A stretch of DNA of 44,903 nucleotides from Crocinitomicaceae bacterium. GTDB taxonomy: Bacteria; Bacteroidota; Bacteroidia; Flavobacteriales_D; Crocinitomicaceae. Under the pieces are notes generated by a model, which ran no database searches, was not told where the DNA came from, and saw only the letters and a list, made by a program, of their open reading frames with translations. The translations under genes were made by a program, and so were the position numbers. This document shows, piece by piece, positions 1 through 44,903 of the stretch (the first letter of the stretch is position 1; each line of letters begins with the position of its first letter). The DNA is taken from assembly GCA_029252405.1 (NCBI GenBank), contig JAQXBM010000096.1:1-44903 (forward strand), given 5' to 3'.

Positions 1-126
1 AGTAGTCGACTAAATTTCAAGTGAAAATAGCATGACTTGATATTAAAGAGTGCTTAGATCGGTTCTTTTCCGCTCGTTTTTTGATGGAAATAGCAGTTGT
101 GCAACGGTTACTTGTGTTATACACAA

Positions 127-580
127 TCACTCTTCGTTAAGGGCAAACAATTCTGACAACCATTCATTCAAGGAAATATCAAAGTTACAATCATCAACAC
201 CAATGAATAACTGCTGTATGGTCACTTCATAATGACATGTACAACCAGACCTGACAATCAGAGGTAATTGAGAAGAAAGATTGTCATCAAGCTTTTTTTG
301 CTGTCTGTCTGTCTGTCAAAGTAATCTGATTTTTTTGAACTAGTTCTTTACAAACCAAGCTGCTTACAAAGATTTCCGTTTGTTTATGGGATTTCAGAAG
401 CTTTATTATTGCCTTGTAATCTTTGTTTTTAAAGAGTTCTTCAATTTGTACAAATACTTTGGATCTTCCCGCCGTTATTCCAATGACAAAGCCAATTGAT
501 TCAGGTTTGTCCGGTGTTTTTTCCTGAGCATTTAATTGCCCTGCTAGCAAGAGCACAATAAATAACACCACAATTTTCAT
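127..580 (-). pseudogene. small secreted protein gene, frame broken at a (GACA)4 tract (possibly phase-variable)
   Basis: The first frame runs 580 to 287. It starts with a signal peptide (MKIVVLFIVLLLAGQLNAQ) followed by a charged domain, and stops as ...TDRQTAKKA. I chose the ATG at 580 over the one at 643 because it sits directly before the signal peptide. Just before the stop the minus strand carries four GACA units (about 301-316) and then seven A. Beyond this the +1 frame stays open to a stop at 127 and reads like real protein: KKLDDNLSSQLPL, a CTC motif, a CNFD motif, and an acidic end WLSELFALNEE. Loss of one GACA unit would join both frames into about 149 residues. So this is either a slippage-switched gene or a frameshifted pseudogene. 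The family is not recognised. Two lone Cys-containing motifs in the second half suggest a periplasmic or surface protein. It lies 96 nt downstream of sulP on the same strand. Confidence 0.7.
300..317 (-). repeat. tetranucleotide microsatellite (GACA)4 next to an A7 run
   Basis: The plus strand reads four CTGT units, preceded by a run of seven T at about 293-299. On the coding minus strand this is GACA x4, then GC and A7, exactly where the reading frame of the secreted-protein gene is lost. Tetramer tracts change frame by slipped-strand mispairing, because each unit shifts the frame by one base modulo three. Only loss of one unit (or gain of two) restores the downstream frame. Confidence 0.85.
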
Positions 581-676
581 ATTGTATATAATGGCTATTT
601 CGGGTTGTGTTACAGTTGTACCTAACAAATGGCTATCCACCATTCTTAACCAAAACTACTTCTTTATCACCGCCAA

Positions 677-2260
677 TTAATAAACGTGGCTATCAATCGT
701 ATTTTCAATATTATAGTTTTCCTTAAAGCCTTTCAGAACGACATTAATGTTCTTTTCTTTCGAGCCGTTTTCGTTGAAATCTCTGATTATTTCCAGTACG
801 TCATAATCGATGTAAACGGTGTTTTCAGCGTTAATGATCACCCTTGAGTTTTCGGGTAGATGAGCTAAGGTTTGTTTAATCGCTGCTTTGTTCAGGAATG
901 AAACCTCCTGAGCCAAATCAATGTGAATGTCTTCACCTTCCTTGTGCTTCTCTTTTTTGAAGTAGTAGGCCAATTTCATATTTCCTTTCAGAATGAAGAT
1001 AGAACTAACAGCTAGACCAATTCCCACGCCTTTCAATAAGTCCAAACTGACCACGCCTATAGCGGTAACGAGGAAAGGGATGAAATGTGTTTTTCCGATC
1101 CCCCACATTTTTCTAAATACCATAGGGCTTGCCAATTTATAGCCTATCAACAGCAATACGGCTGCCAGACTTGCAATGGGTATTTTATTTAACAGCGTAG
1201 GAATCAGAATTACGGTAAGCAGCAAGAGGAAACCATGAAATATGGCTGAGAACTTGGTTCTTGCACCAGCATCTATGTTGGCTGTTGTTCTGACAATTAC
1301 TGACGTCATAGGTAAACCACCAATTAAGCAAGACAGGATGTTTCCCAAACCTTGAGCCCTTAGCTCGGTATTACCGCTTGAATATCGCTTGTACGGATCC
1401 ATTCGATCTCCTGCTTCTATGGTCAAAAGACTAGCAATGCTGGCTACTGCGGCAATGGTCAGCGCTGTAACCCAAATGTCTGGATTCGATATAAATGTGA
1501 AGTCTGGGAATGAAAACTGTCCGATGAATTCTTCTGCTGAACCAGGGACAGGGAGTTTCACCAAATGATCTCCTGTTACATGAAGGTTAGGACTAAACAC
1601 ACGGAATAATTCATTCAAAATAACGCCGAAAACTACCGCTATCAATGCGCCAGGAAGAAGTTTAATCTTTTTTAGAAAGGGAATGGTAGTAAATGCGATT
1701 AAGATCCCTAATGAGATCAGCGTGATAATGATAACCCCCGTATGAGCAAAATTAAAGGAATGGATAATCTCATTGAAGTATCCATCATCCATGCTATCGG
1801 TTAGACTGTAGTTGAAAAAATCGCCTTCATGCTCTTTATCGTAGCCGATGGCGTGAGGTATTTCTTTGAAAATAATAATGAGTCCGATTCCTGATAACAT
1901 CCCCTGAATCACTCCAGATGGAATATAGTTTGAGAAAGTTCCGGCTTTGGCAAAACCAAGTATTAGCTGGAATACTCCTGCCAGAACCCCTGCCAATAGG
2001 AAGGCTTCAAAACCTAAATCTTGAATAGCGACTATGACAATTGCAATTAAACTCGCAGCTGGACCAGAAACACTCACGTGAGAGGCACTCAAATATCCTA
2101 CAACTAAACCGCCTACGATACCTGTTATGACACCCGAAAATGCCGAAGCTCCAGAAGCACCTGCAATCCCTAAACAAAGTGGTAAGGCAACCAAGAATAC
2201 AACAACACCTGATAAAGCATCGGTATTAAATGAAGAGAATAATGAATTGTTTTTGCTCAT
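677..2260 (-). CDS. SulP-family anion transporter
   Basis: Inner-membrane transporter of the SulP/SLC26 family. Members move sulfate, bicarbonate or other anions, and the substrate cannot be told here. The 527-residue protein starts with the family's amphipathic lead-in (DALSGVVVFLVALPLCLGIA) and the early membrane segment ending SHVSVSGPAASL. About ten to twelve hydrophobic segments follow up to roughly residue 430. The C-terminal 95 residues (IDLAQEVSFLNKAAI...VIINAENTVYIDYDVLEII) have the strand/helix pattern of a short STAS domain. No carbonic anhydrase gene is adjacent, so the bicarbonate role sometimes proposed for bacterial SulP proteins has no contextual support. ATG start at 2260; no clear TAnnTTTG promoter seen upstream. 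Confidence 0.9.
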   Translation of the reverse strand: MSKNNSLFSSFNTDALSGVVVFLVALPLCLGIAGASGASAFSGVITGIVGGLVVGYLSASHVSVSGPAASLIAIVIVAIQDLGFEAFLLAGVLAGVFQLILGFAKAGTFSNYIPSGVIQGMLSGIGLIIIFKEIPHAIGYDKEHEGDFFNYSLTDSMDDGYFNEIIHSFNFAHTGVIIITLISLGILIAFTTIPFLKKIKLLPGALIAVVFGVILNELFRVFSPNLHVTGDHLVKLPVPGSAEEFIGQFSFPDFTFISNPDIWVTALTIAAVASIASLLTIEAGDRMDPYKRYSSGNTELRAQGLGNILSCLIGGLPMTSVIVRTTANIDAGARTKFSAIFHGFLLLLTVILIPTLLNKIPIASLAAVLLLIGYKLASPMVFRKMWGIGKTHFIPFLVTAIGVVSLDLLKGVGIGLAVSSIFILKGNMKLAYYFKKEKHKEGEDIHIDLAQEVSFLNKAAIKQTLAHLPENSRVIINAENTVYIDYDVLEIIRDFNENGSKEKNINVVLKGFKENYNIENTIDSHVY

Positions 2261-2472
2261 AGATTGGAGTGTTTAAAATTTCCTTCAGAATTTCAAAGAA
2301 GAGCTTAAGATATAAATTAAAGTAAAATAATCATCTATCATTTGGACTGTTATTTGAGCATTGATTTCCGATTTCTCAAGGTAAGATCTACTTAACTAAC
2401 TGATGTAGATGTTATCTCTGACGTTCCAAGCACATCAGTGTTACCGCACAAATACGTTCAGCGTATTCTTTA

Positions 2473-2503
2473 CAAAAAAAAGGGATCCAAAATGGACCCC
2501 TTC
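2473..2503 (-). terminator. intrinsic terminator of the T9SS gene at 2544-4256
   Basis: On the minus strand AAGGGGTCC (2502-2494) pairs with GGATCCCTT (2488-2480) with one mismatch and a five-base loop, followed by a run of T (2479-2473). It lies about 40 nt after the stop codon at 2544. Confidence 0.8.
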
Positions 2504-2543
2504 AATTAAGTAGTTGAAATTGGTTACTGTCTTTTTTTAGATG

Positions 2544-4256
2544 TTAGTCAATCACAATTAATCGTTTTCTAAATGCGCCTTGATCAGAATGGATAACCAA
2601 TAAATAGTTTCCAGCTGATAAAGCTGATCCATCAATAATGCTTGTTTCCAAATTGATTGGTACTTCCACCTGTTTCCCTAGTGCGTTTACCATAAATATT
2701 TGCTGAATCTCACCAGACTGGAAATCGTAGGTGAACATACCACCATTCGATGGGTTTGGATAAACCGATAGACCGTTGTCTGAGTAAAGTTCGATCAATC
2801 CAACTTCTGAGACAGTCATGCACAAAGACGTATCAGTACAGCCGTTCTGGGTTACCTCCACGGCATAATTGCCATTCACAGTAGCCGTATAACTTATACT
2901 TGTGGCTCCAGGAATCACTGCATGGTTGTTGTCGCAATCCAACCATTGAAAGCTGGCTGAAGTGGCATTTGCCGATAAGACAGTACCTGCTTGAGTTGTG
3001 CTCACGTCTGCTGAGATCAAGTTCAAATCAATGTAAATGATGCTGTCACATCCTTGAGCATTAAGAATGGTATCAACGTATGTACCACCCGTGTTCCATG
3101 TGTAATTTCCACTAGGAGAGGTGTAGGTATCGCAGGTGCTCGCTATAATTGTGCTGTTCGTTTCAGTATTAATGGTTAAATCTATTGATATGATGCTATC
3201 ACATCCCGCAGCATTTGGGATGGTGTCGGCGTAAACTCCGCTTGTTGTCCAAGTGTAATTTCCGCTCGGAGATGTAAATGGATCGCACGTGTTAGCTGAA
3301 ATTGTGCTATTCGTCGCGGGAGTTATGGTTAAGTCGATTGATATGATGCTATCACAACCTGCGGCATTTGGAACCGTATCGGTGTATAAACCGCTTGCTG
3401 TCCATGTGTAATTCCCACTTGGTGAAGTGTACGAACTACAGATACTAGGAGCGATGCTGTTTGTCGTTTCAGTACAGGATTGGTTAACGCCGTAACTCTT
3501 CCATGTCAATGTTGAGGTATCAAAGAGCCAAAATAGACCGTTCGAATACGTCATACGTTGGTTCGATTCGATCGGTGCGGTAGCTGGTAGCTGACTTGTT
3601 GCGACGTAAGCACCCGTTGTGAGGTTGATAAAATAAACGCGTCGAAGGGCGATGTCGTAAACCACGACCTCCATTCCTGAACATCCTGTGTATCCGATGG
3701 AAGTGGTATTCAAATTACCCGTTCCAACAGGAAGACCGGTTATGGGTGTCGCACCAACATAAGCTCCCGTAGGTCGGCTATATCGTTCGATGTTTCCGGC
3801 GTTGTAATAGATTATTTCGTTGTTCACAGGATCAAATTGGCCACATGAATGGGTAGCGGGTTGAGTCATTCCTGGAATCACAGTAGTTCCTGTTCCTAGC
3901 GGATATCCAGTAGCGCCGTCCAAATTCTGAACGCGGATTCCCAGGCTTCCATACCCATTACCGTCGAGTTGGTTGAGCGTAGGGTTCCACCACAAACCTC
4001 TGTAATCAAATCCTTGAGCGGTGGAAGCCAGAGGGGTGCCGGTTTCAGAGAATGTTTCAATCTGATAACTGGAACTTCCTGAGTTGACCGAATAATAAAT
4101 GTTGTAGTTAGGATTGAAGGCAATCCCAGAACGATAAGTTGTTCCGCCTGTACAAACCAGGTTTGTCAATTCAACGGCATTGGCAGCCACGGTGCATTGC
4201 CCGTACATGAACGCGGGAGTGGCGCACAGAACAATAAAAAGTAATAATGATTTCAT
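2544..4256 (-). CDS. T9SS type A sorting-domain protein with three tandem repeats
   Basis: Predicted secreted, surface-attached protein of about 570 residues. I chose the ATG at 4256 over the upstream one at 4307 because the signal peptide (MKSLLLFIVLCATPAFMYGQ) starts there. The N-terminal half (about residues 20-270) is rich in G, Y and T and looks like a beta-propeller or galactose-oxidase-type fold. Then come three 49-residue repeats, each with NST...C...TSPSGNYTW and GCDSIISIDLTI; the two Cys per unit could form a disulfide. An Ig-like segment (VSTTQAGTVLSANATSASF) follows. The last 75 residues are a type A sorting domain (YPNPSNGGMFTYDF...GNYLLVIHS...KRLIVID). A TACCTTTG promoter lies upstream and a terminator downstream, so the gene is probably monocistronic. 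Ligand unknown. Confidence 0.9.
   Translation of the reverse strand: MKSLLLFIVLCATPAFMYGQCTVAANAVELTNLVCTGGTTYRSGIAFNPNYNIYYSVNSGSSSYQIETFSETGTPLASTAQGFDYRGLWWNPTLNQLDGNGYGSLGIRVQNLDGATGYPLGTGTTVIPGMTQPATHSCGQFDPVNNEIIYYNAGNIERYSRPTGAYVGATPITGLPVGTGNLNTTSIGYTGCSGMEVVVYDIALRRVYFINLTTGAYVATSQLPATAPIESNQRMTYSNGLFWLFDTSTLTWKSYGVNQSCTETTNSIAPSICSSYTSPSGNYTWTASGLYTDTVPNAAGCDSIISIDLTITPATNSTISANTCDPFTSPSGNYTWTTSGVYADTIPNAAGCDSIISIDLTINTETNSTIIASTCDTYTSPSGNYTWNTGGTYVDTILNAQGCDSIIYIDLNLISADVSTTQAGTVLSANATSASFQWLDCDNNHAVIPGATSISYTATVNGNYAVEVTQNGCTDTSLCMTVSEVGLIELYSDNGLSVYPNPSNGGMFTYDFQSGEIQQIFMVNALGKQVEVPINLETSIIDGSALSAGNYLLVIHSDQGAFRKRLIVID
3022..3465 (-). repeat. three 49-codon tandem repeats inside the T9SS gene
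   Basis: Three adjacent units of about 147 bp encode the pattern TNS(T)I-x-x-x-C-x-x-(Y/F)TSPSGNYTW-x-x-x-G-x-Y-x-DT-x-x-NA-x-GCDSII-x-IDL. The first two units are closer to each other than to the third, which lies nearest the sorting domain. Edges are approximate. Confidence 0.8.
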
Positions 4257-4308
4257 AGGTGAATTTTTAGTTAGATGGGTGTTTTTCAGAGTTTTTAGGG
4301 TTTCCACT

Positions 4309-4342
4309 CAAAGGTAGTAATATTTGTGCTTTCTATTGCAAA
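4309..4342 (-). promoter_or_regulatory. promoter of the T9SS gene at 2544-4256
   Basis: On the minus strand the exact Bacteroidota -7 element TACCTTTG (4316-4309) lies 22 bases after a TTTG (4342-4339), matching the -33 TTTG / -7 TAnnTTTG arrangement. Transcription would start near 4302, giving a leader of about 45 nt. Confidence 0.6.
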
Positions 4343-4386
4343 ACGAGCGTTGTTTCCGAACTCAGGGATCACATCCAGCAATTATC

Positions 4387-4572
4387 TTATTGTTTCACTA
4401 TTCGATGAACGGCCTTCGTGTTTTCGGTTTCAATTTTCATAAAATACACACCGCCATCAAATCCAGAAATATCCATGACCGCTTTGATTGTAGTTAGTAC
4501 CAATTTGCCATTTGCAGCATATAATTCAACGCTTCGAATAGTGTTCGGGTGCAATTTGTTCAATCGAAAGGC
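4387..4572 (-). pseudogene. relic of a T9SS type A sorting domain without a gene body
   Basis: Directly after the TAG stop of the FkbM methyltransferase the same minus-strand frame stays open to a TAA at 4387. It reads FRLNKLHPNTIRSVELYAANG, then KLVLTT, MDISGFDGGVYFMKIETE and an end of AVHRIVKQ. This is a typical second half of a T9SS C-terminal domain (VELYxxxGKLV, DISxFxxGVYFxKI, xRIVKQ), but the usual YPNP opening and any secreted protein are missing. It has no start codon. It is most simply the tail of a lost T9SS substrate gene whose body was deleted or replaced by the FkbM gene. Read-through of the TAG would fuse it to a cytoplasmic enzyme, which I do not think is functional. Confidence 0.75.
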
Positions 4573-5478
4573 CTATTTACCTTCCAAATAAGCGGCAGTC
4601 TCTTTCGAGCAAATAAGAAAATTGAAGGAATGATCCTGATTGGCGTTTTCCCTTCTCAAATGATTTCTTTCAGTCAAGGTCTTCGCGGTTTCATTGATTT
4701 CAAAAAACAGATAGTCTTCACCTTCAAAAAAGCGTTCAATCTTTTCACCCGCTTCGTTATTCATGACCTCGATGAGGAAATCGGGTTTGTGTTTTGAAAT
4801 CAAATCGCCCATTCCCTCCAATACTTCTGTCTCGAACAATTCCACATCAATTGAGATAAGATCAATATTGGTGATTCCTTTTTGTTCGACAAAATCGGAA
4901 AAAGTCAGTGTTTGTACTTTTCGGATCGAAGAATGAGCATTATTTTTCGCTGCTTCATCAATGACCAAGGATGAAGCCGCGGATGATTGCTCCATATCAT
5001 GAAAATCCGCTGTGCCGTTTACATTTGAGAGTGCTACTTCTGATACCTCTACACTGAAATCGTTTACCGAGATATTTTTCTTCAGCATGGATAAAGCATT
5101 CAACGAAGGTTCAAAGGCGTGCACGGTGCATGTAGGATTAGCTGCTTTTGCTGCAACAGAATACAATCCGAAATTTGCACCGATATCGAAGGCGTTTTCC
5201 GACCTTGAAGCAAGTTTCATCCAGATCTGAATGGATTTTGCGTCCCAAGCATTTTCCATCCCTTTGTAAAAAATCTCCAACATTCCTTTGTCCGACTTAG
5301 TGGAGTACAAGTAAAAAGATGTTTCACCCAGCGTTACCTTAAATCTCCCTGTAAACCAGATATCACGAATGAATTTATCATAATCCACCTTCAAAATTTT
5401 CATAAGGTGGATGAGTTGTTTTTTGAATGGGAGATATTTCCAACTAGAAATGAAGAGAGAGTAGATTTTTGATTTCAT
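4573..5478 (-). CDS. FkbM-family SAM-dependent methyltransferase
   Basis: Probable O-methyltransferase of the FkbM family, which typically methylates sugars or other hydroxyl groups in polysaccharides and secondary products. Visible features are a SAM-binding motif (AFDIGANFGLYSVAA), an acidic second motif (VHAFEPSLNALSMLKKNI), and the family's IDLISIDVELFETEVLEGM block, followed by KPDFLIEVMNNE. There is no signal peptide. I chose the ATG at 5478 (301 residues) because the longer frame would need a TTG at 5505. A TATCTTTG element lies upstream. It stands alone with no glycosyltransferase genes nearby, so the substrate is open. Its stop codon abuts a sorting-domain relic, which suggests the gene arrived by recombination. 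Confidence 0.85.
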   Translation of the reverse strand: MKSKIYSLFISSWKYLPFKKQLIHLMKILKVDYDKFIRDIWFTGRFKVTLGETSFYLYSTKSDKGMLEIFYKGMENAWDAKSIQIWMKLASRSENAFDIGANFGLYSVAAKAANPTCTVHAFEPSLNALSMLKKNISVNDFSVEVSEVALSNVNGTADFHDMEQSSAASSLVIDEAAKNNAHSSIRKVQTLTFSDFVEQKGITNIDLISIDVELFETEVLEGMGDLISKHKPDFLIEVMNNEAGEKIERFFEGEDYLFFEINETAKTLTERNHLRRENANQDHSFNFLICSKETAAYLEGK

Positions 5479-5528
5479 AGATGTTCTGGTATTCCTTTTT
5501 ACCAAAAGCTGCTGGAGCTTTGATTGCT

Positions 5529-5536
5529 CAAAGATA
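5529..5536 (-). promoter_or_regulatory. -7 promoter element upstream of the FkbM gene
   Basis: The minus strand reads TATCTTTG, an exact TAnnTTTG match, about 50 nt before the chosen ATG at 5478. I do not see a good TTTG at the -33 position. Confidence 0.4.
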
Positions 5537-5617
5537 GTTTTTCTCGCACATTGTGTTCTGATCAGGCAGCAATGTTTTCAATTAAGAAGGTGATCGAACC
5601 GCGAAGATTTAGTCAAG

Positions 5618-5664
5618 AAAAAAGGGATCCCAATTCCGATAACTATCAGAAGGAATCCCTTTTA
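5618..5664 (-). terminator. intrinsic terminator of ndk
   Basis: On the minus strand AAAAGGGATTCC (5663-5652) pairs with GGGATCCCTTTT (5631-5620) at 11 of 12 positions across a 20-base loop, followed by more T. It lies about 20 nt after the ndk stop. The stem core AAGGGAT is shared with the terminator at 2473-2503. Confidence 0.75.
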
Positions 5665-5682
5665 AAGTATTTTCAGTCGAAA

Positions 5683-6102
5683 TTAGATAATCTCTCCAGC
5701 AGTGAAGTGGAAGTTACCTTCGATTTCTGCGTTCTCATCAGAATCAGATCCGTGAACCGCGTTACGTCCAATTGACTCAGCGTACAATTTACGAACTGTT
5801 CCTTCTGCAGCTTCAGCTGGGTTTGTCGCTCCGATCAATGCACGGAAGTCAGCAACAGCGTTGTCTTTTTCCAAAATCGCAGCGATGATTGGTCCAGAAG
5901 TCATGTATTCAACCAACTCTCCGTAAAACGGACGCTCAGCGTGAACTGCATAAAATTCTTTCGCTTGCGCTTCAGTAAGTTGTGTGTATTTAAGAGCTTT
6001 GATACCGAAACCTGCTCCGATGATCATGTCGATGATTTTCCCCATGTGACCATTCTCGATCGCATCTGGCTTCAACATTGTAAACGTTCTATTTGTTGCC
6101 AT
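5683..6102 (-). CDS. ndk: nucleoside diphosphate kinase
   Basis: Transfers the terminal phosphate of ATP onto other nucleoside diphosphates through a phosphohistidine, keeping NTP and dNTP pools balanced in the cytoplasm. The 139-residue length is normal for bacterial NDK. The N-terminus [12 protein letters not shown] is the family's beta1/ATP-site lead. The active-site stretch [12 protein letters not shown] carries the catalytic His at residue 117, with the conserved Lys11, Tyr51 and Arg104 region around it. ATG start at 6102. A TACCTTTG element lies about 30 nt upstream and a terminator follows, so it is probably transcribed alone. Confidence 0.98.
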
Positions 6103-6130
6103 TTTCTTTTGTTTTGACTTTTTTTCGCTG

Positions 6131-6138
6131 CAAAGGTA
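6131..6138 (-). promoter_or_regulatory. -7 promoter element of ndk
   Basis: The minus strand reads TACCTTTG, the strongest form of the Bacteroidota -7 element, predicting a leader of about 20 nt before the ndk ATG at 6102. The -33 region is poor. Confidence 0.5.
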
Positions 6139-6160
6139 ATGATTCGTTAGAAAGGTTACC

Positions 6161-6190
6161 TTCGATACGATGGAATTCTTGTTAAATTTG
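6161..6190 (+). promoter_or_regulatory. promoter of the ZIP transporter gene
   Basis: TAAATTTG at 6183-6190 matches TAnnTTTG exactly and lies 18 bases after TTCG at 6161-6164, a one-mismatch -33. Transcription would start near 6197, only about 11 nt before the ATG. The promoter is divergent from that of ndk. Confidence 0.5.
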
Positions 6191-6207
6191 TTCGATCAAG
6201 TAAGAAA

Positions 6208-7032
6208 ATGAAAGAAATCATAAAGTATTTTGCAGATTTAGATCCTGTGCTAGCGGCATTTTATGCGACTTGCTTTACATGGTTTTTGACTGCTGCTGGA
6301 GCGTCAACCGTTTTCTTTTTCAAAACACTTCGCCGCGCAATTCTTGATGGACTTCTTGGATTTACTGGAGGGGTGATGGTGGCAGCGAGTTGTTTTGGGC
6401 TGTTGATTCCTGCTATCGACATGGCGAAGGAATCTGGAATGACAGGAGGTTGGGAAGTGATGCCAGCATCTGTAGGATTCTTGATCGGAGCCATTTTCCT
6501 ATTTGGAATGGACAAACTCTTACCTCACTTGCACATCAACTTTAGAGAAGACGAGAAAGAAGGACTGGATACAAATTGGAAGAGTACGACACTTTTGGTG
6601 ATGGCAATTACGCTTCACAATATCCCTGAAGGATTAGCAGTAGGGGTGATGTTCGGAGCAGCCGGTGGAGATTTGCACATGGTCGCCATGGCAATGACCT
6701 TGACGATCGGAATCGGAATTCAAAACTTCCCAGAAGGAATTGCCGTTTCGATGCCACTGCGCAGACAAGGAGTTTCCCGTTGGAAAAGTTTCTGGTTTGG
6801 ACAACTTTCGGCAGTTGTTGAACCGATAGCTGGAGTTTTAGGAGCATGGGCAGTGACATCTTTCGAACCAATGTTGCCCTATTCTTTGGGATTTGCCGCA
6901 GGAGCAATGATCTACGTTGTAGTTGAAGAGGTAATCCCAGAAACACAGAGAGATAAGTACACTGATATTGGTGTTATGGGCTTCATAATTGGGTTTTTGA
7001 TTATGATGATTCTCGACGTTGTACTCGGTTAA
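6208..7032 (+). CDS. ZIP-family divalent metal transporter
   Basis: Inner-membrane importer of zinc or related divalent metals (ZIP family, ZupT-like). Of the 274 residues most lie in about eight hydrophobic segments. The two metal-site helices carry the diagnostic motifs: HNIPEG with His137, Asn138 and Glu141, and QNFPEG with Asn173 and Glu176. A loop after the third segment (KLLPHLHINFREDEKEG) has His and acidic residues where ZIP proteins hold a variable metal-binding loop. The late motif VVVEEVIPE is also family-typical. It stands alone between its own promoter and terminator. No Fur or Zur box was recognised. Confidence 0.92.
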   Translation: MKEIIKYFADLDPVLAAFYATCFTWFLTAAGASTVFFFKTLRRAILDGLLGFTGGVMVAASCFGLLIPAIDMAKESGMTGGWEVMPASVGFLIGAIFLFGMDKLLPHLHINFREDEKEGLDTNWKSTTLLVMAITLHNIPEGLAVGVMFGAAGGDLHMVAMAMTLTIGIGIQNFPEGIAVSMPLRRQGVSRWKSFWFGQLSAVVEPIAGVLGAWAVTSFEPMLPYSLGFAAGAMIYVVVEEVIPETQRDKYTDIGVMGFIIGFLIMMILDVVLG

Positions 7033-7047
7033 TCGATAATTTATGTT

Positions 7048-7086
7048 AATTCACCGTATTTTATTACGATAATCGGTGAATTTTTT
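7048..7086 (+). terminator. intrinsic terminator of the ZIP transporter gene
   Basis: AATTCACCG (7048-7056) and CGGTGAATT (7074-7082) form a perfect nine-pair stem with a 17-base loop, followed by T to 7086. It starts 15 nt after the stop codon. Confidence 0.85.
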
Positions 7087-7095
7087 AAATAGTGC

Positions 7096-7229
7096 ATTGT
7101 CGGATTGAATATTACCTGTATCTTTGAAGTGTCCATAACAAAAGTTAGATTATTTGTTTTGGGTTTTATAGTTTTAGCATGGTTTAGCGAAAAGAGGAAG
7201 AAGTTTCAAACAAATTTGTTCCTCTTTTT
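7096..7229 (+). ncRNA. candidate small RNA or micro-ORF transcript in the 7033-7452 gap
   Basis: Between the ZIP gene and the gene at 7453 lies a free-standing promoter-terminator pair. TTG at 7097-7099 is 19 bases before TATCTTTG (7119-7126), an exact TAnnTTTG. Then AAAAGAGGAA (7190-7199) pairs perfectly with TTCCTCTTTT (7219-7228). A transcript of about 95 nt is predicted (about 7133-7229). The sequence also holds a GTG-started frame at 7130 with a hydrophobic core (RLFVLGFIVLAWF) followed by EKRKK, so it could instead encode a small membrane protein. That start lies at or before the predicted transcript 5' end, which makes it doubtful. I see nothing else in 7230-7452. Confidence 0.35.
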
Positions 7230-7452
7230 GATTTATAATACTTCGTGTTGAAAAAACTCCTTCTATTCGGCAGATTCTCCATCATTCCAATTGATTTATT
7301 ATTCAATAACTGAAAGATGATAAACACTTGGAATTCTGGTGAAATTTGATCTTTCAATGATTGAATATTTTCATTCATCAATCAAAAAACCAATAAATAA
7401 TTTCAGAATTGGACTCAGGTTCGTACTTTAGATCAAACTTTAAACCAATTCT

Positions 7453-8934
7453 ATGAAAGCCATTGCTACCTTATTTGCCTTTGTTCTATTATTTTCATTT
7501 GACTTTCACGCACAAACACAAGGAATCGCTTACACAGCGGTGGGTAAAGGTGTGGCAACTACTTTCGTTACAGATTACCATGCACTTGGGATCAATTCTT
7601 CTGCTCTTGGTTGGGGGAACGAATACGATAAAAAGTTCACAACGGGAAGTACGGAATTCAATCTTGGAATTTATTCAGACTCGCTGAATTCAGACAAATT
7701 GAAGCAATTGTTCAAGTCTATTCGTCAGAGCGCATCAGGAAATGAAGTGGACACTGCAGGATGGCAAGCACAGCGTGAATACGCTCAAGACTATTTAAAT
7801 ACTGGGGTGATGATGGACTTAAACTTCAACTGGTTGGGGTTTTCTTACCAATCTGAAAAACTGGGTGGGATTGCTTTCAATATTTCGGAGAATTATACGT
7901 GGTATTCTCGTTTGAATGAGAACACAACTGATTTAATTTTTAACGGTCGTTCGGCGAGCTATTTTGATTCTTTGACAGTAGTATTTGGAACGGATACTTC
8001 GATGATTGCCAATAACGTGAACCTTTCATCTGATACACTGGATGCAGTAATCAGCGGTACGGCAAGTGTTCCATTGAACTTGACCCAATTCTTCGATGGA
8101 ACAGAAATCCGCTTCGCTTGGAACCGTCATTACAATTTCGGATACGGTCGAAAAGTCTTTAAAAAAGATTCAGTATTTGCTTTATACGCTGGAATAGGAG
8201 GGCGTTTTATTCAGTCCATGGCGATGTTGAATGTCGGGCCAGAAGGGATTTATTCATCTTTCAACCCGAATTACGATATCGACTACGGAGCAATCGCCAA
8301 TTCGAATCCATCAAATTTTACTCAAACAGGAGCAATACCAAAACCAGTTGGTAGTGGATATGGGGTCGACCTCTCAGTGAGTGCAATTTTATTTAACAAA
8401 TTGAAATTAGCCGCGGCTGTGAATAATATCGGATCTGTAACGTATACACGAAATGTATATACGGTAAATGATGCACTCGTAGCGAATATGGATGTAGCAG
8501 GATTAAGCAATTACGATTTAACCAATTCAGTTTACAATATGTTGGAAGATGGAGGAATCATCAGCTTGGTTGGAGAAGAGAAATACACCTTGAGAAATGC
8601 AGCTACATATCGCCTTGGAGCAAGTTTGCAATTAGGAAAGCTAGTTCATTTAGGAATGGATGTAGTCGGTCCATTTGATCGGGATAATCCAGGAAGCCTC
8701 GCAAACCCAGTAATTTCTTTGGGAGGTGAAATCCGCGTAGTGAAGTGGTTGCACCTAAGTGCAGGTTACCTCGGTGGTGGAATCTACAAGCACAACATTC
8801 CAGTAGGAATCAATTTTGTGCTCGGTGGCGGAACGTACGAGTTTGGAATTTCATCGCGCGATGCCTTGACGTTCTTCTTGGACGGTTCAAACAGTATTTC
8901 AAGCGCATTTGGATTTGCTAGAGTGAGATTCTAG
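7453..8934 (+). CDS. outer-membrane beta-barrel protein, DUF5723-like
   Basis: Secreted protein of 493 residues with a clear signal peptide (MKAIATLFAFVLLFSFDFHA). The rest alternates short strands with G, N and S turns, and ends in aromatic or charged strands finishing FGFARVRF, the terminal phenylalanine expected of an outer-membrane barrel. The opening after the signal (ALGINSSALGWG) resembles the start of PorV/FadL-like and DUF5723 proteins, where early strands are described as non-essential placeholders for lipid or partner binding. I lean towards DUF5723, but the assignment is from memory of the family's pattern. The next gene begins 3 nt downstream, so the two are co-transcribed. Function unknown. 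Confidence 0.7.
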   Translation: MKAIATLFAFVLLFSFDFHAQTQGIAYTAVGKGVATTFVTDYHALGINSSALGWGNEYDKKFTTGSTEFNLGIYSDSLNSDKLKQLFKSIRQSASGNEVDTAGWQAQREYAQDYLNTGVMMDLNFNWLGFSYQSEKLGGIAFNISENYTWYSRLNENTTDLIFNGRSASYFDSLTVVFGTDTSMIANNVNLSSDTLDAVISGTASVPLNLTQFFDGTEIRFAWNRHYNFGYGRKVFKKDSVFALYAGIGGRFIQSMAMLNVGPEGIYSSFNPNYDIDYGAIANSNPSNFTQTGAIPKPVGSGYGVDLSVSAILFNKLKLAAAVNNIGSVTYTRNVYTVNDALVANMDVAGLSNYDLTNSVYNMLEDGGIISLVGEEKYTLRNAATYRLGASLQLGKLVHLGMDVVGPFDRDNPGSLANPVISLGGEIRVVKWLHLSAGYLGGGIYKHNIPVGINFVLGGGTYEFGISSRDALTFFLDGSNSISSAFGFARVRF

Positions 8935-8937
8935 TCC

Positions 8938-9849
8938 ATGAGAAGTCATTACCTTCTTTTACTTTTTCTTGGCTTTGCCCTAAACAGTAGCGGACAAAAT
9001 AAAGATCGAGTTACACTAGCTGGAAGCAGAGTAAGTGTTCTGGTTCCTGCGAACACGCTTATACCTAAACATACCTCAACTATCTACATTGATAGTTCAA
9101 TTGAGTGCATGGTTATGGAGTTCCCGAATGTCGAACTTGTTAAGGATTGGATGAAAAACAATACGTATCCACTAGATGGTCCAGATATAAAGGAGAGTTT
9201 CAACTTAAAAGTGCATCAAGGCGAGGCGAAAGTTCACATCGCTGAATTCAATACGGTTAAAGACATTATTTATGCTTATGTCGGGGATTCCACCTATGGA
9301 ATTATTACGAGCTGTATCTACAAGCGAACGGCTATCTCAGTAAAACAAAGGGTGCAGGATCTTATCGAATCAATGAGAATTATTGATGATCCCGAGGTTG
9401 ATTGGCATTCCTATTTATCGTTTGAATATGATCGAAGCAATAGAATGGAACTCCTCCGAGAAAAGTACACCAGCGGAATGCGTTTTACGCCAAATGGTGA
9501 GTTAAACGATTCCCTCTTCAACGCCACGAATATTACGGCACTTCAGTTTCCTCCAGCTCCATCGGTTAAGACGTCCAAAGACCTTTTGATGGCAGGAATT
9601 TCCGGAAGATTGCTTGATGTAGAAATTGGTGAGGTTGTGCACGATGGAGCTATCACGATTAACGGCCACGAAGCTTACAAGTTTTGGGCGAAATGTTCTA
9701 ATGATGGTGTCGACTTTGAATGGGTATTTGTTGCATTCTTCGATGCGAAATCTTCCGTCGTAGTTGATTGTCATATTATCAACGATGAATACCAAGATGA
9801 TGTCTATGAGTTTGTTAATTCGATTGAATTGAAACGAGATGGCTACTAA
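8938..9849 (+). CDS. secreted protein of unknown function
   Basis: 303 residues with a signal peptide (MRSHYLLLLFLGFALNSSGQ). The mature part is a mixed alpha/beta protein without repeats or cysteine pairs that suggest a fold; I do not recognise it. Two similar halves may exist: ...VHIAEFNTVKDIIYAYV... near residue 100 and ...FEWVFVAFFDAKSSVVVDCHII near residue 265 both look like substrate-sheet segments. It starts 3 nt after the barrel gene at 7453-8934, so a periplasmic or surface partner of that barrel is a reasonable inference. It ends 16 nt before the convergent LD-carboxypeptidase. Confidence 0.75.
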   Translation: MRSHYLLLLFLGFALNSSGQNKDRVTLAGSRVSVLVPANTLIPKHTSTIYIDSSIECMVMEFPNVELVKDWMKNNTYPLDGPDIKESFNLKVHQGEAKVHIAEFNTVKDIIYAYVGDSTYGIITSCIYKRTAISVKQRVQDLIESMRIIDDPEVDWHSYLSFEYDRSNRMELLREKYTSGMRFTPNGELNDSLFNATNITALQFPPAPSVKTSKDLLMAGISGRLLDVEIGEVVHDGAITINGHEAYKFWAKCSNDGVDFEWVFVAFFDAKSSVVVDCHIINDEYQDDVYEFVNSIELKRDGY

Positions 9850-9865
9850 TTCTTTCTGTCGAATT

Positions 9866-10897
9866 TCACTCAACCCCAACTTCCAACATCTCAATCGTTC
9901 CAGCATCCGCGTCCATTCGCACTTTTACACCAACAGGAACAGTGAATTTATTTCGGGTATGACCAATTTGAGCGCCATAGAAAACGGGAATATCAATCTC
10001 CGTAAAATGTTGTTCAAACACTTCCTCTAACGTAAAAGAACGGTGCGGCTCTTCCGGAACACATTTTCTAAAGTTTCCAAGTACCAATCCCGAGATTTGA
10101 TTGAAAACTCCAGCCAACTTCAACTGTGTCAACATGCGATCAATTCGATAAGGTTCTTCGCCAACATCTTCCAAAAAGAGAATCTTTCCGTTCCAATCTG
10201 GGAGATAGCCAGAGCCCATCATTCCACAAATCACGGATAGATTTCCACCGTAAAAAGCTCCAGCAACTTTACCAGAAGTATATGTTTTGATTGCCTGATC
10301 GTTTGCTTTATTCTGATAAACCACTTTTTCGCCCTCACGCAGCAAACAATTGATGTAGTTCACGCTGTAATCATTCCACGTAGAGTTTCCTCCCGGTCCG
10401 TGAAATGTGATCAATCCTGAGTGCAATGTAATCGCATTTAATAACGCCGTAATGTCACTGAAGCCCATGATCACCTTCGGGTTTTGAGCAATTATGTCGT
10501 AATTAATCAAATTTAGAATGCGCGCGCAGCCCCAGCCGCCTCGAATGAAAAAGATACCTTTCACTTCTTCGTCTTGGACGAGTTCCATGAATTCATTCGC
10601 GCGATCTTCATCTTTTGCAGAGAAGTAGCCTTCTTGCCCGAAGACATTTTTACCCAACTTCGTTTTGTACCCAAGTCTATGAAGGACTTCTTGAAATTCC
10701 TGCACCTCTTTTCGATCTCGAATTGGCCCCGCAGATGCTGCAATTCCAATGGTGTCACCTTTTTTTAGGCGTTTGGGCAGAATAGGACTCGGAGCAATGA
10801 TTGCGTCTTTTTTCTTGTTGCTAAGTGATAGCGCTGCTGCTCCGACAATTGCCGTTCCGACTAAAGGAATAAATTTTCTTCGAGAGATTGGACTCAT
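9866..10897 (-). CDS. LD-carboxypeptidase (S66 family, LdcA-like)
   Basis: Peptidase of family S66, which removes the terminal D-alanine from murein tetrapeptides during peptidoglycan recycling. The family core is intact: a nucleophilic Ser147 in GFSDITALLNA, the acidic block LFLEDVGEEPYRIDRML with the Glu of the triad, and the C-terminal GAQIGHTRNKF with the His. The 343 residues exceed the usual ~305 because of an N-terminal extension SRRKFIPLVGTAIVGAAAL, which resembles a twin-arginine signal and suggests export, unlike cytoplasmic E. coli LdcA. It is the last gene of a minus-strand operon with the Nudix (24 nt gap) and lipoprotein genes. Confidence 0.88.
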   Translation of the reverse strand: MSPISRRKFIPLVGTAIVGAAALSLSNKKKDAIIAPSPILPKRLKKGDTIGIAASAGPIRDRKEVQEFQEVLHRLGYKTKLGKNVFGQEGYFSAKDEDRANEFMELVQDEEVKGIFFIRGGWGCARILNLINYDIIAQNPKVIMGFSDITALLNAITLHSGLITFHGPGGNSTWNDYSVNYINCLLREGEKVVYQNKANDQAIKTYTSGKVAGAFYGGNLSVICGMMGSGYLPDWNGKILFLEDVGEEPYRIDRMLTQLKLAGVFNQISGLVLGNFRKCVPEEPHRSFTLEEVFEQHFTEIDIPVFYGAQIGHTRNKFTVPVGVKVRMDADAGTIEMLEVGVE

Positions 10898-10921
10898 GAA
10901 TCTAAGTTACGTAAAATGAAT

Positions 10922-11557
10922 CTACATTCGTTCGAGCAGGACTTTCATTTCTGCTAACATCATCGCCGTTGCACCCCAAACAACATGTCCGTGAATATCA
11001 AAATACGGAACATCCTTCATGGTAAAAGCCGCATTGATCGGAACAGAAGTTGTTTGAATAGTATTTCGACGGGTCAATTCAAATAAATCAAACGAAATGA
11101 TTTCTTCCACTTCTCGTTCATCGGGATGCAATTCGGGTAAATTGTCCGTGAAAAAGACGTAAGGTTGAACCGAAAACTTTGAAACGGGAATAAACACTTC
11201 TGTCAATGGGTGAATTAGTTCCGCATGTTGATGAGGTAGCGCAATTTCTTCCAAACATTCTCTTCTTGCGGTGAATTCTAGGTCGATGTCATCCGCATCT
11301 CTTTTTCCACCTGGAAAGCTGATTTGCCCGCTGTGAGCTCCTTCATATGACGGTCTGCGGATCAAAATGCAATGTATTGAATTCTGAAAAGGGTGAAGCA
11401 CAATGCCAACTGCCGATTCACGGTAATCGTTCGCTCTTGCCTTCGCTGCACTCGATAATGGACGTTTTAGTGGCATCAACAATCGATGTGCGTCCTGACC
11501 AGGAAGACCAGATGCTACTGTTTGTTTGAAAGAAGTGAGAAAATCGTGATGTGCCAT
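10922..11557 (-). CDS. Nudix hydrolase, CoA pyrophosphatase type
   Basis: Predicted to cleave CoA or CoA esters at the pyrophosphate bond (NUDT7/NudL group). The Nudix box is recognisable as GGKRDADDIDLEFTARREC followed by LEEI, with the REC-LEE core that binds magnesium. Immediately before it sits the NudL-type lead RRPSYEGAHSGQISFPGG. The 211-residue length fits this group. ATG start at 11557. It lies between an upstream lipoprotein gene (18 nt gap) and the LD-carboxypeptidase on the same strand, so a common transcript is likely, though I see no functional link between the three. Confidence 0.9.
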   Translation of the reverse strand: MAHHDFLTSFKQTVASGLPGQDAHRLLMPLKRPLSSAAKARANDYRESAVGIVLHPFQNSIHCILIRRPSYEGAHSGQISFPGGKRDADDIDLEFTARRECLEEIALPHQHAELIHPLTEVFIPVSKFSVQPYVFFTDNLPELHPDEREVEEIISFDLFELTRRNTIQTTSVPINAAFTMKDVPYFDIHGHVVWGATAMMLAEMKVLLERM

Positions 11558-11575
11558 TCCACCCAGTGTTTCGGT

Positions 11576-12178
11576 TTATTGTTTTACCGAGGACAAAATA
11601 TCAATGAAATCATCGTACAGATAACCCATGTTTTCCCCTTTTCCGATTAGCTGAAAGACGTAATAATTGCCTCCAATTTCCAGAGTCGCGGTGAAATACG
11701 ATAAGTCTTCCGCATAGCTGCTTGATGCCCCATCGATTACCTGAATGTATCCAGGAAAGCTCACTGAATTCGGCAATTCCTTCTTAATTCCTGTATCGCC
11801 TTGGTTGAGCGAAGCTTCACGTTTCAGAATGTAATTATCGTGTACTGCGTCAATTGCAGGAATTTCATCATCAAAGGAGAATTGAATCATTTCAATATCA
11901 TCAGATTCGAAACGTTCGATGCTAAAGTGCACATCTATTCCATAAATAACGTAACCCGAAGCATTGCTCTGAATCGTATAATCCATTCCATAATCCCGAT
12001 CGAATAGCTCCGACAACTGATATTTCACGGCACCGTATCGCGCTGATCGAAGATCAGGAAAGTCCATGCCGTTTTCTTGAAGTCGTTTTAAAGATGATTC
12101 AGAACCACCACCTGGGCAAGCAGTGAGGAGGAAAAATGCTCCAACGAACAATATGAGGTTTGTGAATTTCACGTTCAC
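11576..12178 (-). CDS. lipoprotein of unknown function
   Basis: 200 residues. A lipobox (FFLLTAC at about residues 15-21) ends the signal segment, followed by PGGGSESS, so the protein should be lipidated. The mature part has strand-rich segments (YVIYGIDVHFSIERF, FTATLEIGGNYYVFQLIGKG) similar to small PsbP/DUF-type periplasmic domains, but I cannot name a family. The start is a GTG at 12178 (a second GTG lies two codons later) because no ATG precedes the signal. It heads the operon with the Nudix and LD-carboxypeptidase genes. I found no TAnnTTTG element upstream. Confidence 0.75.
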   Translation of the reverse strand: MNVKFTNLILFVGAFFLLTACPGGGSESSLKRLQENGMDFPDLRSARYGAVKYQLSELFDRDYGMDYTIQSNASGYVIYGIDVHFSIERFESDDIEMIQFSFDDEIPAIDAVHDNYILKREASLNQGDTGIKKELPNSVSFPGYIQVIDGASSSYAEDLSYFTATLEIGGNYYVFQLIGKGENMGYLYDDFIDILSSVKQ

Positions 12179-12265
12179 GAATATACGATTAATTCAAAGT
12201 GGTTGGTGATGATATAATTGGAATATTCTTTGCATTGTCTTAATTTTAAAATTCAAGAAAACACC

Positions 12266-12850
12266 ATGAAACGATTTCTTTCTCTCATTACACTTTGTCT
12301 GTCTGTCTCATTTGCTTTTGCTCAACATGGCACTGACGCAAGTGCTGAATCCGATGCGGATGCTCCTAAAATCAACTGGTTGACCTTCGAAGAAGCGTAC
12401 AAATTGCATCAAACTGAACCAAAAAAGTGGGTGATTGATGTATGGACTACATGGTGTGGATGGTGCAAAAGAATGGACGCAACAACCTTTTCAGATTCCA
12501 TAGTAATTGATCATGTGAACGAAAATTTCTATGCCGTTACCATGGATGGAGAGTATAAAAAGGACATTCAAGTTGGCGAACGTGCTTATCATTTTGTTGA
12601 TCAAGGACGAAGAGGATATCATGAACTTCCCGCAGAATTGATGGGAGGAAAAATGTCCTATCCAACAATTATCTTTTTAGGAGACGGTTTACAGAACTTA
12701 TCTGCTATCCCTGGATACAAGGGCGCGAAAGACTTTTTGCAAATAGTAGAATTTTTTGAAGCGTACGATCCAGAAGCGAACCCAATCAAATGGGAAGATT
12801 TCGTAGCGACCTACGTTTCGCCATATCCGGAGGAGACAACAACCAACTAA
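12266..12850 (+). CDS. exported thioredoxin-fold protein
   Basis: Predicted periplasmic thioredoxin-like protein of 194 residues. The ATG at 12266 is chosen because the signal peptide (MKRFLSLITLCLSVSFAFAQ) starts there; the upstream frame from 12218 has no such start. The redox motif is WCGWCKRMD with cysteines 64 and 67, preceded by WVIDVWTTW, the usual thioredoxin beta strand. The cis-proline loop is MSYPTIIFL. The WCGWC form is common in DUF255/thioredoxin_7-type proteins that handle disulfides or act with cytochrome maturation. It is convergent with DUF1304, 4 nt apart, and not in an operon. Confidence 0.88.
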   Translation: MKRFLSLITLCLSVSFAFAQHGTDASAESDADAPKINWLTFEEAYKLHQTEPKKWVIDVWTTWCGWCKRMDATTFSDSIVIDHVNENFYAVTMDGEYKKDIQVGERAYHFVDQGRRGYHELPAELMGGKMSYPTIIFLGDGLQNLSAIPGYKGAKDFLQIVEFFEAYDPEANPIKWEDFVATYVSPYPEETTTN

Positions 12851-12854
12851 ATTT

Positions 12855-13217
12855 CTATTTCTGAAGGATAAGTGCAATTGTTATAGCGGCTGGAACAGTC
12901 TGAACGAACATGATCTTCTTGTCCGCGGTAAATCCTCCAAAGATTCCAGCTATTGCCACGCATGAAAGAAAGAATAAGGCGACATTCTCCTGCCATTCTA
13001 GGTTTTGAATAAAGTACGTCCAAATTAATCCGGTAGCTAGAAAACCGTTGTATAGTCCCTGATTTGCGGCCATAACCTTAGTTTGAGAAAAGAGTTCCTT
13101 CGGAAATCCACGAAATATTTTTCTTCCACGCGTCTCCCATGCGAACATTTCGAACCAGAGAATATAACAATGAAAGGCGGCAATGATGCCGATCAGGATT
13201 TTAATGGCTAAGTCCAT
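12855..13217 (-). CDS. DUF1304 family membrane protein
   Basis: Small inner-membrane protein of 120 residues with four hydrophobic segments, matching the DUF1304 family in length and pattern. Family-like features are the first helix with HCYILWFEMFAWE, the cytoplasmic loop RGRKIFRGFP followed by KVMAANQGLYNGFLATGL, and the third helix SCVAIAGIFGGFTADKKI. I chose the ATG at 13217; the longer frame would need TTG at 13253. Function is unknown in the family. It is transcribed alone. Confidence 0.85.
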   Translation of the reverse strand: MDLAIKILIGIIAAFHCYILWFEMFAWETRGRKIFRGFPKELFSQTKVMAANQGLYNGFLATGLIWTYFIQNLEWQENVALFFLSCVAIAGIFGGFTADKKIMFVQTVPAAITIALILQK

Positions 13218-13427
13218 GATTGAAGTTTTGAGTAATGTACAATTTTTACCCAATTCTTTGATTGATCTTCATCCGTGATTTCGAATCCCTGTTAAAAATC
13301 GAATTTCTACGTTAATTGAAGTGAAATTTTGTTCAATTTATAGGTGAATTGTTGAATTCTGCAACATTCTTAACTATCCCTGCCTTTATAGGCAACCATT
13401 TGCTAAATTTATCGCTTACAGAGTAGA

Positions 13428-13501
13428 GAATCGAAATTTGCTCGATTCCAAACCTGAACAAATTGCCTACTGCCTGTGAACTGTTTCTCAACCAAACAGT
13501 T
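13428..13501 (+). promoter_or_regulatory. two perfect hairpins in the leader of the small secreted-protein gene
   Basis: GAATCGA (13428-13434) pairs with TCGATTC (13442-13448), and AACTGTTT (13479-13486) pairs with AAACAGTT (13494-13501), each with a seven-base loop. Both lie within 110 nt of the ATG at 13537 and neither has a T-run, so they are not simple terminators. They could be a structured 5' leader of the 13537-17007 operon. TAAATTT at 13404 is the only promoter-like string and is weak. Confidence 0.35.
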
Positions 13502-13536
13502 GGAAAAAATTCATGGGTCGAGATAAAATTAGATTT

Positions 13537-13872
13537 ATGAAAAAGACGCTACTAACTTTCGCATTAATTCTTTTTGGCCACATTGCGCTCTTCGCTCAAA
13601 GTCCAACTTCGATCCAATGTGTGCTCACAATTGATCAAATATCGGAGGCCCAACCGTACGATGTTGATCATCCAAAGCAAGAGGAGACACGAGAGATTGC
13701 TGCTAATCTCATTACTGAACTTGGGATTGTATACGATTTGGTCAACCAAGGGAACACAAATCTTTCAAGTCATATTAACTCAATCGAGGCTTCAGTAGGT
13801 CAAGCGACCGTAATCGGAATGAACTACTCTATGTTTCAGGCCGATCTTGATTTCATCGAAACGTTAAACTAA
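13537..13872 (+). CDS. small secreted protein upstream of the type B adhesin
   Basis: 111 residues with a signal peptide (MKKTLLTFALILFGHIALFAQ). I use the ATG at 13537, not 13513, for that reason. The mature part is about 90 residues, mostly helical and acidic (EETREIAANLITELGIVYDLV), with a single Cys. I recognise no family. It ends 6 nt before the adhesin ATG, so both are made from one message. A role as chaperone, co-secreted factor or signal for the adhesin is only an inference from that spacing. Confidence 0.75.
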   Translation: MKKTLLTFALILFGHIALFAQSPTSIQCVLTIDQISEAQPYDVDHPKQEETREIAANLITELGIVYDLVNQGNTNLSSHINSIEASVGQATVIGMNYSMFQADLDFIETLN

Positions 13873-13878
13873 GGAATC

Positions 13879-16800
13879 ATGAAGAACTTAACTCAAATAA
13901 TTTCATTCCTTTCCTTAGTATTGCTAACCGCAGGAAACGCGAATGCACAATGTGGTGCGACTTCAGTGGAAGCTCTTCCAGATACAATTTTGATTTGTGA
14001 AGGCGACCCGGGAGTGGCGAATTTTAATGCTTTTGGAACGTGTTCAGGTAACTGGGAGTTTCAGGTGACGCAAGGAGCTGGGGTCGTTCAAGTATGGGGC
14101 ACGACAGCGTCATTCACGGCATCTCCAACAAGCACGACTCTTTATACAGTTTTTGCACGATGCAGTGCTTGCCCGGCTACCGTTGTTCAAGCGAACTTTA
14201 CCATCGAAGTGCTCGAAGAACCAACAGTCAATGCGCCTACCTTGGTCTGTTCTGGATCAACAGCAACGTTAACGGCAAGTGGATCAACTGGTACTTACGA
14301 ATGGTATGACGCATCCACTGGAGGAAACCTAGTTGGAATAGGAGGGTCATTTACAACGCCGCCATTAACACAAGATTCAACGTACTGGGTAAGTGTTCAA
14401 GGAACAGTATCTGGAGTTGGTGGATCAATTTTGATTACCGAATGTGGAGTAGAGGGTGCCGTTGGAGGAACAGGTTCTGAAGATTACATTGAAATTTCAA
14501 ACTTATATACGACACCCGTTAATACAACTGGTTGGAGAGTTGTCGTGAGTAGTTCATATAACAACATTAATTTATTTAATGCTACAATGTGGAACTTGCC
14601 GAACTCATTTGCGCCTTGTTCTATGATGTCAAGAACGGATAACAACCAATCAAATAATTACTGGGGAAATAACATCTTCTGGAATCCGAACAACAACAGT
14701 TGGGCGATGATTTTGGATGATAACAACAACATTATAGATTTTGTTTGTTGGGGATGGACAGCTGCTCAGTTAGCTGGATTTGGACCAAACATTGGAGGTA
14801 CAATTATCACCCTAGGAAATGAATGGCTCGGAAACGGAATTCCACCAAACTGTGGAACAGTAGGAGGTGTTCAGCACAGTATGGCACGAACAGGTAGCGC
14901 CGATAACAACAACGCAGGAGATTTCATTTGTCAACCAACATCAGTGGATTTGGTAAACCCAGGTCTTAACTGTGGATGGACGGCCTCAGCGCAATGTCGC
15001 TTCCCAACTACAATTGCAGTGGATGTTGCTCCAACAGCTTCAAACCCTGCGACAATCAATGTGCAATGTGCAGGTGATGTTCCTCTTCCAGATGTGACAG
15101 TTGTTACAGATGAAGCGGATGATTTCACAGCGGCTCCAATCGTAACACACGAAGGTGATGTCAGCGATGGATTGTCCTGCCCAGAAACAATAACAAGAAC
15201 ATATCGAGTAACGGACGTTTGTGGAAACTTTATTGACGTTCAGCAACTCATTGTGATCATGGATACGCAAGGTCCAATAATGGATCCTCCACCCGCAGCT
15301 GCATCCGTTCAGTGCGTAGGAGATATTCCTGCTCCAGCGATGCTAGGGTATACAGATAATTGTGATGCCCCTGGCACTGTTCTTTCGGTTGATGGTCCAT
15401 TAGTAGGTGGTACTTGTGGTGGAACTGTAACACGAACGTGGACATCCACAGATGTTTGTGGTAATATTTCAGCCGCGGTGACGCAAACCTTTACCGTACT
15501 CGACAATATCGCTCCAACAGCTGGTACGCCAGCACCAATTAACGTGGAGTGTTTTGCGAATATTCCTGTGCCAGATGGAAGTGTAGTTCCAGGACCTGCC
15601 GATAACTGTTCAGCATTGTTAACCGTGAATTTCCTTGGAGATGTTTCGGATGGGCAGTCTTGTCCTGAAACAATCACAAGAAGTTACGAAGTAGTCGATG
15701 ATTGTGGAAATACAGTTACAGTTTATCAAACGATCACGGTTAACGATATAACACCACCAACAGCGAGTAATCCTGCCACGGCGAGTTATCCACTTCTTTC
15801 AGATGTTCCACTTGGAAACGCCTCAACAGGAGTTGTAACAGATGAAGCAGATAACTGTACAGTAAGTCCTACGGTTACTTGGGTGAGCGATGTATCAGAC
15901 AACGATATTTGTGCAGGAGAAACAATCACACGAACGTTCTCTGTAACTGATGATTGTGGGAATGAAATTTTTGTAACGCAAGCGATCACAATTGATCCAT
16001 TGCCAGTGCCAATTGATGCAGGACCAGACCAAACGGTTTGTGTTGGAGAAATGGTGACCTTAACTCCAGTCAATCCAACGGGTGCAATTTTAACATGGAA
16101 CCCTGCTTCAGCTTCTGGACCATTTGTCCCAGCTGGAACGGCGACATATACCGTGACTGCAGACTTTAACGGTTGTACAAATACAGATCAAGTAACGGTG
16201 TTTGTTGAAGAACCACCAGTAGTTAGTTTCTTTGCTGATGTTTTGGCAGGTTGTGAGCCACTTCAAGTGACGTTCACGAATACATCAACTGCTGCAAGTG
16301 GATTGGTGAACTGTGATTGGACAATGAATGGAGAATCAATCAACGGATGTGGTTCGGTGACATACACTTTCCCTCAAGGCGGAACATACGACGTTACATT
16401 GACGACCACTTCTGCAACAGGATGTGTTAATTCTGAAACATACGCTGATTACATTTATGTTGAGGAAACACCAGTTGCTGGCTTCGGAGTATCTACAGAT
16501 CAATTGTCAACGCTTGAAACATATGTTGAATTTTACAATACCTCAGTTGGAGCAGTAGATTACATATGGGATTTCGATGATAACAGTGGATTAGTTTACG
16601 TTGAAGATCCAACGCATGAATTCCCAACTTCGGATGGAGGTTCATACAATGTTCAGCTGATTGCATCATCTCCACTCGGATGTCTAGATACAACCTGGGT
16701 AACGGTTGCAGTAGATGTTGAATTACTCTACTTCATTCCGAATACGTTCACACCAGATAACGATGCATTCAACCAATATTTTAAACCAATTTTCACAGCT

Positions 16801-17007
16801 GGATTCGATCCATTTGACTTCAATATGTTAATCTTCAACCGTTGGGGAGAAGTGATTTGGGAGTCGAACGACGCAACAGTCGGTTGGGATGGAACTTACA
16901 ACGGAAAACTTGTTGCCGATGGCACTTACGCTTGGAAGATCGAGTTCAAAACTGCTTACAGCGATGAACGAAAAATGATCAACGGGCACGTGAACATCAT
17001 GAAATAA
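13879..17007 (+). CDS. large T9SS type B (gliding-motility C-terminal) surface protein
   Basis: Predicted cell-surface adhesin of 1042 residues. In order: signal peptide (1-24, ending NANAQ); two Ig-like segments (about 25-180); a lamin-tail-like domain (about 185-345, with GTGSEDYIEISNLYTTPV and IIDFVCWGW); a Cys-rich linker; four HYR-like repeats (about 385-710), each with a GDVSDG-type loop, CPETITR and a DxCGN end; an Ig-like segment (DAGPDQTVCVGEMVTLTPVN); two PKD-type domains (about 795-955, one with YIWDFDD); and the type B tail (FIPNTFTPDNDAFNQYF, FNRWGEVIWES, GWDGTYNGK, DGTYAWKI). The tail should direct export by T9SS. It is coupled to the small secreted gene upstream and has a strong terminator. 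Confidence 0.93.
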   Translation: MKNLTQIISFLSLVLLTAGNANAQCGATSVEALPDTILICEGDPGVANFNAFGTCSGNWEFQVTQGAGVVQVWGTTASFTASPTSTTLYTVFARCSACPATVVQANFTIEVLEEPTVNAPTLVCSGSTATLTASGSTGTYEWYDASTGGNLVGIGGSFTTPPLTQDSTYWVSVQGTVSGVGGSILITECGVEGAVGGTGSEDYIEISNLYTTPVNTTGWRVVVSSSYNNINLFNATMWNLPNSFAPCSMMSRTDNNQSNNYWGNNIFWNPNNNSWAMILDDNNNIIDFVCWGWTAAQLAGFGPNIGGTIITLGNEWLGNGIPPNCGTVGGVQHSMARTGSADNNNAGDFICQPTSVDLVNPGLNCGWTASAQCRFPTTIAVDVAPTASNPATINVQCAGDVPLPDVTVVTDEADDFTAAPIVTHEGDVSDGLSCPETITRTYRVTDVCGNFIDVQQLIVIMDTQGPIMDPPPAAASVQCVGDIPAPAMLGYTDNCDAPGTVLSVDGPLVGGTCGGTVTRTWTSTDVCGNISAAVTQTFTVLDNIAPTAGTPAPINVECFANIPVPDGSVVPGPADNCSALLTVNFLGDVSDGQSCPETITRSYEVVDDCGNTVTVYQTITVNDITPPTASNPATASYPLLSDVPLGNASTGVVTDEADNCTVSPTVTWVSDVSDNDICAGETITRTFSVTDDCGNEIFVTQAITIDPLPVPIDAGPDQTVCVGEMVTLTPVNPTGAILTWNPASASGPFVPAGTATYTVTADFNGCTNTDQVTVFVEEPPVVSFFADVLAGCEPLQVTFTNTSTAASGLVNCDWTMNGESINGCGSVTYTFPQGGTYDVTLTTTSATGCVNSETYADYIYVEETPVAGFGVSTDQLSTLETYVEFYNTSVGAVDYIWDFDDNSGLVYVEDPTHEFPTSDGGSYNVQLIASSPLGCLDTTWVTVAVDVELLYFIPNTFTPDNDAFNQYFKPIFTAGFDPFDFNMLIFNRWGEVIWESNDATVGWDGTYNGKLVADGTYAWKIEFKTAYSDERKMINGHVNIMK

Positions 17008-17032
17008 TAGAATTCTGTAGTAATTGATCCAA

Positions 17033-17062
17033 AGACCCTGATAGCTATCAGGGTCTTTTTTG
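17033..17062 (+). terminator. intrinsic terminator of the adhesin operon
   Basis: A perfect 24-base palindrome (17033-17056, AGACCCTGATAG and its complement) followed by T to 17061. It starts 25 nt after the adhesin stop. The symmetric stem would need a small central loop. Confidence 0.88.
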
Positions 17063-17100
17063 TTTTTGGTACATCGGACTTAGCGTGACTGATTCTTCGC

Positions 17101-17153
17101 AATATTGCCTGCTAGGACATTGAGGGCTAAGGCGCTCGAAGCCCGTCAATATT
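17101..17153. repeat. divergent copy of the GC-rich intergenic repeat inside an AATATTG/CAATATT hairpin
   Basis: TGAGGGCTAAGGCGCTCGAA at 17121-17140 resembles the CGAGGGCTGAGCGGAGTCGA core seen at 30921. It is enclosed by AATATTG (17101-17107) and CAATATT (17147-17153), with GGGCT and AGCCC pairing inside, so the whole could fold into a stem. It lies in the gap before trhO. Confidence 0.45.
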
Positions 17154-17188
17154 TCTAATCCTACAAGGGCGCCAATCCAAATAATCCC

Positions 17189-17196
17189 TATCTTTG
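17189..17196 (+). promoter_or_regulatory. -7 promoter element of trhO-lgt
   Basis: TATCTTTG is an exact TAnnTTTG match 30 nt before the trhO ATG, predicting a leader of about 24 nt. The -33 region lacks TTTG. Confidence 0.45.
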
Positions 17197-17226
17197 CCAC
17201 ACTTTTTAACTTAAATACAACATAGC

Positions 17227-18312
17227 ATGCAACTGTGGAATACATTAAGTAAGGAAGAATTGGAGGCGAAATTGCGCGAAAGCGGAAATGAATTCGTCAC
17301 AATCTCCTTCTATCAATACGCCAAAATTGAGAACCCTCGTTTATTTCGTGATCACCTATTTCAGATGTGGTCGAAGCTCGAAATTGTAGGTAGAACCTAC
17401 GTCGCTTCTGAAGGGATCAACGCACAAATTTCTGTTCCTGCAAAGAACTTGGAGCAATTCAGAACTGAACTTTACGAAATTGAATTTTTGAACGAAATTC
17501 GTTTGAACCTTGCTGTGGATGAAGCAGACGCTGAATTCCCCTTCTTGAAGCTGAAAATCAAAGTAAGAAACAAGATTTTAGCGGATGGTTTGTCGGATGA
17601 ATCGTTCGATGTAACAGACAAGGGGAAACATCTCTCAGCTGAGGAATTCAATGAAATAGCGGATGATCCAAATACCATCTTAATTGATTTTAGAAATCAC
17701 TACGAGCACGAAGTTGGGCATTTCAAGGGAGCAATCACACCGGATGTTGATACATTCCGTGAATCACTGCCTTACATCGAAGATGAATACCTCAAAGATG
17801 CGAAAGACAAGAACATTGTGATGTACTGTACAGGAGGAATCCGTTGTGAGAAAGCATCAGCGTGGTACAGACATCAAGGGTTTGAGAAAGTACACCAACT
17901 GGAAGGTGGAATAATCAATTATGCACGTCAGTGCGACGAAAAAGGACTAGACAACAAGTTTATCGGAAAGAATTTCGTATTCGATGAAAGAAGAGGAGAA
18001 CGCATTTCTGATGATATTATTTCTGTTTGCCATCAATGTGGAGAGCCGTCAGACGTTCACACAAATTGCGTAAACGACGGATGTCATTTGTTATTTATTC
18101 AGTGTGATTCTTGCAAGGAGAAAATGGAAAATTGTTGTTCCGATGAATGCCAATCAGTGATTCACTTATCTCCAGAAGAGCAAAAAGAATTGCGTAAAGG
18201 AAAAACAGTGAGCAACAAGATTTTCAAGAAAGGACGATCTGAAAAATTGCGCTTCAAACAGAACTCCAAAAAACCATTATCTTTGGTTGAAATCAATAAA
18301 ACAACAACGTGA
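17227..18312 (+). CDS. trhO: tRNA uridine(34) hydroxylase, rhodanese-like (TrhO)
   Basis: Rhodanese-family enzyme (UPF0176) that forms 5-hydroxyuridine at tRNA position 34 using oxygen. The N-terminal acylphosphatase-like domain (about 1-115) contains TYVASEGINAQIS, typical of the family. The rhodanese domain (about 140-240) has LIDFRNHYEHEVGHFKGA and the catalytic loop CTGGIRC with Cys201. The C-terminal 100 residues form a Cys-rich zinc-like module (CHQCGEP, CDSCKEKMENCC) and a basic tail. The 361-residue length fits the long form common in Bacteroidota. The stop overlaps the lgt GTG start by three bases (GTGA). Confidence 0.93.
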   Translation: MQLWNTLSKEELEAKLRESGNEFVTISFYQYAKIENPRLFRDHLFQMWSKLEIVGRTYVASEGINAQISVPAKNLEQFRTELYEIEFLNEIRLNLAVDEADAEFPFLKLKIKVRNKILADGLSDESFDVTDKGKHLSAEEFNEIADDPNTILIDFRNHYEHEVGHFKGAITPDVDTFRESLPYIEDEYLKDAKDKNIVMYCTGGIRCEKASAWYRHQGFEKVHQLEGGIINYARQCDEKGLDNKFIGKNFVFDERRGERISDDIISVCHQCGEPSDVHTNCVNDGCHLLFIQCDSCKEKMENCCSDECQSVIHLSPEEQKELRKGKTVSNKIFKKGRSEKLRFKQNSKKPLSLVEINKTTT

Positions 18313-19202
18313 ATCTATTCATTACTTGGGATGTTACCCCTGAAATTATTGAAGGGTGGAAGACACCAAATTACTACGGGCTCCTGTTCGTTTCAGGTTT
18401 AATGATTGGTTACTTCGTGGTCAAGCGAATGTACAAGCGTGAAGGGATTCACGAAAAGTTCCTTGATCAATTGGTGTTGTACACGGTAATCGCTACGATT
18501 GTTGGTGCACGACTCGGACATGTGTTCTTTTACGGACCATATTGGGATGTAATTGACGCGAATGGCGTCGTTCTTCAGGAAGGCTATCTCTCCAACCCAA
18601 TGTCGATTATCAAAGTCTGGGAAGGTGGATTGGCTAGTCATGGTGGTGCAATTGCCATTTTGCTGGCACTTTGGCTGTACTCGAAATACGTGGTGAAATT
18701 ACCGATGATGTGGATTCTCGACCGAATTGTGGTTGGGATTGCAGTAGCAGGCTGCTTCATTCGTTTAGGAAATTTGATGAACAGTGAAATTGTCGGAATT
18801 CCAACTGACGTGCCATGGGCGTTTAGTTTCCCGAATTTCTGGAATGATGAATTGAAAATGTATGATTCAACGCCAAGACACGCGGCTCAACTTTACGAAG
18901 CGATCGCTTACATTTTCAGCTTTGGAATCTTGATGTTCCTTTACTGGAAGAAGAAATTCTACCAGAAAAGAGGTGTCGTTTTTGGAGCCTTTTTGATTTT
19001 AATTTTCGGAGCTCGATTCTTAATCGAGTTTATCAAACTAGGGCAAACAGAACGCGATGATACGTGGGCACTCAATACTGGACAAATCCTCAGTATTCCG
19101 CTTGTGCTAGCCGGTATTTACATTCTTTGGCGAGGTCTGAAAAGAGATCGCGAAGAAACGAATGTCGAGCACCTTAAGGTTGTAGAAGAGAAGAAGAAAT
19201 AA
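18309..19202 (+). CDS. lgt: prolipoprotein diacylglyceryl transferase
   Basis: First enzyme of lipoprotein maturation: it moves diacylglycerol from phosphatidylglycerol to the lipobox cysteine. It is an inner-membrane protein of 297 residues with about seven membrane segments. Key motifs are VGARLGHVFFYGP, the GGLASHGGAIAI loop with the catalytic-region His, the signature RLGNLMNSEIVG, and HAAQLYEA. It starts at GTG 18309, inside the trhO stop (GTGA), so it is translationally coupled to that gene. Several lipoproteins in this window (12178, 20320, 26539, 35518) would be its clients. Confidence 0.95.
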   Translation: MNLFITWDVTPEIIEGWKTPNYYGLLFVSGLMIGYFVVKRMYKREGIHEKFLDQLVLYTVIATIVGARLGHVFFYGPYWDVIDANGVVLQEGYLSNPMSIIKVWEGGLASHGGAIAILLALWLYSKYVVKLPMMWILDRIVVGIAVAGCFIRLGNLMNSEIVGIPTDVPWAFSFPNFWNDELKMYDSTPRHAAQLYEAIAYIFSFGILMFLYWKKKFYQKRGVVFGAFLILIFGARFLIEFIKLGQTERDDTWALNTGQILSIPLVLAGIYILWRGLKRDREETNVEHLKVVEEKKK

Positions 19203-19277
19203 CGCGATTTCAGAAGACAAAGCTTCACGTTTATAAGTGGAGACTTCAGTTATTAGCGAGAATTCTTAATTCCCAAT

Positions 19278-20192
19278 TCAACTTTTCTTCATTGAATTAA
19301 GGTAATTCTTCGTAGCAACTGCGCATCGATCCGCGGATTTTTCATCCAGTCGGAACCACAACTCAGGTTCAATCAGTTCTATTTCGCCAATAGACAGTTG
19401 GTCATCGTTGTCCCAAATCACGTCAATTCGCGCGTAAACTGGAGTTGGATTGCAAGCCGCAAATGCTTTCTCAACAAATGCAATTTCTTCCTCGTTTGGA
19501 TGATAGATTTCAATCGTACCCCCGAAATCATCCTGCACACGGAAATCTCCAGCTTTGGCTTTTTTCAAAACGGCATGACTGAACTTTCCTCCAAAAACCA
19601 TGAACGCAACTTCACCTTTGGTGAGAATCTGCGTCTGGAATTCCTGAATCAACATCGATTCCTTGGCGATTAATTCTGAAAAGATCGATTCGTGCTTTGA
19701 CGCATCGTCTTTCGTGAAACGATAAGTGTGCCTTGCAGCTCCCGAAATTGCGGGTTTCAAAATAAACTCTTTCCAGTCCAATGGTTCGATAACTTGAGAA
19801 ATTGAACGTGAATCATTCGCTTCGACAAAAAACGTATTGGGAATACGCACTCCAGCTTGGTCTAAATCATCCAAATAATGTTTGTCCAAACTCCAATAGA
19901 TCAATTCTTTTGGATTAATCAACTTCGTTTTTGTACATACATCTTCCAACCAAGGTGCGAACTCTTCGTAGCGATCAAAGTAGTCCCAAGTTGTTCTAAA
20001 AAAGATGTAATCGGTGGTGGTCCAATCGAAATTTGCATCATCCCAATTCGTGCGATGAACAGCATATCCAAGTCGCTCCAAGGCTTCTTTAAGTAGATTA
20101 TCCTCGTCCAATACGTTCTGCGCATAAATATCAGTGTATTGATCCTCCAAATAGCGATGATCAGTAAGAATGGTAATATCGAATCTTGCCAT
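19278..20192 (-). CDS. ATP-grasp domain protein
   Basis: Probable ATP-dependent ligase of the RimK/DcsG-like ATP-grasp group: 304 residues, cytoplasmic. The N-terminal pre-ATP-grasp part has FDITILTDHRYL and DYIFFRTTWDYFDR. The ATP-grasp core shows KEFILKPAISGAARHTYRF, MLIQEFQTQILTKGEVAFMVF, KAKAGDFRVQDDFGG and a metal-site end YARIDVIWDND...IGEIELIEPELWF. I chose the ATG at 20192; the longer frame needs TTG. It has its own TACATTTG promoter and no biosynthetic neighbours, so the substrate cannot be inferred. It could join an amino acid or peptide to an unknown acceptor. Confidence 0.82.
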   Translation of the reverse strand: MARFDITILTDHRYLEDQYTDIYAQNVLDEDNLLKEALERLGYAVHRTNWDDANFDWTTTDYIFFRTTWDYFDRYEEFAPWLEDVCTKTKLINPKELIYWSLDKHYLDDLDQAGVRIPNTFFVEANDSRSISQVIEPLDWKEFILKPAISGAARHTYRFTKDDASKHESIFSELIAKESMLIQEFQTQILTKGEVAFMVFGGKFSHAVLKKAKAGDFRVQDDFGGTIEIYHPNEEEIAFVEKAFAACNPTPVYARIDVIWDNDDQLSIGEIELIEPELWFRLDEKSADRCAVATKNYLNSMKKS

Positions 20193-20207
20193 GGTCCGTT
20201 GTTTGTA

Positions 20208-20239
20208 CAAATGTATTTATTCGTACGAAACAATTTCAA
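20208..20239 (-). promoter_or_regulatory. promoter of the ATP-grasp gene
   Basis: The minus strand reads TACATTTG (20215-20208), an exact -7 match, with a TTG 21 bases before it (20239-20237) as the -33. The predicted start is near 20201, giving a leader of about 10 nt before the ATG at 20192. Confidence 0.55.
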
Positions 20240-20319
20240 CCGATTTGATTAAGATTTTTCGATTCCTTCCGCCCAGATTTGAAAAAATCCTACTATCTTG
20301 ATTTCTAAAACCATACTAC

Positions 20320-21657
20320 ATGTCTAGAAAATCACTCTCGTTTTTCACCTTGATCTTCTCAGGATTGCTTTTAATCGGATGTAATCGGGGATGTACAACG
20401 TCGAAAACAATTGCATCAGAATCTAAGACGATATCAACGAAGAATGGAAACGCCGAAGTCGTCGGTCGAGTAATTGACTACCGTCACAGCAAGAGAGTTG
20501 GAGACAACATTTTTAACCGATCAGTTTCGCATTCATACGGTTTATGTTTTGATATTAGATTTGGAACTTATCAACAAGAAGAATTCTTCCATGAAGGCGT
20601 GAATGATCCAGATGCAGTTGTGTTGGGGCAAGAACTAAAGCGCGTGAAAGTTGCCATTTCAGATGATCAAAATCACATTGGTTTGGGAGTGGATGGAAAA
20701 GTGGTAGACATCGTTCACTTATACAAATCGAATCGGATTGCGACGAATAAAGCAGAGTTGACCACTGATGGAACCATGGATTGGTCTAAATTGGATATCA
20801 ATTCTTATCCGTCACCACAAAGTATTCTGACCGAAAGTTTAAAGGAATCCTGCAATGAGATACATTTTGGATCCGACGCGATTTACGAGTTCTGTAATTC
20901 GAGCAAACCATCGGCGAAAATTCATAAAATCATGTTGGATAAATGGCCTGATTGTAAAACGGCGAGAAATTATTTAGTAGATCCAAAAGTTCGAGAGCTT
21001 TCCAGAAGTAAGAAATGGAAAAAAGCAGCTGTAAAGCGTGGGAAGAAAGTGTTGAAAGACATTGATCGATACAGTTTTGAAATAGAAGAGATCATCGCTT
21101 TTATTGATGTGTTAGACTCTAAAGAGCTGAGCAATGAACTGGACGAAATCTTGATCGAACGATGGGGTACAAAGAGAAATGGAGATTACACGGAAATGTT
21201 AATTGAGCGGATCAACGACAAGAGGAACCCATTGAAAAAGGACGCGCGTCGTGCGGTTTATTCAGAAGCGAAGTCGGAATTCGCAAAGTTCCAACAAACA
21301 GGTGAATCGAATAGACGCAAGGAAGCAAATTCGTGCATTCAAGTTTTGCATGCTTTGGGAGATACAACTTCAGCATACGAGTTCGTGCAGAACGCCTTTG
21401 GAAAGAATGTCGCTCGCTACGACCAATTTGATTTCCTTGAAGTGGCGTATGATGATTTTGGCGTGTACACAGTTTATCAACAACAAGCAATCATGCAAAA
21501 AACAGAGGTGACTTTCGCTTCATTTAAAGACTATAGCCGATCAAGTTACTTCATGGCAATTGACGACTTAGTTGACTGTTCGATGCTGCAACGTTTGAAA
21601 GCAACATATCCAGAAGATCTCAAAATGCGCCAAGTTCCAAGAAGATGTGGACCTTAA
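20320..21657 (+). CDS. lipoprotein of unknown function
   Basis: 445 residues with a lipoprotein signal (SGLLLIGC, Cys at about 21) followed by NRGCTTSK. The N-terminal third is beta-rich (AEVVGRVIDYRHSK, HSYGLCFDIRFG, VKVAISDDQNHIGLGVDGK). The rest is helical and basic, with paired helices (KELSNELDEILIERWG, NDKRNPLKKDARRAVYSEA) that resemble HEAT/ARM-type repeats. I know no named family. It is a single gene with no neighbour on its strand. Its stop overlaps the end of the convergent methyltransferase gene by 4 nt. Confidence 0.72.
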   Translation: MSRKSLSFFTLIFSGLLLIGCNRGCTTSKTIASESKTISTKNGNAEVVGRVIDYRHSKRVGDNIFNRSVSHSYGLCFDIRFGTYQQEEFFHEGVNDPDAVVLGQELKRVKVAISDDQNHIGLGVDGKVVDIVHLYKSNRIATNKAELTTDGTMDWSKLDINSYPSPQSILTESLKESCNEIHFGSDAIYEFCNSSKPSAKIHKIMLDKWPDCKTARNYLVDPKVRELSRSKKWKKAAVKRGKKVLKDIDRYSFEIEEIIAFIDVLDSKELSNELDEILIERWGTKRNGDYTEMLIERINDKRNPLKKDARRAVYSEAKSEFAKFQQTGESNRRKEANSCIQVLHALGDTTSAYEFVQNAFGKNVARYDQFDFLEVAYDDFGVYTVYQQQAIMQKTEVTFASFKDYSRSSYFMAIDDLVDCSMLQRLKATYPEDLKMRQVPRRCGP

Positions 21658-22271
21658 AATTGATCCTGCTTTTTTGAAAAACTGCAGAAAGTAAAATTCT
21701 GAATCGTGTCAAATGGGGTCGCGTGATCCTCATTTAAGCATGATATTACTTCGAATTTATTTTCAAATGCTTCGCTCAACGAGGTTGCTGAGTATTGCGT
21801 TATGTCCAGTGCGCTGCATCTCAAAGGTCCATCTTCGGAAAATGTTCCAATGATCATATTCTTCGAAACGGATTGTTCAACGGTGGAAACATAACTCGCG
21901 ATATCCACAGGATCGGTCAAAAAGTGGAATACAGCTCGATCGTGCCAAATGTCAAACTGTTGATTTGGTTTGAAGGTTGTAATATCGCTGACAATCCAAT
22001 TCACCAGAGAGGCGCGTTCACCAAGTCTTAACTTTGCTCTTTCCAAGGCTTTTGCCGAGATATCGAGAACTGAGATGTTTGAGTAACCTTCATCAAGCAA
22101 GCAATCAACCAAATGGCTATCGCCACCGCCAACATCAATAATCGACACTGATTTGTCTTCACCAAAAGAATGAATGAAATTGAGGGAAGTTTGAGGTGTC
22201 TTCTGCGTCCAACTTACCTGATCTGGAGTTTTGGTTTCGTAAACCGTTTCCCAGTGTTCCTTTCTTGACAT
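21654..22271 (-). CDS. class I SAM-dependent methyltransferase
   Basis: 205 residues. Motif I is SIIDVGGGDSHLVDCLL, followed by the acidic end of strand beta2 in ISVLDISAKALERAK, then IVSDITTF and FDIWHDRAVFHFL. The late IIGTFSEDGPLRCSALDI with ITQYSATSL is typical of the thiopurine/tellurite-like small methyltransferase group, and I cannot fix the substrate. The ATG at 22271 shares one base with the TAA of the PaaY-like gene, so the two are coupled; a longer frame would need TTG at 22295. Tail-to-tail overlap of 4 nt with the lipoprotein gene. Confidence 0.85.
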   Translation of the reverse strand: MSRKEHWETVYETKTPDQVSWTQKTPQTSLNFIHSFGEDKSVSIIDVGGGDSHLVDCLLDEGYSNISVLDISAKALERAKLRLGERASLVNWIVSDITTFKPNQQFDIWHDRAVFHFLTDPVDIASYVSTVEQSVSKNMIIGTFSEDGPLRCSALDITQYSATSLSEAFENKFEVISCLNEDHATPFDTIQNFTFCSFSKKQDQF

Positions 22272-22870
22272 TACGTTGATTTGATTTTCTCCCAAGTTGA
22301 ATACATGGATTCCTGTTTAGGGCGATTGGCTTCAATTTCGCGCAAAGGCTCTACGACTTGCAAAGTCTCGTGACACTCTCCAGGCAATGCTTGGTAAAGG
22401 GCCGTTCCTTTCGTTTTCCAAGCGATCATTTCATCCGAAACTTGTTTGACAACTTTTGCTGGGTTTCCAACGGCTAAGCTTCGTTCAGGAAGGTGCATTT
22501 TTGCTGGTACGAAACTCAAGGCGCCAATGATGCATTCCTTTTCCATGACAACGTCATCCATAATGACTGCATTCATTCCAATCAAACAATTCTCACCGAT
22601 CGTTCCTCCGTGGATAATAGCACCATGTCCAATATGCGCTGCCTTTTTCAAGGTAACAGTCGTTCCTGGGAACATATGAATCGTGCAATTCTCCTGCACA
22701 TTGCATCCATCTTCAATGATGATTTGTCCCCAATCGCCACGAATCGCAGCACCAGGACCGATGTAAACATCTTCACCAATAATTACGTTTCCAGTAACTG
22801 AAGCCTGCGGATGAATAAAACTACTCTCCTTAATGACAGGAATAAAGCCGTTAAATGAATATATTGCCAT
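22271..22870 (-). CDS. left-handed beta-helix protein, PaaY / gamma-carbonic anhydrase-like
   Basis: 199 residues made of hexapeptide repeats that form a left-handed beta helix. The repeats run from HPQASVTGNVIIGEDVYIGPG through GTTVTLKKAAHIGHGAIIHG to GALSFVPAK. Histidines in CTIHMF and HIGHGAIIHG match the metal-site triad of gamma-carbonic anhydrases. The length and helical C-terminus (VSDEMIAWKTKGTALYQALP) match PaaY better than short YrdA. PaaY of the phenylacetate pathway acts as a thioesterase, but no paa genes are present here, so the function is open. First gene of a two-gene unit with the methyltransferase. Confidence 0.85.
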   Translation of the reverse strand: MAIYSFNGFIPVIKESSFIHPQASVTGNVIIGEDVYIGPGAAIRGDWGQIIIEDGCNVQENCTIHMFPGTTVTLKKAAHIGHGAIIHGGTIGENCLIGMNAVIMDDVVMEKECIIGALSFVPAKMHLPERSLAVGNPAKVVKQVSDEMIAWKTKGTALYQALPGECHETLQVVEPLREIEANRPKQESMYSTWEKIKST

Positions 22871-22918
22871 GTGACGAATTTAGCCAATTTTTTGTTGAAG
22901 GATTATTAGAACGATGAC

Positions 22919-22958
22919 TGAGCAAGCCGGAGTTCGGCTCCGCTCATCCCTCGTGACT
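22919..22958. repeat. copy of the GC-rich intergenic repeat (hairpin)
   Basis: The gap 22871-23105 holds GAGCAAGCCGGAGTTCGGCT followed by CCGCTCATCCCTCG. AGCCG pairs with CGGCT and GAGC with GCTC. The right part is the TTCGGCTCCGCTCA core also found at 30881. A further AGCGGAGCGAATCG at about 23013 is a weaker match. I see no gene in the gap. Confidence 0.6.
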
Positions 22959-23105
22959 TTATTTATTATCAGCGTTCTTTCAATTCTTCACCACCGAAGC
23001 CAGCAGCGGAGCGAATCGTGTAATCATTCAATCCAGAAATCTCTTAATTAACAAATCTTATCATCCATTCGAGTAATCATTCGAAAGTAACAACGTCCAA
23101 AGTAT

Positions 23106-23465
23106 ATGAGTCATAAACTCGTTTTTGTCTACAATGCCAACACAGATCCTGTCAGTGTAATAGTTGACTACGCACACAAGGTCTTCAAACCTTCAACTTA
23201 CAAGTGCGAACTCTGCGAATTGACGCACCACAATTTGGGGCAACGGAGCGCTTGGAAAAAATTCAAGAAACGCTCAAAAGTAGAAATGGAGTTTAAGTAT
23301 ATTCGCGGATTCGAAGCGGAATTCAACCTTCAATACGAATATCCCGTTATATTAGAAAGGACTGCTGACGGTTTTCATCAAATAATGGGGAAGAAGGAGT
23401 TTCAGAAAATCGAATCCGTTGAGGAATTAATTGAAAAATTGGAAGTAATCATTGAACAAGTATGA
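23106..23465 (+). CDS. small conserved protein with a CxxC motif, function unknown
   Basis: 119 residues, no signal peptide. It opens with LVFVYNANTDPVSVIVDYAHK, followed by STYKCELCELTHHNLGQRSAW and a basic stretch KKFKKRSK. I have seen similar proteins (LVFVYNAN...HK...PSTYxCxLC) as unnamed conserved proteins in many bacteria. The pair of Cys in CELC with nearby His could bind metal or be redox-active. Its stop overlaps the start of the tag gene by 4 nt (ATGA), so it is the first gene of a three-gene operon. Confidence 0.75.
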   Translation: MSHKLVFVYNANTDPVSVIVDYAHKVFKPSTYKCELCELTHHNLGQRSAWKKFKKRSKVEMEFKYIRGFEAEFNLQYEYPVILERTADGFHQIMGKKEFQKIESVEELIEKLEVIIEQV

Positions 23466-24004
23466 GTTATTGCGATTATTGTAAATCCTCAGAATCGAAA
23501 GAGGTTCATGTGCACTATCATGACAATGACTACGGTTTCCCTATCCATACGGACAATGAATTATTTGGACGTTTGATCTTAGAAATTAACCAGGCTGGAT
23601 TGTCTTGGGAAATCATCCTAAATAAGCAGAAGTACTTCGAGCTCGCGTTTGATGCATTCGATATCGAAAAAATTGCGAACTATGGAGAGAAGGATTTTGA
23701 CCGTTTAGTCAATGATGCGACGATTATACGCAACAAACTGAAGATAAATGCGGTTATATATAATGCAAAGGCTATTTTGCAGATTCAAGCGGAATTTGGT
23801 AGCTTTAAGAATTGGCTAGATTCAGAGCACCCAAAGTCAAAAGACGAATGGGTGAAGCTGTTTAAAACCCGTTTCAAATTTGTTGGCGGAGAAATAGTCA
23901 ACGAGTTTTTAATGAGTACAGGATATTTAAAAGGGGCTCACGACGAAAGTTGCCCGATTTTTGATAAGATAAAGGTGCAGAAACCTAAATGGATGGAAGT
24001 ATGA
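23462..24004 (+). CDS. tag: DNA-3-methyladenine glycosylase I
   Basis: Removes 3-methyladenine from alkylated DNA. 180 residues, close to the 187 of E. coli Tag. The N-terminus MSYCDYC with YHDNDYGFPIHTDNELF matches the start of Tag, where Cys4 and a His bind zinc. ILEINQAGLSWEIILNKQ is the substrate-pocket helix. The C-terminal GAHDESC supplies the remaining zinc ligands (HDxxC). An extra Cys in CDYC is unusual for the family. Both ends overlap neighbours by 4 nt (ATGA junctions), so it is tightly coupled to the CxxC gene upstream and the barrel gene downstream. Confidence 0.93.
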   Translation: MSYCDYCKSSESKEVHVHYHDNDYGFPIHTDNELFGRLILEINQAGLSWEIILNKQKYFELAFDAFDIEKIANYGEKDFDRLVNDATIIRNKLKINAVIYNAKAILQIQAEFGSFKNWLDSEHPKSKDEWVKLFKTRFKFVGGEIVNEFLMSTGYLKGAHDESCPIFDKIKVQKPKWMEV

Positions 24005-24651
24005 GAAATTATTTGATAGTTGTAGCAATATTGGTAGCAGGAAGCGTTTCTGCTCAGGTGAGTTTTAATGCTGGTTCGAGTACCTTGAAAGGTTTCGGAA
24101 CAGACAAATGGTTCACAGGATTTCACGTTGGAGTTGAAGTGCCAAGGGATGACGCAATGTCATTCTATGGAAGATACACGCACCATTTTGCGCGCACAGG
24201 AGATTCTCTTGCTGTATCTGCAGTGGCGATGGAAACAACGACGACGCCTTACGTACTTAGCGTAATGTCGAGCTCACAAATGAATTACAATATTTTCGAA
24301 GGTGGTACGCGCTATTACTTGGGAGATGGGTTTGATTTCGGGTTTGCAGGTTACGGAGGTACAAGCTTCATGATTGTGTATAACAAAGTGAAAACGAAGT
24401 ACACCGATTTCGATGAAACGAAGTACGAAATTGACGGTTCTACATCTCGCGATGGAGCAATCTTTTCTCTTGGAGCTGGATTGCTAGGTGGGGTGAAATA
24501 CACTGTTCCTAGAGTTGGAACGTTCTATTCTGATTTTAGTGTGAGCTACATGTTACTCGGACAAGCGAGCGAGAATTCGACTTATACAGGACTTTACAGT
24601 AACTTGTTCTTCGGAATTAATATTGGTTACCGCAGAGATTTGTTCTGGTAG
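24001..24651 (+). CDS. outer-membrane beta-barrel-like protein
   Basis: 216 residues from the ATG at 24001, which overlaps the tag stop (ATGA). Signal peptide MRNYLIVVAILVAGSVSAQ. The mature part is made of short amphipathic strands with G/Y/T turns (GFHVGVEVPRDDAMSFYGRY, YNIFEGGTRYYLGDGF, GIFSLGAGLLGGV-like region), ending NIGYRRDLFW, an aromatic terminus typical of outer-membrane barrels. It fits small PorT/OmpW-like or YfaZ-size barrels but I cannot assign a family. Co-transcription with a DNA repair enzyme is unexpected. Confidence 0.75.
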   Translation: MRNYLIVVAILVAGSVSAQVSFNAGSSTLKGFGTDKWFTGFHVGVEVPRDDAMSFYGRYTHHFARTGDSLAVSAVAMETTTTPYVLSVMSSSQMNYNIFEGGTRYYLGDGFDFGFAGYGGTSFMIVYNKVKTKYTDFDETKYEIDGSTSRDGAIFSLGAGLLGGVKYTVPRVGTFYSDFSVSYMLLGQASENSTYTGLYSNLFFGINIGYRRDLFW

Positions 24652-24661
24652 GCTTATTCGA

Positions 24662-25552
24662 CTATTTCCAAAATCTTTTCTTATCGATTCCTTTGAATGC
24701 CTGAATGACCTCATCCAGTGAGTCGTAGCGCTCGTTAATTGCGGATGCCAGTAATTCCTGCACTTCTTGTCGATCCATTTGATTAGGCGGCAGCTTAAAT
24801 TGATGTTTGTGAGCCATCCCTTTCAAAATTATGTACATTTTCTTTGAGATTTCAGAATGCTCGGGCAAAGGATGCGTCAATTGCAAATTGGTAAATACGC
24901 TTGGGTTCGGATGTACGAGAGGAAGGTTCCCGGCATACAGACGCCAAATAAGCACTCCCAATGCGAAGATGTCCGCACGTTGATCGACCAATTCCAAATG
25001 GTTTAAAAGCAATTCTGGTGCCGCATAGCCCAACGGAAACAACAACTTTCTCTTCCGGTTCTCATCATTTTCAGATGTTCGAATAGACAAGCCAAAATCG
25101 AGTAAATGAACCTTGAATGAATCGCCCGTTTTGGCAATTAGGATGTTACTTGGTTTGATGTCGCAATGAACAACTTCGTGCTGTTTCAGGTGTTCAAAAA
25201 TCGGTAGAAGATTCTCCAAGAGTTGAATAACGAATGATGAACGATGCCTGCGCTTCAACGTTCCCCAATACTGATCGAGTGGAATTCCCTCAACGTATTT
25301 ACGAACAAGAAACAGATTTGACTCTGTCTCTTCGAATTCGAGCGTTTTAGGAAGTCCATCAAAATCGAAGGTAAAGCTTGCCTCAGCTTTGAGTCGTTCG
25401 GCGTTGGTAAGATCTTCAAGATTGGTTTTAACCGCTTTCAGTGCTACCTTTTCTTGCGATCGATTATCAATGGCCAAAAAGATTTCGCCGAATTTCCGCT
25501 TGCTCTGAGTTCCAAGTCGCTTCTCCAGTCGATATTTTTCCGAAAATTCCAC
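24662..25552 (-). CDS. Hanks-type Ser/Thr protein kinase (non-RD)
   Basis: 296-residue soluble eukaryotic-like kinase, no membrane segment or sensor domain. Catalytic elements are present: ATP lysine in VALKAVK (Lys39), catalytic loop HCDIKPSNIL with Asp131 and Asn136, DFG at 152-154, and GYAAPELL before RADIFALGVLIWRLYAG. The usual HRD arginine is Cys (HCD), so it is a non-RD kinase. The glycine-rich loop is altered (GTQSKRKFGE). Start is GTG at 25552; there is no in-frame ATG. It is divergent from the SiaC-like gene 240 nt away, which makes that protein a candidate substrate. Confidence 0.9.
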   Translation of the reverse strand: MEFSEKYRLEKRLGTQSKRKFGEIFLAIDNRSQEKVALKAVKTNLEDLTNAERLKAEASFTFDFDGLPKTLEFEETESNLFLVRKYVEGIPLDQYWGTLKRRHRSSFVIQLLENLLPIFEHLKQHEVVHCDIKPSNILIAKTGDSFKVHLLDFGLSIRTSENDENRKRKLLFPLGYAAPELLLNHLELVDQRADIFALGVLIWRLYAGNLPLVHPNPSVFTNLQLTHPLPEHSEISKKMYIILKGMAHKHQFKLPPNQMDRQEVQELLASAINERYDSLDEVIQAFKGIDKKRFWK

Positions 25553-25792
25553 ATCCCAAGGTACGGAAAACTACACGAAATATATTCTGTAACCGGCTAC
25601 TTTGATTGAGTGAACGAGGTTATTGAGTGAGTATAAATGCACTTCCATCGATTATTTTCGCTGTTTTAAACATGCAGTCCACAACTTAATCGAAGGATAA
25701 AGGCTTTTGGGCGAGAAATTAAAGGTGTTGGTAGAAAATAACACTGCTTATATCTAAAAAAATCCCAAATTGCACATCGAACTAAGCGATTT

Positions 25793-26191
25793 ATGGAGAA
25801 ACTGGAGATCAAAGAGACTGCGCAAACGCCGTTTGTTAGTTTCAATGGACAGACTGGAGAGATGGAGATAAAGGGACGCTCGATCCCTGAAGAGGCGGAC
25901 AAGTTTTGGCTTCCTGTCTTGAGCTGGTTCGAATCTTTCATGTTGAACCCAACAGACGCGGTTATAATCAAACTTGATTTCGAATATTTCAATATCAGTT
26001 CTTCCAAGCGAATTCTTTTCTTGCTGTATAAATTAAACGAACTGAACATTAACGGAAAAGAGGTGAAAGTTGAGTGGCATTACAAAACCACAGATATCGA
26101 TATGTATGAGGTTGGACAAGATTATGCCTACATGGTGAAAGTCCCATTTGAATTTATTCCTCACAAGGAAATGGAACTGGTGAATATTTAA
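25793..26191 (+). CDS. SiaC-like regulatory phosphoprotein (DUF1987)
   Basis: 132 residues matching the SiaC/DUF1987 family: TPFVSFNGQTGEMEIKGRS, then FWLPVLSWFESFM, FEYFNISSSKRILFLLYKL, KVEWHYKTTDIDMYEVGQDY. Pseudomonas SiaC controls the diguanylate cyclase SiaD and is switched by phosphorylation of the Thr in its YLNTSS motif by SiaB. Here the aligned motif is YFNISS, with Ile at residue 68 in place of that Thr; Ser69-71 follow. No siaA, siaB or siaD homologue is adjacent; a Hanks kinase is divergent instead. It ends with a strong terminator. Confidence 0.85.
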   Translation: MEKLEIKETAQTPFVSFNGQTGEMEIKGRSIPEEADKFWLPVLSWFESFMLNPTDAVIIKLDFEYFNISSSKRILFLLYKLNELNINGKEVKVEWHYKTTDIDMYEVGQDYAYMVKVPFEFIPHKEMELVNI

Positions 26192-26236
26192 TAATCACAG
26201 CCAGCTCATTATTTAGCATTTTTTAGATGAAAACTC

Positions 26237-26264
26237 AAGCGCTTTCTTTTCGAAGCGCTTTTTT
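26237..26264 (+). terminator. intrinsic terminator of the SiaC-like gene
   Basis: AAGCGCTT (26237-26244) and AAGCGCTT (26253-26260) pair perfectly with an eight-base loop, followed by T to 26264. It is 46 nt after the stop. Confidence 0.85.
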
Positions 26265-26268
26265 CGTG

Positions 26269-26276
26269 TATTTTTG
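26269..26276 (+). promoter_or_regulatory. -7 promoter element of the 26291-27663 operon
   Basis: TATTTTTG fits TAnnTTTG and lies 5 nt after the terminator of the previous gene. It predicts a start near 26283 and a leader of only about 8 nt before the GTG at 26291. TTCG at 26249-26252 is a poor -33. Confidence 0.45.
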
Positions 26277-26290
26277 CTAAAAATTAAACG

Positions 26291-26542
26291 GTGAGACTAG
26301 TAAAAGACATTCCACACGAGCGATACAAGATTCAAGTGTTCAATTACAACGCGAAGTATATTGTAAAAATTGAATTGGGTCAATTCGAGCAGACCTACAA
26401 AATTGGTGAAACCGATGTTTACGGATTGGAAGATGTTGAACGAATGATCACACCAGAACTATTGTCCAATGCCCTGAAGCGTTTCATTGAAATGCGAACG
26501 GAATGGGAAATGGCTTTCAATCAAAAGAACGTAAAAGCATGA
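26291..26542 (+). CDS. small conserved Bacteroidota protein, function unknown
   Basis: 83 residues starting at GTG 26291: MRLVKDIPHERYKIQVFNYN followed by KYIVKIELGQFEQTYKIGE. It has no signal peptide or membrane segment and is predicted as a small alpha/beta domain with a C-terminal helix. I recall near-identical small proteins in other Flavobacteriia without a function. Its stop overlaps the ATG of the lipoprotein gene by 4 nt (ATGA), so it leads a three-gene operon. Confidence 0.8.
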   Translation: MRLVKDIPHERYKIQVFNYNAKYIVKIELGQFEQTYKIGETDVYGLEDVERMITPELLSNALKRFIEMRTEWEMAFNQKNVKA

Positions 26543-27090
26543 AAATTTTAGGAGTAGCAATTGCAATGATCGCTTTATTGGCGTCTTGTGGAGATAAAGA
26601 AACGAAACCAACTAATTCGAGCGATTCAGGTTTGAGCGTAGTGTTTTATGTGAAAGACAGCGTAGCCACACATTATACTTATTTCATGGAATCTCAAGAG
26701 GAGATTGTAGAGATGGAAGCGGCTGTTGGAGCAAAGGCGAATGAGTTGCAACAACAATATGGTCAGCTCGCGAATGAGTACCAATCGAAAATGCAACGTG
26801 GATTGCTTTCTAAGAACGGAGAGTCATACTACACGAAGAAACTTCAAGATCTACAGTTAGAGATGACGAGTTTAGAGCAAACTGAAGGCGCTGAATTGAA
26901 TAAGAAAGCGGAAAAATTCCAAGAAGAATTGTTGGAGAAATTGGATGCTTACGGAAAGGAATTTGCTGAAAAGAATGGTTACAACTTGATCCTCGCAAAG
27001 GAGAAAATGGGAGGAATCATGTACGCCGATGAATCAATGGACGTTACCATGGATTTGATCGAGTTTATGAACGAGCAAGACAAAAAATAA
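26539..27090 (+). CDS. Skp/OmpH-like lipoprotein
   Basis: 183 residues with a lipoprotein signal (MKILGVAIAMIALLASC, Cys17) followed by GDKETKPT; acidic residues after the Cys resemble a surface-export signal. SVVFYVKDSVATHY is the start of the OmpH/Skp fold. A long coiled coil follows (about 60-150: ELQQQYGQLANEYQSK, KLQDLQLEMTSLEQ). The end GKEFAEKNGYNLILAKEKMGG with IMYADESMDVT is diagnostic of OmpH. Skp-type proteins escort unfolded outer-membrane proteins, but are normally soluble, so a lipid-anchored form would be tethered. ATG at 26539 overlaps the previous stop. Confidence 0.88.
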   Translation: MKILGVAIAMIALLASCGDKETKPTNSSDSGLSVVFYVKDSVATHYTYFMESQEEIVEMEAAVGAKANELQQQYGQLANEYQSKMQRGLLSKNGESYYTKKLQDLQLEMTSLEQTEGAELNKKAEKFQEELLEKLDAYGKEFAEKNGYNLILAKEKMGGIMYADESMDVTMDLIEFMNEQDKK

Positions 27091-27111
27091 GCTCACTAAA
27101 TTTTTCGCGTC

Positions 27112-27663
27112 ATGCTAGTTGCACAGCAAAAACAGCAAGAGAATATTGCCGAGTACATCCTGTACATGTACCAAATTGAGGACGTTGTTCGTGCCTACAA
27201 ATTTGATATGGAGGAAATCATCGAGCATTATGTTCGCCCTCAACTTCCAGATGAATCGTTCTTGGCGCAATACCGACAGTGGTACCAGCGTATCATCAAT
27301 GAGATGAAGTCGAATAAACTAGAGACTGCCGGACACATGCCGTCATTGGATGAGGTGATGGTCGAGTTGTCGTACTTGCATACAACCTTGCTTACTGCAA
27401 CGAAGGATCCAAAATACATTGGGATCATGGAGGCGGCATCTCCTAATATCAATGATTTCAAGCAAAAATCCAACTTGAAGGACAAAAACGATATCGAGAT
27501 TGCCTTTCACGCAATGTACATGAAGTTGTTGCTGCGTTTGCAGAAGAAAGAAATCAGCGCGGAAACAGAAGAAGCATTCGATACGATGCGCATCATGCTG
27601 GCATACTTAAGTCGTGGTTATCACAAAATGAAGGCTGGTGACTTAGATTTTTTGAAGAACTAG
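27112..27663 (+). CDS. DUF4924 family protein
   Basis: 183 residues, almost entirely helical and cytoplasmic. It matches the Bacteroidota DUF4924 pattern: QENIAEYILYMYQIEDVVRA near the start, then FDMEEIIEHYVRP, and the end TMRIMLAYLSRGYHKMKAGD. Function unknown. It begins 21 nt after the Skp-like gene and closes the 26291-27663 operon. Confidence 0.85.
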   Translation: MLVAQQKQQENIAEYILYMYQIEDVVRAYKFDMEEIIEHYVRPQLPDESFLAQYRQWYQRIINEMKSNKLETAGHMPSLDEVMVELSYLHTTLLTATKDPKYIGIMEAASPNINDFKQKSNLKDKNDIEIAFHAMYMKLLLRLQKKEISAETEEAFDTMRIMLAYLSRGYHKMKAGDLDFLKN

Positions 27664-27715
27664 TTAATAGTTCATTTCGAGAGTCTCAACGTACAATTTC
27701 AAACGAAGATAATCC

Positions 27716-27749
27716 GAGGGCTGAAGAGGTCACTGAGCGAAGCCGAAGT
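27716..27749. repeat. copy of the GC-rich intergenic repeat with an internal insertion
   Basis: CGAGGGCTGA at 27716, eight extra bases, then CTGAGCGAAGCCGAAGT. Compared with CGAGGGCTGAGCGGAGTCGA at 30921 the same sequence is present, interrupted by the insert. It lies in the convergent gap 27664-27927. Confidence 0.6.
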
Positions 27750-27810
27750 GCCGAAGCCCGTAATTCTTAATTCGGAGAATGCAACACCGCCGAAAGCAGT
27801 CACGCAGTGA

Positions 27811-27916
27811 ATCCTAGAGCGCAGCGATGAGACCAAAACCTACTCCAAACGTCAGTCTAACAGGCGCAGCCGAATCTAAGAGCGTAGCGATCCAATAATC
27901 TAAAAGCGAAGCGTGT
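27811..27916. repeat. four short degenerate repeats, consensus ATCTAAxAGCGxAGCG
   Basis: Units begin at about 27811 (ATCCTAGAGCGCAGCGATGA), 27854 (GTCTAACAGGCGCAGCCGA), 27874 (ATCTAAGAGCGTAGCGATCC) and 27898 (ATCTAAAAGCGAAGCGTGTC). The spacing is irregular (43, 20 and 24 bp). The AGCGxAGCG core resembles part of the GAGCGGAGCCGA element next to it. No gene is visible in this 264-bp gap. Confidence 0.5.
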
Positions 27917-27927
27917 CTGCGAAAGCA

Positions 27928-29322
27928 TCAAAAAATCTTCCCAGGATTCAAAATTCCCTTCGGATCAAACACCTCCTTAATCGAACGCATCAAGTTCAAG
28001 CTCGTATCCGAAAAAGCAATGTCCATGTATGGTTTCTGAACTAAGCCAATTCCGTGTTCACCCGACAAGGTACCTCCCATTCGAACTACCTCCGCGAATA
28101 ACTCACGAATAGCAATTGGCAATTCATCGTTCCATTGTTCGTCCGTCAAATCTCCTTTGATGATGTTTACGTGCAAGTTTCCATCGCCAGCGTGACCGTA
28201 GCACACGGATTTAAATCCGTAATTCCCACCAATGCGTTTGATGTGTCGCAACAATTCAGGCAAGGCGAACCTTGGAACAACCGTATCTTCCTCTTTGTAA
28301 ATGGAATTCGCTTTCACCGCTTCACCAACTGATCGTCGTAATTTCCACAAAGCATCTTTCTGAGCTTGTGATTCAGCAAAAAGCACTTCATCCGTTTCAA
28401 ATTGCTCCAAAACCTCCATGATTTTCGTGCAATCGCTCATTAAGATTTCCGGATCAAAACCATCAACCTCTATTAACAGGTGTGCAGCATGATTATCGCC
28501 AATATGTATGCTTGTATCGCCTAAAAATTCTTGTGTCCAAATCAAAGCATCGCGCTCCATGAACTCCAATCCGCTTGGAGTAATTCCTTCTTTGAAAATC
28601 GCTCCAACTGCTTCGCACGCCTTTTCAGCGCTGAAGAACGGAGCCAGCAATAACAAGTTGTGCGTTGGATGCGGGATTAGTTTGATGACAATTTTTGTAA
28701 TAATCGCCAACGTTCCTTCCGATCCTGTAATGAGCTGCGTCAAATTATAGCCTGTAGCATTTTTAAGGACATTTGCCCCCGTCCAAATGATTTCACCTGT
28801 CGGAAGCACCACCTCCAAATTGAGCACATATTCGTTCGTTACTCCATATTTTACAGCTTTCGGTCCGCCAGAATTTTCGGAGACATTTCCTCCAATGAAG
28901 CAGCTTCCCTTACTCGCAGGATCAGGCGGATAAAACAATCCTTTTTCCTTTACCGTGTCTTGTAAAACTTCTGTGATCACACCAGGTTCAGTTGTCACCT
29001 GATGATTGTTTTCGTCAATATTCAAAATGCGATTGAACTTCTCCATCGAAAGTGCGACGCCGCCATGAACGGGAATTGCTCCACCACTTAAGCCTGTTCT
29101 AGCTCCAGAAGGTGTCACACAGATGTTCTCCGCATGACAATGCATCATGATTTTCGAAATTTCCTCGGGCGTATTTGGTTTCAGCACGACCCTTGGAAGG
29201 ATGGAAATGTCCTCGGTTTCATCGTGACTGTAATTGAAGAGTGATTCATCATCTACCAAACATCGATCTCTAAGAAGTGTTTGGAAAACAGAAATATCAT
29301 CAGAAGAAATCGCTTTGAACAT
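27928..29322 (-). CDS. FAD-linked oxidase, glycolate oxidase GlcD / D-lactate dehydrogenase type
   Basis: Cytoplasmic or membrane-associated flavoprotein that oxidises a 2-hydroxy acid such as D-lactate, glycolate or 2-hydroxyglutarate. I chose the ATG at 29322 (464 residues) because the longer frame needs a TTG. The FAD-binding PP-loop reads TPSGARTGLSGGAIPVHGG, followed by the GVITEVLQD and SCFIGGNVSENSGGPKAVKYG blocks. The C-terminal catalytic part has VCYGHAGDGNLHVNI and GTLSGEHGIGLVQKPYM, both diagnostic of this family. No glcE or glcF partner is adjacent, so it is of the single-subunit kind. A TATTTTTG promoter overlaps its leader. Confidence 0.92.
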   Translation of the reverse strand: MFKAISSDDISVFQTLLRDRCLVDDESLFNYSHDETEDISILPRVVLKPNTPEEISKIMMHCHAENICVTPSGARTGLSGGAIPVHGGVALSMEKFNRILNIDENNHQVTTEPGVITEVLQDTVKEKGLFYPPDPASKGSCFIGGNVSENSGGPKAVKYGVTNEYVLNLEVVLPTGEIIWTGANVLKNATGYNLTQLITGSEGTLAIITKIVIKLIPHPTHNLLLLAPFFSAEKACEAVGAIFKEGITPSGLEFMERDALIWTQEFLGDTSIHIGDNHAAHLLIEVDGFDPEILMSDCTKIMEVLEQFETDEVLFAESQAQKDALWKLRRSVGEAVKANSIYKEEDTVVPRFALPELLRHIKRIGGNYGFKSVCYGHAGDGNLHVNIIKGDLTDEQWNDELPIAIRELFAEVVRMGGTLSGEHGIGLVQKPYMDIAFSDTSLNLMRSIKEVFDPKGILNPGKIF

Positions 29323-29336
29323 AAAATTGCTTTGTC

Positions 29337-29364
29337 CAAAAATACGGAAAAGTGAAGGATCAAA
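29337..29364 (-). promoter_or_regulatory. promoter of the FAD oxidase gene
   Basis: The minus strand reads TATTTTTG (29344-29337), a -7 match, with TTTG (29364-29361) 16 bases before it. The predicted leader is about 7 nt to the ATG at 29322. The spacer is a little shorter than usual. Confidence 0.45.
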
Positions 29365-29446
29365 AGCGAAGAGCTTCAGTTGCGAATTTCGCAAGTTCTT
29401 GTTTTAAGCTTGCCGAATTCAGTTCTCTAAAACCGCACTCCAATCC

Positions 29447-29454
29447 TACATTTG
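29447..29454 (+). promoter_or_regulatory. -7 promoter element of the micro-gene at 29478
   Basis: TACATTTG is an exact TAnnTTTG match. Transcription would start near 29461, leaving a leader of about 17 nt before the ATG. The -33 position lacks TTTG. Confidence 0.5.
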
Positions 29455-29477
29455 ATCAACACATAAAAACACGAAGT

Positions 29478-29540
29478 ATGAGATTTCTAGCAGCACTTTT
29501 AGTAGTAGGACTAATTCTATATGTCCTCTGCGAATTGTAA
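29478..29540 (+). CDS. 20-residue hydrophobic micro-protein
   Basis: The frame reads MRFLAALLVVGLILYVLCEL and stop: one continuous membrane-length segment with a single basic residue at the start and an acidic one at the end. It has its own TACATTTG element 24 nt upstream and a small GC hairpin with T6 directly after the stop, so it forms a complete promoter-gene-terminator unit. It sits between the divergent FAD oxidase and desaturase genes. Too short for standard gene callers. It could be a type I toxin, a regulator of a membrane enzyme or a spurious frame; no antisense RNA was identified. Confidence 0.45.
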   Translation: MRFLAALLVVGLILYVLCEL

Positions 29541-29546
29541 ATGGTC

Positions 29547-29564
29547 GCGTTCGGACGCTTTTTT
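29547..29564 (+). terminator. short hairpin terminator after the micro-gene
   Basis: GCGT (29547-29550), loop TCGG, ACGC (29555-29558), followed by six T. The stem is only four pairs but all are strong around the loop, and it begins 7 nt after the stop codon. Confidence 0.45.
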
Positions 29565-29692
29565 GTTTGGGCGTTCGAGCGCGCTTTAGACTGCTATCTT
29601 CTTCAAAATAGAGGAAGGATATTCGTTTCAATCGCTAACGCGGGTTGATGTTTGGTCTTAGCGATCATCAAAATTCATTAAAACCAATAGAC

Positions 29693-30763
29693 ATGAAAAT
29701 CAAATTCAAACCATCCAATTCAGATTTCTATCAGGAGTTAAATTCCAAAGTATCCAGCTTAATATCGGAAGGCGTTATCAAAAAAAGTCAGCGCCTAATG
29801 AAGGTGAAGTTCTTTTTCTACTTCGCATTGTTCTTCGGATTGTATAGTTTGCTCTTGATCGATCCGGTAGCTGAAAATTTCATTTTACGAACGATCGTCT
29901 ACACGCTTTTTGGCTTTTCAGGAATCCTGTTAGCGTTCAATGCGTCTCACGATGCCGTTCATAATACACTTTTCAAAAGTGAGAAATTTAATAAGATCGC
30001 ACATTATTTGATCTTCAACCTGCAGGGAGTCAACGCTACCTTGTGGAAGAAAAGGCATATTTCGTCGCACCATCTTTTCCCGAATGTGGATGGGTGCGAC
30101 GCTGATATTGATGACAATCCCTTCATTCGCCTTTCGAAACTGCACAAACGTAAATGGAATCACAAAATCCAACATGTCTACGCACCGCTCATTTATTGCG
30201 TGTATACGCTTCACTGGATCATTATAAAGGACTTCATTTATCTTTCCAAAAAAGAAGTGGCTAACATGAAGAACCTATCGTATAAAACGACTTTCGTGCT
30301 TGAGGTGATTCTATTGAAACTGCTGTATTTAGCATTTGTATTGTTCGTTCCTTGGTATTTCTCTGAAATCAGTTTTGGGTATTTTATTGCTTCATTTTTA
30401 ATTATGCACTGTTTCATTTCAATCTTCTTCGTACTAACGTTGATCATTTCCCATTTGACGACAGAAACGACTTTCCCTTCGGCGGATGAAGACGGATTTT
30501 TGCCAACTTGTTTTCATGAACATCAGTTGGCGGTATCCCTAGATTATCACCCCACAAGTCGATTTGCCAATTGGATTTTTGGAGGCTTTAACTCTCATGC
30601 AGCGCATCATCTATTCCCGAGATTACCACATACTGTGTACACGCGAATTACACCGATAATTCAGAAGATGGCGGATAAACACTCAATGCCCTACAATCAA
30701 ATGAATATGTGGCGAGCCATCCGATCTCATTTTATCTATTTGAAAGAATTGGGTCGAGAATAG
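29693..30763 (+). CDS. membrane fatty acid desaturase
   Basis: Di-iron desaturase that introduces a double bond into acyl-lipids or acyl-CoA: 356 residues. I chose the ATG at 29693 (MKIKFKPSNSDFYQEL); the longer frame would need a TTG. All three histidine boxes are present: HDAVH (86-90), HISSHH (122-127) and HAAHH (302-306), the last in the motif SHAAHHLFPRLPH, which places it near linoleoyl-CoA (front-end-like) desaturases. There are four hydrophobic segments around them. There is no cytochrome b5 domain, so it would use a separate ferredoxin or cytochrome. A terminator follows 20 nt after the stop. Confidence 0.92.
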   Translation: MKIKFKPSNSDFYQELNSKVSSLISEGVIKKSQRLMKVKFFFYFALFFGLYSLLLIDPVAENFILRTIVYTLFGFSGILLAFNASHDAVHNTLFKSEKFNKIAHYLIFNLQGVNATLWKKRHISSHHLFPNVDGCDADIDDNPFIRLSKLHKRKWNHKIQHVYAPLIYCVYTLHWIIIKDFIYLSKKEVANMKNLSYKTTFVLEVILLKLLYLAFVLFVPWYFSEISFGYFIASFLIMHCFISIFFVLTLIISHLTTETTFPSADEDGFLPTCFHEHQLAVSLDYHPTSRFANWIFGGFNSHAAHHLFPRLPHTVYTRITPIIQKMADKHSMPYNQMNMWRAIRSHFIYLKELGRE

Positions 30764-30784
30764 AAGCGATACTTAAACCAATTA

Positions 30785-30818
30785 AAAAATCCCGATTCAT
30801 ACAAATCGGGATTTTTTT
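30785..30818 (+). terminator. terminator of the desaturase gene, A/T-flanked on both sides
   Basis: AAAAATCCCGATT (30785-30797) pairs perfectly with AATCGGGATTTTT (30804-30816), with a six-base loop and further T. The A-run on the left gives the minus strand a matching T-run, so it could also act on transcripts of the OmpA gene coming from the right. Confidence 0.88.
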
Positions 30819-30878
30819 AGAAGTTAGGGATGTACAATACATCCAGTAATCATATGCAGAAGTAGTATTTAAGTACAG

Positions 30879-30976
30879 ACTTCGGCTCCGCTCAGTCCTC
30901 GGGTTTACCTTACCATATATCGAGGGCTGAGCGGAGTCGAAGTCCGCATTAAGGGTAGTCGAGCGGAGCCGAGACT
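30879..30976. repeat. GC-rich intergenic repeat, inverted pair plus a third partial copy
   Basis: A 23-base element at 30879-30901 (starting ACTTCGGCTCCGCTCAGTCC) and its inverted copy at 30921-30943 (CGAGGGCTGAGCGGAGTCGA then AGT) match at 21 of 23 positions around a 19-base spacer. A third copy (GTCGAGCGGAGCCGAGACT, 30958-30976) runs into the stop codon of the OmpA-family gene, whose TAG is at 30977-30975. Related sequences lie at 17121, 22930 and 27716. Confidence 0.75.
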
Positions 30977-33041
30977 AGTTCCCCGTAATCTCAAATTCAG
31001 TTCTACGGTTCTGCTGGCGTCCATCAGCCGTTGCATTTGTCGCGATTGGCGAATTCGGACCGTATCCTTTCGCAGTCATACGAGAAGCTGAAATTCCTTT
31101 TTTCGTCAAGTAAGTCACAACTGCCTGCGCTCTGCTTTGTGACAAAGTTTGGTTTGATTTCGCTGATCCTGTATTATCTGTGTGACCTGAGATCTCCACT
31201 TTCAAATTTGGAACATCATTCATCAATTTCACCAAACGATCCAACTCAGCATTTGACTCTGAGCGCAACAATGATTTTCCAGTATCGAAGAAAATGTTTC
31301 GAAGGGCAATCTTGCTACCAATTTTGATGTTCTTGAGCTCAATTACCTTGTTCACCAAATTGTCTGAACTTCCTTTTGGAATGTCAAAATTTTCAGAGTG
31401 GAAGAGGTATCCCTCAGCCTTCACCGCAATACCATAGTTCTTTCCAGAAGCAAGCGTGATGATGAATTTTCCAGTTGCACTGTTCGTTGTGAATGTTTCG
31501 ATCACTTTTCCGCTCGTGTTATCCGTGATTTCAATTTCTGCTTCAACAGGTTTTCTTGAAATCGCATCAATCGTAATTCCTTTGAAAACTGTAAATGATT
31601 TCTTCTTCACCGTTACCGATTCCTCGATTGAATTATCTGCAATTGGGTTAACAATTGAAGCCAACAAGTAATCTTCAGTTGCGGTCACTGGTTCTTTTTC
31701 TGGTCCCCAGAACGTCACTTTGTAGATGTCGTATCCACCGCTTCCTCCTGCACGGTTCGAAGCAATGTATGCGTACTTTCCATTCGCTGTTCCAGAGAAA
31801 AAGAAGTCATCGTACTGCGTGTTGATTGGATATCCCAAGTTTTCCGGCTTCGACCAAGTTCCGTTGATGTTTCTTGAAACGAAAATATCGTATCCACCAA
31901 TTGATCCTGTTCCTTCGGATGCAATGTACATGGTCTCTCCATCAAGGTGAACGTAAATCGGCCCCTCGTTGAACTTACTGTTTATAGTCGAAATCATTTG
32001 GGCAGCCATGTAGTTTTGTCGCAATTTACTTTGCATACTGCTGTACATCACTTCGTATCCTGTCGATCGGCTGGCGTTATCACGGTTGAAATAAATACTC
32101 CAACCATCATGGCTGTACGATGCGAAGCGCTCATTGGCTCTTGTTGATGAAATTGCCGAAGGAAGTTTCGTTGGTGCTGTCCAATTTGCTCCAACCAATT
32201 TACTTTCATAAATGTCGCATTGTCCATCTTCTACACGGTGCATCAACATTTTTGTTCCGTCGTAACTCAAGTTGTTCGAAACGTCGTCTGATTCGCTGTT
32301 TACTGCTCCTTTAATCGCTTTAGGCTTGGACCATTTTCCATTTTCAATCGAAGAAACGTAGATATCGTCATCATATCCTCCGATTTCATTTGGCGTGTGT
32401 CCATTTGGTCGGTTCGAAGAGAGAATGAGCTCCGCTCCATCAGTTGACACAGAAGGTCCGTATTCGTTTTGAGCAGTGTTCAACTCAGTAACATTATCCA
32501 CCCATGCACGAACTGGATCAGCTGTCAAGTTGATTGCCGCTTTGCACTCCTTCTTTCGTTTCGTAACGAATTTCGAGAAGTCATCCGCCTTTTTATATCC
32601 AGCCTCAAATTTCTCGTATGATTTCTTCGCCGCAGAGAAGTCTCCATCGAGTTGAAGCGCATAACCGTAATAATAATCCAAGAATGGGTCGCATTCAGGA
32701 TCAAGTTTGAAAGCTGTTTTCAAAAACGAAATACACTTTTCACTGTACGGACTGTTGGCATAGCAAACGCCAATTTTGTAATTCAACTCTCCGTTCTTAT
32801 CATTGAGTTTTTGCGCTTTTTCGTATTCACGTCTCGCCAATTCGAAGTTGATGCCCGGACTCTTCACTAAGAATACCGCCTCGTTCCCAAGTTCGAAAAA
32901 TTCGTCACCAGCTTTAATTGCAGCAACGGCAGCTTTGAAGCCGTCTTTGTCATCTTTGAAATTGGCAGATTTAAATTCAACGTTTTGCGCTGAGGCCATC
33001 AATCCAATTACCAAAGCAATTGATGTAACTATATATTTCAT
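30975..33041 (-). CDS. PorE-like TPR / PD40 / OmpA-domain protein
   Basis: 688 residues from the ATG at 33041, where the signal peptide starts (MKYIVTSIALVIGLMASAQ). Domain order: TPR-type helices (about 25-170), a PD40 beta-propeller (about 180-440, with LILSSNRPNG, MYIASEGTGSIGGYDIFVS, AYIASNRAGGSGGYDIY), a carboxypeptidase-regulatory-like fold (about 500-580) and a C-terminal OmpA domain (about 590-688; FFDTGKSLLRSESNAELDRL, ISGHTDNTGS, NRRTEFEITGN) that binds peptidoglycan. This order is the one described for PorE, a peptidoglycan-linked T9SS component. Many paralogues share it, so a T9SS role is an inference. It follows the TPR gene by 13 nt. Confidence 0.88.
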   Translation of the reverse strand: MKYIVTSIALVIGLMASAQNVEFKSANFKDDKDGFKAAVAAIKAGDEFFELGNEAVFLVKSPGINFELARREYEKAQKLNDKNGELNYKIGVCYANSPYSEKCISFLKTAFKLDPECDPFLDYYYGYALQLDGDFSAAKKSYEKFEAGYKKADDFSKFVTKRKKECKAAINLTADPVRAWVDNVTELNTAQNEYGPSVSTDGAELILSSNRPNGHTPNEIGGYDDDIYVSSIENGKWSKPKAIKGAVNSESDDVSNNLSYDGTKMLMHRVEDGQCDIYESKLVGANWTAPTKLPSAISSTRANERFASYSHDGWSIYFNRDNASRSTGYEVMYSSMQSKLRQNYMAAQMISTINSKFNEGPIYVHLDGETMYIASEGTGSIGGYDIFVSRNINGTWSKPENLGYPINTQYDDFFFSGTANGKYAYIASNRAGGSGGYDIYKVTFWGPEKEPVTATEDYLLASIVNPIADNSIEESVTVKKKSFTVFKGITIDAISRKPVEAEIEITDNTSGKVIETFTTNSATGKFIITLASGKNYGIAVKAEGYLFHSENFDIPKGSSDNLVNKVIELKNIKIGSKIALRNIFFDTGKSLLRSESNAELDRLVKLMNDVPNLKVEISGHTDNTGSAKSNQTLSQSRAQAVVTYLTKKGISASRMTAKGYGPNSPIATNATADGRQQNRRTEFEITGN

Positions 33042-33054
33042 AATGTGATTCAAA

Positions 33055-34158
33055 TTAGATTCCACAGTTTCCTGCGTAGTATTTTTTTCCAGCTTCCGAC
33101 CCCAATTCCTTTGCTTTGAGCCAATCTTCACACGCACCATTCATGTCGCGTGTCATTTCCTTTGCATTCGCGCGATTAACATATGCCGCAGCATTGTTTT
33201 TATCCATTTTAATGGCTTTGTTCGCGTGATCAAGTGCTTTTTTGTACTCCTTCTTTTTGAAGTAGATCGCACTGAGGTTCGATTGTGCTGGAGCATAATC
33301 AGATTTAACAGTAAGCGCTTTTTTGAAGTCTTTTTCCGCATCGTCCAATCGTCCTTGATTCATTTGAACCACACCACGATTGTTGTAAGCCAAATGGAAA
33401 TTCGCGTCAATCGAAATCGCTCGGTTAAAAGCAGCAAGTGCGCCCGTGTAATCTTTGGTTTTTGATTTCGTAGTACCGAGGTTGTTCAGTACAAAAGCCA
33501 ATTTTGGATTCTTTGTGATGGCCGTTTCGTAATCGGCAATGGCTTGCGGGTATTTCCCAAGCATGCGGTACGAGGAACCGCGATCATTGAAAGCATTCAC
33601 ATTGTTCTTGTCCAATTCTATTGTCTTTGAGAAGTATTTCGCTGCTCCTTCATAATCCTTTTGCAAGAAACGAAGCGTTCCGAAATTGTAATACGCTTTT
33701 GGATTAGTCGCATTCAATTTAATCGATTGTTCATAATCTTCTTCTGCTTCAGCGTATTTATTCAGTCCTTGATAACTTAATCCGCGTTGAAAAAAGGCCT
33801 TGGAATAATTGCTTTTCAATTCGATCAACTTAGATAAAGTCTTAACCCCGTCAGCATATTTCCCTGCTTTATTTTCCGCTACTCCTTTGTTGTAATAGGC
33901 CGCAGTGAAGTTGGGATCAAATTGAATGGATTTTCCGAATTCTTTAACAGCGGCACTGTATTTTTCTTGACCGAAAAGTTCAATTCCTCTGTTGTAAGCT
34001 TCTTGGCTGCTTGCAATGGCAGCATTATCCTCGTTTAAAGCCTGGATGGAATCTTTGTAGGCTTGTTCTTCCGGTGTTAATTCTTCTAACTGAGCAAAGG
34101 AAGAAGAACTGATTGCGATCGTTAAGAAAGCAAACACTAATCGTTTGTTCGGACTCAT
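33055..34158 (-). CDS. secreted tetratricopeptide-repeat protein
   Basis: 367 residues from the ATG at 34158, where a signal peptide starts (MSPNKRLVFAFLTIAISSSSFAQ). From about residue 50 to the end it consists of roughly nine TPR units with the canonical A/Y/G pattern (AAYYNKGVAENKAGKYADGV, KAYYNFGTLRFLQKDYEGAA, LAYNNRGVVQMNQGRLDDA). TPR proteins are scaffolds. The end CGI carries a lone Cys pair with C in NGACEDW. Thirteen nt separate it from the PorE-like gene, so the two are probably partners in the periplasm or outer membrane. No clear promoter seen in the 114-nt gap shared with the divergent thiolase. Confidence 0.88.
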   Translation of the reverse strand: MSPNKRLVFAFLTIAISSSSFAQLEELTPEEQAYKDSIQALNEDNAAIASSQEAYNRGIELFGQEKYSAAVKEFGKSIQFDPNFTAAYYNKGVAENKAGKYADGVKTLSKLIELKSNYSKAFFQRGLSYQGLNKYAEAEEDYEQSIKLNATNPKAYYNFGTLRFLQKDYEGAAKYFSKTIELDKNNVNAFNDRGSSYRMLGKYPQAIADYETAITKNPKLAFVLNNLGTTKSKTKDYTGALAAFNRAISIDANFHLAYNNRGVVQMNQGRLDDAEKDFKKALTVKSDYAPAQSNLSAIYFKKKEYKKALDHANKAIKMDKNNAAAYVNRANAKEMTRDMNGACEDWLKAKELGSEAGKKYYAGNCGI

Positions 34159-34272
34159 TGTTTTGTTTTGGTTTTCTTTTTCGAATATCCAATTTACAAA
34201 CTTTGTGCCTAAGTCCCGATGGAAGTTTTCAACAATGGCAAAAATGTTAACTTTATGGTTCAAAATATTGAC

Positions 34273-35481
34273 ATGTCAAAACAAGTATATATAGTCGATG
34301 GAGTAAGAACTCCAATTGGAAATTTTGGTGGAACTTTATCGGCAGTTCGCCCAGATGATTTAGCCGCTCACACGATCAAAGCATTGATGGATAGAAACCC
34401 GAGTATTGACCCGATGGAAATCGAAGATGTTCTCTTTGGGTGTGCTAATCAGGCTGGTGAGGATAATCGTAATGTTGCCCGCATGGCTGGACTGCTCGCT
34501 GGATTACCTTGGCAAGTCGGTGGAGAAACGATTAATCGCTTGTGTGCATCAGGAATGGCCTCAACGATAAATGCGTCTCGAGCGATCAAGGATGGAGCAG
34601 GAGATTTATACATTTCTGGAGGTGTTGAAAACATGACGCGTGGTCCTTGGGTAATGTCAAAAGCATCGAAAGCTTTCGGGCGCGATTCTCAAATGCACGA
34701 TTCTTCTTTCGGTTGGCGTTTTATCAACTCAAAAATGGAAGAGTTGTATGGAACCGACGGAATGGGAACAACTGCAGAGAACTTGGTTGAACTTTACGGC
34801 ATTGAGCGAGAAGCGCAAGATCAGTTTGCATTGCGGTCTCAACAGAAAGCAACGGCGGCCTTGAAATCTGGTCGTTTGGCAAAGGAAATTATTCCAGTAA
34901 CAATTCCTCAGCGTAGAAAAGATCCAATCATTTTTGAACACGATGAATTCATTCGTCAAAATTCAACAATTGAAGCATTGGCAGGTTTAAGAGCGGCATT
35001 CAAAAAAGACGGTTCGGTAACAGCAGGAAATTCTTCCGGGTTGAATGATGGCTCAGCGGCACTCTTGATTGCTTCTGAGGATGCGGTAAAGAAATACAAT
35101 TTGAATCCAATTGCTCGAATCGTTGGTGCTGCAGTGGCAGGAGTTGAACCACGAATTATGGGAATCGGACCGGTATACGCTTCAGAAAAAGTGTTGAAAC
35201 GTTCAGGTTTGACTTTGGATCAAATGGATATTTTGGAAATGAACGAAGCATTTGCTGCGCAGACATTAGCGTGTACTCGAAAAATGGGCGTCGCTGATAA
35301 TGATCCTCGTATTAATCCCAATGGAGGAGCCATTGCAATTGGGCATCCGCTCGGAATGACAGGTGCTCGAATTTTGAATTCAGCAGCGATTCAACTACAA
35401 GAAACAAACTCGAAATATGCCTTGGTAAACATGTGCATCGGAGTCGGTCAAGGATACGCTACAATACTAGAACGAGTGTAG
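34273..35481 (+). CDS. acetyl-CoA C-acyltransferase (thiolase)
   Basis: Thiolase of the FadA/PcaF group: cleaves 3-ketoacyl-CoA with CoA, in fatty acid or aromatic acid breakdown. 402 residues from the ATG at 34273 ([20 protein letters not shown]). The nucleophilic Cys91 is in [15 protein letters not shown]. The second site has [17 protein letters not shown] with the catalytic His, and the third [16 protein letters not shown] with the proton-donor Cys. [16 protein letters not shown] is the adenine-pocket signature typical of PcaF/FadA. No other beta-oxidation or beta-ketoadipate gene is adjacent. It stands alone between a TPR gene and a surface cluster. Confidence 0.95.
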
Positions 35482-35517
35482 ACCAACCATATCATCGAAT
35501 CAAACGTCTTAACTACA

Positions 35518-37104
35518 ATGCGAAACACCTTATTCATACTTCTGACATTTACACTGCTACTGAGCAGTTGTAAGAAGGAGAACACAGTCTGGGAAACGGA
35601 CTGGAGCGCTCCAGTTATTAACGACTCACTTTCATTAAGTAATCTAGTCAATGATTCAACCTTGGATGTTGTATCTGGTTATTATTCAGTGGATTTGGAG
35701 CGAACACTTTTGGATCGTGGCGTAAATGACGTTCTTGAAATTCCAGATACAACGATCAACAAGGACTTTGGAATTGCCTTTGCATTCATCAATGTTCCGC
35801 CGAATTATACTTTCTTCAACGAAGAATCAGAAAATGATTTGGGCTTTGCCGATGTTGAATTGAAGCAAATCATTGCAAAAGAAGGATTTCTTGATGTCAC
35901 AGTAAAGAACCCAGTAGAAACAAAGGCACTCTTCAATGTTAAATTGGTGGGAGTGACTAAAGATGGCGTAGAGTTTAGCGAAGATATTGTTGCCGATGCC
36001 GGAACAATTGCAAATCCAGGTATCGTGACGACAACATTGGATCTAAGCGGATATTCATTTGACTTAATGGGGATTGACGGAGATGAGCGTAATATTTTGA
36101 CTTCAAAAGTTACAGTGACTTCCGATCCAAATGGTCCATCTGTAACATTGACGAATTCGCACATTGTGCAGGTTGATGTGGGACTTCGTGGTATTGAATT
36201 GAGCTATGCACGTGGTTACTTTGGAAATCAAACGGTTTCTGATACGACAGATTTTGTATTGGACGTGATGAATGTTGTACAATCTGGTGCAGTTGATATT
36301 CCCGCTTCGACAATCAAGTTTGAAATTGAAAACGGAATTAAAGTTGGAGCGAGTGGTTTGTTGACTAAACTTACGAGCGAAAGCACTTCAGGAAACATGG
36401 TTGATTTAGTTCACCCGCAAATAGGAACGGCATTTACTTTGAATCCAGCAACCGGAGGATGGAATGGAATTAATCCATCGATTAAAGAGTTGATTTTCGA
36501 TCAAGCAAATAGTAATGTCGAGGCATTCGTTGAAAACCTTGGTTCTAAATATACAGCGGGATACGAAGTGGAAATTAACCCTTGGGGAAATGTTTCCGCT
36601 GGATCGGATGAAATTTATCCAGATAGCAGGTTCAAAGTAAGAGCTTATGCAAATCTTCCTTTGGCAATTGGTTTCGATGCACTAGTTGTTCAGGATACAT
36701 TCCCAGTTGATCTAGTTCAAACATCTACAACAGCCAGAGTAACGAGTGGAGAATTACTTTTGAAAGCGAGCAATGCATTTCCAGTTTCAGCAAACGTCAA
36801 GCTCATCATGTTGGATGCGAATAAATCGGTGCTTCATACGATCAATGGAACGGACATCATTCAGTCTGCAGAGTACGGAGATATGGACGCGAATTCAGGT
36901 TTGAAGATCATGAAGTCGGACATCAAATGGATTCTCACAAGTGAGGTTGTCGATGATTTGGCGAATATCAAGTACATCATTGTGCAGTCAGCATTCAATA
37001 CTCCCGACCCAAGTACGTCGGTGAATGACCAATATCAAATTCCTGCGGGAGCATTCATTGGAGTGAAGTTACGAACACGTTTTACTACGGAAAATCAGTT
37101 CTAG
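35518..37104 (+). CDS. lipoprotein, first gene of a surface cluster
   Basis: 528 residues with a lipoprotein signal (LFILLTFTLLLSSC, Cys18) followed by KKENTVWET, whose charged start resembles a surface lipoprotein export signal. The rest is a strand-rich protein with many T/V/D stretches (DNVTVTSDPNGPSVTLTN-like, VKLIMLDANKSVLHT), suggesting stacked Ig-like or jelly-roll domains. No family recognised. Its stop is 1 nt from the TTG start of the next gene. It is the first of three genes (barrel, then T9SS protein) that read like one surface complex. Confidence 0.75.
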   Translation: MRNTLFILLTFTLLLSSCKKENTVWETDWSAPVINDSLSLSNLVNDSTLDVVSGYYSVDLERTLLDRGVNDVLEIPDTTINKDFGIAFAFINVPPNYTFFNEESENDLGFADVELKQIIAKEGFLDVTVKNPVETKALFNVKLVGVTKDGVEFSEDIVADAGTIANPGIVTTTLDLSGYSFDLMGIDGDERNILTSKVTVTSDPNGPSVTLTNSHIVQVDVGLRGIELSYARGYFGNQTVSDTTDFVLDVMNVVQSGAVDIPASTIKFEIENGIKVGASGLLTKLTSESTSGNMVDLVHPQIGTAFTLNPATGGWNGINPSIKELIFDQANSNVEAFVENLGSKYTAGYEVEINPWGNVSAGSDEIYPDSRFKVRAYANLPLAIGFDALVVQDTFPVDLVQTSTTARVTSGELLLKASNAFPVSANVKLIMLDANKSVLHTINGTDIIQSAEYGDMDANSGLKIMKSDIKWILTSEVVDDLANIKYIIVQSAFNTPDPSTSVNDQYQIPAGAFIGVKLRTRFTTENQF

Positions 37105-37105
37105 T

Positions 37106-38344
37106 TTGAAACAGAAATTTACAAATATCTGTGTGCTCCTATGTGCACTAATCGGAAGTCAATTCGTGTCAGCCCAATTGCTGCCAATTCAATACGACAC
37201 CTTACCGAGATCCCAAGAAATTATTCTTTCAGCTGGAGGAAGTTATTCGGGATCTGCAATGCAAAATCAGCTTTTCTCTAAATTCATTTTTGGTGGAATG
37301 ATTACTCCGGAGATCAAAGACGCATCGGATGCTCGTCACAAAGGCTTGAATCGAGTTGGTGGTTTATTTATGGGTGACGTCGAATATAGAAATTACAACA
37401 TCAAACCATTCAAGAAGCGCGATTGGGGAATGATCTTTAAAGCTGGAGCGAACGCTTTTGGTGGAGGGGTTTATTCTGATGATGCTTTTGGTTTGATCTT
37501 CTACGGAAATGATCGATATACTGGCGAGACAATGGAAATGTCAGGATTGGACATGACATACGTATCAGCGCAAAAAGTGGGCGTTGGAATTATTGATAAC
37601 AAAACGAAATCCAATTTGAGTATCAATCTCTACAACATGAACAATTACTTCTCGGGTAGTTTTAGGGATTTTCAAATTACTCAGAGTGAAGATGGGCAAG
37701 ATGTCACATTGGTTATGGATGGAGAATTGATGCAACGCAATTCGCAATCCTTCAGTCAAGGTGTTGGTTTAGGCGTTGATATTGATTTTAAACTGCCTGT
37801 TGCCTGGGGACAAGATAGAGAGGCATTCATTCAGATTTTGGCAAAGAATGTCGGGATGGCGTACCTTCATGAGAGTCAGAAATACTTCCGCATCGACACC
37901 ACGATTCAATTCTCAGGATTGGAATTCGAAGATGTGATTGGAGATAACGCGATTTTATCTGATAGCATTGATGTATTCTCTGAACTAGGTGTTTCATCCG
38001 AAATGCGAAATAGAGCTGTGCTGTTGCCAGGATTTATCCAAGTTGGAAAAATTGTCGATCAACATTCTCCGAAAGATTTACAATCCTTTTTTGGGATCAG
38101 ATTATACCCGAGTATTATTTACAGCCCGTTTGTTTATGCTGGACTTCAATACAAAACAACTGATTGGTTGAGCTTTGGAGCGAACGTGAGCTACGGCGGT
38201 TTCACAAATTTCCGAGGAGGATTGTATGCTAACGTAGATTTCGACAAGATTTCAGTTGGCTTAGCCTCAGAAAACATTATTGGTCTTGTTTCCAAAAAAG
38301 GAAACGGACAGTCATTTTTTATTCGATTGAGATGCGCATTTTAA
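37106..38344 (+). CDS. outer-membrane protein of unknown function (DUF5723-like)
   Basis: 412 residues starting at TTG 37106, directly after the previous stop; no ATG precedes its signal peptide (MKQKFTNICVLLCALIGSQF then VSAQ). The mature part is a series of amphipathic strands with many glycines, including the end GLASENIIGLVSKKGNGQSFF then IRLRCAF, which finishes in phenylalanine as barrels do. It resembles the DUF5723 group, as does 7453-8934, but with little obvious sequence identity to it. Its last 13 bp overlap the start of the T9SS gene, so the three genes are tightly coupled. Confidence 0.72.
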   Translation: MKQKFTNICVLLCALIGSQFVSAQLLPIQYDTLPRSQEIILSAGGSYSGSAMQNQLFSKFIFGGMITPEIKDASDARHKGLNRVGGLFMGDVEYRNYNIKPFKKRDWGMIFKAGANAFGGGVYSDDAFGLIFYGNDRYTGETMEMSGLDMTYVSAQKVGVGIIDNKTKSNLSINLYNMNNYFSGSFRDFQITQSEDGQDVTLVMDGELMQRNSQSFSQGVGLGVDIDFKLPVAWGQDREAFIQILAKNVGMAYLHESQKYFRIDTTIQFSGLEFEDVIGDNAILSDSIDVFSELGVSSEMRNRAVLLPGFIQVGKIVDQHSPKDLQSFFGIRLYPSIIYSPFVYAGLQYKTTDWLSFGANVSYGGFTNFRGGLYANVDFDKISVGLASENIIGLVSKKGNGQSFFIRLRCAF

Positions 38345-39792
38345 TAGTTATAGGATTCTTATTTGCTTCGAGTTTGGCGTTTGGTCAAATCGCGTTCTTT
38401 CATCTTTATGCTGAAGGTGGAGACGAAACTGCAGAGGGTGCAGTCCAACTAGCAGATAGCAGTTTTGTTATTACAGGTTCGTCCGACAGTTTTTTTGGCG
38501 GAGTTGGTTCTCAGGCATTCTTAATGAAGCTTGATAGTTTGGGAGTTCCGGTATGGTCTCAGCATTATGGCGGAAATGAAATGGACCAAGGGAAACGCGT
38601 TGCTCACCAGGAAGGATATGGTTTTTTAGTTGCAGGTACTACGAATTCAATCGGTGCTGGAGCTTATGATTTTTACTTGTTCAAAACCGACGATAACGGT
38701 GTGATGGAATGGGAAACATCTTATGGAGAAGATGGATGGGAGCGACTTTACGACGCTGCAATGACCAGAGACACTGGAATGTTCATGGTTGGAGAGACAC
38801 TGTCGAACCCAACGAATAATGCAGATATGTACATCGTGCGCACGGATAAGAACGGAGACACGCTTTGGACAAAAACAATGGGTGGACTTGGCGAAGATGG
38901 ACTGCGCGGTGTAAAGCGCTGGGACGATTCTACGTTTTATGTAGCAGGACAAACTTACGTTGATGATTCAATGTATGTCAAGGCATATATCGCAAAGTTT
39001 CACGAGGATGGAACCTTGATGTGGAGTGATACCGTCGGTCCGCTGGGGAACTATTACATCAACGATGTATCAACAAGTGATATGGATGTTTTTTGCGTAG
39101 GATATAGGAATGGGCCTACTGTCGACGGAAACGATTTGTACTTCATGCGTCATCAACATGATGGCACACCGGAAGGGGAAACAACCCACGCAAGCATTGG
39201 GGATTTCAGGGCGCATCAGGCAACCGCTTATGGTGTCGCAGATAAAAGATACGTTGGTTGGACCTTTTTCGATCAGTGGTCATTACCCGATGGAGATGAT
39301 CTGTACATTACAAAAATGAATTTCGTTTTCTATTTAGAAATGCCGACAATTCTGCACTTGTACTATTATGAACCGGATAAAGTCAATGAAATTATTCCAA
39401 CGAACGATGGTGGAATCTTAGCTGTCGGTCAAACGAATGGTGAAGCGATGGGGCAGCATCATGCCTACGTGGTTAAAGTAGGGCCGAACGACCTGTGGGT
39501 CGACTATACTCCGCCGCATATTGTATATGGTTTGGTTGTGAGCGTGGATGAAACCGAATTTGATGATAATCTATCGATCTATCCCAATCCAACTTCAGGA
39601 GTCGTAAATATTGAGAGTTCTGTGAACGACATGGTTGAAGTTGAAATTCTCAATGGAGTGGGTCAAATACTTCAAAGGGATTCTTTTCAAGGTGCATATC
39701 AGTTTGATTTATCTGAATATGGATCAGGAATGTACTTTGTACGCACGACAGTCAATGGGATCTCAAACGTGAGAAAAGTGATTGCTCAATAG
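38332..39792 (+). CDS. T9SS type A protein with a propeller-like repeat domain
   Basis: 486 residues, ATG at 38332, overlapping the previous gene by 13 bp. Signal peptide MRILIVIGFLFASSLAFGQ. The body (about 20-390) consists of about seven repeats with the pattern G-(D/N)-x-x-x-V/Y-(F/Y)-V-x-G-x-T...D-x-(Y/F)-(L/V)-x-K/R-T-D-x-x-G-x-x-x-W (for example FLVAGTTNSIGAGAYDFYLFK and FMVGETLSNPTNNADMYIV), a delta-60/SBBP-type propeller. The end (about 415-486) is a type A sorting domain (SIYPNPTSGVVNIES, YGSGMYFVRTTVNG, VRKVIAQ). Predicted surface-displayed substrate encoded with a lipoprotein and a barrel. Confidence 0.92.
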   Translation: MRILIVIGFLFASSLAFGQIAFFHLYAEGGDETAEGAVQLADSSFVITGSSDSFFGGVGSQAFLMKLDSLGVPVWSQHYGGNEMDQGKRVAHQEGYGFLVAGTTNSIGAGAYDFYLFKTDDNGVMEWETSYGEDGWERLYDAAMTRDTGMFMVGETLSNPTNNADMYIVRTDKNGDTLWTKTMGGLGEDGLRGVKRWDDSTFYVAGQTYVDDSMYVKAYIAKFHEDGTLMWSDTVGPLGNYYINDVSTSDMDVFCVGYRNGPTVDGNDLYFMRHQHDGTPEGETTHASIGDFRAHQATAYGVADKRYVGWTFFDQWSLPDGDDLYITKMNFVFYLEMPTILHLYYYEPDKVNEIIPTNDGGILAVGQTNGEAMGQHHAYVVKVGPNDLWVDYTPPHIVYGLVVSVDETEFDDNLSIYPNPTSGVVNIESSVNDMVEVEILNGVGQILQRDSFQGAYQFDLSEYGSGMYFVRTTVNGISNVRKVIAQ

Positions 39793-39828
39793 TGATCACC
39801 TAACGGAATTCACTCATTTTATTGAGAA

Positions 39829-40347
39829 TTACCACTCAAATGCTTCTTTAGTGAACCATTTCTTCTGGACGCGCAATGTTTGTTCAATAACATCCCGAAC
39901 GCAGTGCTTTCCTCCGTCGAAAGGAGATTGATAATCAGAGATGTCTTTAACTTCCACTGCAGCATCTTGTGGACAAGTACTCACCCCAACTTGCTTTAAA
40001 ACAGGGTAATCAGGAATGTCATCGCCCATATACAGAACTTCCGCATCGTCGAAATTGTATTTCTCTTTGAGGTCGTTATAGACATCAAGCTTATTGAATG
40101 ATTTCAATCGAACTTCTTGAATTCCCAAACCGAGCAGGCGTTTTTCAACAAGTTTCGATGAGCCTCCAGTAATGATTAGAATGCGATAACCTTGTTTAAC
40201 CGCATATTGCATGGCATAGGCATCTCTTGAATTCAAAACACGCACGAAGTCTTCCTCCATGAGTAGAATTTCACCATTCGTTAAAACGCCGTCTACATCA
40301 AAAATGAATGTTGTGATCTTCGGTAGTTTCTCTTTGTAACTAGTCAT
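39829..40347 (-). CDS. KdsC-like HAD phosphatase
   Basis: HAD phosphatase of the KdsC group, which dephosphorylates KDO-8-phosphate in lipopolysaccharide synthesis. 172 residues, the size of KdsC. The nucleophile motif is FDVDGVLTNGEI with Asp17 and Asp19. Motif II is ILIITGGSSKLVEKRL and the late motif is VLYMGDDIPDYPVL, with the acidic pair GDD binding magnesium. The family's typical cap is absent, as in KdsC. Bacteroidota often pair it with DUF2520, as here. It overlaps the DUF2520 gene by 8 bp. Confidence 0.88.
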   Translation of the reverse strand: MTSYKEKLPKITTFIFDVDGVLTNGEILLMEEDFVRVLNSRDAYAMQYAVKQGYRILIITGGSSKLVEKRLLGLGIQEVRLKSFNKLDVYNDLKEKYNFDDAEVLYMGDDIPDYPVLKQVGVSTCPQDAAVEVKDISDYQSPFDGGKHCVRDVIEQTLRVQKKWFTKEAFEW

Positions 40348-41104
40348 TGAAATAAGTTTGATGAATGCTTTTCGATATTAAGCGGTAGATTTCCTTTTGG
40401 ATCGGATCTTCCAAGGCATCGATATGTTCGTTGATGATTTCTCGATCTTTTCGTCGAGCAGGTCCAGTTTGAATTGAAATGGGGTCCTGGTTCTCCAATT
40501 TGCGTGCAGTCTCCTTGAGCAAAGGCTTCAAATGATCGAAATCGAGCTCTTCTTTATCCAAGTAATTTTTTGAGATGTGAGCAAGATGATTCGTGAAGTT
40601 GTTGATGAAAACCGCTGCTAGGTGAAGCTTTTTTCTGTCTTCGGAATTGGCGTAGTTTACGTTTCGACTGACGATCCAAGCCAAATCAAATAATTTCGCC
40701 GCAAAATCTGGGTCGTTCGCTTCGATAAAGAATGGAACTTCGAAAATATTCAGTGGACTGCCCTTCGTGAAGGTTTGTAAAGGATAAAAAACGCCCAAAT
40801 CATCTCGATGTGGTAACTTACTTAAGTTGACTGATCCTGAGGTGTATGCAACAGGACAATCGCTTGGAATTTTGAGAAGAATTGATGCAATGATATCATC
40901 AGGAACACAAACGATGACAAGCTGTTCATGAGGTAATTCTGATGGATCTTTAACCCATTCGGCGTCATGTAAAATCTTGTCTGACGGTTTCGAGCGGGAG
41001 TACACATGGGTTACTTTCATCCCTTCTTGCACAAACGCATCGAACAAATGTGAGCCAACATTGCCGAGCCCAACAATTGATAATTTTTGAATTGGATTGT
41101 TCAC
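40340..41104 (-). CDS. Rossmann and DUF2520 domain protein
   Basis: 254 residues, probable NAD(P)-dependent oxidoreductase of unknown substrate. The N-terminal Rossmann fold has LSIVGLGNVGSHLFDAFVQE (GxGxxG at about 12-17) and LVIVCVPDDIIASIL. The C-terminal DUF2520 domain (about 125-254) has NRxxLHLAAVFxNNFTNHL-type residues (KLHLAAVFINNFTNHLAHI) and RKLENQDPISIQTGPARRKD, both family-typical. The start is GTG at 41104; no ATG precedes the Rossmann lead. It overlaps the KdsC-like gene by 8 bp, a pairing usual in the phylum. Confidence 0.9.
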   Translation of the reverse strand: MNNPIQKLSIVGLGNVGSHLFDAFVQEGMKVTHVYSRSKPSDKILHDAEWVKDPSELPHEQLVIVCVPDDIIASILLKIPSDCPVAYTSGSVNLSKLPHRDDLGVFYPLQTFTKGSPLNIFEVPFFIEANDPDFAAKLFDLAWIVSRNVNYANSEDRKKLHLAAVFINNFTNHLAHISKNYLDKEELDFDHLKPLLKETARKLENQDPISIQTGPARRKDREIINEHIDALEDPIQKEIYRLISKSIHQTYFND

Positions 41105-41179
41105 GATTCAAATATCATGATTAGAAATCAAACGAACCGTGAATTGAGGATATTTATTACTGAAAAGCGAAGTTGTGGG

Positions 41180-41527
41180 CTAAAACGAGTAGGGCTGACG
41201 GGGCTCGACTTCGATTGCGTCGCAGACTGTCGTTCCAAAGTATTTCATCGCTTCTGGCTCAACAAAAGAAAGATGAGCGATTCGAATGATCCGTCCATCT
41301 TCTACAATTCGAACGTCGAAAACACCTTCCTTCGCCATGGCTATCTGCTTAACCGTTTCGAATTGATCACGCTCAAAAGAAGATGCTGAAGAGCAGTACA
41401 GATCAGTATAAAATGCCGATTCACCCTCTACATTAACTTTGTAAAGCGCTTGTTCAATTTCGGGAGTCACTTGTGAAGTCGAAACTAACGGTGAAAGAAG
41501 AACTAAAAAGATGATAAGAGGTTTCAT
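41180..41527 (-). CDS. small secreted protein behind the repeat T9SS gene
   Basis: 115 residues with a signal peptide (MKPLIIFLVLLSPLVSTSQ). The mature part is an alpha/beta unit (IEQALYKVNVEGESAFYTDLY, KEGVFDVRIVEDGRIIRIAHL) resembling a ferredoxin-like or heavy-metal-associated fold but lacking its Cys pair. Cys residues occur at LYCSS and VCDAI. It begins 2 nt after the stop of the large T9SS gene, so it is co-expressed. I do not recognise a family; similar small secreted proteins in the phylum carry a HMA-like comparison fold. Confidence 0.7.
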   Translation of the reverse strand: MKPLIIFLVLLSPLVSTSQVTPEIEQALYKVNVEGESAFYTDLYCSSASSFERDQFETVKQIAMAKEGVFDVRIVEDGRIIRIAHLSFVEPEAMKYFGTTVCDAIEVEPRQPYSF

Positions 41528-41529
41528 AG

Positions 41530-44500
41530 TTAGTTTTTAATGATTTTTTTAATCGTTGAAAGACCTGAGCTGCTAATGTAGCGTACGAAGTACACCCCTG
41601 AGTTTAATCCCGCAGTATCGAACTGAACCAATCCAAATCCGTTCATGTTCACATCTCGAACTTCGATAATTTGACCGTGCGCATTGCTCAACTCGATTGT
41701 AGCGCCGTTTACTTCTTTAGAAGTATTCACTTCCACGTTGATGAGGTCGTTCGTTGGATTAGGGAAGACTCCGAGCAATCCAGTACCAACTTGTGATCTT
41801 TTTACGGCAACGATTTCACTTTGCACGGATGATCCATTAACATCAACCTGCGTTAAATGGTAATAAGTTGTTCCAGTTCTCACGTCCTGATCACTGAAGG
41901 TATAGTCGTTTAATGTTGTTGAGTTTCCAACTCCATCCACAGTTCCAATTGCAGTGAATTCCATTCCATCATAAGAACGATTAATAATGAAGTGATCGTT
42001 ATCAATTTCAGAAGCTGTTTGCCATTGCAAAATGTTTTCTTGTGGCATTGCTGCACCGAAGAATCCTACTAGTTCAACTGGAAGGATGTTTGTAGCGGTC
42101 CAGTTATTCACAGCAAAATCACAAACGTCTCCTCCAAATCCATCAACCATAAGAACGTAGGTGTTACCAATTGTGAGTCCTGTTGCGGTCACAACTCCTG
42201 GTGTTGCTGTTCCAGGGTTCCAGCAGTTCGACATGGATGTGAAATTTGTACAACATCCGTTCGCGTCGGCAGTAACGTTATATACTTCTGCTTGAATACC
42301 AGAGAAACATCCAGTAACTGAAGTAAAATTGAAAGTCTCAGTAGTTGCGGAGGCGGTAAACTCATACCAAGAGTTATTCTCAACGGATCCACAGAAAACA
42401 GTATTAAGGTTCGCTGGGGTATCCGAAGTATATGTGCTCGACGTATTGGAGCTAAAGCTTCCTGCTCCCGTTGTGAGGGTTGCTGGTGCTTGACACCAAT
42501 CGTTGTTTGCTGCACCTCCGCAGGCGTCTAGCTCTTGGAGGCATAAATCGAAGGTTGTAATTTGCCCGCTTGTTGATCCCCAGGAATTAACCCTTACGTA
42601 GTAAGTCGCTCCAGGAGTAAGTCCTGTCACAATGGAGTTATTCGGATCACTACATGATCCTGCAAATAGGGTTAATGCTGGGCATACGCCTGTCCACACG
42701 GAGTGATACAGGTCTGTTGTGGTTCCTGCGACATTGTTCAAAGCGATGCTCATCGATCCAGTTGCAGGAGCGACAAACGAGAACCAAACGTCATCATTTT
42801 CTGTTCCGAAGCAACTTGCCGTGTTTTGCACTGAAGCGGTAGCTCCACCAATTGTTCCAGTAGTTTGAACTCCACATCCACTAGCATTTACTATACCTGA
42901 TAGTGCTCCTGCACAATCATCGTTTGCTGGGGGTGGGGGCGGTGGGGGAGGTTCATGAGCACAAATCTCGAAAGCTCCGTTGTTATTGTTGCCATATTCC
43001 CAAACACGAACAAACAATGTTGCTCCAGGCGTTTGACCGTTTAAAGTGATTGAAGGCATCAAGCCATTTCCATCATCATCATCACATTCAATAAGTGTTA
43101 AAGCTGCACAGGTTCCAGAATAGAGCGCCATTCCACCATCAGTTACGACACCCGGATTTGTTTCAACTATTATATTTCCTGATGCTGGAACGACAACCGT
43201 AAACCAAATATCTCCTCCTGAGTAGCTCGCACACCCAGGAGCAGGTGCACCAACTGTTCCTGTTGCCGCTGCATTCGTAGTGGGTATAAAAGTACATGAA
43301 GCGTTTACCGTTAATGGTGTTGCGGTACAAGGATCGTCATTAGCAGGTGGGGGTGGAGGTATGCTCGCGCAAATACTAAATGTTCCGTTATTGTTGTTTC
43401 CAAATTCCCAAACTCTAACAAAAAGCGTTGCTCCTGGTGTTTGACCTCCTAGAGTAATTGATGACATCAAACCTGTTCCGCTGTTGTCATCGCATTGAAT
43501 CAAAGTTAGTGCACCACAGGTTCCAGAGTAAATTGCCATTCCGCCGTCTGTCATGACACCTGCCGTAGTTTGCACTTCCACAGCGCCTCCAGCTGGAACA
43601 ACTATCGTGAACCAAACGTCTCCTCCCAAATAGCTAGCACAACCGGGAGCAGGAACTCCTACAGATGACGTCGCCGAGGCGTTGGTTGCTGCGGTATTCA
43701 AGCATGAAGCGTTTACTGGTAATGCCGTTGCAGCACACGGGTCATCATTGGCGGGTGGCGGAGCAGGTTGGCTGGCGCAAATATTAAACGTACCATTATT
43801 GTTATTTCCGTATTCCCAAGCTCTTACAAAAAGCGTTGCACCTGGGGTTTGCCCTGTTAATGTAATTGAGGACATCGCACCAGGGCCATCATCATCATCA
43901 CATTCGATTAGTGTTAATGCGCCACATGTACCAGAATAAATTGCCATACCGCCGTCGGTTACTACAGCAGTTCCAGTTTCCACAGTTACTGATCCACCTG
44001 CTGGAACTACAATTGAGAACCAAACGTCTCCACCGCCGTAACTTGCACATCCGGGAGCGGGTATGCCGGTAGAAGCTGTCGCCGAGGCATTTGTAGTCGC
44101 TGTATACACACAGGAAGTATTCACTGTAAGCGGAGTTGCTGAACAAGGATCATCATTTGTTGGCGGGGGAGGTGGTTGCGAAGCACAAATGCTAAACGTA
44201 CCGTTGTTGTTGTTCCCGTATTCCCATACGCGAACATACAGAACTGCTCCTGGCGTTTGACCAGTTAATGTGATCAAAGACATAGCACCTGGGCCGTCAT
44301 CATCATCACATTCGATAAGTGTTAGTCCCGAACATGCTCCTGAGTAAATGGCCATTCCGCCATCTGTAATCACGCCGGTTGCCGTTTCTACGGTTAATGC
44401 TCCACCAGCGGGCACAGTTACTTGGTACCAGACATCTCCGCCTGAGTAACTAGCACATCCAGGAGCAGGAACACCAGCAGAAGCTGTAGCTGTTGCATTT

Positions 44501-44634
44501 GTTCCTCCAGTATACGTACAAGAAGTGTTTACAGTAAGTACGGGTGCACCACAAGGATCATCGGATTGTGACCAAGCTAAACTGGCCAATAAAACTGACA
44601 TTATGAGTAGTAATGCAATGCGACAATTACGCAT
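41530..44634 (-). CDS. large T9SS type A protein with four 136-residue tandem domains
   Basis: 1034 residues from the ATG at 44634, where a signal peptide starts (MRNCRIALLLIMSVLLASLAWSQ without its last two); the ATG at 44688 gives no signal. Four domains of 136 residues follow, each with GCASYxGGDVWF, TDGGMAIYSG, LTLIECDDDDG, GQTPGA and WEYGNNNNG, joined by proline-rich linkers (PPPPPAND). They look like pre-peptidase C-terminal (PPC)-type beta sandwiches, and the DDDDG loops may bind calcium. Then come a fifth related domain, another Cys-rich domain with ASATTETFNFTSVTGC, a segment LPVELVGFFGA...LQWQTASEIDNDHF, and the sorting domain (VFPNPTNDLINVEV, GVYFVRYIS, KKIIKN). Predicted surface adhesin or enzyme fragment; no catalytic site seen. 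Confidence 0.93.
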   Translation of the reverse strand: MRNCRIALLLIMSVLLASLAWSQSDDPCGAPVLTVNTSCTYTGGTNATATASAGVPAPGCASYSGGDVWYQVTVPAGGALTVETATGVITDGGMAIYSGACSGLTLIECDDDDGPGAMSLITLTGQTPGAVLYVRVWEYGNNNNGTFSICASQPPPPPTNDDPCSATPLTVNTSCVYTATTNASATASTGIPAPGCASYGGGDVWFSIVVPAGGSVTVETGTAVVTDGGMAIYSGTCGALTLIECDDDDGPGAMSSITLTGQTPGATLFVRAWEYGNNNNGTFNICASQPAPPPANDDPCAATALPVNASCLNTAATNASATSSVGVPAPGCASYLGGDVWFTIVVPAGGAVEVQTTAGVMTDGGMAIYSGTCGALTLIQCDDNSGTGLMSSITLGGQTPGATLFVRVWEFGNNNNGTFSICASIPPPPPANDDPCTATPLTVNASCTFIPTTNAAATGTVGAPAPGCASYSGGDIWFTVVVPASGNIIVETNPGVVTDGGMALYSGTCAALTLIECDDDDGNGLMPSITLNGQTPGATLFVRVWEYGNNNNGAFEICAHEPPPPPPPPANDDCAGALSGIVNASGCGVQTTGTIGGATASVQNTASCFGTENDDVWFSFVAPATGSMSIALNNVAGTTTDLYHSVWTGVCPALTLFAGSCSDPNNSIVTGLTPGATYYVRVNSWGSTSGQITTFDLCLQELDACGGAANNDWCQAPATLTTGAGSFSSNTSSTYTSDTPANLNTVFCGSVENNSWYEFTASATTETFNFTSVTGCFSGIQAEVYNVTADANGCCTNFTSMSNCWNPGTATPGVVTATGLTIGNTYVLMVDGFGGDVCDFAVNNWTATNILPVELVGFFGAAMPQENILQWQTASEIDNDHFIINRSYDGMEFTAIGTVDGVGNSTTLNDYTFSDQDVRTGTTYYHLTQVDVNGSSVQSEIVAVKRSQVGTGLLGVFPNPTNDLINVEVNTSKEVNGATIELSNAHGQIIEVRDVNMNGFGLVQFDTAGLNSGVYFVRYISSSGLSTIKKIIKN
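42915..44562 (-). repeat. four tandem 408-bp repeats in the T9SS gene
   Basis: The same landmark (GGATCATC or a close variant, encoding DDP) starts at 44555, 44147, 43739 and 43331, exactly 408 bp apart each time. The fourth unit has a longer proline linker and is followed by a diverged fifth domain near 42915. Units differ mainly in third codon positions, so they are not very recent copies, but their equal length suggests repeated gene conversion. Confidence 0.85.
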
Positions 44635-44688
44635 TGAAATGGCATAAGAAGTAGAATATTCCACGGGTTGCAACGATTTCAGTGTCAC

Positions 44689-44903
44689 TGCATTCTAAAA
44701 TTTTCAAGAAAGCAGTTATAACTCGGTTCGAGGAATAGTTGCAAAAGGAGTCACAAGATACAATCATTTCACACAACTGCTGTACCTAATTAACTTCTTA
44801 GGTATGCTATTGATTGAAAGTAGGTTACGGTTGAATATTTATAATAGCTCGTTATTTAAAACGTAAATTCTGTCTTTGGATGGATTCTTAATTTACCATT
44901 AAG
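44689..44903. other. gene-free right edge of the window
   Basis: I see no gene in these 215 bases. TACCTAA (44783-44789) and TTAGGTA (44798-44804) form a seven-pair hairpin without a T-run, within the leader or promoter region of the minus-strand T9SS gene. No exact TAnnTTTG for that gene was found. The next gene to the right lies outside the window. Confidence 0.5.

Follow-up and report, generated by a model that had tools for sequence, protein, structure and literature searches.

Organization of the locus

The window analyzed here, the whole of contig C12 with its 44,903 bases, belongs to a draft genome of 4.28 Mb in 102 contigs. Close to one end of the window, on the minus strand, an open frame of 97 residues (287..580; ATG at 580, TGA at 289-287) carries a signal-peptide-like start and the first half of a domain and ends in LTDRQTAKKA. 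Its +1 frame is open on the same strand for a further 62 codons plus a stop (127..315; TGA at 129-127) and carries the second half of the domain. A GACA tract of 17 bases, or 4.25 units (301..317, minus strand), is stop-free in all three frames and is followed directly on its 3' side by a run of seven A (293..299, minus strand). An in-frame TGA at 318-316 bounds the downstream frame upstream and thereby confines the frame change to the 32 bases from 318 to 287 of the minus strand, between the TGA closing each frame, and these 32 bases consist mostly of the GACA tract and the A7 run. The tract is a repeat of a non-triplet unit inside a reading frame, situated between two frames, which is the arrangement looked for in an SSR contingency locus. 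One GACA unit fewer would give a single frame of 149 residues; this is a matter of arithmetic only, the sequence having been left unaltered.

These features agree with the first-pass annotation of the region, which had described a frame from 580, the GACA units, the A7 run and a +1 frame of about 60 codons reaching 127. All were found at those positions, and the +1 frame, open from 315 to 127, has the offset that had been proposed.

A family of secreted proteins with a CxGC domain

Neither piece of the gene matched a Pfam model above the cut-off, and no NCBIfam model was matched above the cut-off by the upstream piece. In 59 other genomes (60 with the window's own; 33 of the others from the same genus), no match to either piece was found at E <= 0.001, and a scan of genome contigs with the upstream piece gave 110 pattern matches and no relatives. 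A second locus of the window's gene was not found in the 60 genomes or in the contig scans. When the upstream piece was searched against 399 genomes of the order, 27 of them matched at E <= 0.1; the own genome and two others (G130 and G145) were followed, and the 24 weak ones were set aside. The proteins matched by the upstream piece included one of 167 residues in a Fluviicola MAG (Crocinitomicaceae; E 1.3e-5) and one of 174 residues in a second Fluviicola genome (E 0.008).

Profile searches widened this set. In the family-wide search, 13 of 240 genomes matched, namely the own genome and 12 others, including both Fluviicola genomes. The order gave matches in 16 of 399 genomes at E <= 0.01 and the phylum in 5 of 345 at E <= 0.001; from both searches only loci recognizable as the same domain were retained, which for the phylum meant one besides the own genome. 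The first half of the window's gene was recovered independently by two profiles (E 8.4e-5 and 1.1e-4).

The 15 homologues used below are the 14 non-own places of the 240-genome profile search together with locus L077. Nine loci were inspected, and five were kept: L063, L065, L066 and L068, which are identical with L103, L102, L107 and L106, respectively, and L077. The four that were dropped were L069 (stops), L073 (a different protein), L078 (CLGC with an internal stop) and L071, a distant relative that has CEG but no CxGC and was excluded from the 15; its existence means that relatives without CxGC occur. The inclusion filter called for C.GC and G..C in the chosen frame and was passed by 15/15 submitted loci, and the first cysteine and the CxGC motif are present in all 15 homologues used.

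What these homologues share is a C-terminal domain of about 110 residues. The domain follows a longer N-terminal part in 11 of the 15 and lies near a signal-peptide-like start in the other four (L103, L104, L105 and L112). Pfam and NCBIfam searches with two of the homologues gave no model at the cut-off. The proteins belong to an unnamed secreted domain family of Bacteroidota, whose members include L102, L106, L108 and L115. When the Fluviicola homologue was predicted alone, the structure had a mean pLDDT of 38.6.

Relation of the two frames

A profile built from the 15 homologue domains was compared with both pieces of the gene. The upstream piece matched model positions 6-64 with 22 bits (P 5e-9). 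The downstream +1 frame matched the adjoining stretch, positions 74-101, with a weak 2.7 bits (P 0.005); the profile gave -1.7 bits to one of the remaining downstream frames and did not report the other. Taken as a shorter piece, the downstream half scored 4.2 bits, which was reached by 10 of 2000 shuffled copies (1749 of the copies were scored, and the rest had no match). The elements SGCT and TI..L align between the downstream frame and the family. The weak co-linear match and the shuffling result thus indicate that the second half is probably related to the family, on modest evidence. All 15 homologues continue past the point at which the first frame ends. The two frames, both of which match the family profile in order, the second weakly, are therefore most likely the halves of one secreted-protein gene, as the first-pass annotation had held.

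The gene matches the profile of the CxGC-domain family in sequence and is interrupted at 287-318 instead of forming an intact single frame. The family's first cysteine is replaced by I, and the first cysteine of CxGC is replaced by R (RSGC). Since both of these family cysteines are replaced, the gene product is called a divergent relative and not a full member. It had been suggested earlier that the short form lacks all conserved-looking cysteine motifs; this needs correcting, in that one cysteine is kept in the short form (VCKEL) and that RSGC stands behind the tract in place of the family's CxGC.

Nature of the frame change

The distance from the first cysteine to CxGC is 75-76 residues in 13 of the 15 homologues. 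When three landmarks of the first half were measured to CxGC, the spacing was 76/45/32 residues in five homologues (L103, L104, L105, L112 and L077), 75/44/31 in eight, 73/42/29 in L111 and 78/45/32 in L116; a spacing of 46 or 33 was found in none of the 15. The three landmarks are mutually dependent and therefore count as one measure, not three, and the CxGC anchor in the window's gene (RSGC) is itself weakly supported.

If the window's gene is four bases too long, its spacing becomes 76/45/32. If it is one base too long, the spacing is 77/46/33, which occurs in 0/15 homologues. A sequence two bases too short would give 78/47/34, and one eight bases too short 80/49/36; the gain of two GACA units restores the frame, yet with a spacing that is present in none of the homologues. 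By this count, one extra whole GACA unit would fit the family spacing, whereas an indel in the A7 run or a gain of two units would not. Slippage of the tetramer is the likely cause of the frame break. The first-pass annotation had offered the loss of one unit and the gain of two as possible repairs, and only the first of these agrees with the homologues. A tetramer-sized offset at the GACA tract is the best candidate for the cause, and the error in the A7 run that had been put forward as an alternative finds no counterpart in the spacing of the family.

Rarity of the GACA tract

The sequence (GACA)4 occurs once in the 4.28-Mb draft genome. In a genome sample of 376,452 bases, made up of the window and 20 further stretches of the own genome, the tract is the longest tetramer tract, and the next two have 13 bases each. 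None of 10 simulated samples of equal size contained a tetramer tract of 16 bases. A third-order Markov model, applied to 214 million simulated bases (50 genomes), gave an expectation of 0.24 primitive tetramer tracts of at least 17 bases per genome of this size. Because of this expectation, the tract taken alone is only mildly unusual; its significance is its position at the frame break. Homopolymer runs of at least seven bases, counting any base, numbered 136 in the 376-kb sample.

A second GACA-type run, TGTCTGTCTGTCT, of 13 bases, was observed at 12296-12308 of the window. It lies in the signal-peptide region of a gene with an intact frame, which we take to encode a thioredoxin-like protein.

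Neighborhood and mobile element

The gene next to the broken frame (677..2260, minus strand), presumably encoding a SulP-type anion transporter, was used as a synteny probe. Its nearest relative, L005, is 88% identical and has different genes behind it, and the genome of L005 gave no match to either piece; the spot therefore varies between species.

On the other side, a repeat that reaches the end of the contig (1..121, minus strand) starts five bases after the second frame's stop codon. Contigs C51 and C53 (loci L120 and L121) end in copies of bases 1-121 with 98-99% identity, and bases 1-111 are identical in the three contigs. The copies in C51 and C53 also lie behind a gene, in the orientation found in the window. 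Some part of the repeat was matched in 14 of 240 genomes of the family, the own genome included. The outermost 17 bases, AGTAACCGTTGCACAAC, are common to the window's element and an element of genome G216; 42-56 bases of the window's element end match the G216 element at 80-82%. The G216 element has a transposase that passes the IS1182 model NF033551 (292.4 bits; cut-off 270). Bases 1-121 are probably, judged by these matches, the end of an IS1182-type insertion sequence. The contig stops 111-121 bases into the element, and the transposase part of the window's copy is unassembled; that the contig ends here is probably due to the element being multicopy. The flanks examined of two other IS1182 transposases of the own genome did not carry this element end.

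The junction of the element was described by the pattern TAACANN followed by (A/G)GTA(A/G)CCGTTGCACAA, in which TAACA is partly an artifact of the search. Among the loci fetched, the pattern was found at 12 distinct loci in several genomes of the family. At 7 of the 12, an open frame of 60 codons or more has its stop 3 to 11 bases ahead of TAACA; among the other five, the distance is 40, 77, 98 and -3 at four, and no such stop was found at one. In the window, TAACA lies 7 bases behind the stop of the gene, and GTTAGGT lies ahead of the gene. TAACA sites behind stop codons recall the attC sites of integrons. The element may have its target behind genes, for instance at a hairpin resembling attC. 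L150 is a further locus at which this multicopy, probably IS1182-family element was seen at TAACANN.

The repeats at contig ends behind genes had suggested a possible integron, but the repeat end matches an IS1182-type element. No protein of the own genome exceeded the cut-off of the integron integrase model TIGR02249, the best reaching 204.5 against 265 bits. This protein, a tyrosine recombinase at 660-1595 of contig C79 (L129), passes NF040815 with 225.6 against 220 bits, the label of that model being recombinase/integron integrase. Contig C53 (L121) carries GTTATATGC at position 229, toward its left end, and GCATATAAC at position 4587, toward its right end; the two are perfectly complementary, which would also be expected of the outer arms of an integron-type site. 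By its look, the left edge of C53 is presumably the start of an IS110-type transposase; a Pfam search with the 27 residues at this edge gave nothing.

Explanations of the frame break

The explanation that we hold to be probable is a slippage frameshift in a divergent and probably decaying accessory gene, which would be mostly a one-way event rather than a switch under selection. By slipped-strand mispairing, the copy number of the GACA tract would have changed by one unit, and this would have put the second half out of frame. The present sequence would then yield a truncated protein of 97 residues without the C-terminal motif. The outcome would be mostly one-way decay of an accessory gene under weak selection, with back-slippage still possible at a low rate. 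In leave-one-out comparisons, the 15 homologues scored 14.7-36.7 bits in the downstream half and 28.3-77.3 bits in the upstream half; the window's gene reaches 4.2 bits downstream, below every one of them, and 23.1 bits upstream. Plain decay had been named earlier as an alternative along with a sequencing error in the A7 run; the low scores of both halves and the replacement of both cysteines favor decay, and the A7 error is not favored. Counting against decay, the 62 downstream codons are stop-free, which means that the break is not old or that the long form is sometimes made, and the paired loss of cysteines could be a functional divergence.

True phase variation, in which gain and loss of GACA units lets cells alternate between making the secreted protein at full length and making truncated forms, and the assembly has captured the off state, is possible, but it is not the most likely reading, and we regard it as unlikely. 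The longest tetramer tract of the 376-kb sample lies within the 32-base break interval, it is stop-free in every frame, and one copy number yields the spacing of the family. GACA is also the unit of lgtC of Haemophilus influenzae (PMC2651432). That gene resembles the window's gene in having the GACA unit in the reading frame, a shift of frame with each unit and three states; the lgtC tract is different in that it has 8 to 38 units, varying across 16 H. influenzae genomes (PMC2651432), whereas the window's gene has four units in one genome and looks degenerate. Four units are fewer than the five or more at which PhasomeIt counts tetramers in Campylobacter (PMC6321876), although they exceed the threshold of the H. 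influenzae survey, which counted tracts of more than two units (PMC2651432). Against a switch, moreover, the downstream half is poorly conserved, below all 15 homologues, and none of the 15 homologous genes has a tetramer tract longer than 11 bases. In the literature on phase variation in Bacteroidetes, Flavobacterium and Riemerella, titles and the openings of abstracts mentioned no such tract, most subscription journals lying outside this search. The earlier proposal of phase variation is left without support, given the short tract and the conservation of the part behind it, which is lower than in each of the homologues. It is quite unlikely that the GACA tract functions as a slipped-strand switch of a secreted cysteine-domain protein, encoded by an accessory gene beside a mobile element in a presumably free-living member of the Crocinitomicaceae.

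It is improbable that the downstream frame is unrelated, so that the short protein would be a complete and real product and the resemblance behind the tract a matter of chance. The resemblance behind the tract is a weak one (2.7 to 4.2 bits), and open frames of such length are common: over 37 ORFs taken as genes, 178 off-frame stop-free stretches of at least 55 codons were counted. Both halves have low codon scores, at 0.05 per codon for the upstream half and -0.03 for the downstream half, against an average of 0.19 over 221 in-frame blocks. The downstream value is higher than in any of the five alternative frames of this stretch; it is ambiguous, in that 4.5% of in-frame blocks are as low and 19% of the 178 off-frame open blocks are as high. 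The match nonetheless has the frame, the order and the spacing that are expected; SGCT and TI..L align, 10 of 2000 shuffled copies score as high, and every homologue extends beyond the break point.

An error of assembly or sequencing, or a mixed population in which the rarer allele became the consensus, is very improbable. In its favor, 300 bases separate the tract from the contig end, which lies in a multicopy repeat, and the draft has 102 contigs. The tract itself, however, is short and lies outside the repeat, and a one-base error in the A7 run gives a spacing that no homologue has.

Rescue at the RNA level, by slippage during transcription or by ribosomal frameshifting at the A7 run so that both products come from one DNA state, is hardly credible: the run does lie inside the 32-base interval and RNA minus one A would enter the downstream frame, but a -1 ribosomal shift on A7 leads to the third frame with a stop within 13 codons, one base fewer gives 77/46/33, and runs of this length are common in the genome sample.

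Comparison with known proteins and elements and significance

The CxGC-domain secreted proteins of Bacteroidota, of which the Fluviicola MAG protein (L101, P0001) is an example, have in common with the window's gene the signal-peptide-like start, the IGF..G start of the domain, the K.Y..I core and the SGCT strand, as well as a 76/45/32 spacing once the four-base difference is allowed for. Unlike these proteins, the window's gene has its first cysteine and the first cysteine of CxGC replaced, a weak second half and a broken frame. The element behind the gene, for its part, resembles elements of the IS1182 family in the end AGTAACCGTTGCACAAC, which it has in common with the transposase-bearing G216 element, and differs from them in having no assembled transposase.

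An unnamed secreted domain family also emerged from the analysis, as did a mobile element that is frequently located directly behind stop codons. Even if the break is an ordinary frameshift, residue spacing across a family can distinguish, with no need of reads, between a change in a tetramer and one in a homopolymer. Tetranucleotide phase variation is best known from host-adapted pathogens. If the tract at this locus does switch, tetranucleotide phase variation would be extended to a bacterium of the Crocinitomicaceae, on a mobile accessory gene.
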